From: Psychrobacillus soli | GTDB taxonomy: Bacteria > Bacillota > Bacilli > Bacillales_A > Planococcaceae | Assembly: GCF_006861775.1 (NCBI RefSeq) | Contig: NZ_VDGG01000016.1 | Coordinates: forward strand, 1 to 64,000 | Length of the DNA stretch: 64,000 bases | Direction: 5' to 3' | Shown: positions 1 through 64,000 of the stretch, one piece after another | Layout of the letters: every line of letters starts with the position of its first letter | Position numbering within the stretch: the first letter of the stretch is position 1 | Program-made: the position numbers and the translations under genes | Notes under the pieces: model-generated | What the model was told of the DNA's origin: nothing | Database searches by the model: none | The model's input: only the letters and a program-made list of their open reading frames with translations

Positions 1-82
1 CAACTTCGCGGTAAGAATAACGACCGGATAAATAGAGCAGAACAGCTTGATATTTTTCTTCTAAGCTAAATCGTTTTCTCAT
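1..82 (-). CDS. Transposase N-terminus (partial, cut by window start)
   Basis: The reverse strand opens with ATG at 82 and reads MRKRFSLEEKYQAVLLYL followed by SGRYSYREV before leaving the window. This is the start of the helix-turn-helix of IS3/IS150-type transposases (OrfA-like); the SLEEK...AVxLYLxGxYSYREI pattern is characteristic. Only 27 codons are visible, so completeness and IS family cannot be decided. It abuts a copy of the dispersed intergenic element on its 5' side. Confidence 0.7.
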   Translation of the reverse strand, partial: MRKRFSLEEKYQAVLLYLSGRYSYREV

Positions 83-106
83 ATTATGACATCCCATTCA
101 TGTGTC

Positions 107-240
107 TAATAAATGGGGTGCAGTGCACGTCCGCCTAAGCGGCGGTGAAGGCTCATCGCTTACCCGTGGGAAAGCGTACGACTGCAGCGAAAATCCTAGT
201 GGTCACCTAATAGTTCTGTTACGACGCATTATCCTTATTA
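107..240. repeat. MITE-like element, copy 1 (short)
   Basis: The gap 83-434 has no gene. It holds a copy of the dispersed GC-rich element: the TGCAGCGAAAATC core followed by GTGGTCACC and the right end GCATTATCCTTAT at 226-238, all shared with the copies near 13.1 and 20.4 kb. The left end (about 107-121) is a degenerate version of the same terminal repeat. There is no AGCAACCAAT array in this copy. An open frame crossing it is judged non-coding. Confidence 0.65.
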
Positions 241-434
241 TGTGCATCAATCCATTTTTGCTATATCGGGGAGGGACAGGCGCTTTAGCACTTTTGTTAC
301 GGAAACGAATGAGTATGCTCCGACACGCCATTTTTTTGATTGACTCTCAATGGAACTACCCTTTTTTAAATAGAAATATAATAGTATACTGAAAAGTGTT
401 TAGAACTTTCATACATAAAAGGAGCGTTAACAAC

Positions 435-1964
435 ATGCAATTGGAGAAATTAGAAAAAAGTATTTATGACTTAATTACCGAAACATCTACGAATCTTCCA
501 AAAGACGTACGACGCGCTATAAAAAAAGCAAAAGCAGCAGAAAATGCAGGTACACGAGCAGCCATGAGTTTAGATACCATCACGAATAATATTCAAATGG
601 CAGATAACAATGTTTCTCCTATTTGCCAAGATACTGGTTTACCAACATTCAAGATTAAAACACCAATTGGCGTTAACCAATTAGAAATAAAGGCAGCGAT
701 TAAACGTGCGATTGTAAGCGCTACAAAGGATGCAAAGCTTCGCCCTAACTCTGTAGATTCCCTAACGGGAGCAAATAGTGGTGACAACCTCGGTGAAGGT
801 ATTCCTGTTATCAAATTTGAACAATGGGAAGAAGATTATATTGAAATGAAGCTCATCTTAAAAGGTGGCGGCTGTGAAAACAAAAATATTCAATATAGCT
901 TACCAACTGAGTTAGAAGGTTTAGGTCGTGCTGGACGTGATTTAGATGGCATTCGTAAATGTATTTTACATTCTGTTTACCAAGCTCAAGGACAAGGTTG
1001 TTCTGCAGGCTTTATCGGAGTAGGTATTGGTGGTGATCGATCTTCTGGATATGATCTTGCAAAAGAACAATTATTCCGTCATGTCGAAGATACAAATCCA
1101 AATCCAGATCTTGCTAGTTTAGAAGCGTATATTGTAGAAAAAGCAAATACATTAGGTATTGGAACAATGGGCTTCGGCGGAGAAGCAACTTTACTTGGTT
1201 GTAAAGTTGGTGTCATGCACCGTATTCCAGCAAGTTTCTACGTATCTGTTGCATACAACTGTTGGGCATACCGTCGTATGGCAATTAATATTAATCCAAC
1301 GACTGGTGAAATTATCGAATGGCATTACCAAGACGGAGAAAAAATTGAATTCAAAGATGAAACTACGGAAGAAGCACCTAAAAAAGTAGTGGAACTTCAA
1401 GCTCCTATTACAGAAGAACAAATTCGTTCCCTTCAAGTTGGAGACGTCGTGTCTATTACTGGTCGCATGTATACAGGGCGCGATGCAATTCACCATCATT
1501 TAATGAGTAATGATGCGCCAGTTGATTTAGATGGGCATATTATTTATCACTGCGGTCCAGTTATGCAAAAAGATGATGAAGGTCAATGGCATGTGCGTGC
1601 TGCTGGTCCAACAACGTCTATTCGGGAAGAGCCTTATCAAGGCGATATTATGAAAAAATTTGGTATCCGCGCAGTAATCGGTAAGGGCGGTATGGGTCCG
1701 AAAACACTTGCGGCATTAGCAGAACATGGTGGCGTTTACTTGAATGCGATTGGCGGAGCAGCACAGTATTACGCTGACTGTATTAAAGATGTTGAAGGCG
1801 TTGATTTAATGGAGTTCGGTATTCCAGAAGCAATGTGGCATTTGCGTGTTGAGAACTTCACCGCTGTTGTAACGATGGACTCTCATGGAAACAGCTTACA
1901 TGCAGATGTAGATAAATCTTCCTTAGAAAAATTAGCGAACTATAAAGAGCCAGTTTATAATTAA
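435..1964 (+). CDS. fumA: Fumarate hydratase, class I (iron-sulfur)
   Basis: Interconverts fumarate and L-malate in the TCA cycle; cytoplasmic, 509 aa. The alpha part (about residues 1-300) carries three cysteines expected to bind the [4Fe-4S] cluster: C64 in SPICQDTG, C147 in GGGCENKN and C189 in GQGCSAG. The beta part starts near residue 325 with GDVVSITGRMYTGRDAIHHH. Alpha and beta are fused, as in the single-chain class I fumarases. The start at 435 follows AAAAGGAG at 8 nt; an upstream in-frame ATG at 396 has no SD. Class I enzymes are oxygen/peroxide labile, which fits the PerR-controlled iron exporter just downstream. Confidence 0.93.
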   Translation: MQLEKLEKSIYDLITETSTNLPKDVRRAIKKAKAAENAGTRAAMSLDTITNNIQMADNNVSPICQDTGLPTFKIKTPIGVNQLEIKAAIKRAIVSATKDAKLRPNSVDSLTGANSGDNLGEGIPVIKFEQWEEDYIEMKLILKGGGCENKNIQYSLPTELEGLGRAGRDLDGIRKCILHSVYQAQGQGCSAGFIGVGIGGDRSSGYDLAKEQLFRHVEDTNPNPDLASLEAYIVEKANTLGIGTMGFGGEATLLGCKVGVMHRIPASFYVSVAYNCWAYRRMAININPTTGEIIEWHYQDGEKIEFKDETTEEAPKKVVELQAPITEEQIRSLQVGDVVSITGRMYTGRDAIHHHLMSNDAPVDLDGHIIYHCGPVMQKDDEGQWHVRAAGPTTSIREEPYQGDIMKKFGIRAVIGKGGMGPKTLAALAEHGGVYLNAIGGAAQYYADCIKDVEGVDLMEFGIPEAMWHLRVENFTAVVTMDSHGNSLHADVDKSSLEKLANYKEPVYN

Positions 1965-1973
1965 TCTAATCTG

Positions 1974-2002
1974 TTGACGTTTCACCTCCACTACATTATA
2001 AT
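1974..2002 (+). promoter_or_regulatory. SigA promoter of pfeT
   Basis: TTGACG at 1974-1979 and TATAAT at 1997-2002, separated by exactly 17 bp. The -10 hexamer lies inside the PerR box, so a bound repressor would block RNA polymerase. Confidence 0.85.
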
Positions 2003-2010
2003 GATTATAA
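1996..2010 (+). promoter_or_regulatory. PerR box (operator)
   Basis: TTATAATGATTATAA is a perfect 7-1-7 inverted repeat equal to the Bacillus PerR consensus TTATAATNATTATAA. It differs from the Fur (TGATAAT) and Zur (TCGTAAT) consensus half-sites. It overlaps the -10 of the downstream ATPase, predicting peroxide induction. Confidence 0.9.
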
Positions 2011-2025
2011 ATTAGTAACGAATAT

Positions 2026-2058
2026 AAAATGGATTTCTACCCAGAAATCCATTTTTGC
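2026..2058 (+). terminator. Terminator-like hairpin in pfeT leader
   Basis: AAATGGATTTC, a short loop and GAAATCCATTT followed by TTGCTATTTTA. It may end the fumarase transcript, but it lies downstream of the pfeT promoter, inside its 5' leader. Confidence 0.6.
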
Positions 2059-2109
2059 TATTTTATACACTCAAATAAGAGTGAAATTCATTATCAGGGA
2101 GGGTACTAT

Positions 2110-4011
2110 ATGTCAACAGTACAAGAATTTATACCAAGAAAACCGATCACTCAAATAATAATACATCATGCAGAATTGGTAGCTGCACTATTTTCAGGGA
2201 TACTTATTTTAATTGCCTGGTTAGCTGGGAGCGAAACATTTTCTATTATTCTTTATATGCTAGCATTTGTAATCGGTGGATTTGCCAAAGCAAAAGAAGG
2301 TATCGAAGCTACGATACGTGACAAAGAGCTAAATGTGGAAATGCTAATGATTTTAGCAGCTATTGGCTCCTCTATCATCGGATATTGGACCGAGGGAGCT
2401 ATATTAATATTCATCTTCGCCGTTAGTGGTGCGTTAGAGACATATACGATGAATAAAAGCAATAAAGAAATCTCTTCATTAATGGAGCTTCAACCAGAAG
2501 AAGCTTGGAAACTAAACAGTGACGGGCTGACGACTCGCGTTTCTATTAGTGAACTTACGTTAGGAGATCATTTAGTTGTAAAACCGGGAGAACGGATTCC
2601 TACTGACGGAATCGTTATGCTTGGAGCAACATCCATTGATGAAGCGGCAATTAGTGGTGAATCACTCCCCGTATCAAAGCAAGTAAATGATGAATTATTT
2701 GCCGGTACAGTTAATATTAGTGGCGCTATTACAATGGAAATGACAAAAGCAAACGAAGATTCTCTTTTTCAAAAAATTATTCAATTAGTTCAGTCTGCTC
2801 AAGATGAGAAATCACCTGCACAGCAATTTATCGAAAGATTTGAAGGCACTTACGTTAAGGTTGTACTTATTGCAGTTGGTTTCATGCTATTCCTTCCACA
2901 CTTTTTACTCGGATGGGATTGGAACACTACTTTCTATCGTGCGATGGTTTTATTAGTAGTGGCATCGCCTTGTGCACCTGTTGCTTCTATCATGCCAGCA
3001 ACACTTGCGGCCATTTCAAATGGAGCAAAAAGTGGTATTTTGTTTAAAGGTGGCGTTCACTTAGAAAACGTCAGTGAGATGAAAGCAATTGCACTCGACA
3101 AAACTGGAACGCTAACACAAGGCAAGCCAGTTGTTACAGACTTCTTCGTTCGGGAAGATTTAGAATTGCACGCTACACTAACTACATTGGCAACGATAGA
3201 AGCGCAGTCCAATCATCCTTTAGCACAAGCAATTACAGCCTATGCCAAGTCAAAAGGAATTGGAAAGCTCCCTCATCTTCCTATTGAGGATAGAGCTGGC
3301 TATGGTATACAAGCGAACATCAATGGGCAAACAGTACTCGTTGGTAAACCTGACTTTGTAAATAAAGAAGATGCACTCGCATTCCATCATGGTATTGCAG
3401 AAACATTAGCAGCAGAAGGAAAAACGGTTATCTTTATGCGAGATGAAAAAGGAATTGCTGCAGCGGCCGCATTAAAAGACACCGTACGTGAGGAAGCGAA
3501 AGAAGCGATAAAACTTCTCCACTCATTAGGTATTAAAACAGTTATGCTCACTGGAGACAATGAAACAACCGCAAAAGTAATTGCGAAAGAAGCGGGAATC
3601 GATCATTATATCGCTGAATGTCTTCCGGAAACAAAAGTAGAACATATGAAGGTGCTTTTGAAAGAGTATAAATTTGTAGGAATGGTTGGAGATGGTATTA
3701 ATGATGCTCCTGCACTTGCAACAGCGACGACAGGATTTGCGATGGGCGAAGGAACATATGTAGCACTCGAAACTGCCGATGTTGTCCTTATGAAAAATGA
3801 TTTATCGAAAATTGCTTATGCCGTAAAAATGTCCCGTAAAATGCAACGAATTGTGAAACAAAATATTATTTTTTCTATCGCTGTCATAACCGTGTTAATC
3901 ATTTCTAATTTCTTACAAGCGGTAGACTTACCTTTAGGAGTTATTGGTCATGAAGGAAGTACAATTTTAGTAATTTTAAATGGTTTAAGGATGCTAAATA
4001 GAAATGCGTAA
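2110..4011 (+). CDS. pfeT: P1B-4 metal-transporting ATPase, PfeT/ZosA type (Fe(II) efflux)
   Basis: Membrane pump, 633 aa, that uses ATP to export divalent metal, probably Fe(II). The intramembrane SPC motif (S286-P287-C288) with HEGST at about residue 614 in the last transmembrane region is the P1B-4 signature; CPC-type zinc/copper pumps differ. The phosphorylation site DKTGT begins at D330, TGDN and GDGINDAPAL follow. No N-terminal heavy-metal domain. In B. subtilis the homologue PfeT (formerly ZosA) is PerR regulated and exports Fe(II); the perfect PerR box upstream supports the same role. The start at 2110 follows AGGGAGGG; an in-frame ATG at 2029 lies in the leader hairpin and is unlikely. 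Confidence 0.92.
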   Translation: MSTVQEFIPRKPITQIIIHHAELVAALFSGILILIAWLAGSETFSIILYMLAFVIGGFAKAKEGIEATIRDKELNVEMLMILAAIGSSIIGYWTEGAILIFIFAVSGALETYTMNKSNKEISSLMELQPEEAWKLNSDGLTTRVSISELTLGDHLVVKPGERIPTDGIVMLGATSIDEAAISGESLPVSKQVNDELFAGTVNISGAITMEMTKANEDSLFQKIIQLVQSAQDEKSPAQQFIERFEGTYVKVVLIAVGFMLFLPHFLLGWDWNTTFYRAMVLLVVASPCAPVASIMPATLAAISNGAKSGILFKGGVHLENVSEMKAIALDKTGTLTQGKPVVTDFFVREDLELHATLTTLATIEAQSNHPLAQAITAYAKSKGIGKLPHLPIEDRAGYGIQANINGQTVLVGKPDFVNKEDALAFHHGIAETLAAEGKTVIFMRDEKGIAAAAALKDTVREEAKEAIKLLHSLGIKTVMLTGDNETTAKVIAKEAGIDHYIAECLPETKVEHMKVLLKEYKFVGMVGDGINDAPALATATTGFAMGEGTYVALETADVVLMKNDLSKIAYAVKMSRKMQRIVKQNIIFSIAVITVLIISNFLQAVDLPLGVIGHEGSTILVILNGLRMLNRNA

Positions 4012-4046
4012 AAAAGCAGAAGGGTTATTTCCCCTCTGCTTTTTCT
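4012..4046. terminator. Bidirectional terminator, pfeT / yihY
   Basis: AAAAAGCAGAAGGG and its complement around TTATTT, with A-run and T-run flanks. It includes the last codons of the convergent yihY-like gene. Confidence 0.85.
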
Positions 4047-4990
4047 ATTGCTATTTTACGTTCTTGCGCAACAGCATTTATTTGACCACCTATTAATAGT
4101 AAAATTCCGGAGATGTACAGCCATAACATAAGTACAATGATCCCTCCTATACTACCATAAGTGGAAGAGTAATTTCCAAAATTACTAACATAGTAAGAAA
4201 AACCTAGAGATACGATAATCCATCCTACTGTTGCAAACAATGCTCCCGGTAATACACTACGTAAAAAAAGTTTTTGGTTTGGTACAATCCAAAACAATGC
4301 AATTAACACAATTAGCATAATTAGCGGAGTAATCGTCCATCTCAAGTTATTCCATAGTTTTATAAATCCTTCTTCAAAACCAAAATAAGAAAATAAGATA
4401 GTACCAATCTGTTGGCCGAACACTGGCAAGACAAGTGCTATGACAAACAAAACAATCATTAGTAATGTGAAGATAACGGATAAACCTCGTACGATAAAAA
4501 AAGGTCGAGTTTCGTCGAGATTATACGATCTATTTAATGATTTTACTATTGCATTCATTCCATTAGAAGCTGACCAAATAGTGCCGATAATCCCGAATGA
4601 TAACAAACCACCATTTCTAGTTATTAATATATCTGAAATAGTATCTTCTATAAGAATATAAACATCCTGTGGAGCATAATTTTCTAGAAAGCGAAATACT
4701 TGCGCCTCTTCCAAATTTAAATATGGTAATAACGTAACAATAAAAATAAGTAAAGGAAATAATGATAATAAAAAGAAGTACGCAAGTTGAGCTGCTAATC
4801 CTGTTAAATCTGTTTTTTGAATATGTACGATTAAATGTTTAAAATACCCTTCCCATGTCGTTAGATCTTGGGGCTCTTCTATCTTTTTTTCTTTCTTTTT
4901 TATATGAAGAAATTTTAACTTACTAAACCAATTAGTCGAGGATGAAGAACGCTCTTCATCAACATGATTTTGATCCTGTTTATGTTTCAC
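4025..4990 (-). CDS. YihY/BrkB-family inner membrane protein
   Basis: Polytopic membrane protein of the YihY (BrkB) family, about 320 aa, function not firmly established (once annotated as ribonuclease BN, since withdrawn). A charged N-terminus of about 70 residues is followed by roughly six hydrophobic segments with family motifs such as LAAQLAYFFLLSLFPLL and a glycine-rich YGSIGGIIVLMLWLY stretch. I prefer the GTG at 4990, with AGGAGAGG 5 nt upstream, over the ATG at 5014, which overlaps the stop of the upstream YtxH gene without an SD. It is co-transcribed with ytxH, so a stress-linked envelope role is plausible. Confidence 0.85.
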   Translation of the reverse strand: MKHKQDQNHVDEERSSSSTNWFSKLKFLHIKKKEKKIEEPQDLTTWEGYFKHLIVHIQKTDLTGLAAQLAYFFLLSLFPLLIFIVTLLPYLNLEEAQVFRFLENYAPQDVYILIEDTISDILITRNGGLLSFGIIGTIWSASNGMNAIVKSLNRSYNLDETRPFFIVRGLSVIFTLLMIVLFVIALVLPVFGQQIGTILFSYFGFEEGFIKLWNNLRWTITPLIMLIVLIALFWIVPNQKLFLRSVLPGALFATVGWIIVSLGFSYYVSNFGNYSSTYGSIGGIIVLMLWLYISGILLLIGGQINAVAQERKIAIEKAEGK

Positions 4991-5013
4991 TTCATCCTCT
5001 CCTTCTATGTTCA

Positions 5014-5388
5014 TTATTGTTTAACGATATGCTCATCCGTTTCAGGAACGACAATCGATTTGTATTCCTCTTTGGATTGCTCAAATGCTTCTTTCGTATC
5101 AGTTAAAAGTGTTTTGACTTGAGGTGTCATTTCTTTTACTTCATTTACTTTTTGCGATATGTACGTCGCATCAGAATTAATTTGTTCGTAGAATGATTTC
5201 CATTTTGTAAATTGATCTTCAATAGTTGTTATTAGTTCCTGTCTATTTGTACTGTAGTATTTTATTTGACGTCCGATACTTTTCGATTTATAGAGAACTG
5301 CATTTCTTGTCTTATTATCTAACATAGTTAATGCACCACCAATAAGAGCACCACATACTACGCCTTTAATAAATTTGCTTTCACCCAT
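5014..5388 (-). CDS. ytxH: YtxH-domain general stress protein
   Basis: Small protein, 124 aa. A hydrophobic glycine-rich N-terminal segment (FIKGVVCGALIGGALTML) typical of YtxH is followed by a charged helical, coiled-coil-like region. B. subtilis ytxH belongs to the SigB/SigH general stress genes. Here a good SigB-like promoter lies 38 nt upstream of the start. The start follows GGAGG at 7 nt. The stop codon overlaps the first possible start of the YihY-like gene, so the two form an operon. Molecular role unknown. Confidence 0.85.
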   Translation of the reverse strand: MGESKFIKGVVCGALIGGALTMLDNKTRNAVLYKSKSIGRQIKYYSTNRQELITTIEDQFTKWKSFYEQINSDATYISQKVNEVKEMTPQVKTLLTDTKEAFEQSKEEYKSIVVPETDEHIVKQ

Positions 5389-5425
5389 CTCATAACCTCC
5401 GTATGTAACTTGATATGTATTAATT

Positions 5426-5451
5426 ATACCCCTGACTCGGAGGAATAAAAC
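5426..5451 (-). promoter_or_regulatory. SigB-like promoter of ytxH operon
   Basis: On the reverse strand, GTTTTA (5446-5451), 14-bp spacer, GGGTAT (5426-5431). The B. subtilis SigB consensus is GTTTAA-N12-15-GGGTAT, so there is one mismatch. Confidence 0.7.
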
Positions 5452-5586
5452 AACGTATTTCTTATTTAAATTTTAAAATTCTCTTGACTACGCCTCTAAT
5501 TTATTGAATATTAGCAATAGGGGAAAATCTAATAGAAAGGGAAGAAAGGTTTATCGAATAAAAACTAGAAAAGGAGTTTTTTTAAA

Positions 5587-6954
5587 ATGGAGAAGTTGAA
5601 TGAGATTTTAGGCAGCATTTCTTCTGTCATATGGGGAATACCGCTCCTCATTTTAATCGTTGGGACGGGTATTTATTTAACAGTACGAGTAGGTGTACTA
5701 CAAATAAGGTTATTGCCTGCAGCTTTAAAACTAGTATTCTCTAGAAATCATGACAAGTCGGCTGAAGGGGATATTTCTCAATTCCAAGCACTTACCACTG
5801 CTCTAGCTGCAACGGTTGGTACCGGTAATATCGTTGGGGTCGCAACTGCAGTTGTTCTTGGTGGTCCAGGTGCCATATTTTGGATGTGGGTTTCTGCATT
5901 CTTTGGGATGGCAACAAAATATAGTGAAGCTATATTAGCGGTAAGATTTCGCGTGAAAGACGCTAAAGGTCAAATGGCCGGTGGTCCGATGTACTATTTA
6001 GAGCATGGGCTTAAGCAAAAATGGCTAGCTGTATTGTTTGCAATTTTTGGTGCGCTTGCAGCATTCGGTATTGGTAACGGAACACAATCTAACTCTGTTG
6101 CTGGAGTTGTAAAATCGACATTTGGTTTAGAAACTTGGATTACTGGAGCGGTTCTTATGTTATTTACCGCACTTGTTATTCTTGGAGGTATTAAGTCAAT
6201 CGGTAATGTAACAGCAATTTTTGTACCTATCATGGCGGTATTCTATTTAATAGCAGGTCTATTGGTTATGATTATGAATATTACTGCAATTCCTGACGCA
6301 TTTGCTACTATTTTTAGAATGGCATTTTCCGGTGAGGCTGCTGTTGGTGGGGCAATTGGTGCCGCTATTCGATATGGTATTGCTCGTGGCGTGTTCTCCA
6401 ATGAAGCCGGACTCGGGTCTGCTCCTATTGCTGCAGCTGCTGCAAAAACGGATTTACCTGGACGACAAGCACTTGTTTCGATGACACAGGTATTTTTGGA
6501 CACATTCCTTATTTGTTCAATTACTGGCGTTACAATCGTCATGTCTGGTATGTACAAAGATACTAGTCTTGCTGCAAACGAGTTAACATCTGCATCTTTC
6601 GGACATTTCTTAGGTGACTTTGGACCATATGTTGTAGCGATTGGATTAATCTTTTTTGCTACTTCTACTATTTTTGGATGGGCTTATTACGGTGAAAAAT
6701 GTTTCCAGTACTTATTTAAAAATCCTTCTTTATTGATCATTTATCGTATCGCATTTGTTATTATGGTACCTATCGGAGCTGTCGTTTCGCTTGATCTTAT
6801 CTGGACTTTCTCCGATATCGCAAACGGCTTGATGGCGATTCCGAACTTAATAGGTTTACTTGGACTTTCTGGTATTGTAATATATGAAACAAAACGGATT
6901 CAAGAAAAGTTAAAAGAAGAAAAGGCTGCTGCTAAAGCTGCAAAGTCAATTTAG
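5587..6954 (+). CDS. Alanine/glycine:cation symporter (AGCS) family transporter
   Basis: Sodium-coupled amino-acid importer with about 10-11 transmembrane segments, 455 aa, the usual AGCS length. Family features: GIYLTVRVGVLQIR near residue 30, the ALAATVGTGNIVGVATAV segment near residue 70, and GVFSNEAGLGSAPIAAAAAKT near residue 270. Related proteins import alanine, glycine or glutamine (B. subtilis AlsT was re-assigned to glutamine), so the substrate is not certain. The start follows AAAAGGAG at 10 nt. Monocistronic, or read through into the following yfkK-like gene. Confidence 0.92.
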   Translation: MEKLNEILGSISSVIWGIPLLILIVGTGIYLTVRVGVLQIRLLPAALKLVFSRNHDKSAEGDISQFQALTTALAATVGTGNIVGVATAVVLGGPGAIFWMWVSAFFGMATKYSEAILAVRFRVKDAKGQMAGGPMYYLEHGLKQKWLAVLFAIFGALAAFGIGNGTQSNSVAGVVKSTFGLETWITGAVLMLFTALVILGGIKSIGNVTAIFVPIMAVFYLIAGLLVMIMNITAIPDAFATIFRMAFSGEAAVGGAIGAAIRYGIARGVFSNEAGLGSAPIAAAAAKTDLPGRQALVSMTQVFLDTFLICSITGVTIVMSGMYKDTSLAANELTSASFGHFLGDFGPYVVAIGLIFFATSTIFGWAYYGEKCFQYLFKNPSLLIIYRIAFVIMVPIGAVVSLDLIWTFSDIANGLMAIPNLIGLLGLSGIVIYETKRIQEKLKEEKAAAKAAKSI

Positions 6955-7019
6955 TATTTGACAATCGAACTTAGGCGTGAAATGATAAAGTTCTAATGTA
7001 TGAAAGGTAGGAATACAAA

Positions 7020-7241
7020 ATGAATTTATCAGAACCATCTGTTGAAAATGTTGCGTTTATGATTGAGACTATAAAAGAAAAGCTTCGTATGGTAAATGTC
7101 GATGCAATGAAATCCGAACATTTTAATGCATCTCAATATGAAGATTTAGTCTATCTATATGAAATGGTGAAAAAAAGAGATTCTTTTAGCCCAAGTGAAA
7201 TGCAAGCTATTGCCGCTGAACTTGGAAGTTTACGCAAATAA
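7020..7241 (+). CDS. UPF0435/DUF1128 protein, YfkK-like
   Basis: Small soluble protein, 73 aa, matching the YfkK/DUF1128 family in length and in the pattern [13 protein letters not shown]...[25 protein letters not shown]. Predicted mostly alpha-helical; function unknown. The start follows GAAAGGTAGG at 8 nt. A strong bidirectional terminator directly follows the stop. Confidence 0.85.
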
Positions 7242-7281
7242 AAAATTCCTTCCCAATGTAACGTTGGGAAGGAATTTTTTA
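7242..7281. terminator. Bidirectional terminator after yfkK-like gene / psuG
   Basis: AAAATTCCTTCCCAA and its perfect complement around TGTAACG, with A-run and T-run flanks. Confidence 0.9.
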
Positions 7282-7299
7282 TTTTTTGACCGGACAAAA

Positions 7300-8208
7300 T
7301 TATTTATTCAATTCAACTGCGATTTGAGCTCCAACTCTTGCATTGTTATACACAAGTTCGATGTTCGATTCTAATGATTTACCTTCAGTTAATTCTTTTA
7401 CTTTTCCAAGTAAGAAAGGTGTCACGTCTTTCCCTTTAATACCGTTTTCATCTGCTTCTTTTAAAGCTGTATGGATGATGTCATTGATATAAGCTTCGTC
7501 TAATGAGAATTCTGCTGGAATTGGGTTTGCAATAATTGCTCCTCCGTTTAATCCTAGCTCCCATTTCACTTTAAGCATATCAGCCACTTCTTTAGGCTCG
7601 TCTAAACGGAAGTTAGCAGCAAATTGACTCGTTGCTGTGTAGAAAGCTGGGAATGCATCTGTTCCGAAACCTACTACTGGCACACCTTTTGTTTCTAAAT
7701 ATTCTAATGTTAATCCGATATCCAAAATAGATTTTGCTCCAGCGCATACTACTGCTACATTTGTAGAAGCTAGTTCTTCTAGATCAGCTGAAATATCCAT
7801 TGTCGTTTCAGCACCTCTATGCACACCACCAATACCACCTGTTACGAACATTTTAATGCCTGCAAGCTCCGCACAAATCATCGTTGTTGCAACTGTAGTA
7901 GCGCCAATTTCTTTAGAAGCAACTACATATGCAAGATCTCTTCTAGATGTTTTTCTTACATTTTTACTTGTAGCAAGCGTTTCAAGATCTTCGTTTGAAA
8001 GACCGATTTTAATCTCGCCATCCATGATCGCAATTGTTGCCGGTACTGCTCCATTTTCACGAATAATTTGTTCCACTTTTTTAGCCATTTCTACGTTTTG
8101 TGGATAAGGCATACCATGTGAAATAATTGTTGATTCTAAAGCTACGATTGGTTTCCCAGCCGCCATTCCTTGTTCTACTTCTTGTGAGTATGATAAATAT
8201 TGTTTCAT
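7300..8208 (-). CDS. psuG: Pseudouridine-5'-phosphate glycosidase
   Basis: Cleaves pseudouridine 5'-phosphate to uracil and ribose 5-phosphate; cytoplasmic, Mn-dependent in characterised homologues. 302 aa, the family's usual length, with conserved blocks [17 protein letters not shown] near the N-terminus, [22 protein letters not shown] near residue 120 and [19 protein letters not shown] near 155. Its start overlaps the stop of the upstream kinase by 4 nt (ATGA), showing translational coupling. Kinase and glycosidase together form the two-step pseudouridine degradation pathway. Confidence 0.95.
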
Positions 8209-9305
8209 AATCTATATTCCTCCATTTCATTTTTTAAACCGATTTTTGTAAGTTCCGTACGAACTGTTTCAGGGGACTGAAGTGTTTTATTGGCATTGAC
8301 CATCCCTGTTTGTACCGCTTCGTTTATCAGGGCGCCTTCTAGCCATGCATGTAATGTTCCAGAAACAAATGCGTCTCCTGCTCCCGTTACATCTACTATG
8401 TCATCTGCATGTATTGCTGGTGCTATAGTTGTATCAATCTGCGGTCCAGCAACTACGACACCTTTGCTACCACCTGTTACAACTACTTGTTTTATTCCTT
8501 TTTCTACAAATAATTCTGCTGCTTTTTTCCATGAAGAGTCGTCTTCTATGGTCATTTGGAAATAAGTTTCCGCCTCATCTTTATTCGTTATTAACCACTC
8601 GATCCCTTCTAAAGACTCAGGCATTCTATTCATCTTAGGCGAAGAAACCGGAATAATTGCGAGTGGTATTTTATAACCTATTGAAATAGCTTGTACATAT
8701 TCAATTACGTCTTTTGGACAATTCATATCAATGATTAGCAGTTGAGCATTCGTTAAATGTGTTTCTTGCTTCTTCAAATATTCCACTGTAAATTGATCGT
8801 AAATGTCCATGTTTGCTAATGCGAACAACATTTCTCCATGTGTATCTAATATCGCGGAGTATGTCCCTGTGTGATAATTTGATAATTTTTCAACAGAAAA
8901 TAAATTCATCCAAGGGCTCGAAGCTTTTTCGATGGATTCATATTCCATGTCATTGCCTACTACAGTAAGCATGCGTACACTATGACCTAATCTTCCCAAG
9001 TTTTCAGCAATATTCCTTGCAACTCCACCAATGCTTTGTAAGCTAGTCGTTGGATTGGACGTACCCATTTGCAAGTTGCTTTTTACTATATATTTCCTGT
9101 CTACATTTGCTCCGCCAATACAAATAATTTCTTTGTTTTCAGGTAAAATATAGGCTCTTCCAGTTATCTTTCCACTTTTTATAAGCCCGGAAATAATATT
9201 AGCAACAGCAGGTCTAGACATTTGTAATTCATTTGCAATTTCTAACTGAGAAGCGTATGGATTCTTTTTAAGATAGTTCAAAATCTTAACTTCTTTTGAG
9301 TCCAA
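8205..9305 (-). CDS. psuK: Pseudouridine kinase (PfkB family) with N-terminal winged HTH
   Basis: Phosphorylates pseudouridine to pseudouridine 5'-phosphate for the downstream PsuG. 366 aa. Residues 1-58 form a winged helix-turn-helix ([27 protein letters not shown]); the PfkB/ribokinase domain follows, with [10 protein letters not shown] and the catalytic [10 protein letters not shown] motif near residue 305. The HTH-kinase arrangement recurs in PfkB-family proteins next to psuG and may let the enzyme regulate its own operon. The start follows AAAGGAGGAAATTAG. Confidence 0.92.
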
Positions 9306-9357
9306 CTAATTTCCTCCTTTCTTTCAAGAATCAAATTCACCTTGGCGTATTTGCGTC

Positions 9358-9456
9358 CAGACTTTTATCGACCACGCTCGATAAAATACCTTTAAAAGTC
9401 TGTGACATCCGCCGGAGGCTTCAATTTTATTCAGTTGGAGTTTTCTCCAGCTGAAT
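9358..9456. repeat. Cluster of inverted repeats upstream of psuK
   Basis: Two overlapping hairpins share a stretch: CAGACTTTTA (9358-9367) pairs with TAAAAGTCTG (9393-9402), and TTTTATCGA (9363-9371) pairs with TCGATAAAA (9378-9386). A third hairpin is ATTCAGTTGGAG/CTCCAGCTGAAT at 9429-9456. I recall similar GACATCCGCCGGAGGCTTC stretches in related genomes, but no second copy is visible here. Confidence 0.45.
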
Positions 9457-9499
9457 AAGTTGAACTTTTGTTTTAATTATAAACTTTTGTTACGAAAAG

Positions 9500-9537
9500 T
9501 CAAAAGAAAAACTGACAACAAAAATTAGTTGTCAGTT
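9500..9537 (-). terminator. Terminator of motAB
   Basis: Reverse strand: AACTGACAAC, 8-nt loop, GTTGTCAGTT, then TTTCTTTT. Confidence 0.85.
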
Positions 9538-9544
9538 AGTAGTA

Positions 9545-10318
9545 TTACTGTGGTGAGTCATTTAATGTACCGTCTTCTAAAACACGTGGTTGAATAAGTA
9601 CTTCGACTCTTCTGTTTTGAGCACGACCTTCCGCAGTATCATTGGAAGCTACAGGTCTAAATTCCCCATATCCTTTCGCACTAAAATAAAGGGGATCAAT
9701 CGTATTATTTTCTACTAAAATTTTCAAAAAATTAACGGAACGCATAACACTTAGTTCCCAGTTAGATGAAAATTCAATACTTGATATAGGAATATCATCT
9801 GTATGTCCAGTAATAACAACGTTTCTAGGCGGATCAAATACGAGAAGATCCGCTATATCTTCTGCGATTTGTCGATACTCCGTCTTCACTTCCGCTTGTC
9901 CCATCTCAAACAATATATTATCCCGAATTGTCACTAACAAACCTTCATCTGTTAATTTAGTAGCAAATTGCTTTTCTAACGCATTCACTGCAATATATTC
10001 ATCCACACTATCTTGAATACCTGCTAATGCTCGTTGGTCTTCTATATATGCAGAGCTTTCGTCTGACTCATTCGTCTTATTTGGTAATACTGGTACATCT
10101 AATGGAGACGGATTATCCATAAAACCCGTTCCACCATCGAAAATTTGGTTAAATACTTGCGACATCTTATCCAATTTCTGTTGATCTATCGTGCTTGTTG
10201 AAAAAAGTACGATGAACAACGCTAATAATAATGTGAGAATATCTGCATATGGGATAAGCCAAGACTCGTCCATATGTTCTTCCTCTCTATGCTTTTTACG
10301 CTTCCTTGCCAAGGCCAT
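9545..10318 (-). CDS. motB: Flagellar motor stator protein MotB
   Basis: Peptidoglycan-anchored stator half that, with MotA, conducts ions to drive the flagellum. 257 aa from 10318. A basic N-terminus is followed by one membrane helix, PYADILTLLLALFIVLF, whose Asp is the ion-binding residue, a periplasmic plug/linker and an OmpA-like peptidoglycan-binding domain (VVITGHTDDIPI...NWELSVMRSVNFLK). I chose ATG 10318 because MotB proteins begin near MARKKKK; the GTG at 10333 lies further into motA without an SD. The gene overlaps motA by 23 nt. Confidence 0.92.
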   Translation of the reverse strand: MALARKRKKHREEEHMDESWLIPYADILTLLLALFIVLFSTSTIDQQKLDKMSQVFNQIFDGGTGFMDNPSPLDVPVLPNKTNESDESSAYIEDQRALAGIQDSVDEYIAVNALEKQFATKLTDEGLLVTIRDNILFEMGQAEVKTEYRQIAEDIADLLVFDPPRNVVITGHTDDIPISSIEFSSNWELSVMRSVNFLKILVENNTIDPLYFSAKGYGEFRPVASNDTAEGRAQNRRVEVLIQPRVLEDGTLNDSPQ

Positions 10319-11099
10319 CCTCTCCGCTTCCACCTAAAATTTTCCTGCGGTCTGACATCGACAAATAAGAAGCTAATTTTTGTTCAATAACACGAGGGGA
10401 ATCTCCTTCCAATACAGAAAGAATTCCTTCTAGCATCATCGTTTTTTGACGAACTTCTTGTTTGGATTTACGTCTTAATTTATTAGCAAATGGATGCCAA
10501 ATTACATACCCTGTGAAAATCCCCATTAGCGTCGCAACGAATGCTGCTGAAATTGCAGCGCCTAACTTATCAATATCATTCATATCCTTTAAGGCTGCGA
10601 TTAGGCCGATAACTGCTCCAAGTACTCCAAGTGTCGGTGCATACGTCCCTGCTTGAGAGAAAATAGAAGCCCCTCCCGCATGACGATCTTCTAAAGCGTC
10701 AATTTCTTCGGTTAATACATCTCGAATATAATCCGCATTTTGACCATCAATAGCTAATGTTAGTCCATTTTTCAAAAAGGAATCCGTTACCTCGGTAGAC
10801 TTACTTTCTAAAGCAAGTAACCCTTCTCTACGAGCTAAATCTGCCCAACTAGAGAACATCTTAATAATTTCTGCATCTGATTCTAGTTTATTATCTTTAA
10901 AGAGTACCCCAAAAAGTTTAGGAACTCGTTTTAACTCACTCATCGGAAATGCGATAACAACTGCAGCTACAGTACCAAAAATAATGATAAAAATAGCAGC
11001 TGGATTTAATAGTGCGTCGGGTGTAACTCCTTTAAAAAACATTCCTATTAATAAGGAAGCTATAGCAACAATAAGACCAACAACCGTAGATATATCCAA
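10296..11099 (-). CDS. motA: Flagellar motor stator protein MotA
   Basis: Membrane stator subunit with four transmembrane helices and a large cytoplasmic loop that contacts the rotor. 267 aa from a TTG start at 11099. Conserved blocks: LNPAAIFIIIFGTVAAVVIAF, ARREGLLALE, EDRHAGGASIFSQAGTYAPT and GIFTGYVIWHPFANKLRRKS. The TTG is preceded by GGAGGT at 7 nt and matches the usual MotA start (M-D-x-S/T...G); the upstream GTG at 11114 has no SD of its own. Whether the motor uses H+ or Na+ is not clear from sequence; the pair is closest to the MotAB (H+) type. Confidence 0.93.
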   Translation of the reverse strand: MDISTVVGLIVAIASLLIGMFFKGVTPDALLNPAAIFIIIFGTVAAVVIAFPMSELKRVPKLFGVLFKDNKLESDAEIIKMFSSWADLARREGLLALESKSTEVTDSFLKNGLTLAIDGQNADYIRDVLTEEIDALEDRHAGGASIFSQAGTYAPTLGVLGAVIGLIAALKDMNDIDKLGAAISAAFVATLMGIFTGYVIWHPFANKLRRKSKQEVRQKTMMLEGILSVLEGDSPRVIEQKLASYLSMSDRRKILGGSGEDGLGKEA

Positions 11100-11290
11100 A
11101 TTCGTAACCTCCACTTTCTATTTCTGTACTTTATTTCGGCATTATTAATAAAATTTGAATATCAAACTTTCTTTTCAATAAGATAAGTTTATTAATATTG
11201 AACAATTTTCTACTTTTACTGCCAACGAATATTGTCATCTCATTCGTAAAACTGATACTATAAAAGTAAGTATAGAAAGGGAGTATGTAT

Positions 11291-12523
11291 ATGTCATCGT
11301 TTAAAACTAAATTAGAAAAATATGCTGCATTAGCCGTTGAAGTTGGGGTAAATATTCAACCTGGCCAAAAATTATACGTCGCGGCTTCGATTGATAGTGT
11401 GGAAATTGTCCGCTTAATCACGAAAAAAGCTTATGAAGTTGGGGCAGCGCAAGTATTTGTAGACTTTGCTGATGATGAGATTACCCGTTTACGCTATGAT
11501 TTAGCTCCAAATGATTCTTTTGACTATTTCCCTTCTTGGAAAGTACAAGAGCGAGAGCTTTTAGCTGAAGAAGGTGCCGCATTTATGAGCATCATGAGTC
11601 AAAGCCCTGATCTTTTAAAAGGGGTAGATACAGCTAGAATTGCTGCATTCCAAAAAGCTTCCGGGCAAGCTTTAAGTAAGTATCGTCAATATGTACAATC
11701 GGATAAAATCAGTTGGACAGTAATCGCATCCCCATCTAAAGATTGGGCAAGCAAAGTATTCCCTGAACTTGCAGAAGAAGAGCAAGTACCGGCACTATGG
11801 GAAGCTATTTTCAAAGCAGTTCGCGCAGATTTAGAAGATCCAGTCGCTGCTTGGAAAGAGCATGATACCCTTTTACACACGAAAGTAGATTATTTAAACG
11901 ATAAAAACTATCAAAAACTACATTATACAGCTCCTGGAACAGATCTAACAATTGAGCTTCCAAAAGGACATGTATGGTGTGGCGCTAGTAGTGTAAACGA
12001 AAAAGGCGAAGATTTCATGGCAAATATGCCCACAGAAGAAGTATTTACTGTTCCTTTGAAAACAGGTGTGGAAGGATATGTAGCGAGTAGCAAACCATTA
12101 AGCTATGGTGGAAATATTATTGACAATTTCACAGTCACTTTTGAGAAAGGTCGCATCATAAAAGTAGAAGCAGAACAAGGTCAAGACGTACTGGAAAACC
12201 TTGTTGCTACAGACGAAGGTTCTCACTATTTAGGAGAAGTTGCGCTTGTACCTCATGATTCACCAATTTCTAATTCTAATCTATTATTTTACAACACATT
12301 GTTCGATGAGAATGCTTCCAATCACTTGGCAATCGGAAGTGCATATGCCTTCTGTCTAGAAGGTGGCAAGAAGATGAGTCGTGAAGAGCTTGCAGAAAAT
12401 GGCTTAAACGAGAGTATCACGCATGTAGATTTTATGATTGGTTCAGACAAAATGAATATAGATGGCATTAAAGAAGATGGATCTTTAGAACCTATCTTCC
12501 GCGATGGAAACTGGGCATTTTAA
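11291..12523 (+). CDS. M29-family aminopeptidase (AmpS-like)
   Basis: Broad-specificity, metal-dependent leucyl-type aminopeptidase of family M29 (thermophilic aminopeptidases, AmpS/PepS), about 410 aa, cytoplasmic. Motifs with the expected metal ligands and catalytic residues: NMPTEEVFT near residue 250, LGEVALVPHDSPIS near 315 and NTLFDENASNHLAIG near 337. The start at 11291 has AAAGGGAG upstream; another in-frame ATG lies 6 nt earlier. A clear paralogue is encoded at 23340-24569. Confidence 0.9.
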   Translation: MSSFKTKLEKYAALAVEVGVNIQPGQKLYVAASIDSVEIVRLITKKAYEVGAAQVFVDFADDEITRLRYDLAPNDSFDYFPSWKVQERELLAEEGAAFMSIMSQSPDLLKGVDTARIAAFQKASGQALSKYRQYVQSDKISWTVIASPSKDWASKVFPELAEEEQVPALWEAIFKAVRADLEDPVAAWKEHDTLLHTKVDYLNDKNYQKLHYTAPGTDLTIELPKGHVWCGASSVNEKGEDFMANMPTEEVFTVPLKTGVEGYVASSKPLSYGGNIIDNFTVTFEKGRIIKVEAEQGQDVLENLVATDEGSHYLGEVALVPHDSPISNSNLLFYNTLFDENASNHLAIGSAYAFCLEGGKKMSREELAENGLNESITHVDFMIGSDKMNIDGIKEDGSLEPIFRDGNWAF

Positions 12524-12622
12524 GACTATTTAGCGGAAGGCTTTGTTTCTAAATATTTCTTCTTACTTTTTCAAGAAAGATAAGCTATAATAATAGTATC
12601 ATAACTAGTGAGGTGTTTAATA

Positions 12623-12757
12623 ATGGGCTTATTCACAGTTACAGTTCTTGGTTTTGCAGTATGTATAGGAATTTCTGGTTTTACTATCCTACATTACTTC
12701 GCTAAGGGTATGAACTCTCATGATTCGATTTCAGTAGATCCTAAACCTTCTAAATAA
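12623..12757 (+). CDS. Small single-pass membrane protein, 44 aa, unknown
   Basis: ATG at 12623 with GAGGTG 8 nt upstream opens a 44-codon frame: a hydrophobic helix at about residues 3-27 (FTVTVLGFAVCIGISGFTIL), then a short polar tail ending DPKPSK. A good intrinsic terminator begins 5 nt after the stop, and a TATAAT-like box lies about 40 nt upstream. Codon use looks like the neighbours. I recognise no family; a small membrane regulator or assembly peptide would be possible. Confidence 0.6.
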   Translation: MGLFTVTVLGFAVCIGISGFTILHYFAKGMNSHDSISVDPKPSK

Positions 12758-12761
12758 TCCA

Positions 12762-12792
12762 AACAACCGCATTTTATGCGGTTGTTTTTTTG
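12762..12792 (+). terminator. Terminator of the 44-aa gene
   Basis: AACAACCGCA, TTTTA loop, TGCGGTTGTT, then T-run. Confidence 0.88.
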
Positions 12793-12878
12793 TTTCCAAT
12801 TGTTGATTTATTACTTTACACTTTTACATTTCGGGCTGCTTAAGACAAAATAATTGCTACACCATTACCTTAACTTCA

Positions 12879-12915
12879 GATTGTAGGGGTGTGACTTCGT
12901 CACACCCCTACAATC
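12879..12915. repeat. Perfect 17-bp inverted repeat
   Basis: GATTGTAGGGGTGTGAC (12879-12895), TTC loop, and its exact complement (12899-12915). No T-run follows on either strand, so it is not an obvious terminator. It sits in the gene-free stretch 12793-13673, together with a MITE-like copy. Confidence 0.8.
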
Positions 12916-13050
12916 CTTCTGGGGAAATCATATGGCGGTATTTTGTCCTTCGCTCCCCAAAATTTGCATTTATGATACTAAGAAAAAGCACTAACGCCTG
13001 TCTCTGCCTCATTATAGCAAATGAGAACGATGAATGGAAAGACGCACATA

Positions 13051-13353
13051 ATAGAGATAATGCATCTTAGACATTGTCGTCCCAATCTAAGTAAACTAGT
13101 TATTTTAAGAATTGGTTGCTTTCAATGACCGATTGGTTGCCCTAAGCCATTTACTGGATTCACATATTCGAAAAACCTGTATAAAATTTTGTTTTTAGCG
13201 AGTTGATACTGAATAAGTAAGCAATTTTCTTTGATTTTCGCTGCAGGCGTCGACTCCTGCCGGATGAGTGGGCATAATGAGACTTCACAACGTACGACTG
13301 CAGCGAAAATCATAGCGGTCACTAGTCAACGCGCTAAGACGCATTATCCCTAT
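13051..13353. repeat. MITE-like element, copy 2 (303 bp, inverted orientation)
   Basis: Ends ATAGAGATAATGC (13051-13063) and GCATTATCCCTAT (13341-13353) are inverted repeats with one mismatch. Internally it is the reverse complement of most of copy 3. It carries two array motifs on the minus strand (TTGGTTGCT at 13112 and TTGGTTGCC at 13133, 21 bp apart) and the paired TTTTCGCTGCAG / CTGCAGCGAAAA segments at about 13233-13312. An open frame crossing it is judged spurious. Confidence 0.8.
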
Positions 13354-13673
13354 AATACGTACAATATGATTAAGTGGGCTTCAGATAATAAAGATGTCAT
13401 TACGTCTCTTTTTCCTTTCATTTCGGTAACAATAGTATTTCAAATTTATGACAGAATAGTACTATTCAATTACTTTATCGACTCACTCTAATCATAAATA
13501 ACCATTTCCTATTGAAATATAAGTAAACTTCCAACATATAACATATGGCAAACCTCTATTTATCTATTATACTTACTAAGTATCTAGACTTCAGTGCCTA
13601 GCGCCTTGGGGTCAAATGTGCCTGTCGATACTTGCTTATACTTTTATTGTACGATTGGATTGGAGGAACAAAA

Positions 13674-14681
13674 ATGTTTTCAAACGCACATATTGGAATA
13701 GATTTAGGAACAGCAAATACATTAGTTTATACAAAAAGCAAAGGCTTACTTATAGATGAACCTACTGTTGTGGCAGTTAATACAAAAACAAGAGAAATAG
13801 TAGCTTTCGGTGAAGAAGCAAAGAAAATGATAGGAAAAACACCTATATCGATTGAGGTAATACGCCCACTTAAAGATGGAGTTATTGCGGATTTTGATAT
13901 TACAACTCAATTATTAAAACTAATTATGCAAAAAGCTAGTAAAAAATTAGGTACAGCACTTAGAAAACCAACTGTCATCGTTTGTACCCCTTCTGGTGCA
14001 ACTTCAGTTGAGCGCAGAGCTATTCAAGATGCCGTTCGACAAAGTGGAGCAAAAGAAGTGCAATTAATGGAAGAACCTGTCGCTGCAGCAATTGGAGCCG
14101 GTCTTCCTGTAAATGAACCAGTCGCAAGTATGATTGTTGATATTGGTGGAGGTACGACAGAAGTTGGCATTATATCTTTTGGAGGCGTAGTTGCTTCTAA
14201 TACAGTTAAATCAGCAGGAGACCGAATGGATGAAGCAATTATCCATTTTGTTCGAAAAGAATATAATGTCATTATTGGTGAACCGACTGCTGAAAATATA
14301 AAGAAAACAATCGGTCATGCATTAGTGCCACATACGGTGGAACAAATGGATGTGCGGGGAAGAGATGTAGTAACGGGTTTGCCTAAAACTATTCATCTTT
14401 CTTCTACACAAATACAAGGAGTTTTGAAAGAATCTCTTGAAATTATATTAGAAGTAGTCCGTGCAACGCTTGAAATATGTCCTCCTGAACTTTCTGGAGA
14501 TATCGTTGATCACGGAGTAGTGCTGACAGGTGGCGGAGCTCTATTAAAAGACATAAAAGAATGGCTTGCAACTGTTATTGAAGTACCTGTCCATATTGCC
14601 CCTGAACCACTGCAATCAGTAGCAATTGGAACTGGAAAAGCTTATTTTATGTCTACACGCAAACAAAAATTAGCAAAATAG
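13674..14681 (+). CDS. mreBH: Rod-shape actin homologue MreBH
   Basis: Actin-like, membrane-associated filament protein that directs side-wall synthesis. 335 aa, the same length as B. subtilis MreBH. Nucleotide-binding motifs: [13 protein letters not shown] at residues 6-18, [17 protein letters not shown] near 157, and [16 protein letters not shown] near 290. The middle ([21 protein letters not shown]) resembles MreBH more than MreB or Mbl. No mreCD follows, also pointing to a stand-alone paralogue. The start follows TTGGAGGA at 6 nt; the earlier in-frame ATG at 13632 lacks an SD. Confidence 0.9.
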
Positions 14682-14758
14682 TTTCGAAACAAATTACAAG
14701 CAATCTCCCTTCATTTGATATAAAATAAAAAGTAAATTAAATTCGAAGGGGTAATACT

Positions 14759-15328
14759 ATGTCTAAGTTAGATGAAATTTTATCGTTTAATAAATCCTTT
14801 GTTGAAAACGAGCTTTACACACCTTATTTAACCACGAAATTTCCAGATAAACGAATTGTGATTTTAACATGTATGGATACTAGACTTACGGAAATGCTTC
14901 ACAAATCCATGAACTTTAAAAATGGTGATGTAAAAATGGTAAAAAGTGCTGGCGCCGTTATTAATCACCCATTTGGTGGAATTATGAGAAGTTTAATCGT
15001 AGCGGTTTATGAACTTCAAGCAGACGAAATTTTTGTCGTTGGACATTATGATTGCGGCATGAGTGCAATCCAACCAGATAAAATCATAGGAAAAATGATT
15101 GACAGAGGTGTCGATCCTCATACTTTCGATGTTTTAAAATACTCTGGTGTGAATATGGATAAATGGTTAGAAGGCTTTTCAGACGTGCAAGAAAGTGTCT
15201 TACATAGTGTGGATATGATCAGAAACCATCCCCTTATTCTTCCAAGTATTCCTGTGCATGGTCTAATTATTGACCCCACAACGGGACGCTTAGACTTAGT
15301 TGCAAACGGTTCTATCGACAAGGATTAA
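14759..15328 (+). CDS. Beta-carbonic anhydrase, YtiB type
   Basis: Reversibly hydrates CO2 to bicarbonate; cytoplasmic zinc enzyme, 189 aa, like B. subtilis YtiB (187 aa). The expected zinc ligands are visible: C38 with D40-R42 in LTCMDTRL, and H96 plus C99 in GHYDCG. The start follows GAAGGGG at 8 nt. Single gene ended by a bidirectional terminator. Confidence 0.9.
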   Translation: MSKLDEILSFNKSFVENELYTPYLTTKFPDKRIVILTCMDTRLTEMLHKSMNFKNGDVKMVKSAGAVINHPFGGIMRSLIVAVYELQADEIFVVGHYDCGMSAIQPDKIIGKMIDRGVDPHTFDVLKYSGVNMDKWLEGFSDVQESVLHSVDMIRNHPLILPSIPVHGLIIDPTTGRLDLVANGSIDKD

Positions 15329-15354
15329 ATTATTTCCCGGGAAATCGACATGTT

Positions 15355-15393
15355 AAAAAGCCGGTTGTTCAGTAATGGAACAACCGGCTTTTT
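15355..15393. terminator. Bidirectional terminator, carbonic anhydrase / GNAT
   Basis: AAAAAGCCGGTTGTTC and complement around AGTAATG, T-run after it. Confidence 0.9.
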
Positions 15394-15419
15394 ATTTTTT
15401 TATAAAGACTCTTACCTTT

Positions 15420-15965
15420 TCAATATTCTTCACTTAGTGAAGCATACATATAATGGTCTTCCCACTTACCATTAATAAATAAAAGTTTACGGAGTAATCC
15501 TTCTCGTAGAAATTCATTTTTTTCTAACACTTTAATAGACCCAAGATTACGTGGAGATACATATGCCTCGATGCGATTTAAATGAACATGCTCAAACCCA
15601 AAATTTTTTACCATATGTGCCGCCTCGGACGCTATCCCTTTTCCAACAAACTGTTCATCAATAGAATATCCAATTAGTCCACTTGAAAACGGCATTCTCT
15701 TTAAACTATATAACGAAATATGACCAATCATTTTATCTGTCGTATGCTCGAATATGCCAAAGCCAAATTCTCTTTTTTCTTCCATCAAAAGAAGTGATTC
15801 TCTAATTTTTTCTCTTTGAACGGTAGTAGTATAATAGTCATCTCGATGCAATGGTTCATAGATGGACCAATAGAATTTGTTTCGATAGACAAGATCTGCG
15901 AGGCTTGGTGCATCTTTTATACTTAATGTCCGTAAATAACAAGTATCTCCTTCTAAGTAAATCAA
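15420..15965 (-). CDS. GNAT N-acetyltransferase (RimJ/RimL type)
   Basis: Acetyl-CoA-dependent N-acetyltransferase, 181 aa. It shows the RimJ/L-like organisation: N-terminal LRTLSIKDAPSLADLV, a GHISLYSL strand, the acetyl-CoA loop near residues 105-120 (DEQFVGKGIASEA, a Q/RxxGxG/A variant), and the C-terminal NLGSIKVLEKNEFLREG motif. Substrate unknown (ribosomal protein N-terminus or small molecule). It follows pepF by 6 nt and is probably in the same transcript. Confidence 0.85.
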   Translation of the reverse strand: MIYLEGDTCYLRTLSIKDAPSLADLVYRNKFYWSIYEPLHRDDYYTTTVQREKIRESLLLMEEKREFGFGIFEHTTDKMIGHISLYSLKRMPFSSGLIGYSIDEQFVGKGIASEAAHMVKNFGFEHVHLNRIEAYVSPRNLGSIKVLEKNEFLREGLLRKLLFINGKWEDHYMYASLSEEY

Positions 15966-15971
15966 ACTTTT

Positions 15972-17774
15972 TCACCCTTTTGCATTAGTAAATTGAATAA
16001 ATTCGTTCACATCTTGAATGCAAAGGTTGATCCCTTTTATCCAAAACGCTTCATTCGTAATATCTTCCCCTAAATGCTTCATTGCTAGATCTTCCACCGT
16101 CATCACTGCTGTGTCTTGAAGTAAAGCAATGTATTTTTCCTCAAAGTTTGCACCTTCTGTAATGGCTTTCGCATAAATGCTTAAAGAAAATAAATAGCCA
16201 AACGTATATGGGAAGTTATAGAACGGTACGTCAGTAATATAAAAATGTAATTTAGAAGCCCAGAAATGTGGATGAGTTGTTTCCAGTGCATCTCCATACG
16301 CTTCTTTTTGAGCAGCTTCCATTAATTCATTTAATCTTGTTGCAGAAACTATTCCATTTTTGCGTTCTTCATATAATCTAGTTTCAAATAAGAAGCGTGC
16401 GTGAATATTCATAAAGAATGCAACACTACGTTGGATTTTGTCTTCAAGTAGAGCAATTTTCTCTTCATCTGTTTTCGCTTCTTTTACTGCTGCATCCGCA
16501 ACAATCATTTCAGCAAATGTTGAAGCCGTCTCTGCTACTCCCATTGCGTATTGACGATTCATCCAATGTACTGGTCTTAAAGCATATGAATGAAAAGCAT
16601 GTCCCAATTCATGAGCAAGCGTCGAAACATTAGACATAGATCCACTATATGTCATGAATATACGAGATTCTTCTGATACTGGCATTCCCGTGCAAAAGCC
16701 TCCTGGACGTTTGTTTGGACGATCTTCCGCTTCAATCCAACCATTTTCAAAAGCATGCCTTGAAAAGGCTGCAAGTTTAGGACCGAACTCTTTGAAATGC
16801 TTCAAAATAAACGCTGCACCTTGTTGAAAATCCATCTTTTCAGTTGAAGCACTAATCGGTGCATCCAGATCATACCAATGGATTCTTTTTTCGCCTAGCA
16901 TTGCCGATTTTCTATGTAAATATTCGACGAATGGCGCTTTATTTTTGGAAATAGCTCCCCACATTGCATCTAGTGTTTCTTGTTTCATGCGGTTGATTTG
17001 CAAAGGTTCTTGTAATACCGAATCCCAACCTCTTTTTTCATATACAGCTAGACGGAATCCAGCAAGGTGGTTAAGTGTTTTAGCGAAAAAGTCCTCTTTC
17101 TCTGTCCAAGCAGCCTCCAGTGCATCAAAAGAAGCTTTCCTAATGGCAGCGTCCTCATGTGAGCTTAAGTTATTCGCTTGTCCCACAGATAACTCTTTTT
17201 CCACTCCGTCCACAGTTAGCTTGATACGAATGTCCCCTACTAATAAATCGTATAGCTGGCCCCAAGCATGATATCCATCAACACTAAGTGTTGTTATCAT
17301 ATCTTCTTCCTTTTCAGAGAGCATTTTCTTCGCTTCTTCTCTCCATTCATTTAATACAAATGCAAAGTTAGACAGTTCTTTTGTTTGAAGCAAATCCCGC
17401 CACACTGACTCTTCTGTCTGGCCAAGTACTTGTTGGATAGTAAGCATGGAGGAAGATAACTTTGCATATAGAGAACCTACTTCTCCTTCTAGTAATGCAG
17501 CTTGTTTATCCGTTATGTCTTGTGCTAAGAAACAGCCGATTACTGCCCCACCTTCGGATAAATTCACTGCAATATCCTTCAACTTGTTAATAGTATGCAC
17601 TATTTGATCTACCTCTTGAATAGACGATGGTGTACAAAAGCTTTTTAGTTCCTCTTCAAAGGTTACCAATTTGTTTTTTACTTCATCCAAGTGCTTTCGA
17701 AGTGCAGTAGAACTACTCCCCCCCACAAAAAAGGAATCTAGATCCCATACCATTGAATAAGTTTGTTCAATCAT
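15972..17774 (-). CDS. pepF: Oligoendopeptidase, PepF/M3 family
   Basis: Zinc metallopeptidase that degrades short peptides in the cytoplasm. 600 aa, typical for PepF. The active-site motif HELGHAFHSY lies near residue 390, with the downstream metal-ligand Glu in the AETASTFAEMI helix. The N-terminal half is helical (PepF_N). The start follows AGGGGGAAGATTTGA. Upstream gene of a two-gene unit with the GNAT enzyme. Confidence 0.93.
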   Translation of the reverse strand: MIEQTYSMVWDLDSFFVGGSSSTALRKHLDEVKNKLVTFEEELKSFCTPSSIQEVDQIVHTINKLKDIAVNLSEGGAVIGCFLAQDITDKQAALLEGEVGSLYAKLSSSMLTIQQVLGQTEESVWRDLLQTKELSNFAFVLNEWREEAKKMLSEKEEDMITTLSVDGYHAWGQLYDLLVGDIRIKLTVDGVEKELSVGQANNLSSHEDAAIRKASFDALEAAWTEKEDFFAKTLNHLAGFRLAVYEKRGWDSVLQEPLQINRMKQETLDAMWGAISKNKAPFVEYLHRKSAMLGEKRIHWYDLDAPISASTEKMDFQQGAAFILKHFKEFGPKLAAFSRHAFENGWIEAEDRPNKRPGGFCTGMPVSEESRIFMTYSGSMSNVSTLAHELGHAFHSYALRPVHWMNRQYAMGVAETASTFAEMIVADAAVKEAKTDEEKIALLEDKIQRSVAFFMNIHARFLFETRLYEERKNGIVSATRLNELMEAAQKEAYGDALETTHPHFWASKLHFYITDVPFYNFPYTFGYLFSLSIYAKAITEGANFEEKYIALLQDTAVMTVEDLAMKHLGEDITNEAFWIKGINLCIQDVNEFIQFTNAKG

Positions 17775-17931
17775 TCAAATCTTCCCCCTATAAAGATAAT
17801 TTAGTTAGAAATCTAGTATACCATGTTTTTAGTTATCCGATTATGCGGTTTTCGTCACACAATATTCATAATTGTAATTTGTCGTACGTTTATTTCAAAG
17901 GTATACTTACTATATAGAAGGAGGAGATCGA

Positions 17932-18660
17932 ATGGTCAAAATAATCCTTTTGATTTTAAGCTTAATCTCTACAATCACTGTACATATACTTGCAAACACA
18001 CTTCCTATAAATGGACAAACAACTGAAAGTATTTTAAATAGACTTCCTCTATTTTTCACACCTGCCCATTATGTATTTTTTATTTGGATAATTATTTATC
18101 TATTATCGGCAAGTTGGATTTGGAATAGCATAAAAGAGTATCAGGCTACTCGACAACTCCCTTTAAAACGAGTTTTACTCTTCGCCATTACTTCTATTTT
18201 TCATATCACATGGATTCTTTTTTGGCATTTTGAGCTGTTTAATTACTCTCTAATTTCCATGTTTGTATTACTTGGAACCTTATTTTTACTTTATATGACT
18301 TATCCAGTAAAAGAACAAAATTGGATGAGCAGATTACCTATTTCTATTTATTTTGGATGGATTATCATTGAAATGTTTATCAATCTTGATTATCTTTCAA
18401 CTTACTATGAATTCAGTGGCTTAGGAATTACAAAGTCACTGTGGACGGTTATTTTCTTAACTATCGCCACAGCTATCGCCCTTCATTTCCGATATCATTA
18501 CGAAGACCGTGCGATTGTAGTAGTTTTTATTTGGACGTTTTTAGGACTAGCTGTTCGTCACCTGTTTAACGAGTTACTCATATCAACTGCTTCCTTATTT
18601 TTAAGCAGCGTGCTTGTTGCAGGCATATTTTTCATCAAAAAAACGCCATCGAAAGAATGA
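17932..18660 (+). CDS. TspO/MBR-like tryptophan-rich membrane protein
   Basis: Integral membrane protein, 242 aa, with about seven hydrophobic segments. The segment FFTPAHYVFFIWIIIYLL and repeated Trp residues (WIWNS, WILFWHF, WGIIIE-like) place it with bacterial tryptophan-rich sensory protein relatives, which are longer than classical 5-TM TspO. Ligand and role are unknown. The start follows AAGGAGGAG at 5 nt. The stop lies inside a bidirectional terminator shared with map. Confidence 0.75.
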   Translation: MVKIILLILSLISTITVHILANTLPINGQTTESILNRLPLFFTPAHYVFFIWIIIYLLSASWIWNSIKEYQATRQLPLKRVLLFAITSIFHITWILFWHFELFNYSLISMFVLLGTLFLLYMTYPVKEQNWMSRLPISIYFGWIIIEMFINLDYLSTYYEFSGLGITKSLWTVIFLTIATAIALHFRYHYEDRAIVVVFIWTFLGLAVRHLFNELLISTASLFLSSVLVAGIFFIKKTPSKE

Positions 18661-18675
18661 CTTCGATGGCGTTTT
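18640..18675. terminator. Bidirectional terminator, tspO-like / map
   Basis: AAAACGCCATCGAA and TTCGATGGCGTTTT around an 8-nt loop containing the upstream gene's stop. Confidence 0.9.
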
Positions 18676-18684
18676 ACTTATTTG

Positions 18685-19434
<750 letters not shown>

Positions 19435-19481
19435 TTATATAAGATCCCTTCTCCATTAACTGTACAATAATCATATCATAT

Positions 19482-20063
19482 TTATACTCTATTCGGCAGT
19501 AAAAGGCGTGGTGCTTTTACGAATAACACAGTACAAATAAATGCCGCAACTAAAAATACTGGGATCATATAAGTAGAGTTATAAATGACTGAATATAAAA
19601 TAGGATTTTGATCTCCAGCATATTCACTAAAAAATAGAATACCTGAAGTTACATGTGCCAAATAACGAAGGAATGCTGCAACAAATGTACCAGCAATAAC
19701 TGCTGTAATCATTTTCTTTGTATCTTTGTTTTCCAAAGCTTTCATAAACGCAGGTCTAAAGAAACCAGCAAATCCTGCCACCATAAATGCGATAAAATAA
19801 TCGATTCCTACTTGTAAAACAACAAATATAAAAGATAATGGCGCAAAATAGGCATTGCCTGTTGCTACTTGCAATAAACCAATCAAAAATCCGGTGACTA
19901 GTCCTGCAACAACTCCACGCCTGAAAGCAATTAAAATGACTGGTACAAGTACGAACGTAACAGATCCACCTTGTGGCATACCAAACCCAATCAGGTCTAA
20001 TACATATCCTAAAGCTGCAAAAATAGCTATTTCCACTAATAATAATACACGTTGATTTCTCAT
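19482..20063 (-). CDS. thiT: Thiamine transporter S component ThiT
   Basis: Substrate-binding membrane subunit of an ECF-type transporter for thiamine, 193 aa, six hydrophobic segments (YuaJ family). The start follows AAAAAGGGG at 6 nt. The ECF ATPases and EcfT are not nearby, as expected for group II ECF systems sharing one energising module. The upstream TPP riboswitch makes the substrate assignment strong. Confidence 0.93.
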   Translation of the reverse strand: MRNQRVLLLVEIAIFAALGYVLDLIGFGMPQGGSVTFVLVPVILIAFRRGVVAGLVTGFLIGLLQVATGNAYFAPLSFIFVVLQVGIDYFIAFMVAGFAGFFRPAFMKALENKDTKKMITAVIAGTFVAAFLRYLAHVTSGILFFSEYAGDQNPILYSVIYNSTYMIPVFLVAAFICTVLFVKAPRLLLPNRV

Positions 20064-20086
20064 TGTAATCCCCTTTTTTTGCCCAC

Positions 20087-20121
20087 AAAAAAACGACGCC
20101 CGGGATAGACCCAGACATCGC
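20087..20121 (-). terminator. Terminator of the thiT TPP riboswitch
   Basis: Reverse strand: CGATGTCTGGG, TCTAT, CCCGGGCGTCG (with G-U pairs), then a run of seven Ts. It lies between the aptamer and the thiT SD, as expected for an OFF switch. Confidence 0.88.
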
Positions 20122-20139
20122 GCGATTGTCAGTTTCCAT

Positions 20140-20214
20140 CCACATCCCTACGCAAGCTTGAACTTACAGGTTCGAAGGGTACAATCTCAGCCGCGTAAGC
20201 GACGCCCCTTGTGG
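20140..20214 (-). promoter_or_regulatory. TPP riboswitch (THI element) of thiT
   Basis: On the reverse strand the conserved THI-box blocks appear in order: GGGGCGTCG, CTGAGA, ACCC, GAACCTG and GCGTAGGGATG, closed by the helix CCACA/TGTGG. Predicted to repress thiT by transcription termination when thiamine pyrophosphate is bound. Confidence 0.95.
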
Positions 20215-20316
20215 TTATGAATTATTTAGTTCGAATTCATTGTAGCCCAATAAAATTAAGAATGCAACCTCTCTTTCTTCATTGGTATACTTATAGAAAC
20301 AATCACAGCTGTTGAT

Positions 20317-20709
20317 TATAAGGAAAATGTGTCGTAGTGAGTTGACTAGTGACCGCTATGATTTTCGCTGCAGTCGTACGCTTTCCGCCGGGTGAGCGAT
20401 GAGCCTTCACCGCCGCTTTGGCGTACGTTGTGAAGTCTCATTTTGCCCACTCATCCGGCAGGAGTCGCCGCTTGTAGCGAAAATCAATAAAAATTGCTTG
20501 CTTATTTAGCATCGACTCGCTAAAAACAAAATCTTATACAGGTTTTTCGAATATGTGAATCCAGTAAATGGCTTAGGGTAACCAATCGGTCATTAAAAGC
20601 AACCATTTCTATTCCGAAAGCAATCAGAACAGCATGGGAGCAACCAATTCTTAAAATAGCTAGTTTACTTAGATTGAGACGACAATGTCTAAGATGCATT
20701 TTCCTTATA
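20317..20709. repeat. MITE-like element, copy 3 (393 bp)
   Basis: Bounded by perfect 13-bp terminal inverted repeats TATAAGGAAAATG (20317-20329) and CATTTTCCTTATA (20697-20709). Contains the GC-rich palindromic part (TTTTCGCTGCAG near 20360 and TGTAGCGAAAATC near 20474) and four AGCAACCAAT-type motifs starting at 20577, 20598, 20619 and 20639. No coding potential. With the TPP leader it fills the gap 20064-20815. Confidence 0.85.
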
Positions 20710-20815
20710 TAGCGAACCGAAATATAAAAATCTAAGCCATCTTCTTTTTTATCAAAAGAAAGAAGATAGATAGCAACAGAATGGAGAAATAATAGATAGT
20801 GGAGGGGTTACTCAA

Positions 20816-21883
20816 ATGATAGAGTTATTGAAAGATTTAATTCGTATTAAAAGTGATGATATGGAAGGTGCGAATGAAGCATTGTTATTCTGTAAATTTT
20901 GGCTCGAAAAACGTGGTATTACTCCAACAATATATGAATATGACGATAAACTTATGCTCGTTGCAGAAATAGGTAGTGGGGAAGAATGTATTATATGGAA
21001 TGGGCATGTGGATGTTGTCCCCGGTAATCCTGAACAATTCATACCTTTTGTAGAAGGCGATCAGTTATTTGGAAGAGGATCTGCCGATATGAAAGCAGGG
21101 TTAGCAGCTATGATGCAAGCTTTCTACGAGCTTTCATTAAGTCCTCAAAGACTTACGAAAAAAGTACAATTGCATATTGTGACAGATGAAGAAACGTCTG
21201 GAGATACATCGAAATTTCTCGTCGATCAAGGCTTTCACGGTGATTTCGTCATTTGCGGTGAACCGACACATTTACATATTGGGCTACAAGCAAAAGGGAT
21301 AGTTCAATTAGATGTCATACTAAGAGGGAAGTCTAGCCATGGAAGTCGCCCTTGGGAAGGGGTCAATGCGATTGAGCAGGCATTCCTATTCGATCAGGAA
21401 ATACGCAAAAGTTCTTTTTTAACAGCAAGTAATGCATTTTATGATTATCCATCTTTAAACTTGGCGAAAATACATGCAGGGGAAAGATTCAATGTTGTAC
21501 CTGACGAATGTATTATGTCTTACGATATTCGCTTTGTTCCTGGACAACATGCAGTAGATATTATAAAGGAAATAAAATATACAGCTAGCAGTCTCTTTCC
21601 ATATAGTGAGGTACTAATCCATTCTACAGCCCCTGCTGTAACGACAGAAGAAAACGATATACATGTAAAAAAACTACAACAAATAACGTCACATTTAACG
21701 AAACGGACAATTAATTTATTTGGTCAACATGGCTCCGCCGATACTCGTTTTTATGCAGAAAAAGGTGCTGGTGCAATTGAGTTTGGACCGAGTGGTGGGG
21801 ATTGGCATGGGGAAAAAGAATATGTTTCCATCTCATCTGTAGAGAGATTTAAACAAATTTTAGTTTCATTTATTTTGAAATGA
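20816..21883 (+). CDS. M20-family deacylase/peptidase (ArgE/DapE-like)
   Basis: Zinc-dependent amidohydrolase, 355 aa, that removes an acyl or peptide group from a small substrate. Metal-site motifs: NGHVDVVPG (His) near residue 62, GRGSADMKAG (Asp) near 90, VTDEETSGDTS (catalytic and ligand Glu) near 123, GEPT near 145 and the C-terminal WHGEKEYVSI (His). A dimerisation lid domain is present. Exact substrate unknown. The start follows GGAGGGG at 7 nt. It heads a possible transcript with the DUF4870 gene 27 nt downstream. Confidence 0.87.
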   Translation: MIELLKDLIRIKSDDMEGANEALLFCKFWLEKRGITPTIYEYDDKLMLVAEIGSGEECIIWNGHVDVVPGNPEQFIPFVEGDQLFGRGSADMKAGLAAMMQAFYELSLSPQRLTKKVQLHIVTDEETSGDTSKFLVDQGFHGDFVICGEPTHLHIGLQAKGIVQLDVILRGKSSHGSRPWEGVNAIEQAFLFDQEIRKSSFLTASNAFYDYPSLNLAKIHAGERFNVVPDECIMSYDIRFVPGQHAVDIIKEIKYTASSLFPYSEVLIHSTAPAVTTEENDIHVKKLQQITSHLTKRTINLFGQHGSADTRFYAEKGAGAIEFGPSGGDWHGEKEYVSISSVERFKQILVSFILK

Positions 21884-21910
21884 AACTAAAATAGAAAGGA
21901 GATACAATTC

Positions 21911-22252
21911 ATGGATAATAGTAAAATGTTAAGTGCACTATCCTATTTTAGCGTATTATTTGCACCATTCATTGTACCGATTATCGTCTTTTTTGTTTCG
22001 CAAGACAAAGAAGTTAAGTATCATGCAAAAAAGTCATTAATCTCACATATTATTCCAGTCATTCTCATGATTGTTTTGTTTATTATCATTTTTGCAACGG
22101 TCGTTCCAGCTTCGTATTCTATGAGCATGACCTTTGAACAACCTTCTTTTTGGATGGCATCCGGCCCTTTAATATTTATTCTTTTATATGCAATCGTTTA
22201 TATTATTGTTTTAGTATGGAATATCATACAGGGTATTCGCGTGTTAAGATAA
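21911..22252 (+). CDS. DUF4870-family small membrane protein
   Basis: 113 aa, three hydrophobic segments (about residues 8-30, 45-68 and 83-108) with the family features LSYFSVLFAPFIVPIIVFF near the N-terminus, KEVKYHAKKSL in the loop and a C-terminal WNIIQGIRVLR. Function unknown. The start follows AGAAAGGAG at 11 nt. Followed 63 nt later by a tiny cationic peptide gene. Confidence 0.8.
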   Translation: MDNSKMLSALSYFSVLFAPFIVPIIVFFVSQDKEVKYHAKKSLISHIIPVILMIVLFIIIFATVVPASYSMSMTFEQPSFWMASGPLIFILLYAIVYIIVLVWNIIQGIRVLR

Positions 22253-22315
22253 TGTTTATGATACACTCATAGTGGGAATATAGACAACATAGAGAAAAGC
22301 TAGGGAGAGATCATG

Positions 22316-22414
22316 ATGAAAGTAAAAGCGATCGTAAAAACTGCAATCAAATTAGCTCCAATCGTCCTTCCGATTGTAAAAAAAGCAATACAAGCTAAAA
22401 AAACGACGAAATAA
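22316..22414 (+). CDS. Putative cationic amphipathic peptide, 32 aa
   Basis: ATG at 22316 with GGGAGAG about 6 nt upstream (another ATG is 3 nt earlier). The peptide begins MKVKAIVKTAIKLAPIVLPI and ends in VKKAIQAKKTTK: no acidic residues, ten lysines and a hydrophobic face typical of a membrane-active helix. It lies between the DUF4870 gene and a strong terminator starting 6 nt after its stop, consistent with a real gene. No family recognised; it could be a toxin-like peptide, a membrane regulator or a DUF4870 partner. Confidence 0.5.
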   Translation: MKVKAIVKTAIKLAPIVLPIVKKAIQAKKTTK

Positions 22415-22420
22415 ATAATC

Positions 22421-22456
22421 AAAAGCTGTCTCCGTTTTTTTAGGAGACAGCTTTTT
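22421..22456. terminator. Bidirectional terminator, peptide gene / GDSL gene
   Basis: AAAAGCTGTCTCC and GGAGACAGCTTTTT around GTTTTTTTA; it touches the stop of the convergent GDSL gene. Confidence 0.9.
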
Positions 22457-23336
22457 AAATATATGGTGTTAATTCTGTTAGCGACAAATAATTATCGAAA
22501 CCGTCTATTCTGGAAACTGGCGATGTTACCGCTTCTTTTTGGCTGTTTAAAATTTCTTCAAATGTTAACGGATTAGGAAGTGGTAGCTCATTTGGACGCA
22601 CTTGTAAGCGTTTATTATATTGCTCGAAAAATGCGTTTGCCATTATACGATATCCTTCCATGGAAGGATGCACATCCGCTGGGTTCGGAATAAGTTCTTT
22701 TGCTTGGGATGCAAATGCTTCTTCTACAGATACAAATGTAGCCCCATTATCTTCTGCTTGCGTTTTTAATATCGCATGCAATGTATTCAATTCTTTTTGA
22801 ACACCTTGTTTTTGCGATTCATGGACATGTGGGTAAGCAAAATAATAACCCATTACATAGATTTTTGCTTTCGGAGCAGCTTCTTTCACTTCTTTTATAA
22901 TTTCGGTGATGTTTTTTCGCACATTATTTAGTGCAAAATCCGCCGAAATCTGTTGATATGAAAGCGAGCCGTTCGATGGGTTTGCTTGCACCAGTCTTAG
23001 TAAATCATTTGCACCTGCAGAAATTGTAACGAGCGTCGCATTTTGTAATAATGCTTTTGCTTCTTCCGACTGTACGGTGGATAATACATCAGCAGTAGTA
23101 AACCCAGGAAAAGCCAATTCTTTCGAATAAAAAGCAAGCTGACGCGAACGTTTCAATTCCCCAGCGATTAAATCTGCATATCCAGCATCAATTGCACGAT
23201 TTGGGGTTTGTCCCGCCGCCAATGAATCACCTATCGCAATATATACTTCCGGGCTTTTTGCTTCGACAGATAAAACCGAAAAAGGAAGCAGTAAAAAAAC
23301 GATTGTAATAACCCATTTCTTCATGCAATGTTTCAC
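22455..23336 (-). CDS. Secreted SGNH/GDSL-family lipase/esterase
   Basis: Extracellular or wall-associated ester hydrolase, 293 aa. A signal peptide (basic MKHCMKKW, hydrophobic core, SVEAKS cleavage region near residue 27) precedes the SGNH fold: block I IAIGDSLAAG, block III SAGANDLL with the oxyanion Asn, and block V DVHPSMEGY with catalytic Asp/His. Substrate unknown. The stop lies in the shared terminator. The gene starts 3 nt after the stop of an M29 aminopeptidase, suggesting one transcript. Confidence 0.88.
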   Translation of the reverse strand: MKHCMKKWVITIVFLLLPFSVLSVEAKSPEVYIAIGDSLAAGQTPNRAIDAGYADLIAGELKRSRQLAFYSKELAFPGFTTADVLSTVQSEEAKALLQNATLVTISAGANDLLRLVQANPSNGSLSYQQISADFALNNVRKNITEIIKEVKEAAPKAKIYVMGYYFAYPHVHESQKQGVQKELNTLHAILKTQAEDNGATFVSVEEAFASQAKELIPNPADVHPSMEGYRIMANAFFEQYNKRLQVRPNELPLPNPLTFEEILNSQKEAVTSPVSRIDGFDNYLSLTELTPYI

Positions 23337-23339
23337 TCC

Positions 23340-24569
23340 TTAAAATGCCCATGTACCTTTTCGGAAAATAGGCTCCATTGTGCCATCTTCTAGTTCACCC
23401 ATAATATCCATATCTGCGCTACCAATCATAAAATCTTCATGGACAATAGACGTATTAAGACCGATTTGTTCTAGGTCTTCATGAGATAACCCGCGGGCTC
23501 CCTCCACACAAGTTGGATAAGCTTCACCGATTGCAAAATGATTGGAAGCATTTTCATCAAATAATGTGTTGAAGAACAATACATTCGATGCAGATATAGG
23601 TGATTCATGCGGAACTAATGCAATTTCTCCTAAATACTTAGCACCATTATCAGTTTGTGTTAGTTCTTGTAAAAGCTCTTTACCAATTGATGCCTCTATT
23701 TTAGTAATGGCACCATTTTCAAAAGTTAACGTGAAATCATCCACGATATTTCCTTGATAGACGAGTGGTTTCTTATTTTTCACATAGCCATTCACACCAG
23801 TTTTTAGCGGAGCTGTATACACTTCTTCTGTTGGCATATTTGCTATATAAGCAACACTTTGCTCATTTTTACTAGCCCCTGTTAACCATATATGGTCTTT
23901 AGGGAGCTCTACTTGGATGTCAGTACCTTCTGCTTTATAATGGAGCTTTTTAAAACGCTTTGCATTTAAAAGTGCTGCACGACTTTCCAAGTTATCAATA
24001 TGTTCTTTCCACTTTTGTACTGCTGTACCTTCCCCGACTCTCACTACTTTGAAAATAAGCTCCCATAGAGCTTCCATTTGACGTTCCGCATCTAACTTTG
24101 GGAAAACTTTAGCTGCCCATTTTTCAGAAGGGATGGCGACGATAGACCAAGTAATGACATCATTCATCACTGCTTTACGATAATTTTCTAAAGCTTTTCC
24201 AGCTGCCTTTTGAAAATTAGAAATTCTGTCAACGGAAACGCCTTCCAATAAATCTGGGTTGTCTGCGTCAATCCATAATAATGCACCTTTGTTTTCGATT
24301 AACTCGTCTCTTTGCATTGCTAGCCATTTTGGATATTCATGAAATGCTTCCTCTGGAGCTAAATCGTAAAATGCACGTGCATTTACTTCGTCTGTATAGT
24401 TTACGTCTACTCGTTTTGCTCCTGCTTCATACGCTTTTTTTACGATAAGCCTAGTAAACTCGATTGTATCTGTTGTTGTCCCAATTAATAAAGGCTGATC
24501 CTTTTGAATGTTTAAGCCAACTTTTACAACTAGCTCTGCGTATTCTTCTAGTTTTTGTTGGAAATTCAT
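23340..24569 (-). CDS. M29-family aminopeptidase (second copy)
   Basis: Metal-dependent aminopeptidase of family M29, 409 aa, clearly paralogous to the gene at 11291 (shared NMPTEEV, PLKTGVxGYV, LGEIALVPHESPIS and NTLFDENASNHFAIGEAYP blocks). Cytoplasmic broad-specificity peptide turnover is the family role. It starts 2 nt from the stop of the DEAD-box gene and ends 3 nt before the GDSL gene, so three genes appear co-transcribed. The start follows AAAGGGGAAATAAAG. Confidence 0.9.
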   Translation of the reverse strand: MNFQQKLEEYAELVVKVGLNIQKDQPLLIGTTTDTIEFTRLIVKKAYEAGAKRVDVNYTDEVNARAFYDLAPEEAFHEYPKWLAMQRDELIENKGALLWIDADNPDLLEGVSVDRISNFQKAAGKALENYRKAVMNDVITWSIVAIPSEKWAAKVFPKLDAERQMEALWELIFKVVRVGEGTAVQKWKEHIDNLESRAALLNAKRFKKLHYKAEGTDIQVELPKDHIWLTGASKNEQSVAYIANMPTEEVYTAPLKTGVNGYVKNKKPLVYQGNIVDDFTLTFENGAITKIEASIGKELLQELTQTDNGAKYLGEIALVPHESPISASNVLFFNTLFDENASNHFAIGEAYPTCVEGARGLSHEDLEQIGLNTSIVHEDFMIGSADMDIMGELEDGTMEPIFRKGTWAF

Positions 24570-24571
24570 CT

Positions 24572-25723
24572 TTATTTCCCCTTTTTCTCTACTGTTTTAG
24601 AGTTTCCTTCTATTAATGCACCGCGGTGCCAGATTTTTTGAACCGGTTTGCTTGGAAGTTCTTTTGTCCATTTTTTATACGTTTTTTCATCCGAATAAGT
24701 TAATAAAGTCAATACTTCCCCATCTTTTCCTGCACGACCAGTGCGGCCAGAACGATGTAAATATTGTTCGATGGAATGTGGTACATCCACATGGATAACA
24801 TGTGTTAACCCAGAAATATCAAGACCACGTGCGGCAACATCCGTCGCTATTAAAATGCTTACTTTTCCATTTTTAAAATCGTCCAATGCTTTTTTACGCT
24901 CATCTTTTTTCATTTCTGAATGAAGTGAGACGATCGGTGCATCTCTATACGACAATTTGGAATCTTTCATTAGTAACTGGTCTAAACTATTTACAAATGC
25001 AAGTCCCTTCATGCCTTTTATATGCGAGAGTCTTCTTAAAAGATCTGTTTTATCCCTAGGCTCTGCTTTAACGAAACTATGGATTACCTCACCTTTTGAA
25101 GGAATTTCCTCTGCCGATACTTGAATTCGAATAGGACTATTCATCATTCTTTCTGCTACTAGTTCAATTTCATCGGTAATCGTAGCAGAAGTAACAACAA
25201 GCTGTCTTTCTACAGTTGCATCAATTAAGCCTTTAACAGTCGTACGGTGTTCCCTACTTAATAGTTGGTCCCCTTCATCTAATACGATTGTTTTAATTTC
25301 ATGCATTTTAAGTTTTTTCGTCTTTACAAGTTCTTGCAGTCGCCCCGGTGTTCCTACAACAATCGTTGGCTTTTTTTTCAGCGTGTCAATTTGTCTTTGA
25401 ATATTGGCTCCACCAATTAATTGTGCAACGGTAATGTCAGTACCTGCAATCCACTCGCGAAAAACTTCAATAATTTGCATGCCGAGTTCTTGAGAAGGAA
25501 CAACGACTAATGCTTGTACTTGTTTCTTCGTAGGATCTACCTTTTGTAAGATCGGAATAACATATGCTAACGTCTTTCCTGTTCCAGTTGGAGATTCTGC
25601 TACTATATCTGATCCATCAAGCATATGCGGGATTAGTTTTGTTTGTATTGGCATCTCAAATGAGAAATTTGCTTTCGCCCATTTCTCTTGCAATGGTTTA
25701 TTTAAATTTTGTAAAAAAGTCAA
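24572..25723 (-). CDS. DEAD-box RNA helicase (YfmL-like)
   Basis: ATP-dependent RNA helicase, 383 aa, close to the length of B. subtilis YfmL, which acts in ribosome assembly. Ordered motifs: Q motif (PIQTKLIPHML), I (SPTGTGKT), Ib (GTPGRL), II (VLDEGD, a DEGD variant of DEAD), III (SAT), IV-V (ATDVAARGLD) and VI (HRSGRTGRAG). Only a short C-terminal tail, no RNA-binding extension. First gene of a likely operon with the M29 aminopeptidase and GDSL hydrolase. Confidence 0.9.
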   Translation of the reverse strand: MTFLQNLNKPLQEKWAKANFSFEMPIQTKLIPHMLDGSDIVAESPTGTGKTLAYVIPILQKVDPTKKQVQALVVVPSQELGMQIIEVFREWIAGTDITVAQLIGGANIQRQIDTLKKKPTIVVGTPGRLQELVKTKKLKMHEIKTIVLDEGDQLLSREHRTTVKGLIDATVERQLVVTSATITDEIELVAERMMNSPIRIQVSAEEIPSKGEVIHSFVKAEPRDKTDLLRRLSHIKGMKGLAFVNSLDQLLMKDSKLSYRDAPIVSLHSEMKKDERKKALDDFKNGKVSILIATDVAARGLDISGLTHVIHVDVPHSIEQYLHRSGRTGRAGKDGEVLTLLTYSDEKTYKKWTKELPSKPVQKIWHRGALIEGNSKTVEKKGK

Positions 25724-25808
25724 GTTTTATTCCACCTTATCTATGTTTGATTCAAGTGTACCACACTTTTATTATCGGCAATTAGTGTTTCATAATTGTT
25801 AGAATTCA

Positions 25809-25840
25809 TAAAAAAAGTGCCTTTATATCGGCACTTTTTA
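25809..25840 (-). terminator. Terminator of fbpA-like gene
   Basis: Reverse strand: AAAAAGTGCC, GATATAAA loop, GGCACTTTTTTT; overlaps the stop codon. Confidence 0.85.
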
Positions 25841-25999
25841 GCTTTCTTCTTCTTCTGCTATATATTCTTTCATTAGTTCATAATAATTTAGTTGGTACAA
25901 TTGTCTTCCATCAATTTTAAATACACCTTTATTCACAAGATCCTCTATCATATTATCTCGTTTTTCTTCCATTTTTGTTTCTTTCATTTGCATGTTCAT
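25838..25999 (-). CDS. Fur-regulated-basic-protein (FbpA)-like small protein
   Basis: 53 aa. ATG at 25999 follows AAGGAGACAACT. The pattern KRDNMIEDLVNKGVFKIDGR followed by QLYQLNYYELMKEY matches the FbpA small-protein family (helix, [GY]xxK, [R/K]QLYxLTxxELxxEY). In B. subtilis FbpA is part of the Fur iron-sparing response. This protein is not strongly basic, and I see no convincing Fur box upstream, so family assignment is firmer than function. Confidence 0.75.
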   Translation of the reverse strand: MNMQMKETKMEEKRDNMIEDLVNKGVFKIDGRQLYQLNYYELMKEYIAEEEES

Positions 26000-26053
26000 A
26001 GTTGTCTCCTTGTATAGTTAGTACATTGTATACTTACCCCATTCAAGAAAGTT

Positions 26054-26623
26054 TTAAACTACTTTTTTAAATGCTTTTGTGAAAGTTGGAAAACTCCTAT
26101 GGATGAACAAATAACATACATACCCTAAAAACGCACCTAACGTATTCAGCCAAAGATCGTCCACATCGCTGCTCCTATTTTGAGGAATTTGCGTAATTTC
26201 AATAAAAAGCGATATACATAATCCGATGAGTACTGTATTCGGAAAATACACCATCCTTCTATAAAGTAAAGGCAATAAGAAACCAATCGGCATAAACAAA
26301 ATAATGTTTCCGAGAAAATTAATATAAAAAGGTTGCCAAAATCCTAAATACACAATAGCATTATACGTCTCTTTTACAACACGAAACAGCTGTAAGTTTA
26401 CGCCTGTTCCATAAACCTGTCCTGCTCCTGGCTTTGGAATAATTGTTTGTGAAAACAATCCGATGAGCACACATATGAGCAGAAGAAAACCGATTTCATG
26501 CAAACTTTCCTTTAATTTAAATCCCCTTTTCTTCCAACGAGCAATACGCCAAATAATTACTAATGGAAGAGCTATCCAAATAAAAAAGAACATATCGTCC
26601 AAGTAAGCAATAATAACATTCAT
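26054..26623 (-). CDS. VanZ-family membrane protein
   Basis: Integral membrane protein, 189 aa, about five hydrophobic helices. It has the VanZ-like features NIILFMPIGFLLPLLYRR and the C-terminal ISLFIEITQIPQ...SSDVDDLWLNTLGAFLGYV block. VanZ relatives confer teicoplanin resistance in one case; most are of unknown function. It starts immediately after the stop of the upstream ATPase gene, so the two are co-transcribed. Confidence 0.85.
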   Translation of the reverse strand: MNVIIAYLDDMFFFIWIALPLVIIWRIARWKKRGFKLKESLHEIGFLLLICVLIGLFSQTIIPKPGAGQVYGTGVNLQLFRVVKETYNAIVYLGFWQPFYINFLGNIILFMPIGFLLPLLYRRMVYFPNTVLIGLCISLFIEITQIPQNRSSDVDDLWLNTLGAFLGYVCYLFIHRSFPTFTKAFKKVV

Positions 26624-27349
26624 TTATTCACCTGCTAACAAATCCGCTAAAAATTTTTCACGATGATCTAAAAAGTACTTTGTTATTTGGTAATGACCTG
26701 TCATTTCATATTCCACTTCTTCAATTTTCCCATGATCAAAACTAAGAATAGTAGCATTAGGGTATCCTAAAATAATCGGTGAATGCGTGGCGATGATAAA
26801 TTGACAATCTTCTTCCTCCACAAGATCATGCATAATGCGTAAAAAAGATAGTTGCCTTTGTGGTGACAATGCAGCTTCCGGCTCATCCAATAAGTAAATA
26901 GCACGTCCATTAAAGCGATTTAAAAATAAAGAAAGAAATGATTCGCCATGTGATTGTTCGTGCAAAGATTTCCCTCCGTAGCTATCTAAAATCCCCGAAC
27001 GCTCCCTTTCCAGTTCATCAATATGAGAAGCAAATTGATAAAATGATTCTGCGCGCAGGAAGAAACCATTCGTTACTTTCGGCATCCACGACAGTCGAAT
27101 ATGTTCTCCTAGTGCGCTTTCGGCAGCATCTACTTCATACAAATTATTTCTGCTTCCACCCGCCATATTAAACTCACAATTATCCGCAATACCTTCCAAT
27201 AAGGTCGATTTTCCTGTGCCATTTTCGCCTACTAAGAAAGTTACACTACTTGTCAGTTCAAGTTCAGTTAAATTTTTGATCGTTGGAATCGTAAATGGAT
27301 ACTGATTCTCTAAGCCACTCTTCAATATCGAAACTTTATTCAAAAACAT
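26624..27349 (-). CDS. AAA/ABC-type ATPase, stand-alone
   Basis: Cytoplasmic ATPase, 241 aa: Walker A GENGTGKS near residue 41, a signature-like SHGESFLSLF near 130, Walker B AIYLLDEPEAALS near 152 and a switch-His ATHSP near 187. It belongs to the predicted AAA_21/SMC-like ATP-binding proteins without a membrane partner. Role unknown; similar proteins occur in phage defence and transport, but no partner nuclease is adjacent. Its neighbour is a VanZ-like membrane protein. Confidence 0.8.
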   Translation of the reverse strand: MFLNKVSILKSGLENQYPFTIPTIKNLTELELTSSVTFLVGENGTGKSTLLEGIADNCEFNMAGGSRNNLYEVDAAESALGEHIRLSWMPKVTNGFFLRAESFYQFASHIDELERERSGILDSYGGKSLHEQSHGESFLSLFLNRFNGRAIYLLDEPEAALSPQRQLSFLRIMHDLVEEEDCQFIIATHSPIILGYPNATILSFDHGKIEEVEYEMTGHYQITKYFLDHREKFLADLLAGE

Positions 27350-27403
27350 ATGTATCCCCTCCTACTCATACTATCTATTAATAACTTCGAAAGGCTGTGA
27401 ACC

Positions 27404-28012
27404 TTGAATCTACCCACTCGCATTGAAACAAAACATATCTTTAAACATTCGCCAAGTGTAAATGTGTACTATCCTATTGTAACTAACTTATCCCATCCGC
27501 ATATAGAAAAAAAGATTAATGCCGATATTATTACACTTTTGAACAAGCTTTTAATTGAACAAGGATTTTATAATGAAAATTTAGTAGAGATGATCGGCTA
27601 CTTTGAAATAAAAAATAATCAACGAAATATTTTAAGCTTATCATTGATCGTATACGCTTTTACCGGTGGTGCCCACGGACTAACTATTTGCAAGTCTCTA
27701 ACTTTTGACGTCACGACTGGTAAGCAGTACGCTCTAAAAGATTTATTTAAACATGAAAGCGATTATATTAAAACATTATCTGAAATAATTAAACAAAAAA
27801 TGGTCTCATGGGATGTCCCATTATTAGAAGAATTTAAAGATATACGACCCGACCAAGACTATTATATTGCCGATCATAGTCTTGTCATTTATTTTCAAGT
27901 GTATGAACTGACGCCTTATGTATTTGGTTTTCCTTATTTCCCAATCGCGATTAAAGATATAGAGGATATCATTCGACCGGACAGTCCACTCGATAAAATG
28001 CTACCATTTTAG
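27404..28012 (+). CDS. DUF3298-containing protein (RsiV-like C-domain)
   Basis: 202 aa, begins at TTG 27404 preceded by GAAAGG about 10 nt away. The C-terminal part (LSLIVYAFTGGAHGLTICKS...TFDVTTGKQYALKDLF and VIYFQVYELTPYVFGFPYFPI) is the DUF3298/DUF4163 fold found in RsiV-type anti-sigma factors. There is no signal peptide or membrane segment here, so it is probably cytoplasmic or lacks its anchor. Function unknown. Confidence 0.75.
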   Translation: MNLPTRIETKHIFKHSPSVNVYYPIVTNLSHPHIEKKINADIITLLNKLLIEQGFYNENLVEMIGYFEIKNNQRNILSLSLIVYAFTGGAHGLTICKSLTFDVTTGKQYALKDLFKHESDYIKTLSEIIKQKMVSWDVPLLEEFKDIRPDQDYYIADHSLVIYFQVYELTPYVFGFPYFPIAIKDIEDIIRPDSPLDKMLPF

Positions 28013-28051
28013 CTCGTTCGACTTTTTATTATTTTATTCGCTCATTAAGAT

Positions 28052-28879
28052 ATGCTTGTAAGAATAGAATTTAAAAAAGGAGTGATAACTGTCAGTTTAT
28101 TTGTTACGAGATCATTAGATGAAGTTCGCTTTTGGTCAAGGATTATGAAAGAACATGCACTGTTTTTAAGTCTTGGTTTTAGTTTCGATGATAAAAAACT
28201 TATTCAAGAAGCGCAAGATTTCGTGTCTTTATTTGAAAGAATTGAAGAAAAGCTGAATACGTATTCTCCACAGTCAGACCCAGAGGAAATTAGAAGATTT
28301 AATATTCAAGTATACCAAGCAGCTACAGCCATATGGGCATATAAACGAAAAGTTCTAGGGCTCATTTTGCGCTGTGAAATTACTTCTAATAACTATGCTC
28401 TCTTAGTTGATCATACAAGTAGAGAAGCGGCGTATTTTGTAAACCGCTTAAAAGAGTTAAATGCAGGAATTGTGGAACCACAAGCAACCGATATTATTAG
28501 AGAAAATGTTTTCTTCCTAAAAATTATGGCAGACCATTCTAAATTTATAGGCCACCTGTTAGATCCTTCCGAAAGAAAGTTAGTAGATCAGGCACGTGAT
28601 TTCAGTCATGATTTTGACCAGCTTGTTTTTCAAGCAATCGATTTAGATTCCATGCGTCCTCAATCAGAAACTGTCCCTATTTTGGATCAATTTCTCGATC
28701 AAAACCGTGTATCTGTTGTATCACTTAGGGACTTTAAAAAAGCTGCAAGGGATTTAATAGAGGCTTGTCGTATTAAGAGCAATATTCACCCACTTCTTGC
28801 AGATCATGTATTCCGAGAAGCAGAAAGATTTCTTCATATTATTGATATGTATGAGAATACTCTCCTATCAAACAATTAA
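28052..28879 (+). CDS. DUF2935-family protein
   Basis: Helical protein, 275 aa, formed of two similar four-helix halves: VTRSLDEVRFWSRIMKEHALFLSLGF near the start and a second EN..FFLKIMADHSKFIGHLLDPSE block near residue 150, the DUF2935 arrangement. Likely metal-binding through the repeated E/H residues, by analogy with ferritin-like folds; not demonstrated. The start is uncertain: the family usually begins near VSLFVTRSL, and a good AAAAAGGAG sits just upstream of that point inside this frame, but no standard start codon follows at proper spacing. Confidence 0.75.
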   Translation: MLVRIEFKKGVITVSLFVTRSLDEVRFWSRIMKEHALFLSLGFSFDDKKLIQEAQDFVSLFERIEEKLNTYSPQSDPEEIRRFNIQVYQAATAIWAYKRKVLGLILRCEITSNNYALLVDHTSREAAYFVNRLKELNAGIVEPQATDIIRENVFFLKIMADHSKFIGHLLDPSERKLVDQARDFSHDFDQLVFQAIDLDSMRPQSETVPILDQFLDQNRVSVVSLRDFKKAARDLIEACRIKSNIHPLLADHVFREAERFLHIIDMYENTLLSNN

Positions 28880-28963
28880 TATGATTAAAATTGATTGGCT
28901 CTAGTGACAGTCTCCCTTCACTACGGTAAAGTATTAGGTAGGATAGTGAAGGGGGATATTAAA

Positions 28964-29740
28964 TTGAAAGCAATATTTTTCGACTTAGACGATACATTAT
29001 TATGGGATAAAAAAAGCGTGGAAACAGCATTTCAAAAAACTTGCGCGTATGCAACCACAAAAGTAAATGTCGATGCAGCGTCACTAGAACTGGCCGTTCG
29101 AGAAGAAGCAAGCGCACTGTACGATACATACGAAACACGTCCTTTCACACAAATGATTGGCATTAATCCGTTTGAAGGACTATGGGGAACTTTCGACGAC
29201 CCAAGCGAAGATTTTCAAAAAATGAAAGCAATCATTCCCGAATATCAAACACAAGCATGGACAAGAGGATTAAAAAAGTTAGGCATTGAAGATGAAGCTC
29301 TTGGCATGGAGCTCGCTGCTTATTTTCCAAACATGCGAAAAGAAAGTCCTTTTATATATGAAGAAACTTTTGAAGTGCTTGATCAGTTAAAAGGAAAATA
29401 TACACTTCTTTTAATGACAAATGGTTCGCCAAGCTTACAAAACACTAAGTTAGAAATATCACCAGAAATTGCGCCATACTTCGACCATATACTCATCTCC
29501 GGGGCATTTGGGAAAGGGAAACCAGATCCATCGATATTTGAACACGCGCTAGATTTAGTTGGAATTACAGCGGATGAAGCACTTATGGTTGGGGATAATT
29601 TAATGACCGATATACTTGGTTCTTCCAAAGTCGGCATGCATTCCGTTTGGATCAATCGAGAAAAAAAACAAGCAAGTGCGGAAGTAATACCTACTTATAC
29701 GATTGAGAACTTACGAGAGCTTTTAGCGATTATTGAATAA
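28964..29740 (+). CDS. HAD-superfamily hydrolase (candidate phosphoserine phosphatase, YsaA/SerB-like)
   Basis: Mg-dependent phosphatase, 258 aa from a TTG at 28964 preceded by AGGGGG. Motif I is FFDLDDTLLWD, motif II LLMTNGSP, motif III lysine is in GKGKPDPSIFEHAL and motif IV MVGDNLMTDILGS. A cap domain lies between motifs I and II. Length and motifs resemble B. subtilis YsaA, reported to provide phosphoserine phosphatase activity. The gene faces serA and a class V aminotransferase under a serine T-box, which supports a role in serine biosynthesis. This role is inference. Confidence 0.8.
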   Translation: MKAIFFDLDDTLLWDKKSVETAFQKTCAYATTKVNVDAASLELAVREEASALYDTYETRPFTQMIGINPFEGLWGTFDDPSEDFQKMKAIIPEYQTQAWTRGLKKLGIEDEALGMELAAYFPNMRKESPFIYEETFEVLDQLKGKYTLLLMTNGSPSLQNTKLEISPEIAPYFDHILISGAFGKGKPDPSIFEHALDLVGITADEALMVGDNLMTDILGSSKVGMHSVWINREKKQASAEVIPTYTIENLRELLAIIE

Positions 29741-29744
29741 AGTG

Positions 29745-29787
29745 AAAAGCTAGTCCAGGTTTTGTTTAGACCGGGACTAGCTTTTTT
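29745..29787. terminator. Bidirectional terminator, HAD gene / serA
   Basis: AAAAGCTAGTCC and GGACTAGCTTTTTT around an imperfect central stem. Confidence 0.88.
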
Positions 29788-29848
29788 AATGGGTTTCGTT
29801 TGGATATGTGCCGATAAGCACCATTTATGTCCGTAACGGTGTGTTTAA

Positions 29849-31435
29849 TTACAAATCAATTGGTGTAGCATCATAAATATCTGCTAAGCCCTTCAATTGT
29901 TCCACACCAGTCTCTTCGACATGTTTATCGATAGAAAGCATCATGATCGCATCTCCACCAACTTCAGAACGTCCAACTTGCATCCCCGCAATGTTAATAC
30001 CTTCCGTTGCTAAAAGTGTTCCTACGCGACCGATAGCACCTGGTTGGTCTTTATGGCGAATAAACAATAAATAACCTTCTGGCACAACATCTACAACAAA
30101 ATCATCTACACGCACAATTCGAGCACCTAGACCGTTTAAAAGTGTACCGGATACTTTACGAGTTTCTGTAGCTGTTTTAACTTCCACTGTGATTAAGCTA
30201 GTAAACCCTTTAGACTTCGTCGTTTTATGTTCATTTACAACAATTCCAATTCGATCAGCAAGGAATTTAGCATTTACATCATTGACAGACTCACCTAATT
30301 TACTCTTCAATAGACCTTTCACAGCATTTCTTGTCAGAGGGCCTACTGTCATATTAGCTAGTTCACCAGAGTAGTAAATATTTAATTCTTCCGCCACTCC
30401 TTCTGCTAAGTCACTTAAAAATGCTCCAAGTTTTTCTATTAGGTTAAAGTATGGTTCAATTTTTGCCATAACATCTTTTGGTACAGATGGGAGGTTTACT
30501 GGGTTCTTTACTACTCCACCTTGTAAAAAGCTCACGACATCATGAGAAACATCCACTGCAACGATTTCTTGTGCTTCTACTGTGCTTGCACCTAAGTGTG
30601 GTGTTGCGATTACTTGTGGAAGCGTAAGTAGCTTATGATCTAAAAACGGCTCTTCTTCAAACACATCTAAAGCCGCTCCCGCTACTTTTCCTTCTACAAT
30701 CGCATTGTACAACGCATCTTCGTCGATAATGCCGCCGCGTGCACAGTTGACAATTTGCACACCGTCTTTCATTTTTTCAAATGCTTCTTTATTAATCAGA
30801 TGACGTGTTTCCTTGAGAAGTGGTGTATGCACCGTGATAAAATCAGCAGCTCTGATTACATCATCAATCGTCCCAAATTGAACGCCTAGTTTTTCTGCTT
30901 TTTCTGGTGTTAAAAATGGATCATAAGCAATTACATTCATTCGTTGACCTTTTGCACGTGCTGCTACTTCAGCACCTATTCTTCCTAGCCCAACTACACC
31001 TAATGTTTTGTTTTTAAGTTCTACACCAATAAAAGATTTGCGATCCCATTTTTGGTTTTTCAATGCATGGAACGCTTGTGGAATATTGCGAGCTAGTGAC
31101 ATAAGCATAGCAACTGTATGCTCAGCAGCTGAGTTGGTATTACCATCTGGTGCATTGACAACGATAATTCCACGTTCTGTTGCTGCAGGTAAATCGATAT
31201 TGTCTACCCCAACGCCAGCACGACCGATGATCTTCAAATTCGTACCTTTTTCAATAATTTCACGGGTTACTTGGGTCTGGCTACGAACGAGTAATGCATC
31301 AAACTCTCCAATTCGTTCTCCGAGTTCCTCCGGTGTTAAATTCGTTTCTATAACAATATTAAAACCTTCCGCTTGTCTTAAAGGATAAATACCATCTTCA
31401 CTTAGTGGATCACTGATTAGTATATTGTATGTCAT
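29849..31435 (-). CDS. serA: D-3-phosphoglycerate dehydrogenase
   Basis: First step of serine biosynthesis: oxidises 3-phosphoglycerate with NAD. 528 aa, the long type with three domains. Catalytic/NAD part: GRAGVGVDNID near residue 75, GLGRIGAEVAARAKG near 150, NCARGGIIDE near 230 and TPHLGAST near 280. An intervening ASB domain follows, then a C-terminal ACT domain (HKDQPGAIGRVGTLLATEGI) that usually gives serine feedback control. The ATG overlaps the upstream aminotransferase stop by 1 nt (TAATG). Confidence 0.95.
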   Translation of the reverse strand: MTYNILISDPLSEDGIYPLRQAEGFNIVIETNLTPEELGERIGEFDALLVRSQTQVTREIIEKGTNLKIIGRAGVGVDNIDLPAATERGIIVVNAPDGNTNSAAEHTVAMLMSLARNIPQAFHALKNQKWDRKSFIGVELKNKTLGVVGLGRIGAEVAARAKGQRMNVIAYDPFLTPEKAEKLGVQFGTIDDVIRAADFITVHTPLLKETRHLINKEAFEKMKDGVQIVNCARGGIIDEDALYNAIVEGKVAGAALDVFEEEPFLDHKLLTLPQVIATPHLGASTVEAQEIVAVDVSHDVVSFLQGGVVKNPVNLPSVPKDVMAKIEPYFNLIEKLGAFLSDLAEGVAEELNIYYSGELANMTVGPLTRNAVKGLLKSKLGESVNDVNAKFLADRIGIVVNEHKTTKSKGFTSLITVEVKTATETRKVSGTLLNGLGARIVRVDDFVVDVVPEGYLLFIRHKDQPGAIGRVGTLLATEGINIAGMQVGRSEVGGDAIMMLSIDKHVEETGVEQLKGLADIYDATPIDL

Positions 31436-32595
31436 TATTTATTCTCCCCTTCATTTAAATAGATTAGTTGTGCTGCTGCTGTTGCTTTTCCAAGTTCAAT
31501 ATCTTTTCCGATTTTCTTTAATACTATTTCGACTGCACTTATAATTTGAAGCACATCTGCAGGAGAGCAGTATCCCATATGGCCAATGCGGAAAATCTTG
31601 CCTGTTAGATGTTGTTGACCGCCTGCAATGGAAATAGCAAATTCTTGCTTTAATATTTTTCGGAATTCCTCTGCATCAAAATCTTCCGGCTGAACGGCAG
31701 TTACCGTTGGTGAAGCATCTTCATCCGTTGTTAATAATGGAATATCGATTGCTTTAAATGCAGCTCGAGTCATTCTTTTTAACAAATCATGACGACTGTA
31801 TACATTGTCTAATCCTTCTGCCTCTATTAAGGTAAGCACTTGTTTTAGACCAAATAGTAAGGAAAGTGCAGGAGTGAAAGGTGTTGTATCTTTCAATAAG
31901 TTGTCTCTGTACTTCTTTAAGTTTAAGTAAAATCTTGGTTGCTCATTTTCCTCGATAACTTTCCATGCACGTTCACTAGCGGCAACAAATGTTAAGCCAG
32001 CTGGCAACATGAATGCTTTTTGAGAACCGGTTACCATTATATCGATTCCCCACTCATCCATTTTCGTTTCAACCCCACCCACACATGAAACACCGTCTAC
32101 AACGACTAATGCTTCTGACACTTCCCGAATTGCTTTCGCAAGCAGGTCAATCGGATTAAGTACACCAGTAGATGTTTCGCAATATGTAGAGAAAACAGCT
32201 TTCACTTCTGGATGCCCTGCCACATAAGCTTTTATTTCTTCTGGGTCTAATGCTTTCCCCCATTCCACATTTAACACATGTGTTTTGATATTGTACGCCT
32301 CGCAAATTTTAGTGAAACGATCACCAAATGCTCCTGTCACTACAACAAGTACTTCATCACCTGGTTTGACTACATTGACTACTGCAGTTTCTAGCCCTGC
32401 TGTCCCACTTCCAGCAATAATCGCCACTTCTTGTTCTGTTCCAAAAACGCGTTTCAGTCCTGGAGCAATATTCTTCAACATTTGAGATGTTTCTTTTCCT
32501 CTATGCCCAATCATTGTGTGGTTCATTGCTCTTTGCACACTTGGTGGAATTGGACTCGGCCCTGGAATTCGTAAAATGGTTTGATCTTGTAACAT
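31435..32595 (-). CDS. Class V aminotransferase, serine pathway (SerC-like/AGXT family)
   Basis: PLP enzyme of the alanine-glyoxylate / serine-pyruvate aminotransferase family, 386 aa. The PLP-lysine lies in TGSQKAFMLPAG near residue 195; the N-terminal RIPGPSPIPPSVQRAM and GSGTAGLETAVVN are typical. Although unlike classical SerC, it is in one operon with serA under a serine T-box. I infer it makes phosphoserine from phosphohydroxypyruvate (or transaminates hydroxypyruvate). No serC is visible nearby. Confidence 0.88.
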   Translation of the reverse strand: MLQDQTILRIPGPSPIPPSVQRAMNHTMIGHRGKETSQMLKNIAPGLKRVFGTEQEVAIIAGSGTAGLETAVVNVVKPGDEVLVVVTGAFGDRFTKICEAYNIKTHVLNVEWGKALDPEEIKAYVAGHPEVKAVFSTYCETSTGVLNPIDLLAKAIREVSEALVVVDGVSCVGGVETKMDEWGIDIMVTGSQKAFMLPAGLTFVAASERAWKVIEENEQPRFYLNLKKYRDNLLKDTTPFTPALSLLFGLKQVLTLIEAEGLDNVYSRHDLLKRMTRAAFKAIDIPLLTTDEDASPTVTAVQPEDFDAEEFRKILKQEFAISIAGGQQHLTGKIFRIGHMGYCSPADVLQIISAVEIVLKKIGKDIELGKATAAAQLIYLNEGENK

Positions 32596-32623
32596 TTACA
32601 TGCTCCTCCCTATTTTGAAAAAC

Positions 32624-32673
32624 AAAAAAGCCCTTCACTCCCTACATATATACATGTAAGGGGCGAAGAGCTT
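32624..32673 (-). terminator. Attenuator terminator of the ser T-box
   Basis: Reverse strand: AAGCTCTTCGCCCCTTACAT pairs with ATGTAGGGAGTGAAGGGCTT, T-run follows; it sits after the T-box sequence. Confidence 0.92.
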
Positions 32674-32850
32674 GTAAAAAACTCACGCGGTACCACCCAA
32701 ATTTACTGCAAAAAGTCTGCAGCCTCAAAATAACTATGCTTAACGCGCATTGCACGGATGAACCTACTAAATCGTTCAGCTCACCAATTCAAGAGTGGAA
32801 CTCTATAATCGAAATCACTGATTTGCACCACCCATCAGCTCTCTTTAGAT
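32624..32850 (-). promoter_or_regulatory. T-box leader (Ser, UCC specifier)
   Basis: The reverse strand holds the AGAGAGCTGATGGGTGG stem I start near 32846, the T-box TTGGGTGGTACCGCG at 32686-32700 and the terminator. By alignment to the common GAG-NNN-ACTCTTGAA specifier context, the specifier is UCC (32797-32799), serine. Uncharged tRNA-Ser should allow expression of the aminotransferase and serA. Confidence 0.92.
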
Positions 32851-33176
32851 TTCAAACTATAAAACTTGTCTCTATCCAAATTGTTTACGTGTTATTGAAT
32901 TTAAATCCATATTATCAGAGTAATTTTTATTGTCAATATAGTAAAAATTTTTGAAAGCGTTATCATTTAAAAATCACTTTTTAAAACGTTGATTTAACGC
33001 CTTTTTTCAAATAAAAAATATTTTTCAAATAAATTATAATTCGTATTTAAGTGTTGCATATACTAACATAGCAACCGATAATAATGAATAACAATCAATA
33101 CACGAACTTAAATAATAAAAATAAAAATTTCGTTCGTATTAATAGAATTCGTCAATCATTAATTTCAACAAATATA

Positions 33177-33205
33177 TTGACTGAATCCATTATAATTTGT
33201 ACACT
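33177..33205 (+). promoter_or_regulatory. Candidate promoter of aspartokinase gene
   Basis: TTGACT (33177-33182), 17-bp spacer, TACACT (33200-33205). The rest of the very AT-rich gap 32851-33267 shows no gene, riboswitch or repeat that I can recognise; in particular no lysine riboswitch. Confidence 0.6.
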
Positions 33206-33267
33206 GTATAAAATCATTTGTTTTTTCTAGAAATACACTCACATATTAAAAGTAAGGATTTGATAAA

Positions 33268-34632
33268 ATGAAAGTAAGCAAATTTGGCGGAACATCCGTT
33301 GCAAATGCAGAACAGATAAAAAAAGTAGCGGCAATCGTGAAAGCAGATCCAACTCGGAAATTCGTCGTCGTGTCAGCACCTGGAAAAAGATTCGATGCCG
33401 ACAAAAAAGTAACTGATTTATTAATCGAATTAGCAAATGCAGCATTACATACGGAAAACGTCGAGGAAAAATTGCAAAATGTAGTTAATCGTTATAGAGA
33501 AATTGCAGAAGGGCTTGGATTGGATCAAACCATTTGTGATGTGATTGAAAAGGACTTACGCACTCGTACTCTTGAAAACAAATCCAATGTCGAATTATTT
33601 GTAGATAATATAAAAGCGAGTGGGGAAGATAATAACGCGAAACTTATTTCGACGTACTTCACTAGCATTGGTATGCCAGCGCAATACGTCAATCCGAAAA
33701 CAGCTGGATTAGTCGTAAACGATTTGCCAGAACGTGCACAGGCTTTACCTGAAGCTTACGACAACTTAAGCACACTACGAAACAGTTCAGAAATCATCGT
33801 TTTCCCTGGATTTTTTGGATACACAAAAGATGGGGTTCTTCGCACATTCGAACGTGGCGGTTCCGATATAACTGGATCAATCGTAGCTGCGGCAGTACAA
33901 GCGGAATTATACGAGAACTTTACGGATGTCGACTCTGTTTTTTGTGCAAATCCAAGAGTTGTTAATAGTCCTGCAGAGATCGAAGAAATAACATACCGTG
34001 AGATGCGTGAGCTTTCTTATGCAGGTTTCTCCGTTTTCCATGATGAAGCTTTAATGCCTGTATATAAAAGTGGGATTCCCGTTTGTATAAAAAATACAAA
34101 TAACCCTTCTGCTCCAGGAACAAAAATCGTGGCCGAGCGAAAAGCTAACCGCCGTCCCGTAACTGGAATTAGCGCAGATAATGGATTTTCAATTTTGTAT
34201 GTGAGCAAATATTTGATGAACAGAGAAATAGGCTTCGGTCGTAAACTACTTCAAATTTTAGAAGAAGAACATATTTCCTATGAGCATACTCCATCAGGAC
34301 TAGATGATATTTCAGTTATTATGCGTAGCCATCAACTGACACCTGAAAAAGAAGTGCGTATAATAGACCGAGTTTTAAACGAGCTTCATGCAGAAGATGT
34401 GCATTTCCGTCATGAATTTTCGATGATTGTAGTAGTCGGCGAAGGGATGAACAACAGCACTGGACTTGCGGCACGTGCAGCAACCGCTATTTCTAGAACT
34501 GGTGCCAATATCGAAATGATTAACCAAGGATCATCCGAAGTCAGTCTTGCATTCGGCGTCCATAGAAGCAACGAGGACAAAATATTACGCGAACTATATA
34601 GCGAATTTTTTGCACCTGTAACAGTTGGATAA
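33268..34632 (+). CDS. thrD: Aspartate kinase (aspartokinase III type)
   Basis: Phosphorylates aspartate, the entry to lysine, threonine, methionine and DAP synthesis. 454 aa, the length of B. subtilis YclM/ThrD. N-terminal kinase motif VSKFGGTSVANA, ERGGSDITGSIVAAAV near residue 200, and two C-terminal ACT domains from about 300 (GFSILYVSKY; FSMIVVVGEGMNN). B. subtilis ThrD is inhibited by lysine plus threonine; the leader has no lysine riboswitch. The start follows AAGTAAGGATTTGATAAA. Confidence 0.92.
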   Translation: MKVSKFGGTSVANAEQIKKVAAIVKADPTRKFVVVSAPGKRFDADKKVTDLLIELANAALHTENVEEKLQNVVNRYREIAEGLGLDQTICDVIEKDLRTRTLENKSNVELFVDNIKASGEDNNAKLISTYFTSIGMPAQYVNPKTAGLVVNDLPERAQALPEAYDNLSTLRNSSEIIVFPGFFGYTKDGVLRTFERGGSDITGSIVAAAVQAELYENFTDVDSVFCANPRVVNSPAEIEEITYREMRELSYAGFSVFHDEALMPVYKSGIPVCIKNTNNPSAPGTKIVAERKANRRPVTGISADNGFSILYVSKYLMNREIGFGRKLLQILEEEHISYEHTPSGLDDISVIMRSHQLTPEKEVRIIDRVLNELHAEDVHFRHEFSMIVVVGEGMNNSTGLAARAATAISRTGANIEMINQGSSEVSLAFGVHRSNEDKILRELYSEFFAPVTVG

Positions 34633-34640
34633 ATAATCAT

Positions 34641-34677
34641 AACCTCCAAGAAGCATCAATCTTCTTGGAGGTTTATT
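34641..34677 (+). terminator. Terminator of aspartokinase gene
   Basis: AACCTCCAAGAA, GCATCAATC, TTCTTGGAGGTT then TATTTG. Confidence 0.82.
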
Positions 34678-34692
34678 TGTGATGCATATGTT

Positions 34693-34733
34693 ACAAGTAT
34701 GTTACAGGTGCCAGGCACCCGTAACATACTTGT
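34693..34733. repeat. GGTGCC-x-GGCACC palindrome, copy 1
   Basis: ACAAGTATGTTAC (34693-34705) and GTAACATACTTGT flank a central AGGTGCCAGGCACCC; 41 bp. It sits at the 3' end of the Nudix-GNAT gene. Confidence 0.88.
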
Positions 34734-35710
34734 TAAAGACATAGTAAATGATTCAACTGGTTTTTTTTTACATAATGAACGAGCGTCATTTTATCATTTA
34801 CTTTCCACTTATCTCCCGTTTGCACATAACCCATTTTTTCATACAAATAGCAATTTCTTCTTTCTTCAAGTATCGTATCCAATTCCCAGCGTTTCGCTTC
34901 TGGGTACAAACTTTCAATCCGAATTATTACTTGTTGTGCAATACCTTTCCCTTGAAATTCATCTAAAATGTTGATCATATGAAGTCGCATGACACCAGGC
35001 AATTTTGGATAGACATGTACACTTCCGACAAGCGAATTTTCTAGCGTTATTTTAAAGAAGTCTCCAGTTTTTAAACGCTCTTCAAAACGCTCTAATGTCT
35101 GCTTTACTGGAGTTGTTTCATGATCCTCGTATTTTTCATATAGCGGTTCAAATACTTTTCTTTGTAATTCAAACAACTCTTCTGCATCTTCTGCAGTTGC
35201 TTTTCTTAGCGAAATCTTTGATTGAATCATTGTAAATAAAGTATCCAGAATATGATATGGAATAAATATTCCATTTCGGGCTAACTCTCTAACTTCCTCC
35301 ATCGTTACCCATTTCGCATCCGCCACCTCTTCGTATTGAAGGATTATATCCTCGATATCTATGTCTTGTACAACAAGAAAATGATCGTCAAATCCCCTTG
35401 GAAATTTGATCGTAAATAAAATCTCTGAACTAGACATCTCTAGATCTATCCCAAGCTCTTCCTTAACTTCACGGATTGCCGCCATTTCACTTGTTTCACC
35501 CATAAGTGCTGATCCAGCGGCAGAACAGTCCCACATATTGGCCCAACCTATTTTCCATGGCTGGCGTCTTTGGATTAATAGTTGCCCATCTTCATTCATT
35601 ATCCAAACATGCACGACTTGATGAAAATCTCCTTCTTGCAAATCTTCCCCGCGAATATGCGTTTCCCCTGTTTTCTCGCGATTTTCATTAAAAATGTCCC
35701 AAACTTCCAT
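34733..35710 (-). CDS. Nudix hydrolase-GNAT acetyltransferase fusion
   Basis: Two-domain cytoplasmic protein, 325 aa. Residues 1-165 are a Nudix hydrolase with a full Nudix box: G in GSALMGETSEMAAIREVKEE then LGID near residue 67. The start (MEVWDIFNENREKTGET) is that of IDI-like Nudix proteins. Residues from about 170 form a GNAT fold (ISLRKATAEDAEELFEL; GSVHVYPKLPGVMRLHMI; DEFQGKGIAQQVI as acetyl-CoA loop). Domain fusion or read-through of two genes is excluded by one continuous frame. Substrates unknown. The start follows AGGTGGGAA. Confidence 0.87.
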   Translation of the reverse strand: MEVWDIFNENREKTGETHIRGEDLQEGDFHQVVHVWIMNEDGQLLIQRRQPWKIGWANMWDCSAAGSALMGETSEMAAIREVKEELGIDLEMSSSEILFTIKFPRGFDDHFLVVQDIDIEDIILQYEEVADAKWVTMEEVRELARNGIFIPYHILDTLFTMIQSKISLRKATAEDAEELFELQRKVFEPLYEKYEDHETTPVKQTLERFEERLKTGDFFKITLENSLVGSVHVYPKLPGVMRLHMINILDEFQGKGIAQQVIIRIESLYPEAKRWELDTILEERRNCYLYEKMGYVQTGDKWKVNDKMTLVHYVKKNQLNHLLCL

Positions 35711-35870
35711 TTTCCCACCTACTTAGCTTTATTAATTGAATTAGTATATCATGGTCAACCATTTCGATTGACATCATGATTTTTTTGTGTGATAATACGA
35801 TATGTTGACATTTTTGGTACGACATAAATTTTAGAAATTTGGCATTCTGCTTTATGTGTTTTTGATAATA

Positions 35871-36021
35871 CTTATTCACACTGGCGCGGCTATAGGGTCG
35901 CAAGGACGTAAAAGAAGGTAGGGTTTACGTTGCTTAGGTTAGAAAGCAACCAGTGGAACAATTTACCGCGGCATTGAAAGGGAACTCTTTCATGTAGATT
36001 ATTCCCCGAATTTTTTCGGGA
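35871..36021 (+). ncRNA. Candidate structured RNA with predicted pseudoknot, class unknown
   Basis: The gap 35711-36104 holds a compact, GC-richer island. TTC-a-CACTGG (35875-35884) pairs with CCAGTGGAA (35950-35958). CGCGG (35885-35889) pairs with CCGCG (35966-35970) and crosses the first helix. Inside lie hairpins ACGTAAA/TTTACGT and TTGCTT/AAGCAA; downstream TGAAAG/CTTTCA and a CCCGAA/TTCGGG hairpin at 36003-36020. An extended -10-like TGATAATAC lies at about 35862-35871. No riboswitch or known RNA class is recognised, and no gene follows on the same strand. The strand is inferred. Confidence 0.5.
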
Positions 36022-36066
36022 TGAAATAAATTTAAAATTCAAAAGTTATGTTATACCTATACAAAC

Positions 36067-36100
36067 CAAGGGGTACTCTTTTCTAAGAGTGCCCCTTGTC
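36067..36100 (-). terminator. Terminator-like hairpin after MFS gene
   Basis: AAGGGGCACTCTT, AGAA, AAGAGTACCCCTT on the reverse strand (one mismatch); only a weak T-run follows. Confidence 0.65.
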
Positions 36101-36104
36101 CAAT

Positions 36105-37382
36105 TTACGCAACTATTTCTTTTTGCCTCTTCTCATATTCCTTGAACATCACCAAATAAATAAATCCACTAACTATCGCTAAAACCGCTAGTATAACAAA
36201 TGTCCATGTAAAGCCGATCCACGCTACAAGCGGAAACACTAATGGTGCAATCGTTCGTCCAATCGTGTACCGCAAACTTGCCGCAGCAAAATATTGTCCA
36301 CGCATATCCGCAGGCGCTAATTTAGACACAAAGCTTTCTTGCAATCCAACTGTCGCTAGCTCCCCAAACGTAAATATCGCCATTGCAATTAGGAACACCC
36401 AAAAGTTTGCAGTCATCGGGAAAATCAGCATCGCAATCATATATAAAAATGAGGAGAGAAAAAACACCCATTTTTCTGGATACTTACTCATCCATCTTGA
36501 TACCAAAACCGTCAGTAACACAACTAATAACCCATTCTCGGATAATAAAATACCGAAAGAACCTTCGCCAGTTATAGACCATTCTCGCCCAAAGAAATTC
36601 CCTAATACTTGTTTATCAATTACTTCTTTCATATAAATAGGTATCAACATCTCTAACTGCATAAACGTTTGTGCAAGCAAAATCCCTGCAATGACATAAA
36701 GGAGAAACACTCTGTCCTTCACGATTAATCCATAAGCTTTCACTTGATCGATCACTACTTGCTTCCAACCATTTCCGCCTTTAGCAACTAGCTGCTTTTT
36801 CATCTCTTCTGGTAATGTCTCTTCTGTTAACATTCGAAGAGCCAGACCAACTAAACAAAATATAATACCGGCAACTAGCAGTAAAACAAAGCGATGTTGG
36901 AAAAACAGCACTGCTCCTACGATTGGTCCGATCACAACCGAAATATTGATAGATGTATAGAACACCGAAAAGACAGTGCTTCTCTCATGCTCCGGTACAA
37001 CGTCCGCAACAATCGCTTGACTCGCGGGATGATAAAACGATCCAGCTATTCCAGCTATTGTGAAAGCTACGAAACTGAGCATGGGGGAATCTAACCAAGG
37101 AGAGTTGGCAAACGCGAAAAGGATAAACGCCGCACCCTCTACCGTCGCGGAAAAGAACAACATCGTTCTTCTACCAAACCGATCCGCACAATAACCTCCG
37201 ATCAAATTTGCAGCGACAGAAAAGACTTGCGAAATCACAAGTAGTATTCCTGCCATGCTAGTTCCGAATTCACTTGCAAAATAAATAGCAAGAAACGGAA
37301 ACACCATCCAAAAACTTAAATTACTAAAAAACTCACCGAATAATCGAACTTTTAAAGGCCTATCCCAATCTCTAATTCTCAT
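36105..37382 (-). CDS. MFS transporter (drug/proton antiporter-like)
   Basis: Major facilitator protein, 425 aa, 12 predicted transmembrane helices. Motif A-like GGYCADRFGRRTML in the loop between helices 2 and 3; N-terminus MRIRDWDRPLKVRLFGEF with FSNLSFWMVFPFLAIYF as the first helix, typical of the MdtG/YfmO-like multidrug group. Substrate unknown. The start follows GAGGAAAAAACG. It appears monocistronic. Confidence 0.85.
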   Translation of the reverse strand: MRIRDWDRPLKVRLFGEFFSNLSFWMVFPFLAIYFASEFGTSMAGILLVISQVFSVAANLIGGYCADRFGRRTMLFFSATVEGAAFILFAFANSPWLDSPMLSFVAFTIAGIAGSFYHPASQAIVADVVPEHERSTVFSVFYTSINISVVIGPIVGAVLFFQHRFVLLLVAGIIFCLVGLALRMLTEETLPEEMKKQLVAKGGNGWKQVVIDQVKAYGLIVKDRVFLLYVIAGILLAQTFMQLEMLIPIYMKEVIDKQVLGNFFGREWSITGEGSFGILLSENGLLVVLLTVLVSRWMSKYPEKWVFFLSSFLYMIAMLIFPMTANFWVFLIAMAIFTFGELATVGLQESFVSKLAPADMRGQYFAAASLRYTIGRTIAPLVFPLVAWIGFTWTFVILAVLAIVSGFIYLVMFKEYEKRQKEIVA

Positions 37383-37540
37383 CGTTTTTTCCTCATATCT
37401 AATAGATGATACAATCCTATCATAATATTTCGGATTTCGAAACAGAAAGTTGGGCTTTTACATAGGTTTAAGAAAAAAAATATCCTAAGGCAAAATTACC
37501 CTTCAGGATAGCATAAATTTGCACTTTTTTATTGCTCATT

Positions 37541-37785
37541 TTAGCGATAATGCGTGGTAGTAAGTCGACTAGCGACCGCTAAAAACAAAATTTCCTCCGT
37601 TTTTCGACTGTATGAATCCAATAAATGGCTAAGGGAAACAGATTGTTCATTGAAAGCAACCAATTCTATTCGGAAAGCAATCAAATCAACGCGAGAGCAA
37701 CCAAAATTCCGATGAAAGCAACCAATACTTAAAATAGCAAGCTTACATCATGTGAAACAACTATGATTACGACATATTATTGGAA
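37541..37785. repeat. MITE-like element, copy 4 (array-rich)
   Basis: The gap 37383-38016 has no gene. It holds GATAATGCGTGGTAG...GACTAGCGACCGCT, homologous to the left end of copy 3, then four AGCAAYCAA motifs at 37655, 37676, 37696 and 37717 (spacing 21, 20, 21 bp) and a degenerate right end TACGACATATTATTGG. The GC-rich palindromic part of copies 1-3 is missing. Confidence 0.75.
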
Positions 37786-37927
37786 CAATATTCTTTAAAG
37801 CCAGCCTAACTCGTCAGCTAGCATCTATTAGACCGGTTTATTCATCTAATAATTTTACGGACTTTAAAATTTGTATAAATGCATAAGCATCTAAATTATT
37901 TTCCAAAACTTTTTTTATTTTATTCGC

Positions 37928-37967
37928 CTACAAAAAAAGCACGAAGGTATAGGAACCTCCGCGCTGT
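37928..37967 (-). terminator. Terminator of xpt
   Basis: Reverse strand: GCGCGGAGG, TTCCTATA, CCTTCGTGC then seven Ts. Confidence 0.8.
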
Positions 37968-38016
37968 ATCATTTATTATTTTTTAGAAGGAATCATGTTA
38001 AAGATAATATTGTTAT

Positions 38017-38700
<684 letters not shown>

Positions 38701-38764
38701 TTGTCAATTCGAATTAAAATAAAAGAAATCATGACAAAGATGCCATAATCCGATCATTTCATTG

Positions 38765-38836
38765 CCGCCCATAGTCAGCTTATTTAAGGTAAGCTGGTAG
38801 AAACTTGCAGGCCATATCCCTGCGATTATACGAGTT
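38765..38836 (-). promoter_or_regulatory. Guanine-class purine riboswitch of xpt
   Basis: Reverse strand: TATAATCGCAGGGATATGG, CCTGCAAGTTTCTACC, AGCTTACCTTAAATAAGCT and GACTATGGG are the conserved purine aptamer blocks. The C in GACTATG (position 74 of the xpt numbering) predicts guanine/hypoxanthine rather than adenine. With the terminator it fills the gap 38605-38936. Confidence 0.95.
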
Positions 38837-38936
38837 GATACTATTTGAATAGTTTTCATTATAGCACGACCATCTTCGATTACAATGAGTGGTAAATAAG
38901 TCGTGCGATTCATAAAATTCAGTTGAATCGTAATGA

Positions 38937-39254
38937 TTACCTTTGCGCTTTTAATGACTTGAATGCATGGATGAATGATGCTGGATTAGCTTGTATTTTA
39001 TAAGAAAATACTCCTTGATTTGTATGTAAATATAGAATCCCTCCACCGAACGAAAAGGTTTTATGAGAAATATCGTGGACGTTGCGAAGCTCAAACTGAT
39101 GGCTGGCCGAAATAATTTTGTCCGAATTTAGTAGGAGTTCATACTGCATTTCAATTTGTTGCATTTGATAATAAAAATCTATTTTGCGTTCAATTTCTAT
39201 ATAAATAATAGAATGCTCGCTCAACGCCTTCATCTCCTTCATCTCCTTCATCAC
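38937..39254 (-). CDS. Hypothetical protein, PH-like fold suspected
   Basis: 105 aa at most, soluble, no signal peptide. The alternating strand pattern (HSIIYIEIERKIDFYYQ, YELLLNSDKIISAS, GGGILYLHTNQGVFSYKI) and final helix (SFIHAFKSLKAQ) suggest a small bacterial PH-like domain, but I recognise no named family. The start is ambiguous: GAAGGAGAT is repeated in the 5' end, and ATG 39233 (residue 8) has the best-spaced AAGGAG. It begins 3-25 nt after the oxidoreductase gene and is the last of a three-gene unit. Confidence 0.7.
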   Translation of the reverse strand: MMKEMKEMKALSEHSIIYIEIERKIDFYYQMQQIEMQYELLLNSDKIISASHQFELRNVHDISHKTFSFGGGILYLHTNQGVFSYKIQANPASFIHAFKSLKAQR

Positions 39255-39257
39255 ATA

Positions 39258-40355
39258 TCATGTCTTTCCAGTTGGCGCATATAAAGACAAATCAAGTACG
39301 GTTTCTTGCCCTAGCGCTAGTCTAGCAAGCTCTGCACCAACAAATGGACCTGCTGTTAAACCAGAAGCACCTAGTCCATTCGCGAAATAAATAGAATCAA
39401 AATTAGGGACGTTTCCTATTACTGGTAAGAACTCTGGCGTATACGGTCTAAATCCTACTCGAACTTCTTCCATGTGAGCCGTTTCTAATGATTTAGCAAT
39501 ACTTGTTGCATGCTCTAGCAAAACTTGTTTTCCTGCTTCTGTAACAAGCGGATCATAACCTGTATTTTCTTCATACGTAGATCCCGCTACTATTTTTCCT
39601 TTGTCAAATGCTAACAAATACTGATTGGTTGGGGGCAATACTACCGGCCAGTCCTCGGTTCCTTCATTTTCTATAAGAAAGTGCATTATTTGCGCTTTTT
39701 GAAAGCTTACTTTCATATCTTTCCCTAATGCAGCTGGAATCTCATTGCCCCAAGCACCTGCAGTCAAGATAATTTTATCCGCTGTTAATGGTTTACCATT
39801 CACGAAAACATCACCACCCAGAAGCTGTGCATCACTATAAATTACTTCTGCTCCAAGCTTTTTTGCTGCACTAATTAAGGCATCTCGCATTGCACGACCG
39901 TCCACCCTGGCAGCTCCCTCGACGTATAAAGAAGTAAAGTCTTCTGAAAGAAGTGGAAAAAATGATTTCGTTTCATCTGGAGAAAGAATTTTCAAGTCAC
40001 CAATTTCTGGGGCTTCTTCTCTTTTTTCTATTGCACGCTCGAACATTTTTTGAAGTTTTTTCGCATCATTTTGTAATGCAATTGCCCCTACTTGTTTGTA
40101 TCCAGTCGAGGTTTCTCCTAAATCCTCAAGCTCTTTTACTAGTTGTTTATAGTATTTCGCACCGTTTCGCACGAGTGCATACCATTTTTTATTTCTTCTT
40201 TGTGAAATCCATGGACATATAATCCCCGCTGCTGCATCCGATGCTTGTCCAAGATCTTTTCTATCTATTAACGTTACGCTCACATTATTTTTTGCAAGAT
40301 GGTAAGCGGTGGAGGCACCTAAAATCCCCCCACCTATAACAACATAAGAAATCAT
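39258..40355 (-). CDS. FAD-dependent oxidoreductase, DAO family (YurR-like)
   Basis: Flavoprotein of the D-amino-acid/glycine oxidase family, 365 aa. N-terminal dinucleotide motif VVIGGGILGASTAYHLA (GxGxxG) followed by LIDR, and the C-terminal VGFRPYTPEFLPVIG ... YFANGLGASGLTAGPFVG block that closes over FAD. Resembles YurR; substrate probably an amino or imino acid. It lies 3 nt after the S66 peptidase stop. With that LD-carboxypeptidase-type enzyme it could serve turnover of D-amino-acid-containing peptides (inference). Confidence 0.87.
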   Translation of the reverse strand: MISYVVIGGGILGASTAYHLAKNNVSVTLIDRKDLGQASDAAAGIICPWISQRRNKKWYALVRNGAKYYKQLVKELEDLGETSTGYKQVGAIALQNDAKKLQKMFERAIEKREEAPEIGDLKILSPDETKSFFPLLSEDFTSLYVEGAARVDGRAMRDALISAAKKLGAEVIYSDAQLLGGDVFVNGKPLTADKIILTAGAWGNEIPAALGKDMKVSFQKAQIMHFLIENEGTEDWPVVLPPTNQYLLAFDKGKIVAGSTYEENTGYDPLVTEAGKQVLLEHATSIAKSLETAHMEEVRVGFRPYTPEFLPVIGNVPNFDSIYFANGLGASGLTAGPFVGAELARLALGQETVLDLSLYAPTGKT

Positions 40356-40358
40356 TTA

Positions 40359-41390
40359 TTACTCCACTCCGCTTTCTAAAATTGAAAATATACCTTTCTC
40401 ACAATTAATTTCTGCCATTGCCCCATATGGAAGTACGAATTTCGGTTCTGTATGACCAAAGTTCAAATTATAAAGAATCGGTAAATTAGTTAAATCCAGT
40501 TCCTTCATAATTTTCAAAATGGACGCTTTGTATTCCACATAATATTTCTCATGCTGTGGTTTTCCGAATACAATTCCTTTTACATTTTGTAAAATGCCTT
40601 GCGAACCATAGTTTCTTAGCCAATATTCGACAAGAGCCGGTTCAGGAGTATCTTCCGATGTTTCAAAAAATAAAATACTATCCTTCCAATAAGATTGGTC
40701 TGGCCAAAGGGACGTTCCTTTTGCAAATTCTAATACTTCTATACATCCTCCAATTAGTCTACCTTGCACCACTCCATTGCCTTGAAGCACTTCGTATCCT
40801 TTATTTGGATTCATTTTACGTTGTGTATTTTTATTCTCAACAATCCATAGCAGACGTTCACTAGTCCATTCTTGTGCTGGTTTTATTTCACCGATTACTT
40901 CATTAGAGAACAATGTTTTTTTTACGGCTTTCACTGTGTAATCATGCACTTCTACGTTTTCGGCGAAGTCCGTTAATATTGCAGGACCATAAAAAGAAGA
41001 AATTCCTGCTTTGTGACAAAATAGATGTGTTACAGTAGCATCTGAATAACCAATAAATACTTTCGGATTTGAACGTATAATGTCAAAATTAATATATGGT
41101 AGTAAACGAATGCTTTCACTCCCGCCAATATTCGAAATGATCCCTTTTATCGTCGGATCTTTAAAAGCGTTCATTAAATCCTCCGCCCGAGCCTGCGGAT
41201 TTTCGTATAAGTAATCGGCACCCTTTAAGCTATTTGGCATAGAAACAACTTCTAGACCAAACACTTTTTCTAGACGTTCCACTCCTTGTTCATATCTCCA
41301 TTTTAAATCAGGTTCCCCTGCTCCACCCCAAGATAAACTAATCGTAGCAACTTTATCACCCGCTTGAAGCATTTTTGGTTTAATAAGCAT
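40359..41390 (-). CDS. S66-family peptidase (LD-carboxypeptidase/MccF-like)
   Basis: Serine peptidase of family S66, 343 aa from 41390. Nucleophile Ser in FIGYSDATVTHLF near residue 110, Glu in GGCIEVLEF near 215 and His in FGHTEPKFVLP near 310 form the Ser-Glu-His triad. Family members trim L,D bonds in muropeptides or hydrolyse microcin C-type amides; which one is not clear. The start is MLIKPKM, with GGGAAG upstream; an alternative GTG lies three codons earlier. Confidence 0.87.
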   Translation of the reverse strand: MLIKPKMLQAGDKVATISLSWGGAGEPDLKWRYEQGVERLEKVFGLEVVSMPNSLKGADYLYENPQARAEDLMNAFKDPTIKGIISNIGGSESIRLLPYINFDIIRSNPKVFIGYSDATVTHLFCHKAGISSFYGPAILTDFAENVEVHDYTVKAVKKTLFSNEVIGEIKPAQEWTSERLLWIVENKNTQRKMNPNKGYEVLQGNGVVQGRLIGGCIEVLEFAKGTSLWPDQSYWKDSILFFETSEDTPEPALVEYWLRNYGSQGILQNVKGIVFGKPQHEKYYVEYKASILKIMKELDLTNLPILYNLNFGHTEPKFVLPYGAMAEINCEKGIFSILESGVE

Positions 41391-41509
41391 TATAAACACT
41401 TCCCATTCTTTTTATCTAATTATAGCTTAAGCATTCCATTTATTATTGTCTAAAGTTAATGAAATTGGGTATAAGATAATTATATTAGTTGTGAATGGAA
41501 GTGAACGAG

Positions 41510-42358
41510 ATGAAATGGCAAGGTAGAAAGCGGAGTTCCAATGTAGAAGATAGACGCGGAAAAGGCAGTGGAAAAGCTATTGCTGGTGTTGGCGGAGGAC
41601 TAGGATTAATTATTGTGCTTATCATCACCTTGCTTGGTGGAAATCCAGAAGATTTAATCGGTAATCTAAGCGTTACGGAGCAATCTAGCTCTACCCCATA
41701 TGAAGAAACGGAACAAGAAAAAGAATTAGCAGAATTTGTATCTGTTGTGCTCGCAGATACGGAAACAGTGTGGACCAAAATATTTCAAGAAAATGGGTTA
41801 AAATATACAGAACCAACTCTTGTGCTTTATACGAATAGTGTAAACTCGGCATGTGGCGCTGCTGGTGCATCTGTCGGTCCTTTTTATTGTCCAGGAGATC
41901 AAAAATTGTATATCGATTTGAGCTTTTATCAGGAATTACAAGAAAAATTTCACGCCCCTGGTGACTTTGCGATGGCGTATGTAATTGCACATGAAGTAGG
42001 TCATCATGTACAAACACTCCTTGGAACAACCGAACAAGTAATGCCACTGCGTCAAAAATTAAGCGAAGAAGAGTTTAATAAGTATCTTGTCAGATTCGAG
42101 CTTCAAGCAGATTACTTCTCAGGTGTATGGGCAAAACATGCACAGGCAATGAACCTGTTAGAAGAAGGAGATTTAGACGAAGCACTGACTGCTGCTAGTG
42201 CAGTTGGAGATGACACGCTGCAAAAACAAGCAATGGGTTATGTTGTTCCAGAAAGTTTTACACATGGAACTTCTGAACAACGTAAGAGTTGGTTTTACAA
42301 AGGCTATGAAAATGGAACGATACAAGGGGGAGACACATTTAAAACTACATCTCCTTAA
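41510..42358 (+). CDS. Neutral zinc metallopeptidase, YpfJ family
   Basis: Membrane-anchored protein, 282 aa from 41510. N-terminus MKWQGRKRSSNVEDRRG and a glycine-rich helix GKAIAGVGGGLGLIIVLIIT are hallmarks of the YpfJ (KPN_02809) family. The catalytic HEXXH is AHEVGHHVQTLLG near residue 165. An extracytoplasmic C-domain is predicted. Physiological substrate unknown. The internal start is chosen because the family begins MKWxGR; GGAAGTG lies upstream. Confidence 0.88.
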   Translation: MKWQGRKRSSNVEDRRGKGSGKAIAGVGGGLGLIIVLIITLLGGNPEDLIGNLSVTEQSSSTPYEETEQEKELAEFVSVVLADTETVWTKIFQENGLKYTEPTLVLYTNSVNSACGAAGASVGPFYCPGDQKLYIDLSFYQELQEKFHAPGDFAMAYVIAHEVGHHVQTLLGTTEQVMPLRQKLSEEEFNKYLVRFELQADYFSGVWAKHAQAMNLLEEGDLDEALTAASAVGDDTLQKQAMGYVVPESFTHGTSEQRKSWFYKGYENGTIQGGDTFKTTSP

Positions 42359-42461
42359 AGCAAATTTTTATGGGATCTGCTTTTTTTCATTGACCGGAGC
42401 GAAAGAAACTGATTATAATGAAAATAAATTGTTCCTTTTAATGGAAAAGAGAGTGTGTAGA

Positions 42462-43310
42462 ATGAATATCCCTTTTACAAAAATGCATGGTTGCGGAAAT
42501 GATTATATATACATTAATTGTTTCGAACAAAATATCGAACATCCTGAATTGCTAAGTAAAGCCATTTCTGATCGCCATTTTGGCGTCGGTGGAGACGGAA
42601 TTGTCCTTATATGCCCGTCTGAAAATGGGGATGCGAAAATGCGGATGTTTAATATAGATGGCAGTGAAGGAAAAATGTGTGGGAATGCGATTCGCTGTGT
42701 AGCCAAATATGTATATGACAATAATATTGCCAAAAAAGAAATGATTAAAATCGACACTCTTAGTGGAGTTAAAACGATTAATCTACAAGTAAAAGACGAT
42801 CAAATGTATGCTGCAACTGTTGATATGGGCGAAGCTATTTTAAAGCCTTCCGCTGTTCCAGTATTATTAGAGGAAAAGGAAGCATTAATCGATTATTCTT
42901 TGCAAATAGAGGATACGACCTATAATATTACGACAGTTTCCATGGGGAACCCCCATTGCGTGTTATTTTATGAAGATATCTCGTCTATTGATCTATCTGT
43001 AATAGGACCTAAATTTGAACATCATCCTATATTTCCGGAAAGTGTGAATACGGAATTTATTCAAATCGAAAACCGAACTATGATTCATATGCGAGTTTGG
43101 GAACGTGGAAGTGGGGAAACGCTTGCTTGTGGTACAGGTGCTTGTGCCGCGGTAGTAGCATCTGTCTTGAATGGCTATTGCGACAAAGATACAGATATTA
43201 CCGTTAAGCTTTTAGGTGGAGAACTGATTATTCGTTATACAGACAATAGCGTTTTTATGACAGGTCCTGCCGAAAAAGTTTTCGAGGGTAAGTTTCAGTG
43301 GAAAAAATAA
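42462..43310 (+). CDS. dapF: Diaminopimelate epimerase
   Basis: Interconverts LL- and meso-diaminopimelate for lysine and peptidoglycan. 282 aa, the normal length. Active-site cysteines are in GKMCGNAIRCVAKYV near residue 74 and ETLACGTGACAAVVAS near 226; N-terminus FTKMHGCGNDYIYI is characteristic. The frame is open upstream of 42462 into ypfJ but lacks similarity there. SD is weak (GAGAG). Stand-alone, ended by a strong terminator. Confidence 0.95.
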   Translation: MNIPFTKMHGCGNDYIYINCFEQNIEHPELLSKAISDRHFGVGGDGIVLICPSENGDAKMRMFNIDGSEGKMCGNAIRCVAKYVYDNNIAKKEMIKIDTLSGVKTINLQVKDDQMYAATVDMGEAILKPSAVPVLLEEKEALIDYSLQIEDTTYNITTVSMGNPHCVLFYEDISSIDLSVIGPKFEHHPIFPESVNTEFIQIENRTMIHMRVWERGSGETLACGTGACAAVVASVLNGYCDKDTDITVKLLGGELIIRYTDNSVFMTGPAEKVFEGKFQWKK

Positions 43311-43328
43311 AATTATAATATGCTCTGC

Positions 43329-43363
43329 AAAACCTTTCAACTATTTATTTGAAAGGTTTTTTT
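43329..43363 (+). terminator. Terminator of dapF
   Basis: AAACCTTTCAA, CTATTTAT, TTGAAAGGTTTTTTT. Confidence 0.92.
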
Positions 43364-43447
43364 ACATTTTCAAAACATCCAGGGGACACACTTGTTTAAT
43401 GATTTGTAATATTACACATCCACTTTGTAATGTTATTGGCAAATTTT

Positions 43448-43464
43448 CGTAATATTCCTGTAAT
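43448..43464 (+). promoter_or_regulatory. WalR-like binding site
   Basis: CGTAAT-ATTCC-TGTAAT, one mismatch to the WalR (YycF) consensus TGTWAH-N5-TGTWAH. Two further TGTAAT half-sites lie at about 43407 and 43429. It is 50 nt upstream of the start of a LysM-3D wall protein, the class of genes WalRK controls. Confidence 0.6.
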
Positions 43465-43513
43465 GAAACACTGCTAATATATAAAGTAGACTAAATAGTA
43501 AGGAGTAGAGTAT

Positions 43514-44077
43514 TTGAGAAAAATTCTTGGGACACTCATCATCGCATTTGCACTATTGGTTAGCGGAACAACAACAGGCGTGGCCGCATCTTCATCGCAC
43601 ACTGTACAAAAAGGGGACACATTATATAAAATTGCGAAAACGTATAATGTATCGATCTCCAATTTAAAATCATGGAATAACTTAAAATCAGATACTATTC
43701 AACCGAAACAAGAACTAAAGATCACTACTACAAAACAAGCTTCAAAAGCGAAAAACCCTTCTCGCTCTAGTACAGAGGATAAGGTAGTGAAAGAATTCGT
43801 TGTATCCGCAAGTGCGTTTACTGCAAACTGCAATGGTTGTACTGGGATTACAAGTACAGGGATTAACTTGAAAAAGAATCCGGATATTAAAGTAATAGCG
43901 GTAGATCCAGACGTCATTAAACTTGGGACAAAAGTCCATGTGGAAGGATACGGTTATGCAATCGCTGGTGATACGGGAGGAAATATTAAAGGAAACAAAA
44001 TTGATGTATTTTTCTCTTCTAAAAACGATGCCTTTAAATGGGGGCGCAAAAACGTAACAATTAAAATATTAGAATAG
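43514..44077 (+). CDS. Secreted LysM-3D domain protein (YocH-like)
   Basis: Exported cell-wall-binding protein, 187 aa. TTG start with AAGGAG upstream; signal peptide ends near VAASS (residue 26). A LysM domain (HTVQKGDTLYKIAKTYNVSI...) covers residues 29-75, then a Ser/Lys linker, then a 3D domain (residues 95-187) with VIAVDPDVIKLGTKVHVEGYG, AGDTGG and KIDVFF supplying the three Asp. Such proteins are putative muramidases/lytic transglycosylase-like; YocH is WalR controlled in B. subtilis. Confidence 0.9.
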   Translation: MRKILGTLIIAFALLVSGTTTGVAASSSHTVQKGDTLYKIAKTYNVSISNLKSWNNLKSDTIQPKQELKITTTKQASKAKNPSRSSTEDKVVKEFVVSASAFTANCNGCTGITSTGINLKKNPDIKVIAVDPDVIKLGTKVHVEGYGYAIAGDTGGNIKGNKIDVFFSSKNDAFKWGRKNVTIKILE

Positions 44078-44082
44078 GTATA

Positions 44083-44117
44083 AAAATGACTCCAGTATTT
44101 GTTTTGGAGTCATTTTT
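44083..44117 (+). terminator. Terminator of LysM-3D gene
   Basis: AAAATGACTCC, AGTATTTGTTTT, GGAGTCATTTTT. Confidence 0.9.
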
Positions 44118-44257
44118 CATTATTACACCAGATTTGTACTATTACATAAGAATACTCAGACAAGAGTATAATGATTGCAGATCCATATGGCATAAAACTC
44201 CGTTTATTCCAAGTTTAAAATACTTAAGTTCCAGTTTATTTAATTAGTAACTGGTTC

Positions 44258-44875
44258 TTATAATTTATTAATACCACGAATTATAGCTTCATAGTACGAC
44301 TGTTCATGCGCTACGAAATTAATTTTAGTTACTATTTTATCTACAGAAACTCTATTTCCTGTTTTATTTATTTCAAAACCTGCTACTTGAATTTCTTCTA
44401 ATTCTCCCAACCAAAGCGCTGAGAATTGTTTGAAATTTGCTCGAACAACTCCTGAAACTTCTTCTGTCTGAAGGGCAAAATCATCCAAACTTAAAGCACC
44501 GTTATATACATAAACATTTGCTAACTCTTGATCAATAAGATCCCCTGTCGTAACCGAATAATCTATTATCCCAAGCGAAGCTAACTCCTCAAACGTAACG
44601 TCGATTCCGAGTTCTTCCTTCACTTCTCTAACACCATCATGCACCGTCTCCGTGGCTAATAAATGACCTGCAGCAGTAATATCTAACAGCCCAGGATATT
44701 CCTTTTTGGATTCACTTCGAATTTGCAAATAGATATAATCTATTTCCTCTTCCCTACTAATAAACCAACAGTGAAACGTTTCATGCCAATATCCTAGCCT
44801 ATGCACTTCATGGCGTGGAGCTGTTCCTACAGCAGTTCTATTACTATCAAATATCCTAAGCATCTCCTCTTCCAT
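44258..44875 (-). CDS. Nudix hydrolase
   Basis: Cytoplasmic Nudix-fold pyrophosphohydrolase, 205 aa. Nudix box: G in GHLLATETVHDGVREVKEE then LGID near residue 69. N-terminus EEMLRIFDSNRTAVGTAPRHEVHRLGYWHETFHCW places it in the IDI-like Nudix group, the same as the N-terminal half of the protein at 34733. Substrate unknown. The start follows AAGGTAGGG; that SD region is itself duplicated 66 bp away (see repeat entry). Confidence 0.86.
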   Translation of the reverse strand: MEEEMLRIFDSNRTAVGTAPRHEVHRLGYWHETFHCWFISREEEIDYIYLQIRSESKKEYPGLLDITAAGHLLATETVHDGVREVKEELGIDVTFEELASLGIIDYSVTTGDLIDQELANVYVYNGALSLDDFALQTEEVSGVVRANFKQFSALWLGELEEIQVAGFEINKTGNRVSVDKIVTKINFVAHEQSYYEAIIRGINKL

Positions 44876-44884
44876 GGCTATATC

Positions 44885-44970
44885 CCTACCTTCTTATATT
44901 ACAAAATTGTTACAGGTGCCTGGTGTTACAGGTGCCTGGCACCCATAATACCTACCTTCTTATATTACAA
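44885..44970. repeat. GGTGCC palindrome copy 2, flanked by a 20-bp direct repeat
   Basis: TTACAGGTGCCTGG occurs twice in tandem (44910-44936), the second continuing to GGCACCC. The block is bracketed by direct repeats CCTACCTTCTTATATTACAA at 44885-44904 and 44951-44970. This looks like an insertion with target duplication or a 66-bp tandem duplication. Confidence 0.82.
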
Positions 44971-45042
44971 GTATACATGGATTGCTAAATACATATAGTT
45001 GTAGAAAAGAGTTTCTAAACTATATAAAGGGTGGTCCATGTC

Positions 45043-46167
45043 ATGAGAAAATTGTTTACACTATTCGTAGCTGTTATTATTTCTACTATTTTTAGTACAG
45101 CCATTGGAGAAGCAGCATCTGTGACTCATCACATAGGATTCCAAGATCAATTGCTAGATTTTAGTGAGATCAAAGTGATAAATGAGGATACAAAAGTTCC
45201 ACTTGAAGAAATTGCAGCCCATCTGGATATTCCTTTTGAAATCGAAAAGGGCATCACTTATATACGAAAAAATGGAATAGAAATTAGTTATAGCGATACC
45301 TCTCATACAACATTCAAAGACGGGGCAGCAATTGATAGGGCTCCAATTGTTAAAGTGGACGGCAAACTTTTTGTTAGTGTCGACTATATCGCAAGTGAAA
45401 TAGGGTACAAAGTGAAAAGTTTTGAGAAACAGAAAACACAACGAATATACAAAGAAGACTGGGCTCATATGTCGCACACGAATTTTGAAATCTATTTAAA
45501 CCAACTTTTGAATAAAAAACAACCTTCGCCGGCCACATCGAAAGCAAATGTCTATATAACATTCGACGACGGTCCCAACAAATTTACAGCAATCAATAAT
45601 TCCATATTAAAAAAATATAACGCCAAAGCAACCTTCTTCTTTTTAGGAAAACACATGAAAAAGAATGCAACTATTATCCAGTCAGTCGTAAAAGATGGAC
45701 ATTATATTGGTACACACAGTATGACGCATGATAAAAATAAAGTTTACCTTTCTTCCAAATCTTTCATAGATGAAATGATCGAAGGAACGAAACTCATCAA
45801 AAAAATGACTGGGAAAGACGCAAAACTTGTCCGTACACCCTATGGCAGCAAACCACATATAACAACAGCTATGAAGGATGAGCTAGTCACAAATGGCTTC
45901 AAACTATGGGATTGGGATGTCGATTCGAACGATTGGAAATACACCGATAAAGAAGCCAACAAAATCGTCCAAAATGTCCAAGTTGGAGTAGAAAAAGCCT
46001 ATAAATCAGGTGATCGAGACATCATCATCCTTCTCCACGACCGTAGTCAAACAACAAAAGCACTACCAACCATTATTGAATGGCTTCAAAAAGAAGGCTA
46101 TACACTCAAAACATACGAACCAGACCATCATATCATCCAAAACTTCCTTCGAGACACCACCCTTTAA
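45043..46167 (+). CDS. Secreted polysaccharide deacetylase (NodB domain)
   Basis: Exported peptidoglycan/polysaccharide N-deacetylase, 374 aa. Signal peptide to about residue 27 (IGEAAS), then a copper-amine-oxidase-N-like beta region (residues 35-135), then the NodB domain from about 165: TFDDGPN (catalytic and metal Asp), HSMTH (metal His pair), RTPYGS, WDVDSNDW and LLHDRS. All catalytic motifs are intact. The start has AAAGGGTGG 8 nt upstream; a GTG four codons earlier is less likely. The last third has few T-ending codons relative to neighbours. Confidence 0.9.
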   Translation: MRKLFTLFVAVIISTIFSTAIGEAASVTHHIGFQDQLLDFSEIKVINEDTKVPLEEIAAHLDIPFEIEKGITYIRKNGIEISYSDTSHTTFKDGAAIDRAPIVKVDGKLFVSVDYIASEIGYKVKSFEKQKTQRIYKEDWAHMSHTNFEIYLNQLLNKKQPSPATSKANVYITFDDGPNKFTAINNSILKKYNAKATFFFLGKHMKKNATIIQSVVKDGHYIGTHSMTHDKNKVYLSSKSFIDEMIEGTKLIKKMTGKDAKLVRTPYGSKPHITTAMKDELVTNGFKLWDWDVDSNDWKYTDKEANKIVQNVQVGVEKAYKSGDRDIIILLHDRSQTTKALPTIIEWLQKEGYTLKTYEPDHHIIQNFLRDTTL

Positions 46168-46176
46168 CCAAAAAGA

Positions 46177-46221
46177 TTACAGTTATGTTACTGGTGCCAG
46201 GCACCCGTAACATAACTGTAA
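46177..46221. repeat. GGTGCC-x-GGCACC palindrome, copy 3
   Basis: TTACAGTTATGTTAC and GTAACATAACTGTAA flank TGGTGCCAGGCACCC; 45 bp. It lies between convergent genes and could act as a terminator. Confidence 0.88.
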
Positions 46222-46232
46222 TAATAAAAATT

Positions 46233-46481
46233 TTACTTTCGTTGATTTTTCAACTTTTCCAATAATCCCTGTACTTTTTCTCTTTGATTAGCTGTATTTT
46301 CTACTAATCTTTCCACTTTATATATGTCGTTTTCAATAGAGATAAGGACAATATCCCCTTCTTTCACTCCTTCATCCAGTTCAGAGGTAGAGATATGTAA
46401 TGTTTCTGTTTCAGAAGGGTATTTTAAAAACACTGCGAGTTCGCCTTCTACTCGATCGAGTGTGTATTTATTTGACTTCAC
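46233..46481 (-). CDS. DUF3006-family protein
   Basis: 82 aa, soluble. N-terminus KYTLDRVEGELAVFL and the IVLISIENDIYKVER stretch match the small DUF3006 family, usually encoded next to MBL-fold ComEC-like genes, as here. The start overlaps the upstream MBL gene stop by 14 nt, so they are translationally coupled. Function unknown. Confidence 0.85.
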   Translation of the reverse strand: MKSNKYTLDRVEGELAVFLKYPSETETLHISTSELDEGVKEGDIVLISIENDIYKVERLVENTANQREKVQGLLEKLKNQRK

Positions 46482-47673
46482 TTAACACTACCCCTTTCTC
46501 GTTTAGTAACTGCGCTGCATCTCCTCCGTTTCTCCACATTTGTCGACTCGTCCATTTCAAATGTGTTTCGTCTTCTCTCGCTTCAGGACCACTCGTAATA
46601 TAAATAGTTTCTCCTGCATCGATAGTCATATTCGGAAAACTATATACTTGATTGCCCGCAACAGAAACCAATTGCCATCCTTCTAGATTCACTGCTTCCT
46701 CCCCTTGATTTGTAATACCAACGATTTCTTCCCGCACATCTTTTTCCGAAATATAAAGTGGTGTTTCTGCTACACTTTCCTTATCATTCCGAAGAGAATC
46801 CGTCGCAACAGTGTAATCTTTCCCATCCGTTCTCACTACAATATTTCCTATTTCTGCAGTGCTATAAATGTCCGAATTTGCTTTTTTCAATCTAGTCACT
46901 ATTACTGGAGTAGGATGACCATACATATTATTTTCTCCATAACTTAGAATCGTCACTTCCGGTTGAACCTCACGAATAAAAGCATCCGAACTGCTTGTAT
47001 CTGAACCATGATGCCCCGCTTTTAAAACTGTCGACTTCAAGTTATACTCTTTTATCATACTTTTCTCCACGCCCGCATCGGCATCGCCTGTTAATAAAAA
47101 CGACACATCCTCATATTGCACTTTCAACACAATAGAAGCCTCATTATTATCATCAACATTCTCCCCTGTATTTAAAACAGTTATTTCTATATCCGAATCT
47201 AAAGGAATCGTATCGCCTACACTTGGCACGATAAACGGGATATGCTTGTCTAATATAAGCTGTAACATTTGCTCATACGTCTGTGTAGTATGTTCTTTTC
47301 CAGAATCTACGAAATTTTTAATGGAAACGGAGTTTAACACTGCGAGCAGTCCACCAATATGGTCAGCATCTGGATGCGTCGCTACAACATAATCTAGCTT
47401 GTCCACTCCATGTTGCCGTAAATAGGTCACTACGTCTTTTCCTTTTTCCCTTTTTCCTCCATCAACGAGCATATTCTTTCCTTCTGGAGATTGAATAAGT
47501 ATAGAATCTCCTTGTCCCACATCTATAAAATGAACGCTCATTTCTTTTTTAGCGTTTGTTTCAGTTGAAGATGTTTCTACTTTAGTTTCTTGACTATCAT
47601 TTTGCGTCTCTAGTGTGCAGCCAAACGTGATGAGAAGCAACAACGCACTAATGATCGATAATACTTGTTTCAT
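46468..47673 (-). CDS. MBL-fold (ComEC C-domain-like) lipoprotein with lamin-tail domain
   Basis: Exported lipoprotein, 401 aa. Lipobox ITFGC near residue 19 gives the mature N-terminal Cys. Residues 45-290 form a ComEC/Rec2-type metallo-beta-lactamase fold with IDVGQGDSILIQSP, ATHPDADHIGG, LLTGDAD and KAGHHGSDTSSS as metal-ligand motifs. The C-terminus (about 310-401: VGITNQGEEAVNLEGWQLVS) is a lamin-tail (LTD) domain, often involved in DNA or surface binding. An extracellular nuclease or phosphodiesterase is plausible. Confidence 0.87.
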   Translation of the reverse strand: MKQVLSIISALLLLITFGCTLETQNDSQETKVETSSTETNAKKEMSVHFIDVGQGDSILIQSPEGKNMLVDGGKREKGKDVVTYLRQHGVDKLDYVVATHPDADHIGGLLAVLNSVSIKNFVDSGKEHTTQTYEQMLQLILDKHIPFIVPSVGDTIPLDSDIEITVLNTGENVDDNNEASIVLKVQYEDVSFLLTGDADAGVEKSMIKEYNLKSTVLKAGHHGSDTSSSDAFIREVQPEVTILSYGENNMYGHPTPVIVTRLKKANSDIYSTAEIGNIVVRTDGKDYTVATDSLRNDKESVAETPLYISEKDVREEIVGITNQGEEAVNLEGWQLVSVAGNQVYSFPNMTIDAGETIYITSGPEAREDETHLKWTSRQMWRNGGDAAQLLNEKGVVLSEVK

Positions 47674-47748
47674 TTAAACCCTTCCTTTTTTACTACTCAA
47701 CCCTATTTTAACATAGTAATTTACAGAGCTAATTATTTCGTTAATAGT

Positions 47749-47795
47749 GTTACAGTTATGTTACTGGTGCCTGGCACCAGTAACATAACCGTAAC
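47749..47795. repeat. GGTGCC-x-GGCACC palindrome, copy 4
   Basis: GTTACAGTTATGTTAC and GTAACATAACCGTAAC (one mismatch) flank TGGTGCCTGGCACCA; 47 bp. Located between divergent genes, upstream of the queT promoter. Confidence 0.88.
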
Positions 47796-47852
47796 AATCT
47801 CCTTGACAAACACTGTACTTTTGACATATTATTATCCATTGTGATTACAATT

Positions 47853-47893
47853 TACGTGGTTCGAGAACCTCCCACGGAAAAAAACTAAGGAGA
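47853..47893 (+). promoter_or_regulatory. PreQ1-I riboswitch of queT
   Basis: ACGTGGTTCGAG...ACCTCCCACGG then AAAAAAACTAAGGAG. The CGTGG/CCACG stem, C-rich loop and A-rich tail are the class I preQ1 aptamer, and the tail contains the SD AAGGAG. This predicts translational shut-off when preQ1 binds. Confidence 0.94.
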
Positions 47894-47901
47894 AATGAAT
47901 A

Positions 47902-48384
47902 ATGAAAACAAAAACTCTTGCAATAAGTGGTATTATTGCAGCTTTATATGTTGCGGTTTCGCTTCTAATTGCACCTTTTGCATTTGGTGCAGTACAATTT
48001 CGTATTGCTGAAATGTTCAATCACCTGATTGTCTTTAATAAAAAGTACTTCTTTGGCATTGTACTTGGTGTAATCGTAACGAATATGTTTTCCCCTATGG
48101 CTGCATATGATTTAACATTCGGGGTAGCACATTCGATCATTACTTTATCACTTACTGTTTTTGCATCTAAGTTTATTAAAGGACATATTGCACGCATGAT
48201 ATTCAATACGTTAATCTTCACGTTTACGATGTTTATCATTGCATTCGAATTACAACTTGCATTTGATCTACCATTTTTCTATACATGGTTAACTGTTGCA
48301 GCTGGTGAATTCGTTGTATTAGCAGTAGGGATTCCGGTTATGACTGCTTTGAATAAACGATTAAACTTTAAATCATTGATTTAA
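47902..48384 (+). CDS. queT: Queuosine precursor transporter QueT
   Basis: Membrane S-component-like importer for preQ1 or related queuosine precursors, 160 aa, five or six helices. N-terminus AISGIIAALYVAVSLLIAPFAFGAVQFRIAE is the QueT family hallmark. The preQ1 riboswitch directly upstream supports the substrate. The start is 9 nt after AAGGAG. No queuosine synthesis genes nearby. Confidence 0.93.
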   Translation: MKTKTLAISGIIAALYVAVSLLIAPFAFGAVQFRIAEMFNHLIVFNKKYFFGIVLGVIVTNMFSPMAAYDLTFGVAHSIITLSLTVFASKFIKGHIARMIFNTLIFTFTMFIIAFELQLAFDLPFFYTWLTVAAGEFVVLAVGIPVMTALNKRLNFKSLI

Positions 48385-48390
48385 ATAATT

Positions 48391-48425
48391 TGCCCCCGAT
48401 TCTAACTAGAACCGGGGCATTTTTT
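48391..48425. terminator. Terminator of queT / osmolyte ABC operon
   Basis: TGCCCCCG, ATTCTAACTAGAAC, CGGGGCATTTTTT; touches the stop of the convergent gene. Confidence 0.85.
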
Positions 48426-49317
48426 ATTTTTCAATTAAATCTTTCTCCACTAAGAAATCATGCGCAACATCTTCCGCTTTCTCTCCATCAATATCTACTT
48501 TTGCATTCATCTTTAACATATCCTCTTCCGAAATTTTTCCCGCTAATTCATTTAGTACTTTTTCTAGCTCCGGAAACTTTTCTAATGCCTCTAAGCGCAC
48601 TACTGGAGCTGCATCATACTTAGGGAAAAATCCTAAATCATCTTGTGTTGTCTGTAATTCAAAACGTTCTATGCGTCCATCTGTTGTAAATGCTGGAATC
48701 ACATCTACGTCCCCGTTTTTTACCGCCTCATACATCACATTTGGATCAAGGCTTTTCGTTTCCGTGAATGTAAAAGGATAAGAGTTAATCAAATCATCAA
48801 ATCCGTCTCCTTGTCGTTCATAAAAAGCATGAGGAGCTCCAAACACCATATCCCCGAACCTAGACACTTCCACAAGGTCAGAATAAGTCTCTGCATCATA
48901 ATCTTTGTCTTTTGCATAGGCTAATGTATACGTATTTTCAAACCCAAGTGGGCTTAACCAAGTAGCTTGAAATTGTTCTTCATACCCTTTTTTTACTCGT
49001 TCCAACACACTCTCTGAACTTTCTCCTACCTCAGATGCTTCTTTTAAAACATCCTTTAAACCTGTACCCGTATATTCTACATATAGGTCGATATCGCCTT
49101 TCTCCAGTGCCGGGGTCATAATCGCCACTTCTCCAAGTCCTTCTTTATACTCCACTTTGTAATCGGTACGTCCTTCAATATATTGGCCTAAAATCTGAGG
49201 CAATATATATTGTTCTGTCCAAGGTTTCCCACTGATCACTAGTGTCTCATCCGAGTTCGAACAAGCACCTAGTAATGCAGTCACTACAATCCCAATAATT
49301 ATGAATGTCTTTTTCAT
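48424..49317 (-). CDS. Osmolyte ABC transporter, substrate-binding lipoprotein (OpuCC/OsmF-like)
   Basis: Binds glycine betaine, carnitine or choline-type osmolytes outside the membrane. 297 aa, lipobox LLGAC at about residues 15-19, then a periplasmic-binding fold (VISGKPWTEQYILPQILGQYI; YVEYTGTGL near 90; VYNAFTTDGR-like VIPAFTTDGRIE near 215). Last gene of a three-gene operon (ATPase, permease, binding protein). Confidence 0.9.
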   Translation of the reverse strand: MKKTFIIIGIVVTALLGACSNSDETLVISGKPWTEQYILPQILGQYIEGRTDYKVEYKEGLGEVAIMTPALEKGDIDLYVEYTGTGLKDVLKEASEVGESSESVLERVKKGYEEQFQATWLSPLGFENTYTLAYAKDKDYDAETYSDLVEVSRFGDMVFGAPHAFYERQGDGFDDLINSYPFTFTETKSLDPNVMYEAVKNGDVDVIPAFTTDGRIERFELQTTQDDLGFFPKYDAAPVVRLEALEKFPELEKVLNELAGKISEEDMLKMNAKVDIDGEKAEDVAHDFLVEKDLIEK

Positions 49318-49323
49318 TCCTCA

Positions 49324-49968
49324 TCATCCCCTTGTATTTAATCCTTTTGGTGTCGCTTTTTTCTCAATCCACTTCAAAATGAGATCAAACAATATGGCTA
49401 ATAAAGCAACGGGTAATGCACCTGCTAAAACAAGTGAATTATTGTAAGACTGCAATCCCCGGTAAATAACATCACCTAACCCCCCTGCCCCAACAAAAGT
49501 AGCAAGTGTCGCAATTCCAACCGTCAAAACAGTCGCAGTTCGAATTCCTGCCATGATAAATGGCAAAGCAAGCGGAAACTCAATCTGCCATAGCAATTGA
49601 TTTGTCGTCATCCCCATCCCACGTCCTGCTTCAATAACGGAATCATCAATTGTTGTAATGCCTGTATATGTATTCCGTAAAATAGGTAAGAGTGCATAAA
49701 TTATTAGTGCAATCAAAGCGGTTATGGTGCCTATTCCGATGAGTGGAACTAGAAATCCAAACAACGCCAAACTAGGAATCGTTTGAAAAACTGCAGTTAC
49801 TCCAATAATCGGTTCCGCAAATTTCCGATACCTCGCCACAAAAATACCTAACGGCAAGGCGATACCAATACCAATCGCTAAAGCGATAAAAGATAAATAA
49901 ATATGTTGTAAAAATGCTTCTTGTATTAAATCGGATCTACTTAGAATCGTGTCTAAAAAAGTTTGCAT
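49324..49968 (-). CDS. Osmolyte ABC transporter, permease (OpuCB-like)
   Basis: Inner-membrane channel subunit, 214 aa, about five or six helices, with the EAA loop GRGMGMTTNQLLWQIEFPLALP near residue 135. This operon has one permease, whereas B. subtilis OpuC has two (OpuCB and OpuCD), so a homodimer is expected. The start directly follows the ATPase stop. Confidence 0.9.
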   Translation of the reverse strand: MQTFLDTILSRSDLIQEAFLQHIYLSFIALAIGIGIALPLGIFVARYRKFAEPIIGVTAVFQTIPSLALFGFLVPLIGIGTITALIALIIYALLPILRNTYTGITTIDDSVIEAGRGMGMTTNQLLWQIEFPLALPFIMAGIRTATVLTVGIATLATFVGAGGLGDVIYRGLQSYNNSLVLAGALPVALLAILFDLILKWIEKKATPKGLNTRG

Positions 49969-50931
49969 TTACAACACCTCTTCCTTTGCAAGGATGGCAT
50001 GAAGAATAACAGATTGGTTCACAAATCCTAACTTTTGCATTCCTTTTTTAACGAGTAAGTTTTTGGTTCCTTCGTTTTCCAATAATGCAATCGCTTCTTC
50101 TATTAATATGGATGCATCTACTACTAAATACGGAAAATGTTCGTCTTGTTCAAAAAAAGGTATATACTCCTGTAGCGTACGCTTTCCAACTGATCGCTTT
50201 CGATTGATACGTTCTACACCTATGAAGTTTTGAACAAAATGATTAATGGGCGATTCTATTAATTCTCTAGGTGTACCTATTTGCTCAATCTGACCATTTC
50301 TCATCACAACAATAAGATCAGCTATTTTTAAAGCTTCATCCATATCATGGGTGACAAATACAATTGTTTTCTTCAGTTTTTTTTGTATTTTTTTCGTTTC
50401 TATTTGTAATTGCTCGCGACTGACAGGATCCAATGCACTAAATGGCTCATCCATTAATACAATCTCTGGATTTCCAGCTAATGCCCTTACAACGCCTATC
50501 CTTTGCTGTTGCCCGCCACTTAACTCTAGAGGATATTTAGAAAGATACTGTGTAGGATCCAGACCAACCATTTGCATTAGTTCATAAATCCGTCCATATG
50601 TTTTTTCTTTTGGCCATCCCTTTAGATTCGGTACAAGTGATGCATTCCTTTCAATCGACATATGTGGAAACAAACCTATTCGTTGAATAACGTAGCCAAT
50701 TGTTTTACGAAGTTCCACTGCGTCCACTGAAGTGACCGTTTTGCCATCTACATACACTTCTCCGGAGGTTGGAACTTCTAATCGATTGATCATTTTCATT
50801 AATGTTGTCTTGCCACATCCACTTGGACCAATAATCACAACTAATTGTTCAGCGGGAATAGTTAAAGACACATCTTTTAATGCCTCTGTACCATCCTCAA
50901 ACACTTTCGTAATCTTATCAAATCGGATCAT
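49969..50931 (-). CDS. Osmolyte ABC transporter, ATP-binding protein (OpuCA-like)
   Basis: ATPase subunit, 320 aa: Walker A GPSGCGKTT near residue 34, signature LSGGQQQRIGVVRAL near 140, Walker B IVLMDEPFSALDP near 160, switch VTHDMDEA near 195. The tail after residue 250 holds one CBS-like stretch, shorter than the two CBS domains of OpuCA (about 380 aa) that sense ionic strength. First gene of the operon; a SigB-like promoter lies 45 nt upstream. Confidence 0.9.
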   Translation of the reverse strand: MIRFDKITKVFEDGTEALKDVSLTIPAEQLVVIIGPSGCGKTTLMKMINRLEVPTSGEVYVDGKTVTSVDAVELRKTIGYVIQRIGLFPHMSIERNASLVPNLKGWPKEKTYGRIYELMQMVGLDPTQYLSKYPLELSGGQQQRIGVVRALAGNPEIVLMDEPFSALDPVSREQLQIETKKIQKKLKKTIVFVTHDMDEALKIADLIVVMRNGQIEQIGTPRELIESPINHFVQNFIGVERINRKRSVGKRTLQEYIPFFEQDEHFPYLVVDASILIEEAIALLENEGTKNLLVKKGMQKLGFVNQSVILHAILAKEEVL

Positions 50932-50975
50932 CTAAACCTTCCCCCTTACTACACTATATTTATCTGTTACTCTAT

Positions 50976-50999
50976 ATACCCTAAAAAGTTTTATTAAAG
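50976..50999 (-). promoter_or_regulatory. SigB-like promoter of the osmolyte ABC operon
   Basis: Reverse strand: CTTTAA (50994-50999), 12-bp spacer, GGGTAT (50976-50981). One mismatch to GTTTAA/GGGTAT; spacer at the short end of the accepted range. Confidence 0.5.
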
Positions 51000-51013
51000 C
51001 GTATAAAAAAGAA

Positions 51014-51050
51014 AAAAACCAGATTCTAAATAATATAGAATCCGGTTTAT
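51014..51050 (-). terminator. Terminator of luciferase-like gene
   Basis: Reverse strand: AACCGGATTCTAT, ATTATTT, AGAATCTGGTTTTTTT. Confidence 0.87.
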
Positions 51051-51053
51051 TTA

Positions 51054-52070
51054 TTAAGCTTTTATCCCAGTCACTTCCGCAACTATTTCATACGAGCGGA
51101 GGCGCGCTTTATGGTCATAAATCGTTGAGTTAATAATTAATTCATCCGCTCCAGTTTCTTCTACAAACGCTTGAAGCTTCTCTTTCACTTCCTCTGGATT
51201 TCCGATAATCGTCGATTTCAGTTGGTTCAAAATGCTTTCCTTTTCCAACGGACTCCAAATTCCTTCCATCGATTCTACTGGCGGTTGAATTTGACCAGGG
51301 GTGTTTCTGATCAAATTTAAAAACTGCTGTTGATGAGTGGTAGAAAGTATTTTTGCTTCATCCGTTGTATCTGCTGCAATAATATTCACACCGACCATGG
51401 CATAAGGTTTATCTAATACAGCTGACGGCTCAAAATATTGACGATATCGCTCAAGTGCTGGTAATGTATTTTCCGGTGAAAAATGACTTGCAAACGAAAA
51501 AGGTAGTCCGAGTTGAGCAGCTAACGTAGCGCTAAATCCACTGGATCCAAGTAACCAAATAGGAATCTCTTGCCCCTCACCTGGTATCGCTCGTACTTTA
51601 TTAAGCTTAGAATTGGCGTCTAAATAGCCGCGCAACTCTTCTAATTGTTGTGGAAAATCATGTCCACTACTCCTCGAATCACGTCGCAATGCCATCGCCG
51701 TTAACTGATCTGTTCCTGGAGCTCTACCAAGTCCTAGATCAATTCTTCCAGGATACATTGCTTCTAATGTTCCAAATTGCTCTGCAATCACAAGTGGTGC
51801 ATGGTTCGGCAACATAATACCACCTGAACCTACCCGAATTTTTTCTGTCGCTGCAGCAACATACCCAATCACAACAGAAGTGGCAGAACTTGCGATACCG
51901 GGCATACCGTGATGCTCAGCAAGCCACACACGATTATACCCCCACTTTTCTGCATGCTGTGCTAAATCCTTTGTATTTAGAAATGCTTCTGATGGAGAGC
52001 TACCTAAAGTAATTGGTGCTAAATCTAATACAGAATATTTTATTTGATCTAATGTTTTTGTATTGTGCAA
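51054..52070 (-). CDS. LLM-class flavin-dependent oxidoreductase (YceB-like)
   Basis: Luciferase-like monooxygenase fold, 338 aa, of the alkane-1-monooxygenase-like subgroup (YceB/YtmO relatives): [20 protein letters not shown] near residue 45, [20 protein letters not shown] near 80 and [10 protein letters not shown] near 112. It would use FMNH2 or F420-free flavin; substrate unknown. TTG start with AAGGGGACGAGATAA upstream. Monocistronic. Confidence 0.88.
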
Positions 52071-52156
52071 TTATCTCGTCCCCTTATATTTAATAATGGT
52101 CTCCCTTAAACGATAGCGTACTCTTCTCGAAAAACAAAATAATTGAACCTAAAAAT

Positions 52157-52200
52157 AGCAGATCCTATACAACATAACATTGTATAAAATCTGCTACTTT
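52157..52200 (-). terminator. Terminator of MCP gene
   Basis: Reverse strand: AGCAGATTTTATACAA, TGTTATG, TTGTATAGGATCTGCT, then ATTTTT. Confidence 0.85.
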
Positions 52201-52209
52201 CCTATTTAC

Positions 52210-53943
52210 TTAATTTAATTTAAAATCCGAAACGACATCTTGAAGTTTCTCGGACATCTCTGCCAAAGAGCGTGATGCAGCAGTCATTTCAACCATGGAT
52301 GCATACTGTTCTTCTGCTGCCGCTACTACGTTTTGTGTGTAATCGGTTGATCTTTCTGTTACATCTTTTGTTTTGTTTACTTCTGTTACAAGTACTTCTG
52401 TATTACTATTAATTTCTTGAATTTCTTCGGAAATAAACGAAAGCTTATTATTTATCAAGTTTATATCGTCCGCAATTCTTTCAAACGTTTTTCCTGCATT
52501 CGAAACATAATTCATACCGCTTTCTATTGCAATTTTTCCTTCAGTTGCAGTTTGTACGGTATGTTTTGTATTATCTTGAATTTCACTTATTAACGAGGAA
52601 ATATTTTTAGCAGCATTTCCGGATTCCTCCGCTAACTTCCTCACTTCATCCGCTACAACAGCAAAGCCTTTACCATGTTCACCTGCTCGAGCTGCTTCTA
52701 TTGCTGCGTTTAGAGCAAGTAAATTCGTTTGTTCTGCTATACCTGTAATCACATTAATAATTTCGCCAATTTCTTGTGACTTACGTTCCAGCACTAACAT
52801 TGCTTCTGTTGTCACCGAACTTTGATTATTGATTTGATTCATTTGTTCCACCGTTTGCATAATAACTTCATTACCAGAAAGAGATACTTTAGAAGTTTCA
52901 ATGGAAAGATCGTTTAATTCTTTAATATTCGTCGTTATTTCCGTGATGCTAGAGGAGATTTGCGATACCGAATTTTTCGCTTCTTGCATGCCAAATAACT
53001 GACTTTCTTGTCCAGAAGAAATTTGTTGAATAGATTCCGTAATTTCCTCTGATGCTCTACTCGTTTGCTCACTACTAGCCGTAAGCTCTTCAGATGTAGC
53101 TGCCACTTGTTGCGCTGAGTCCGAAACGGAATTGAGGACTTCCTTTAAATTGGTAGTCATTGTATTTAACCCATTTGCTAAATCGCCCAATTCATCTTTA
53201 TTTTTAATCTTAATATTTTTAATAGATAAGTCTTGGTCGGCAATCTTTTTCAGATTTTGAGCAATTAACTGGATTGGGTTTCCTAAATGTCTAGAAAAAA
53301 GAATGATTACAACTATACCTATTAATGTACTCACGGCAAGTGTAATAGCAATAGTCATAAGGATAGAATTAGTTCCTTTATTAAAAGCCTGCATATAAGT
53401 TCCTGCACTTACTACCCAACCCCAGTTTGGATCTATTGTATTATAAGTGATTTTTGTCGCCGCAGTACCAGGCTGATTTGGCAAATCCCATTTATAATAA
53501 GAATAACCACCTCCTGCTTCTGCAGTTTTAATAATATCCTGTACAACATATTTCCCATCAATATCTTTGTTTTCCCATCCATTTGTTCCTTCAATAGAAG
53601 GATGAGCAATTTGTTCACCGTCCGTACCATAGATAACGAAGTATCCATTTGCTCCTAAATCTACTTTCGTTGTTAACGCACGTTTACCGTCACTTTGTAA
53701 ATCACCAAGTAAGTATTGCTTTACTTGTTCCTGTGCTTCTTCCAGCGTCATTTCACCATTTTCAACAGAAGTATTCATTGCATCAATTACTAGAAGTGCC
53801 ATCTCCACACCATTTTTAAGTGTTTTTTCTCCCAATTCATCTAAGTTATTCTTAGCCGAAAAGTAGCTACTTACACCTATTATTAAACTTGGAACTAATA
53901 ATAGACAGATAGAAATAATAAAAAGTTTTGTACGTATTCTCAT
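52210..53943 (-). CDS. Methyl-accepting chemotaxis protein with Cache sensor
   Basis: Membrane chemoreceptor, 577 aa from 53943. TM1 at residues 7-27, extracellular single-Cache domain (about 30-190, with [12 protein letters not shown] and [10 protein letters not shown]...[11 protein letters not shown] typical of sCache_2), TM2 near 200-222, HAMP, then the coiled signalling domain with the conserved tip [20 protein letters not shown] near residue 430. Ligand unknown. The start follows GAAGGGGAATGGAAA; eleven upstream in-frame codons lack support. Fits the motAB-driven motility encoded earlier. Confidence 0.92.
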
Positions 53944-54095
53944 TTTCCATTCCCCTTCTTTGGATAAACATAACAACCATATGTATTTATAACTACCTAA
54001 TAAGTATCGACTGAAACTTTTGAATCTTTAACATTTAATTTTAATAGGATATAAAAACTATTTCTGAAACTAGTAATTAAAGTCTTTTTACACAA

Positions 54096-54130
54096 AAAGA
54101 AGCTGTCTCTAAAGTGATTTAGAGACAGCC
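54096..54130 (-). terminator. Terminator of dioxygenase gene
   Basis: Reverse strand: GCTGTCTCTAAA, TCAC, TTTAGAGACAGC then TTCTTTTT. Confidence 0.9.
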
Positions 54131-54141
54131 CTCTGTTTAAC

Positions 54142-55119
54142 TTATTCTTTTACAAAGTCAATTGTACTTCTTACCGTATCGATAGGACGAACTAAGCTTT
54201 CTATTTGTTCACGTTTTGGTTCTAAAAACGGTGGTAAAGATAGCTTTTCTCCAAGTGTTTCATAAGGCTCATCTCCCATGAATCCCGGACCATCTGTCGC
54301 AAACTCAAACAAAATGCCATTTGCAACTCTTGCGTATAAACTTTGGAAGAAGAAGCGATCCACAAAACCAGATGTTTGGAATCCAAAACTCTCCATGCGA
54401 GTAGTCCATTCATCCAACACAGAACGATCTTCTACACGGAAAGCTGCATGATGGACTGTACCAAACCCTTGTCGTCCTGGAGGAAGCATAATATTTTTCT
54501 CTACGATGACTTGAGCACCATTTCCGCCTTCTCCAACCTCAAATAAATGAAAAGATCCTTCTTGCGCTATTTCTTTGAAAAGCATTACTTTTTCTAATAC
54601 TTCTTTCATATAATCGAACTCTGCAATTCGAATATGAATTGGTCCAAGCCCCGAAATAGCATATTCTAAAGGAATTGGTCCCTTTTGCCATGGTGTTCCT
54701 GATGCAATTCCTTCATTATTTTCATCTGACACTAATTGATATTGTTGATCATCAAAGTCTACGAAAGAAAGAACTTTTGTACCAAATTGATCTTGTATTC
54801 CAGTATGTTTTACTCCTAAACGATCGAAACGTTTTTCCCAATAATCTAGTGCTGCATCACTTGGGACACGGAATCCTGTTTTATAAATTTCGTTTGTTCC
54901 ATGTGTCCCTTTTGGAATGCCAGGAAAATCGAAGAATGTCATATCTGTTCCCGCTCCACCTACATCATCAGCAAAAAACAAGTGATACGTTTGAATATCA
55001 TCTTGGTTTACTGTTTTTTTAACTAAACGCATTCCTAGTGTATATGTGAAAAATTTATAATTCTCTTCCGCACTACTTGTAATAGCAGTTACATGGTGCA
55101 TACCTTTTAAATGATTCAT
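54142..55119 (-). CDS. VOC-family ring-cleaving dioxygenase (MhqO/MhqA-like)
   Basis: Iron-dependent extradiol-type dioxygenase that opens hydroquinone/catechol rings, 325 aa, two VOC modules. Metal ligands expected from MHHVTAITSS (His) near residue 7, HHAAFRVED (His) near 220 and LFEFATDGPGF (Glu) near 270. Close to B. subtilis MhqO/MhqE, induced by quinone stress through MhqR; a half-conserved MhqR-like site overlaps the promoter region. The start follows GGAGG at 7 nt. Confidence 0.88.
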   Translation of the reverse strand: MNHLKGMHHVTAITSSAEENYKFFTYTLGMRLVKKTVNQDDIQTYHLFFADDVGGAGTDMTFFDFPGIPKGTHGTNEIYKTGFRVPSDAALDYWEKRFDRLGVKHTGIQDQFGTKVLSFVDFDDQQYQLVSDENNEGIASGTPWQKGPIPLEYAISGLGPIHIRIAEFDYMKEVLEKVMLFKEIAQEGSFHLFEVGEGGNGAQVIVEKNIMLPPGRQGFGTVHHAAFRVEDRSVLDEWTTRMESFGFQTSGFVDRFFFQSLYARVANGILFEFATDGPGFMGDEPYETLGEKLSLPPFLEPKREQIESLVRPIDTVRSTIDFVKE

Positions 55120-55153
55120 ATTATATTCCTCCATCGTTTTACCCTTAATTAAA

Positions 55154-55201
55154 ACATCTCTAATTCAAAGTAACTTTAACATGAATAAAAAAGCTTGTCA
55201 A
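55154..55201 (-). promoter_or_regulatory. Promoter with MhqR-like operator, dioxygenase gene
   Basis: Reverse strand: TTGACA (55196-55201), 17-bp spacer, TAAAGT (55173-55178). Just downstream, GAATTAGAGAT (55155-55165) matches one arm of the MhqR consensus ATCTCGAATTCGAGAT; the other arm is poor. Confidence 0.6.
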
Positions 55202-55206
55202 ACGAG

Positions 55207-55247
55207 TAGAAACTGTCTCCAATGCCTAACATGGAAGACAGTTTCTA
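55207..55247 (-). terminator. Hairpin after ornithine-cyclodeaminase-like gene
   Basis: AGAAACTGTCT and AGACAGTTTCT arms around an 18-nt loop; no clear T-run on the gene's strand. Confidence 0.55.
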
Positions 55248-55278
55248 TTGTCATGATGTGCATATTCGATAGAAACAA

Positions 55279-56262
55279 TTACACATCTATTTCAGTTCCT
55301 ATTTTTTGTTCTTTTGCTTTTGCATACACACCTTTTGCTACCGCTAAATCGAAATAGGCAGCTCCTACTGATTTGAAAAAGGTGATTTCCTCTTCATTTT
55401 CCCTACCATTTATTGCACCAACAACAAGCTTACCAATTTCACCATATACTTGTTCAAAAGACCATTTCCCCTGCTCTTCCGCGTCTATAAGTTCTCCTGC
55501 TTCGTCTTTAACTCCTGCTAAGTCATCCACCACAATTTTAGATGCACGAGTAATAGTCGTAACATCTACTTCATGCATATGTGGGAGATAAGATCCTACA
55601 CCGTTTACATGCGCACCAAGTTTCAAATCGTCTCCATTAAATACAGGTTCAGTTGCGCGAGTTGCACAGTTAATAATATCCGCTTGGCGAACAGCAGCTT
55701 CTACTTCTTCTAAAACCTCATAAGTAACTTCTACACCAACTGCTCGAAGTTTCTCTCCAAATGCTTTCGCTTTTTCTAAATTTCGGTTCACTAGTAGTAT
55801 GCGTTCGATAGGGCGAACGGCAAGTACTCCGAGCACTTGTTCAAATGCCATCGCACCTGTTCCGATTACCGCTAGCACTTTTGCATCTTTTTTAGCCAAG
55901 TAATTTGTTGCGATGCCACTTAAAGCACCAGTACGAAGTCTTGTTAAATAAGAAGCATTCAACATTGCTATATGCTCCCCATTTGAAGCATCTGATAGTA
56001 AGATTACTCCTTGTGTTGTCGCTTTTCCGTTCGCTGGATTATGTGGGAAAATCGTAACAACTTTTACTGCAGCTACTTCTCCGACTAAATAGGCACTCGG
56101 CATATATAATGCAGATGCTTCATGTTGCGGAAATTCGATAACTGTGCGATGCGGATTAGCAATCTTCTCTGCTTCTTTCGCTTTTAATACTTCGGTGATA
56201 TCTTGAATCGCGTCTTTCATATCATATGTATGCATAATTTGTTGTTCATTTACTACTAACAT
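55279..56262 (-). CDS. Ornithine cyclodeaminase/mu-crystallin family enzyme
   Basis: NAD(P)-dependent enzyme, 327 aa from 56262. Family members include ornithine cyclodeaminase, alanine dehydrogenase, ketimine and delta-1-pyrroline-2-carboxylate reductases; the reaction here is not certain. Rossmann motif VIGTGAMAFEQVLGVLAV near residue 125, N-terminal VKVVTIFPHNPANGKATTQG near 68 and RTGALSGIAT near 107. The start follows GGAGGTTTTTGC; the frame's extra 17 codons precede this SD. Same strand as the upstream MHS transporter, with a hairpin between; they may form an import-and-use pair. Confidence 0.85.
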   Translation of the reverse strand: MLVVNEQQIMHTYDMKDAIQDITEVLKAKEAEKIANPHRTVIEFPQHEASALYMPSAYLVGEVAAVKVVTIFPHNPANGKATTQGVILLSDASNGEHIAMLNASYLTRLRTGALSGIATNYLAKKDAKVLAVIGTGAMAFEQVLGVLAVRPIERILLVNRNLEKAKAFGEKLRAVGVEVTYEVLEEVEAAVRQADIINCATRATEPVFNGDDLKLGAHVNGVGSYLPHMHEVDVTTITRASKIVVDDLAGVKDEAGELIDAEEQGKWSFEQVYGEIGKLVVGAINGRENEEEITFFKSVGAAYFDLAVAKGVYAKAKEQKIGTEIDV

Positions 56263-56280
56263 GCAAAAACCTCCATTTAT

Positions 56281-56334
56281 AAGGAAACCTCGTCTTTCAC
56301 TGACCTTAGCCAAAGACGAGGCATTTCCTTTTAT
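56281..56334 (-). terminator. Intercistronic hairpin, transporter / cyclodeaminase-like gene
   Basis: Reverse strand: AGGAAATGCCTCGTCTTT, loop, AAAGACGAGGTTTCCT, followed by TATAAATGGAGG. Strong stem; could partly terminate the transporter mRNA. Confidence 0.7.
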
Positions 56335-56345
56335 CGCTTTATTTA

Positions 56346-57689
56346 TTATGCTTTGCCCAACGCATTTGAAACGTTAGATTTCTCTTTTGCGTTTTCAGCA
56401 TCCACTTTGCTAATATCATCTAAATTCTCTTGACTGCGGTCTTTTACAGCCCAAATCGCTAGCAATGAAATAACTGCAGTGAAAATAATATAGCATGCAA
56501 CTGGAATATAAGAATCATTAAACTTTAGCAATAAACTCGCCGCAACGAGCGGAGCAGTACCACCAGCGACAGCAGCACCAATTTGGTACCCAAGCGTAAT
56601 TCCTGTATATCGAACTTTAGCATCAAAAATTTCCGAGAACATCGTTCCAAGTACAGCGGTAATCGGTGACCAAATAACACCTAATCCGATAATCGTCGCA
56701 ATAACTAGTAATGCAACAGATTGTTGATGCAACATCCAGAAGTATGGAAAAGCAAAAAGAATCATTCCAATAGTTCCCGCCACATATAATTTTTTGCGGC
56801 CCACTTTATCCGAAAGGCTTCCCATAATTGGGATTAATATCGTAGTAACTATTGTCGCTATCATAACCGAGTTTAACACTGCTGTTCTCGAGAAACCTAA
56901 ATTTGTTGTTGCGTATGATACGACAAACGTACTAAAAATATAAAATGGTGCGGTTTCCACTACTTTCGCACCGATGGCAATAAGTACTTCGCGCCAATGA
57001 TACTTTAATGTATCTACTATCGGAAGTTTTGGAATTTCACCTGATTCTTTAACCTTTTTAAATGATGGTGTTTCTTCAATCCCTTTACGAATCCATAACC
57101 CAAAAACAACTAATAATGCGCTAAAAATAAAGGGAATACGCCAACCCCAAGTCATAAATGAACCTTCAGGTAGCAATGTCATGATTGATAACGCAACTGT
57201 TCCTAGAACCATCCCTATTGTTACACCCATTTGAGGAATAGATCCATATAATCCACGTTTTTCTTTCGGCGCATACTCAACCGCTAAAAGTAAAGCCCCT
57301 CCCCATTCTCCTCCAATACCTAAGCCTTGAACAAGACGAAGTGTAATTAAAAGAATCGGAGCCCATACACCTATTGCTTGATAAGTTGGAAGTAACCCCA
57401 TTCCAAATGTTGCAACTCCCATTAAGCTTAACGTAATAACAAGTGTCTTTTTACGACCAATTCTATCGCCAATATGACTGAAAATAACTCCTCCGAATGG
57501 ACGTATAAAGAAAGCTAATGCAAATGATGCATACGCAAGAATAGTTCCAACCGATGGATCTTCTGTAACAAAGAATAATTGGTTAAATACAAGAGCTGCT
57601 ACTGTTCCATACAAGAAATAATCAAACCATTCAATCGAACTTCCTACTAAACTAGCAATCCACACTTTCCTCATTTGTTTTGAATCCAT
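56346..57689 (-). CDS. MHS-family MFS transporter (metabolite:H+ symporter)
   Basis: 12-TM importer, 447 aa, of the ShiA/ProP/KgtP type. N-terminus VWIASLVGSSIEWFDYFLYGT is the family hallmark; GDRIGRKKTLVITL between helices 2-3, RLVQGLGIGGEWGGALLLAVEYAP near residue 120, and SDKVGRKKLYVAG in the second half. Substrates include carboxylates, betaines and amino-acid derivatives. It precedes the cyclodeaminase-like enzyme. Confidence 0.9.
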   Translation of the reverse strand: MDSKQMRKVWIASLVGSSIEWFDYFLYGTVAALVFNQLFFVTEDPSVGTILAYASFALAFFIRPFGGVIFSHIGDRIGRKKTLVITLSLMGVATFGMGLLPTYQAIGVWAPILLITLRLVQGLGIGGEWGGALLLAVEYAPKEKRGLYGSIPQMGVTIGMVLGTVALSIMTLLPEGSFMTWGWRIPFIFSALLVVFGLWIRKGIEETPSFKKVKESGEIPKLPIVDTLKYHWREVLIAIGAKVVETAPFYIFSTFVVSYATTNLGFSRTAVLNSVMIATIVTTILIPIMGSLSDKVGRKKLYVAGTIGMILFAFPYFWMLHQQSVALLVIATIIGLGVIWSPITAVLGTMFSEIFDAKVRYTGITLGYQIGAAVAGGTAPLVAASLLLKFNDSYIPVACYIIFTAVISLLAIWAVKDRSQENLDDISKVDAENAKEKSNVSNALGKA

Positions 57690-57794
57690 ATTACATTTCT
57701 CCCCTTTTATAAAATTGAAGTGTCACTTTAATTCTCCCTGTTTTTATTGTAATTAACTTTAAATTTTCTGTCAATTAAATATGGAACATTGGAA

Positions 57795-58237
57795 AAATAG
57801 TGCGCACTAAAGGGTCTCTATTAAGTTACCGCTAGGATTTCCGCTACAGCGAAAATCAACAGAAATTGCTTACTTCTAAGCATCTAGGCTTACTGGAGCC
57901 TTTAGTTTATCTGTATCGCCCCGCTAAATCGCAATATTAAGCAGTTTTTCAAATGGATGAATCCAAAAAATGGTTAAGAGCAACGGGCGGAACTTTGAAA
58001 GCAACTAAAACTATATAGAAAGCAACCAAATTACTTCTGGAAGCAACCAATCCATCGTTGAAAGCAACCATTTCTTAGAGTAAAGAGTGTACTTGATGTG
58101 AGATGATAATTAGCAAGGGTGGTCCGCATGAGCCAAATTCATGAGACCCACTCGGGCGAAAACCCAGTTGGTTCGTACGAGGTAAGGCTAGCGCGTAGGC
58201 TTGTGGTTACTGTACTAGTAACTGTTGCGCACTATTT
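57795..58237. repeat. MITE-like element, copy 5 (443 bp)
   Basis: Perfect 12-bp terminal inverted repeats AAATAGTGCGCA (57795-57806) and TGCGCACTATTT (58226-58237). Contains a degenerate GC-rich part, five array motifs beginning at 57979, 58000, 58021, 58042 and 58063 (every 21 bp), and a stem-loop module (GCATGAGCC at about 58127) shared with copy 6. It fills most of the gap 57690-58305. Confidence 0.85.
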
Positions 58238-58305
58238 CTATTAGGTGTACGATGCTATGTAATGTATCGTTGACTGAATAACATGCAAACAAAGGAGATT
58301 TATAG

Positions 58306-58818
58306 ATGCCCTCTCATTCAATTGGACAGAAATTAAAAGAATTAAGAAAAGAACGAAAGCTTACTTTAAAAAATCTAGCCGAATTAACCGGTGTCTCTAT
58401 AAGTTTTTTATCCCAAGTAGAACGAGGAAAATCGAGTGTTACGCTAGAATCTTTGAAGAAAATAGCAGATGCATTGAAAGTAAACCCCACTGTATTCTTT
58501 TCAGATGATTCTAAAGTGGATGACTTAGAATCCATCAGACAACAGTTTTATTATCAAGATTTATCCAATGGAATTCCAGATGCTAGCTACTTACCAATTT
58601 TAGTAACATTACAACCAGGAGAAAATGAAGGAAATGCTTTTTCCCATAGTGGACATGAGTTTTTATTTGTTGTGGAGGGGACACTTACAGTAGTTGTGGA
58701 TGAAGAAAAAATGAATTTATTCGAGCAACAATCCATCATGTTCGATGCACATAAAATGCATTATTGGTATAACTTAACGAATAAACCGGTACGATTTTTA
58801 GTCGTATCCTCGACATAG
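58306..58818 (+). CDS. XRE-family regulator with cupin sensor domain
   Basis: Transcription factor, 170 aa. HTH at residues 7-62 (IGQKLKELRKERKLTLKNLA, VSISFLSQVERGKSSVTLESL) and a C-terminal cupin at about 100-168 (PGENEGNAFSHSGHEFLFVV, FDAHKMHYWYN). Such SutR/PuuR-like regulators often control amino-acid or polyamine uptake and catabolism; the nearby MHS transporter and cyclodeaminase-like genes are candidate targets. The start follows AAAGGAG at 9 nt. Confidence 0.9.
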   Translation: MPSHSIGQKLKELRKERKLTLKNLAELTGVSISFLSQVERGKSSVTLESLKKIADALKVNPTVFFSDDSKVDDLESIRQQFYYQDLSNGIPDASYLPILVTLQPGENEGNAFSHSGHEFLFVVEGTLTVVVDEEKMNLFEQQSIMFDAHKMHYWYNLTNKPVRFLVVSST

Positions 58819-58866
58819 TAAAAACTCTTAAGTACATTGAACAGCTCAGCCTCTATACGATTTTTA

Positions 58867-58907
58867 AGAGCGTCTGGAAATGACGATCCACTTCCAGACT
58901 CTCTTTT
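58867..58907 (+). terminator. Terminator of XRE-cupin gene
   Basis: GAGCGTCTGGAA, ATGACGATCCAC, TTCCAGACTCTC then TTTT. Confidence 0.8.
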
Positions 58908-59658
58908 CAAATACCTTTAGTGGGATATAAAAACTGAATACTTCTCGGAAAATAGTGAAGAAAAAATGGATCATCATGAACACCTTCTGGATCTGTTTCA
59001 AATAACAAATTCTCCGATGGATCCGTTATCGTATTTTGTAAAATTTTAAATGCCTTTTACTATTTGGCACCATATTCTTTTTTTGAATGTTTGTCTTCTC
59101 GATACCTTCTTTTTCTCCAACATACATATATACTTTTGGATGATAATCCATTGTGGATGATTCCATATATTCCATGAAGTTTGTAAACCACACCGAACTA
59201 GACAATAGTATAAATTTATTAAATAAGTTTTCCTTTCTATACATTGCATACATGGAAATTAAACCACCTAACGAAACACCCCCTAGTGCAATATCTTCTG
59301 AAATACGGAACTGTTCTTTTATATAGGGATACAACTGTTCATATACAAAATCTAAATAGCTATCTCCCAATCCACCAAAGGACCAATCACTAAATAGCGC
59401 ATCATGCTCCCAAGGGGTGTATTCATCATTTCTATTATCCGAATCAATTCCAATAAAAACTACTGGCTCTGTTAAACCTGCTTTTACATTTTGTTCAACT
59501 ATATCGATTGACTCTCTAAATAGAAAGTCGCCATCATGCAAAAAAACAGCTGGAAAAATACGTTCTGCATCTAATTTGTACTCTGTTGGCAAGTAGACGC
59601 TTATTTTTCGTTTCATCAACTGTAGTTCCATAAATTCTCCTTCAATCTTCGAAGTCAC
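58907..59658 (-). pseudogene. Alpha/beta-hydrolase esterase, frameshifted near the C-terminus
   Basis: Esterase-D/YbbA-like hydrolase. The N-terminal frame (59026-59658, start with AAGGAGGAGTTCCAGTG or internal MELQLMKRKI) has ISVYLPTEYKLD, PAVFLHDGD, and the nucleophile GGVSLGGLISMYAM. It ends early at KFYKIR. A different frame continues as NTITDPSENLLFETDPEGVH then DDPFFLHYFPRSIQFLYP, including the catalytic His, to a TGA at 58907. Frames meet at an A-run near 59052 (AGTAAAAGGCA); one extra A would restore AGT AAA AAG GCA. Either a recent pseudogene or a sequencing error. Confidence 0.8.
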
Positions 59659-59670
59659 TGGAACTCCTCC

Positions 59671-59949
59671 TTATTTATTCATAAAGCGAAAGGCTCTACT
59701 CATAATGGTCGGAACAACAGAAGCATGGTTTTCATCTTCTGCAATATACAGCTCAACTTCCAATTGTTCTGTTTTGTGCTCGCTCATATTCGCATACAAT
59801 TGCTTGGCATCATCGACCATAAAGTCCTCTTCACTACCAACCAACATTAACAACTTTCTATGGTCATGTGGCGCGGCCTTTTGAAAATATTGTTCCGCAT
59901 GCATGAATAGCTCATGCTCATTCCACCAAATAGAGGAATGAGACGATGA
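59671..59949 (-). pseudogene. C-terminal remnant of a second esterase (BesA/Fes-like)
   Basis: Only the C-terminal third of an alpha/beta-hydrolase remains: SSIWWNEHELFMHAEQYF, LLMLVGSEEDFMVDDAKQL and AEDENHASVVPTIMSRAFRF (catalytic His). The frame is open back to 59949, where an in-frame TAA and a MITE-like element begin; the nucleophile half is absent. An internal ATG at 59904 is not a credible start. It lies just upstream of the other esterase gene, suggesting a former tandem pair. Confidence 0.82.
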
Positions 59950-60150
59950 TTACTGTGACTCATTTTTGTCAACGTTGCGCATTTTTTATTGGGCAATCTT
60001 CTCCAGATGAATAGCTCGGATACATTTGCCGTAGCGCGCCTGGCCGCATGAGCCGAAGTATGAGACAGACTCCTGTGCAACACGAGTTGGCTCATGCAAG
60101 GTGCGGCAAGTACGGAGGTTAGCAGATACCTCACGACGCATTATCCCTAT
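59950..60150. repeat. MITE-like element, copy 6
   Basis: Starts where the esterase remnant stops. TTACTGT...GTTGCGCATTTTTTATT matches the right end of copy 5. Then comes a stem GCATGAGCC (60047) / GGCTCATGC (60088-60096) and the right end GCATTATCCCTATA shared with copy 2. No AGCAACCAAT array. Confidence 0.72.
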
Positions 60151-60179
60151 ATCACGTACAATATAAAGAAGGCATACAA

Positions 60180-60212
60180 AAAATCCAATGGCTCGAAACC
60201 ATTGGATTTTTG
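60180..60212 (-). terminator. Terminator of pbuG
   Basis: Reverse strand: AAAATCCAATGG, TTTCGAG, CCATTGGATTTTTTG. Confidence 0.9.
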
Positions 60213-60225
60213 AGAGAATTTAATA

Positions 60226-61509
60226 TTAGTGAAAGAAAATCATTTGAATCGCAAAAATAACCCCGAAAAAATATATAATCGGATGTACTTGTCGACCTTT
60301 ACCGCTTACGAGTTTGAGAATAGGATACGTAATGAATCCAACCGCAATCCCAGTTGCAATACTTCCGGTTAAAGGCATCGTTAATATAATCATAAAAGCC
60401 GGAAATGCCTCATCGAACTTTTTCCAATCGATTTTTGCTAGTCCATCCATCATATAACAACCAACAATGATTAAAGCGGGAGCTGTAATAGCCGGAAGTG
60501 AAGAAATAGCCGCCACTAATGGAGAGAAAAACAAAGCAACAAAAAATAGAATTGCTACAACTAGTGCAGTTAATCCAGATCGTCCACCTGCGGCTACTCC
60601 GGTCGATGATTCAATATAAGCAGTAGATGGGCTCGTCCCAAGACTCGCTCCAACAGTTGTAGCAACCGCATCTGCAACAAATGCAGATTTCAATTTTGGC
60701 GATTTCTCGTCCTTCATTAAACCTGCCTGCTCTGTAACACCGATCAATGTTCCAGTTGTATCAAATATCGTCACAAGTAAAAATGAAAATACGACAGCAT
60801 ATAATCCACTCGTAAACACTCCCGGAATATCCACATCAAAAAATACGATAGATGGTGGAGTAGAAACCACTGCGTCCAGTTGGAACATTCCCATAAAGTA
60901 ACCGATAATTGCAGTAACGAACATACCAACAAATAGCGCTCCTTTTACTCGGAGGGCTATTAGCATAATCGTTACAAACAATCCGATAATGGATAAGACA
61001 GTGACTGGATCACGCAAATCTCCAAGCGTTACAAGCGCATCACTATTTCCAACAACGAGTTTAGACATTTTTAATCCGACAAACGCGATAAATAACCCAA
61101 TGCCAGCAGTAATTCCATATTTTATCGAAGTAGGAATTGACTCAATTAATAATTCTCGTAACTTCGTAAACGTTAACAACAAAAAGATAATACCTGCTAT
61201 CAAAACTGCCCCAAAAACTACTTGATAACTAACACCTTGCGTAGCAACAACACTTGTAAAATAAGCATTCATCCCCATACCTGGCGCAATTGCAATTGGA
61301 TAATTTGCAAACAAAGCCATGATTAATGTTCCTATAACCGCAGCAACAATTGTGGCAATAAATACTTGATCGAAAGGAACCCCCGCTGCCGAAAGAATGG
61401 CAGGATTAACGAAAATGATGTATGCCATCGTTAAAAAAGTAGTAAAACCCGCTAATACTTCTGTTTTCACATTTGTGCCTAATTCACTTAATTTAAATAA
61501 ACCTTCCAT
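60226..61509 (-). CDS. pbuG: NCS2-family purine permease (PbuG type)
   Basis: Imports hypoxanthine/guanine (possibly adenine) with protons, 427 aa, AzgA-like branch of NCS2. N-terminus LGTNVKTEVLAGFTTFLTMAYIIFVNP, NYPIAIAPGMGMNAYF near residue 70, and SPSTAYIESSTGVAAGGRSGLTA near 290 are the AzgA/PbuG signatures. About 12-14 helices. Under a guanine-class purine riboswitch with a clear terminator, so expression should fall when guanine/hypoxanthine is plentiful. Confidence 0.92.
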   Translation of the reverse strand: MEGLFKLSELGTNVKTEVLAGFTTFLTMAYIIFVNPAILSAAGVPFDQVFIATIVAAVIGTLIMALFANYPIAIAPGMGMNAYFTSVVATQGVSYQVVFGAVLIAGIIFLLLTFTKLRELLIESIPTSIKYGITAGIGLFIAFVGLKMSKLVVGNSDALVTLGDLRDPVTVLSIIGLFVTIMLIALRVKGALFVGMFVTAIIGYFMGMFQLDAVVSTPPSIVFFDVDIPGVFTSGLYAVVFSFLLVTIFDTTGTLIGVTEQAGLMKDEKSPKLKSAFVADAVATTVGASLGTSPSTAYIESSTGVAAGGRSGLTALVVAILFFVALFFSPLVAAISSLPAITAPALIIVGCYMMDGLAKIDWKKFDEAFPAFMIILTMPLTGSIATGIAVGFITYPILKLVSGKGRQVHPIIYFFGVIFAIQMIFFH

Positions 61510-61525
61510 AGTTCCTCCTTGAAAT

Positions 61526-61575
61526 AAAAAATCTAACTATGAATAGATAGACGAAATCTATCCATTCATAGTTAG
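61526..61575 (-). terminator. Terminator of the pbuG purine riboswitch
   Basis: Reverse strand: CTAACTATGAATGGATAGA, TTTCG, TCTATCTATTCATAGTTAG, then ATTTTTT. Its 5' arm is the 3' part of the aptamer, so P1 and terminator exclude each other. Confidence 0.93.
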
Positions 61576-61631
61576 AAATTAACGGTTCCTACTAGAAACT
61601 CTCAGACCATATTACTGAGAATATACGAATG
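61563..61631 (-). promoter_or_regulatory. Purine riboswitch of pbuG
   Basis: Reverse strand: P1 ATTCGTA/TATGAAT (one G-U), CTCAGTAATATGGTCTGAG for P2, AGTTTCTAG junction, P3 TAGGAA/TTTCTA and AACTATG. C in AACTATG predicts guanine specificity. The junction reads TTTCTAGT rather than the usual TTTCTACC. Confidence 0.88.
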
Positions 61632-61744
61632 TCGCTCGATTGTTTAATTATTTTACTCCGAACAACATAATATACGAACAATAACTAAGTGTCAATATCA
61701 AATGTTCGTATATAGTTTCATACTTCAAATGCAACAACAGCTTC

Positions 61745-61965
61745 TATAGTGACCGCAAGTTTCCACGCTAGCCAACTCATCCTATACTAAAGTGTGGCTA
61801 AATTATTGTCTTCTCATACGAAGTGAACTTGTTATTTTAAGGATTGATTGCTTTCATCCGCCATTTGGTTGCTCGCTCATTGAATTGGTTGCTCTCCGAA
61901 TAAAATTGATTGCTTTAAATGGCCGATTGGTTGCTCTAACCCATTTACTGGATTCACATACTTTA
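61745..61965. repeat. MITE-like element, copy 7 (array, inverted)
   Basis: The gap 61632-62016 has no gene. Five motifs on the minus strand, TTGRTTGCT at 61844, 61865, 61885, 61906 and 61927 (spacing 21, 20, 21, 21 bp), with the same flanks as other copies (GTTATTTTAAGGATTG on one side, CCATTTACTGGATTCACATA on the other). The GC-rich part and clear terminal repeats are missing. Confidence 0.75.
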
Positions 61966-61968
61966 AAA

Positions 61969-62007
61969 GACGGCTTCCCATTCAATATGTGAATGGAAAA
62001 CCGTCTG
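61969..62007 (-). terminator. Terminator of acyl-CoA synthetase gene
   Basis: Reverse strand: AGACGGTTTTCCATTCA, CATAT, TGAATGGGAAGCCGTCT, TTT. Confidence 0.85.
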
Positions 62008-62016
62008 CTGTTTAAG

Positions 62017-63612
62017 TTAATTTACTTTTATTTTCCCTTTCCAGTACATTTCACGGAGTAAGAACTTTTGTAGCTTGCCTGTTGCTGTTTTTGGTAATGC
62101 ATCTACAAATTCAAATGATTTTGGTGTTTTGAAATGCGCCATATTGGATCTACAATAGTGGATCATCTCTTGTTCGGTCACATTACTTCCATCTTTTAGC
62201 ACGATAATTGCTTTTGGAACTTCTCCCCATTTTTCGTCTGGGACAGCTATTACAGCTACTTCTAACACGTCTAGATGTTTGTATAATACCCCTTCAATTT
62301 CTGTTGAAGAAATGTTCTCTCCACCCGAAATAATCATATCTTTTATACGATCTTGAATTTCGATATACCCATCAGGATATGTTACCGCCAAATCACCAGT
62401 ATGGAACCATCCATCGACAATTGCTTCTGCTGTTTTTTCTGGATCTTTGTAATAACCTTCCATTACTACATTTCCTCTTGTGACGATTTCTCCAATTTCC
62501 TTGCCATTCCAAGCAACTTCTTCTCCATCTTCCCTGCTGACAACTTTTGTTTCCCCGTTAAAAGCTAATTCAATTCCTTGTCTTGCTTTAATCGTCGCTT
62601 GTTCTTCTGCTGATTTATCATCAAATTCCTTCTTCCATTCACTATATAAAATGAATGGTGACGTTTCTGTAAGCCCATACACATGCATCATATTGAGTCC
62701 AAGAATTTCTTGTGCTTTTCCAATTAGCGCTGCAGCTGGTGGTGCTCCGGCTGTAGCCATTCGAGGATTTGTTGTAATTTGCACTTCTTTTGCTTTTGGT
62801 TCATTCACTAACATATTAACAACGGTCGGTGCACCACATAACAAACTGATTTTATGTTTTTCAAATAGATTCAAAATAAGTGGTGGATCTACTTTACGCA
62901 AACATACATGCGTTGCCCCAGTGGCAGTGATCGCCCAAACTCCTCCCCAACCATTTGCGTGGAACATTGGCAATGTATGAAGATATACATCATCATGTTT
63001 CACATTTAGATGATACATGAAGTTAGCTGCATTTAAGTAATTACTACGATGTGTTAGCATAACCCCTTTTGGTTTGGAAGTGGTACCACTTGTATAATTC
63101 AATGTAAGTAACTGATTCTCATCTATTTCTACTTTTGGTAGGGAAGCATTTTCAAAGTCCTGATTGATAAATTCTTCATAATAAATACCTCCCAATGAGT
63201 TCGAATGACCTTCCACTGCAACGACAATTATTTTTTCTAGTGATAAACTATGACGGATCCCTTCTACTAAATGACTATACTCCTCATCCACGATGAGTAT
63301 TTTGGAATCACTATGTTTAATAATGTACTCTAAGTCTTCTGCATTTAATCGATAATTTAAAGGGACATGCACTGCACCTAGCTGGCAAATTCCATAAAAA
63401 CTTTCTAACATATAATGTGTATTTGGCAACATGACTGCAATATGATCACCTTTTTGTATACCAGCATTCACTAAAGCAGCCGAGAGCTTATCCGTACGCT
63501 TCCCAAACTCCTCATATGTAAACTGTTTATCTCCATCGATTACCGCTACTTTTTTCGGGTAATATTTAATCGCTCTTCTTTTCCAATCCAATGGTGTTAA
63601 TGCAGCAAACAT
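62017..63612 (-). CDS. Acyl-CoA synthetase (AMP-forming)
   Basis: Activates a carboxylic acid (medium/long-chain fatty or aromatic) to its CoA thioester, 531 aa from 63612. ANL-family motifs in order: TSGTTSKPKGVMLTHRS (P-loop) near residue 180, HVYGLTETSPF near 310, GWFHTGDLAVTYPDGYIEI near 405 and DRIKDMIISGGENISSTEIE near 425, with the C-terminal K in KTATGKLQKF. The start MFAALTPLDW has AAAGGGAG upstream. It lies 16 nt after a CaiB-type CoA-transferase, giving a CoA-ester module. Confidence 0.92.
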   Translation of the reverse strand: MFAALTPLDWKRRAIKYYPKKVAVIDGDKQFTYEEFGKRTDKLSAALVNAGIQKGDHIAVMLPNTHYMLESFYGICQLGAVHVPLNYRLNAEDLEYIIKHSDSKILIVDEEYSHLVEGIRHSLSLEKIIVVAVEGHSNSLGGIYYEEFINQDFENASLPKVEIDENQLLTLNYTSGTTSKPKGVMLTHRSNYLNAANFMYHLNVKHDDVYLHTLPMFHANGWGGVWAITATGATHVCLRKVDPPLILNLFEKHKISLLCGAPTVVNMLVNEPKAKEVQITTNPRMATAGAPPAAALIGKAQEILGLNMMHVYGLTETSPFILYSEWKKEFDDKSAEEQATIKARQGIELAFNGETKVVSREDGEEVAWNGKEIGEIVTRGNVVMEGYYKDPEKTAEAIVDGWFHTGDLAVTYPDGYIEIQDRIKDMIISGGENISSTEIEGVLYKHLDVLEVAVIAVPDEKWGEVPKAIIVLKDGSNVTEQEMIHYCRSNMAHFKTPKSFEFVDALPKTATGKLQKFLLREMYWKGKIKVN

Positions 63613-63628
63613 TCTACACAGCTCCCTT

Positions 63629-64000
63629 TTATGATGTGATCTCTTTTTTAGTAAGCGCATGTATCGCTTCTTCGGTTAAGCCTATTTCTTTCAAAATTTC
63701 TTCTGTATCATTTCCAGTTTGCACACCTGCGAAATGATATTGCGCTTGCTCAGTAGAAAACTTAATAGGAAAAGCAATCTGACGCTGTGTGCCTCCATTT
63801 TTCTTTGGTACAGAAACAATCATTTCTCTTGCCTTTAACTGTGGATGATTTACCGCTTCTGAAAAACTTAATACAGGTTCAATACATCCATCAAAATCGT
63901 CTTCTAAAAAAAGGATCCACTCTTCTAAAGTCTTTTGCTTAATAGCTTTTATTAAAATTTCTTTAAAAGCTAGTTGATCCTCTACAAGCTCACTGCCACT
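63629..64000 (-). CDS. CaiB/BaiF-family CoA-transferase, C-terminal part
   Basis: The last 123 residues of a gene that enters from beyond the window; the frame is open to the edge. The sequence EEWILFLEDDFDGCIEPVLS, SEAVNHPQLKAREMI and the final FSTEQAQYHFAGVQTGNDTEE with LKEIGLTEEAI is the C-terminus of class III CoA-transferases / alpha-methylacyl-CoA racemases. It moves CoA between carboxylic acids, consistent with the downstream acyl-CoA synthetase. Start and N-terminus not visible. Confidence 0.88.
   Translation of the reverse strand, partial: SGSELVEDQLAFKEILIKAIKQKTLEEWILFLEDDFDGCIEPVLSFSEAVNHPQLKAREMIVSVPKKNGGTQRQIAFPIKFSTEQAQYHFAGVQTGNDTEEILKEIGLTEEAIHALTKKEITS

What the first reader, a model, noticed from the sequence alone, without database searches (positions are those of the whole stretch)
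57979..58075. AGCAAYCAA motif arrays phased at 20-21 bp (two helical turns)
Five copies of the element carry tandem AGCAAYCAA motifs with unrelated spacers. Measured starts: copy 5 spacing 21,21,21,21; copy 3 21,21,20; copy 4 21,20,21; copy 7 21,21,20,21 read in motif orientation; copy 2 21. The anchor is conserved while spacers drift, and the short step falls at the same place in copies 3, 4 and 7. Phasing by two DNA turns puts all motifs on one face of the helix, which suggests a cooperatively bound protein, a chromosome-organising site, or a bent-DNA array rather than a coding or RNA-pairing repeat.
Basis: partly seen in the sequence, partly recalled or inferred. Interest (0 to 1): 0.72.

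Follow-up and report, generated by a model that had tools for sequence, protein, structure and literature searches.

The report
Two-turn-spaced DNA motif arrays between genes
A Psychrobacillus genome and several of its relatives carry many short repeated DNA arrays between genes whose units sit two turns of the double helix apart; some related species use a different motif at the same spacing, which suggests a protein-binding array carried by scattered, mobile-looking repeats whose function is still unknown.

Summary
The spacing claim is right. The window holds five AGCAAYCAA arrays with the steps listed, and the own genome has 193 exact motif pairs 20-21 bp apart, against none for the reversed motif. 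In six congeners, found with spacing left free (15-29 bp), 132 of 134 neighbours within 30 bp lie 20 or 21 bp apart, none at 19 or 22. One statement is wrong: spacers are shared position by position among dispersed copies of one repeat, so the short step is inherited. The finding's own array lies inside a roughly 440-bp insertion with inverted ends that is missing at the orthologous site in four of six relatives compared. The phenomenon is wider than the motif: four congeners carry 16-115 GCAAGTAAA pairs and no AGCAAYCAA pair. In sampled genomes of the same GTDB-based family, noncoding arrays occur at lag 20 or 21 (plus 40), with none in samples from 20 other families. Maintained coding and RNA structure are not supported. 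Best reading: directly repeated, two-turn-phased protein-binding sites carried by dispersed repeats. The binder and its benefit are unknown.

The parts
57979..58074 (+). the array of the finding: five units (AGCAACGGG, AGCAACTAA, AGCAACCAA, AGCAACCAA, AGCAACCAT), all steps 21 bp
57795..58237 (.). insertion that carries the array (approximate limits), ends AAATAGTGCGCA / TGCGCACTATTT; intergenic region 622 bp here against 170-177 bp in G013, G015, G016, G017
61841..61938 (-). array of five units, steps 21,21,20,21, directly after a terminator-like hairpin (by eye) downstream of the 62017-63660 gene; absent at the same place in G011
37652..37728 (+). array of four units, steps 21,20,21
20574..20650 (+). 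array of four units, steps 21,21,20
13109..13144 (-). array of two units, step 21; a composite-repeat end (TATAGGGATAATGCGTC) lies nearby at 13350 (-)

Best explanation
The arrays are iteron-like sets of asymmetric, directly repeated binding sites for a sequence-specific DNA-binding protein. Two-turn spacing (20-21 bp) puts all sites on one face of the helix so that monomers can bind side by side. The arrays are the conserved core of modular repeats (head, a few units, tail) that spread between genes, seldom between divergent genes. The protein's specificity and the sites change together between groups of species (AGCAACCAA in one, GCAAGTAAA in another) while the spacing stays. Shown: phasing, dispersal, insertion polymorphism of the window copy, species-wide motif choice, lack of maintained coding or RNA structure. 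Inferred: that a protein binds, that binding is cooperative, and what binding is for (propagation of the repeat, or an ordering, supercoil or read-through role at gene ends).
For: Steps of 20/21 bp nearly without exception. Unit profile in 464 own-genome units has GCAA at 98-99% while spacer positions are near random (units were picked by that profile, so the figure is inflated). In copies found by their tail, motif 0.887 against spacer 0.774. Motif choice by species: 115, 31, 22 and 16 GCAAGTAAA pairs in G009, G004, G007, G008, which have no AGCAAYCAA pair; G000, G003, G006, G010, G013, G016 have AGCAAYCAA pairs and no GCAAGTAAA pair; G011 has 7 and 1. The pyrG 3' intergenic region carries a 21-bp array in 13 of 19 species with five motif types. 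Noncoding arrays in sampled family members occur at lag 20, 21 or 40 only. Orientation relative to co-directional genes is about even (30 with, 38 against, of 123 arrays).
Against: No binder was identified. Between nearest-neighbour copies the motif diverges only somewhat less than spacers (0.085 against 0.126 per site, p = 0.002, with a mask that favours the motif and pairs that are not independent), so most own-genome copies are under weak constraint at best. One genome of another genus (G160) has about nine different motifs in 200 kb, which one specific protein cannot explain. At the finding's own locus the insertion is absent in four of six relatives compared. Six congeners (G001, G002, G005, G012, G017, G018) have no exact pair of either motif.
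Confidence: 0.45

Rival explanations
1. Selfish repeat with no host role: the array is only the recognition region that an unknown transposase or recombinase needs in the master copies; all other copies decay.
For: Insertion absent at the orthologous place in G013, G015, G016, G017, short and array-less in G011. Arrays in opposite orientation at 5 of 12 orthologous places that I printed, in these within larger repeats with inverted ends as read by eye. Weak motif constraint among recent copies. Enrichment between convergent genes, which for pneumococcal repeats was read as tolerance of insertions (PMC3049150, passages).
Against: An array is present at the pyrG 3' region in 13 of 19 species with changed motif. 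No transposase or target-site duplication was found, though no transposase was searched for. No such head and tail was noticed in the arrays of other genera that I read.
Confidence: 0.3
2. Mechanical sites: phased flexible or bent DNA that wraps gyrase or another architectural protein at ends of transcription units, comparable to BIME-2 and gyrase in E. coli.
For: For 44 arrays found without a motif, G+C alternates with the helical turn (second harmonic 2.15 against 1.16 in intergenic 21-mers; 0 of 300 run-permuted sets reach it; the same in 20 family consensuses). E. coli gyrase sites have a phased 10-bp G/C variation and lie downstream of transcribed operons (PMC6379681, passages). Location away from divergent gaps.
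Against: The AGCAAYCAA family itself shows no such harmonic (p = 0.60 in the own genome, 0.15-0.71 in six congeners), and the 44 arrays include repeats of the same families. Letter-level conservation of GCAA goes beyond layout. [quoted passage not shown]
Confidence: 0.15
3. RNA-level element (for example a Rho-loading or RNA-binding-protein site after terminators).
For: Several arrays directly follow terminator-like hairpins (by eye, no control); the motif strand is A-rich with C above G and unstructured.
Against: Orientation is about even relative to co-directional genes; a two-turn spacing has no obvious meaning in single-stranded RNA; no Rfam match.
Confidence: 0.07
4. Coding heptad repeats (21 bp = 7 codons, Glu-Ser-Asn-Gln-x-x-x).
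For: The block reads GAR AGC AAY CAA with wobble-like variation, and some modules are open when read by eye (from the sequences).
Against: That frame has the most stops in the own genome (158 against 91 and 47 in 464 units) and in G016, G013, G010, G003; G006 is nearly level (27, 26, 18) and G011 is the exception (4, 4, 8). 20-bp steps shift the frame. Other families have a 20-bp period.
Confidence: 0.03

Closest known systems
BOX elements of Streptococcus pneumoniae (PMC3049150, passages seen)
   Same: dispersed intergenic modular repeat with a variable number of tandem middle units between two end modules; over-represented between convergent genes
   Different: middle unit here is 20-21 bp, two helical turns, with a motif-plus-spacer build; no RNA fold seen; motif differs between species at constant spacing; sequence homology not tested
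REP / BIME elements of enterobacteria
   Same: high-copy and intergenic; at least some BIME-2 bound by gyrase (PMC6379681, passages)
   Different: units here are direct repeats, not palindromes (palindromy of REP recalled); no hairpin signal
Iteron arrays of plasmid origins (recalled)
   Same: direct repeats of about two turns in one orientation
   Different: many chromosomal places; no initiator gene was looked for beside them
MITEs (definition as in PMC3049150, passages)
   Same: the copy of the finding is an insertion with short inverted ends and no ORF of 80 aa or more
   Different: target-site duplication not resolved, parent transposon not looked for; arrays also occur without such ends
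CRISPR arrays (recalled)
   Same: short repeats with regular spacing
   Different: 9-15 bp repeat, 6-12 bp spacers shared between dispersed copies; cas context not looked for

Membership tests
MITE | terminal inverted repeats | tested here: met
   AAATAGTGCGCA at 57795 and TGCGCACTATTT ending at 58237
MITE | insertion polymorphism at orthologous sites | tested here: met
   intergenic 622 bp against 170-177 bp in four relatives, 260 bp in G011; G006 has another insertion and its length is not reliable
MITE | target-site duplication | tested here: inconclusive
   junctions too diverged to fix
MITE | parent transposon with the same ends | not tested
   -
BOX-like modular repeat | end modules around a variable number of tandem middle units | tested here: met
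   head near TAAATGGCTNAGRGCAAC, a few units, tail CAAGTTTACTTG
BOX element proper | sequence homology to boxA/B/C | not tested
   no BOX sequence was compared
REP/BIME | palindromic units that can form hairpins | tested here: not met
   30 arrays, mean fold z +0.37 and -0.16 for the two strands; 0 and 2 of 30 below -2
Coding heptad repeat | open frame kept across units | tested here: not met
Phased bent or wrapped DNA | G+C/A+T alternation at about 10.5 bp | tested here: not met
   own motif p = 0.60; met for the wider class of 44 arrays
CRISPR | unique spacers between near-identical repeats | tested here: not met
   spacers shared position by position among copies
Iteron array | bound by a replication initiator | not testable with these tools
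   -

The most novel reading that the evidence does not exclude
This bacterial family has a general system of two-turn-phased intergenic arrays: the spacing is fixed, the motif is chosen per species or per array family, and a trans-acting DNA-binding factor (or a set of paralogues) co-evolves with tens to hundreds of sites to organise chromosomes or insulate gene ends. This would be a genome-wide binding code in which phase, not sequence, is the conserved part.
Probability: 0.3. Interest if true: 0.85.

Novelty: new variant of a known kind. Interest (0 to 1): 0.6.

Why it matters
A constant two-turn period with a replaceable motif is a natural experiment: species with AGCAACCAA and species with GCAAGTAAA arrays should encode binders that differ in the same few residues, so the binder can be looked for by comparison and by pull-down. 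It would also show how a dispersed repeat and a DNA-binding protein evolve together in bacteria.

Tried and rejected
Rfam: no family over the element. Plasmid collection: no match. Coding heptads: rejected by stops and frameshifts. RNA structure: none. A common sequence motif behind all array families: an apparent shared motif beats letter-permuted controls (one set of 60 reaches it at one setting), but a control that reverses about half of the families reaches it in 0-2 of 60 sets with all 20 families, 4-5 of 60 without the four families ascertained by motif or locus, and 26-37 of 60 without G160, so I claim only a shared G+C-block / A+T-block layout. A 10.5-bp G+C alternation holds for the class but not for AGCAAYCAA. 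Indel rate in arrays against flanks by pairwise alignment was too noisy to use. Polarity relative to replication: strands are mixed in G003 and G010. Second array motif TTGCGCA: only one exact 21-bp pair in the own genome. Paper searches for such arrays (listings only, three of them empty) showed nothing on them in what was listed; the held library is open-access only.

Full report
OBSERVATION. The window has 15 exact AGCAAYCAA where 2.1 are expected. In the own genome (4.23 Mb, 101 contigs) the two-unit pattern at 20-21 bp occurs 193 times, the reversed control never. A search of 100 relatives with spacing left free from 15 to 29 bp found pairs in six more of the 18 congeners, and one or two pairs each in five of the 82 genomes outside the genus; the reversed control gave one match each in G010 and G014. 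Among the loci I fetched from the six congeners, 132 of 134 same-strand neighbours (at most one mismatch) within 30 bp of an exact unit are at 20 (13) or 21 (119), none at 19 or 22. Most further neighbours up to 70 bp are at 40-42 and 61-63.

The spacers are not unrelated between copies. Dispersed copies share spacers unit by unit, including the 11-bp spacer that makes the short step. The copies are therefore one modular repeat: a head near TAAATGGCTNAGRGCAAC, a few units, and a tail with CAAGTTTACTTG. Whole modules also occur in tandem, about 150-220 bp apart. The tail pattern occurs 59 times in the own genome and in 5 of 19 species. A subfamily has AGCAACTAA in most or all units while its spacers keep their unit identity.

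THE OWN COPY IS AN INSERTION. I compared the intergenic region of the finding with 6 of the 16 congeners in which the neighbouring gene gave a match. It is 622 bp here; in G013, G015, G016 and G017 it is 170, 177, 173 and 176 bp. In G011 it is 260 bp, with similar ends but no array. In G006 a different sequence is inserted and its length is not reliable. The added stretch, about 57795-58237, ends in AAATAGTGCGCA and TGCGCACTATTT. The array at 61841-61938 is missing at the corresponding place in G011; six other congeners printed there show no array either, but their neighbourhood differs. In 5 of the 12 orthologous comparisons I printed (of more pairs), the two species carry arrays in opposite orientation, in these within larger repeats whose inverted ends I read by eye.

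CONSERVATION. To avoid finding copies by their motif, I used the tail. In 43 copies (of 55, those with full length and no N), motif columns have mean majority frequency 0.887, spacers 0.774, head 0.672, and the tail, used to find them, 0.824. Between 33 nearest-neighbour pairs the difference is smaller: motif 94 of 1103 sites, spacer 136 of 1079, flank 443 of 2998. My unit mask tolerates two mismatches and so favours the motif, and pairs are not independent. The motif is thus constrained in the lineages that spread, but only weakly in individual copies.

SPECIES SWITCH THE MOTIF, NOT THE PERIOD. Downstream of pyrG (CTP synthase by NCBIfam; the next gene is DUF2529), 9 of 19 congeners show 17 motif-agnostic array clusters, all at lag 21 among lags 10-40. 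G005, G012 and G018 appear with laxer settings, which also gave one lag-27 hit in G002, and G016 by reading, making 13 of 19. The motifs are AGCAACCAA-like (G000, G003, G006, G010, G013, G016), GCGACAAA (G011), CGAGACCAA (G015), GCAAGTAAA (G004, G005, G009) and ATTGTMGTAAAA (G012, G018). Genome-wide, G009, G004, G007 and G008 have 115, 31, 22 and 16 GCAAGTAAA pairs and no AGCAAYCAA pair. G000, G003, G006, G010, G013 and G016 have no GCAAGTAAA pair; G011, G014 and G015 have one each; the other six have neither; the reversed control gave one match, in G002. In ten loci, 36 GCAAGTAAA anchors have neighbours within 45 bp at 21 (20), 20 (1), 42 (12) and 41 (1). NCBI puts the genus in Bacillaceae; the family used by the genome search is unnamed, Planococcaceae in GTDB as I recall.

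A WIDER CLASS. A scan for repeated 6-mers at any lag from 10 to 40 gave noncoding hits at 20 or 21 (30) or at 40 (3, at places that also repeat at 20), and at no other lag. The material was the window, 200 kb of G003, 200 kb of G160 (another genus), 400 kb from ten further genomes (nine other genera and the congener G008) and six named Psychrobacillus loci. Of the ten further genomes only three gave hits (G235, G022, G008); two more (G027, G054) appear at laxer settings or in stretches called coding. Twenty stretches from 20 other families (66 kb noncoding) gave none; at a laxer threshold they gave one at lag 14 and one at 26. Stretches called coding gave 7 at lag 21 (one of them in another family) and 8 at other lags; a 21-bp period also opens false frames. 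One array can be counted at both 20 and 21 (L288). G160 alone has about nine motifs, several with a 20-bp period, which excludes a codon-based period for those. Some stretches and all named loci were chosen near known hits, so densities are not unbiased. A profile of three units (R1) hit 28 of 200 family genomes; of the 17 outside the genus, 8 are arrays when read (six of genus g7, G022, G235) and 9 look like chance or coding.

CONTEXT. Of 123 AGCAAYCAA arrays, 44 lie between convergent genes, 9 between divergent genes, 68 in co-directional pairs (30 with, 38 against the array's strand) and 2 are undetermined; one of the 123 overlaps an ORF longer than 600 bp. Gaps of at least 100 bp in the window are 6 convergent, 9 divergent, 15 co-directional. 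The gene calls are simple ORF calls. In the sampled stretches, arrays are in 9 of 56 convergent, 3 of 77 divergent and 14 of 183 co-directional gaps of at least 120 bp (convergent against rest p = 0.029, divergent against rest p = 0.15).

MECHANISM TESTS. Coding: in 464 own-genome units the Glu-Ser-Asn-Gln frame has 158 stops, the other two 91 and 47; G011 is the one of seven species where that frame is not highest (4, 4, 8), and G006 is nearly level (27, 26, 18). RNA: 30 arrays (of a sample of 40) have mean fold z +0.37 and -0.16 on the two strands. DNA layout: 44 motif-agnostic arrays show G+C alternation at the helical period, as reported for E. coli gyrase sites (PMC6379681, passages), but the AGCAAYCAA family does not. 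A shared motif behind all families was not established.

CONCLUSION. What is shown: real two-turn phasing, a dispersed carrier repeat that is insertion-polymorphic at the finding's own place, motif differences between species at one period, and no maintained coding or RNA structure. What is inferred: binding by a protein, and its purpose. I give 0.45 to a phased protein-binding array carried by dispersed repeats, 0.3 to a purely selfish repeat, 0.15 to wrapping or bending sites. In the listings I saw no paper on such arrays.

Noticed in passing
G003 and G010 (G003 one contig, G010 two): With R1 hits merged within 1 kb, all 15 array loci of G003 lie in the half of the chromosome nearest dnaA; in G010 18 of 28 do. 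Strands are mixed.
   Followed up: partly
window 13350 (-), 60147 (-); L208, L088, L192: Larger composite repeats with inverted ends TATAGGGATAATGCGTCGTA...TTTTCGCTGCAG, some of which contain the arrays.
   Followed up: partly
L012, L109, L118: A second array type, TTGCGCA/TTGCGAG about every 21 bp on the other strand, in or beside the same composite repeats; an exact search found only one pair in the own genome.
   Followed up: partly
L275:8301-8546 and 17323-17578 (G160): Two different arrays (CGCAACTAAA, then CCGCACCYC) joined by a similar linker at two places, like a composite element.
   Followed up: no
L298:18904-19862 (G027): An array of about 46 units of AATTCGTGCGGATRC at 21 bp, about 960 bp long.
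   Followed up: no
window 35856-35943 (-): Match to the BsrC sRNA family, besides T-box, two purine, TPP and PreQ1 riboswitches.
   Followed up: no
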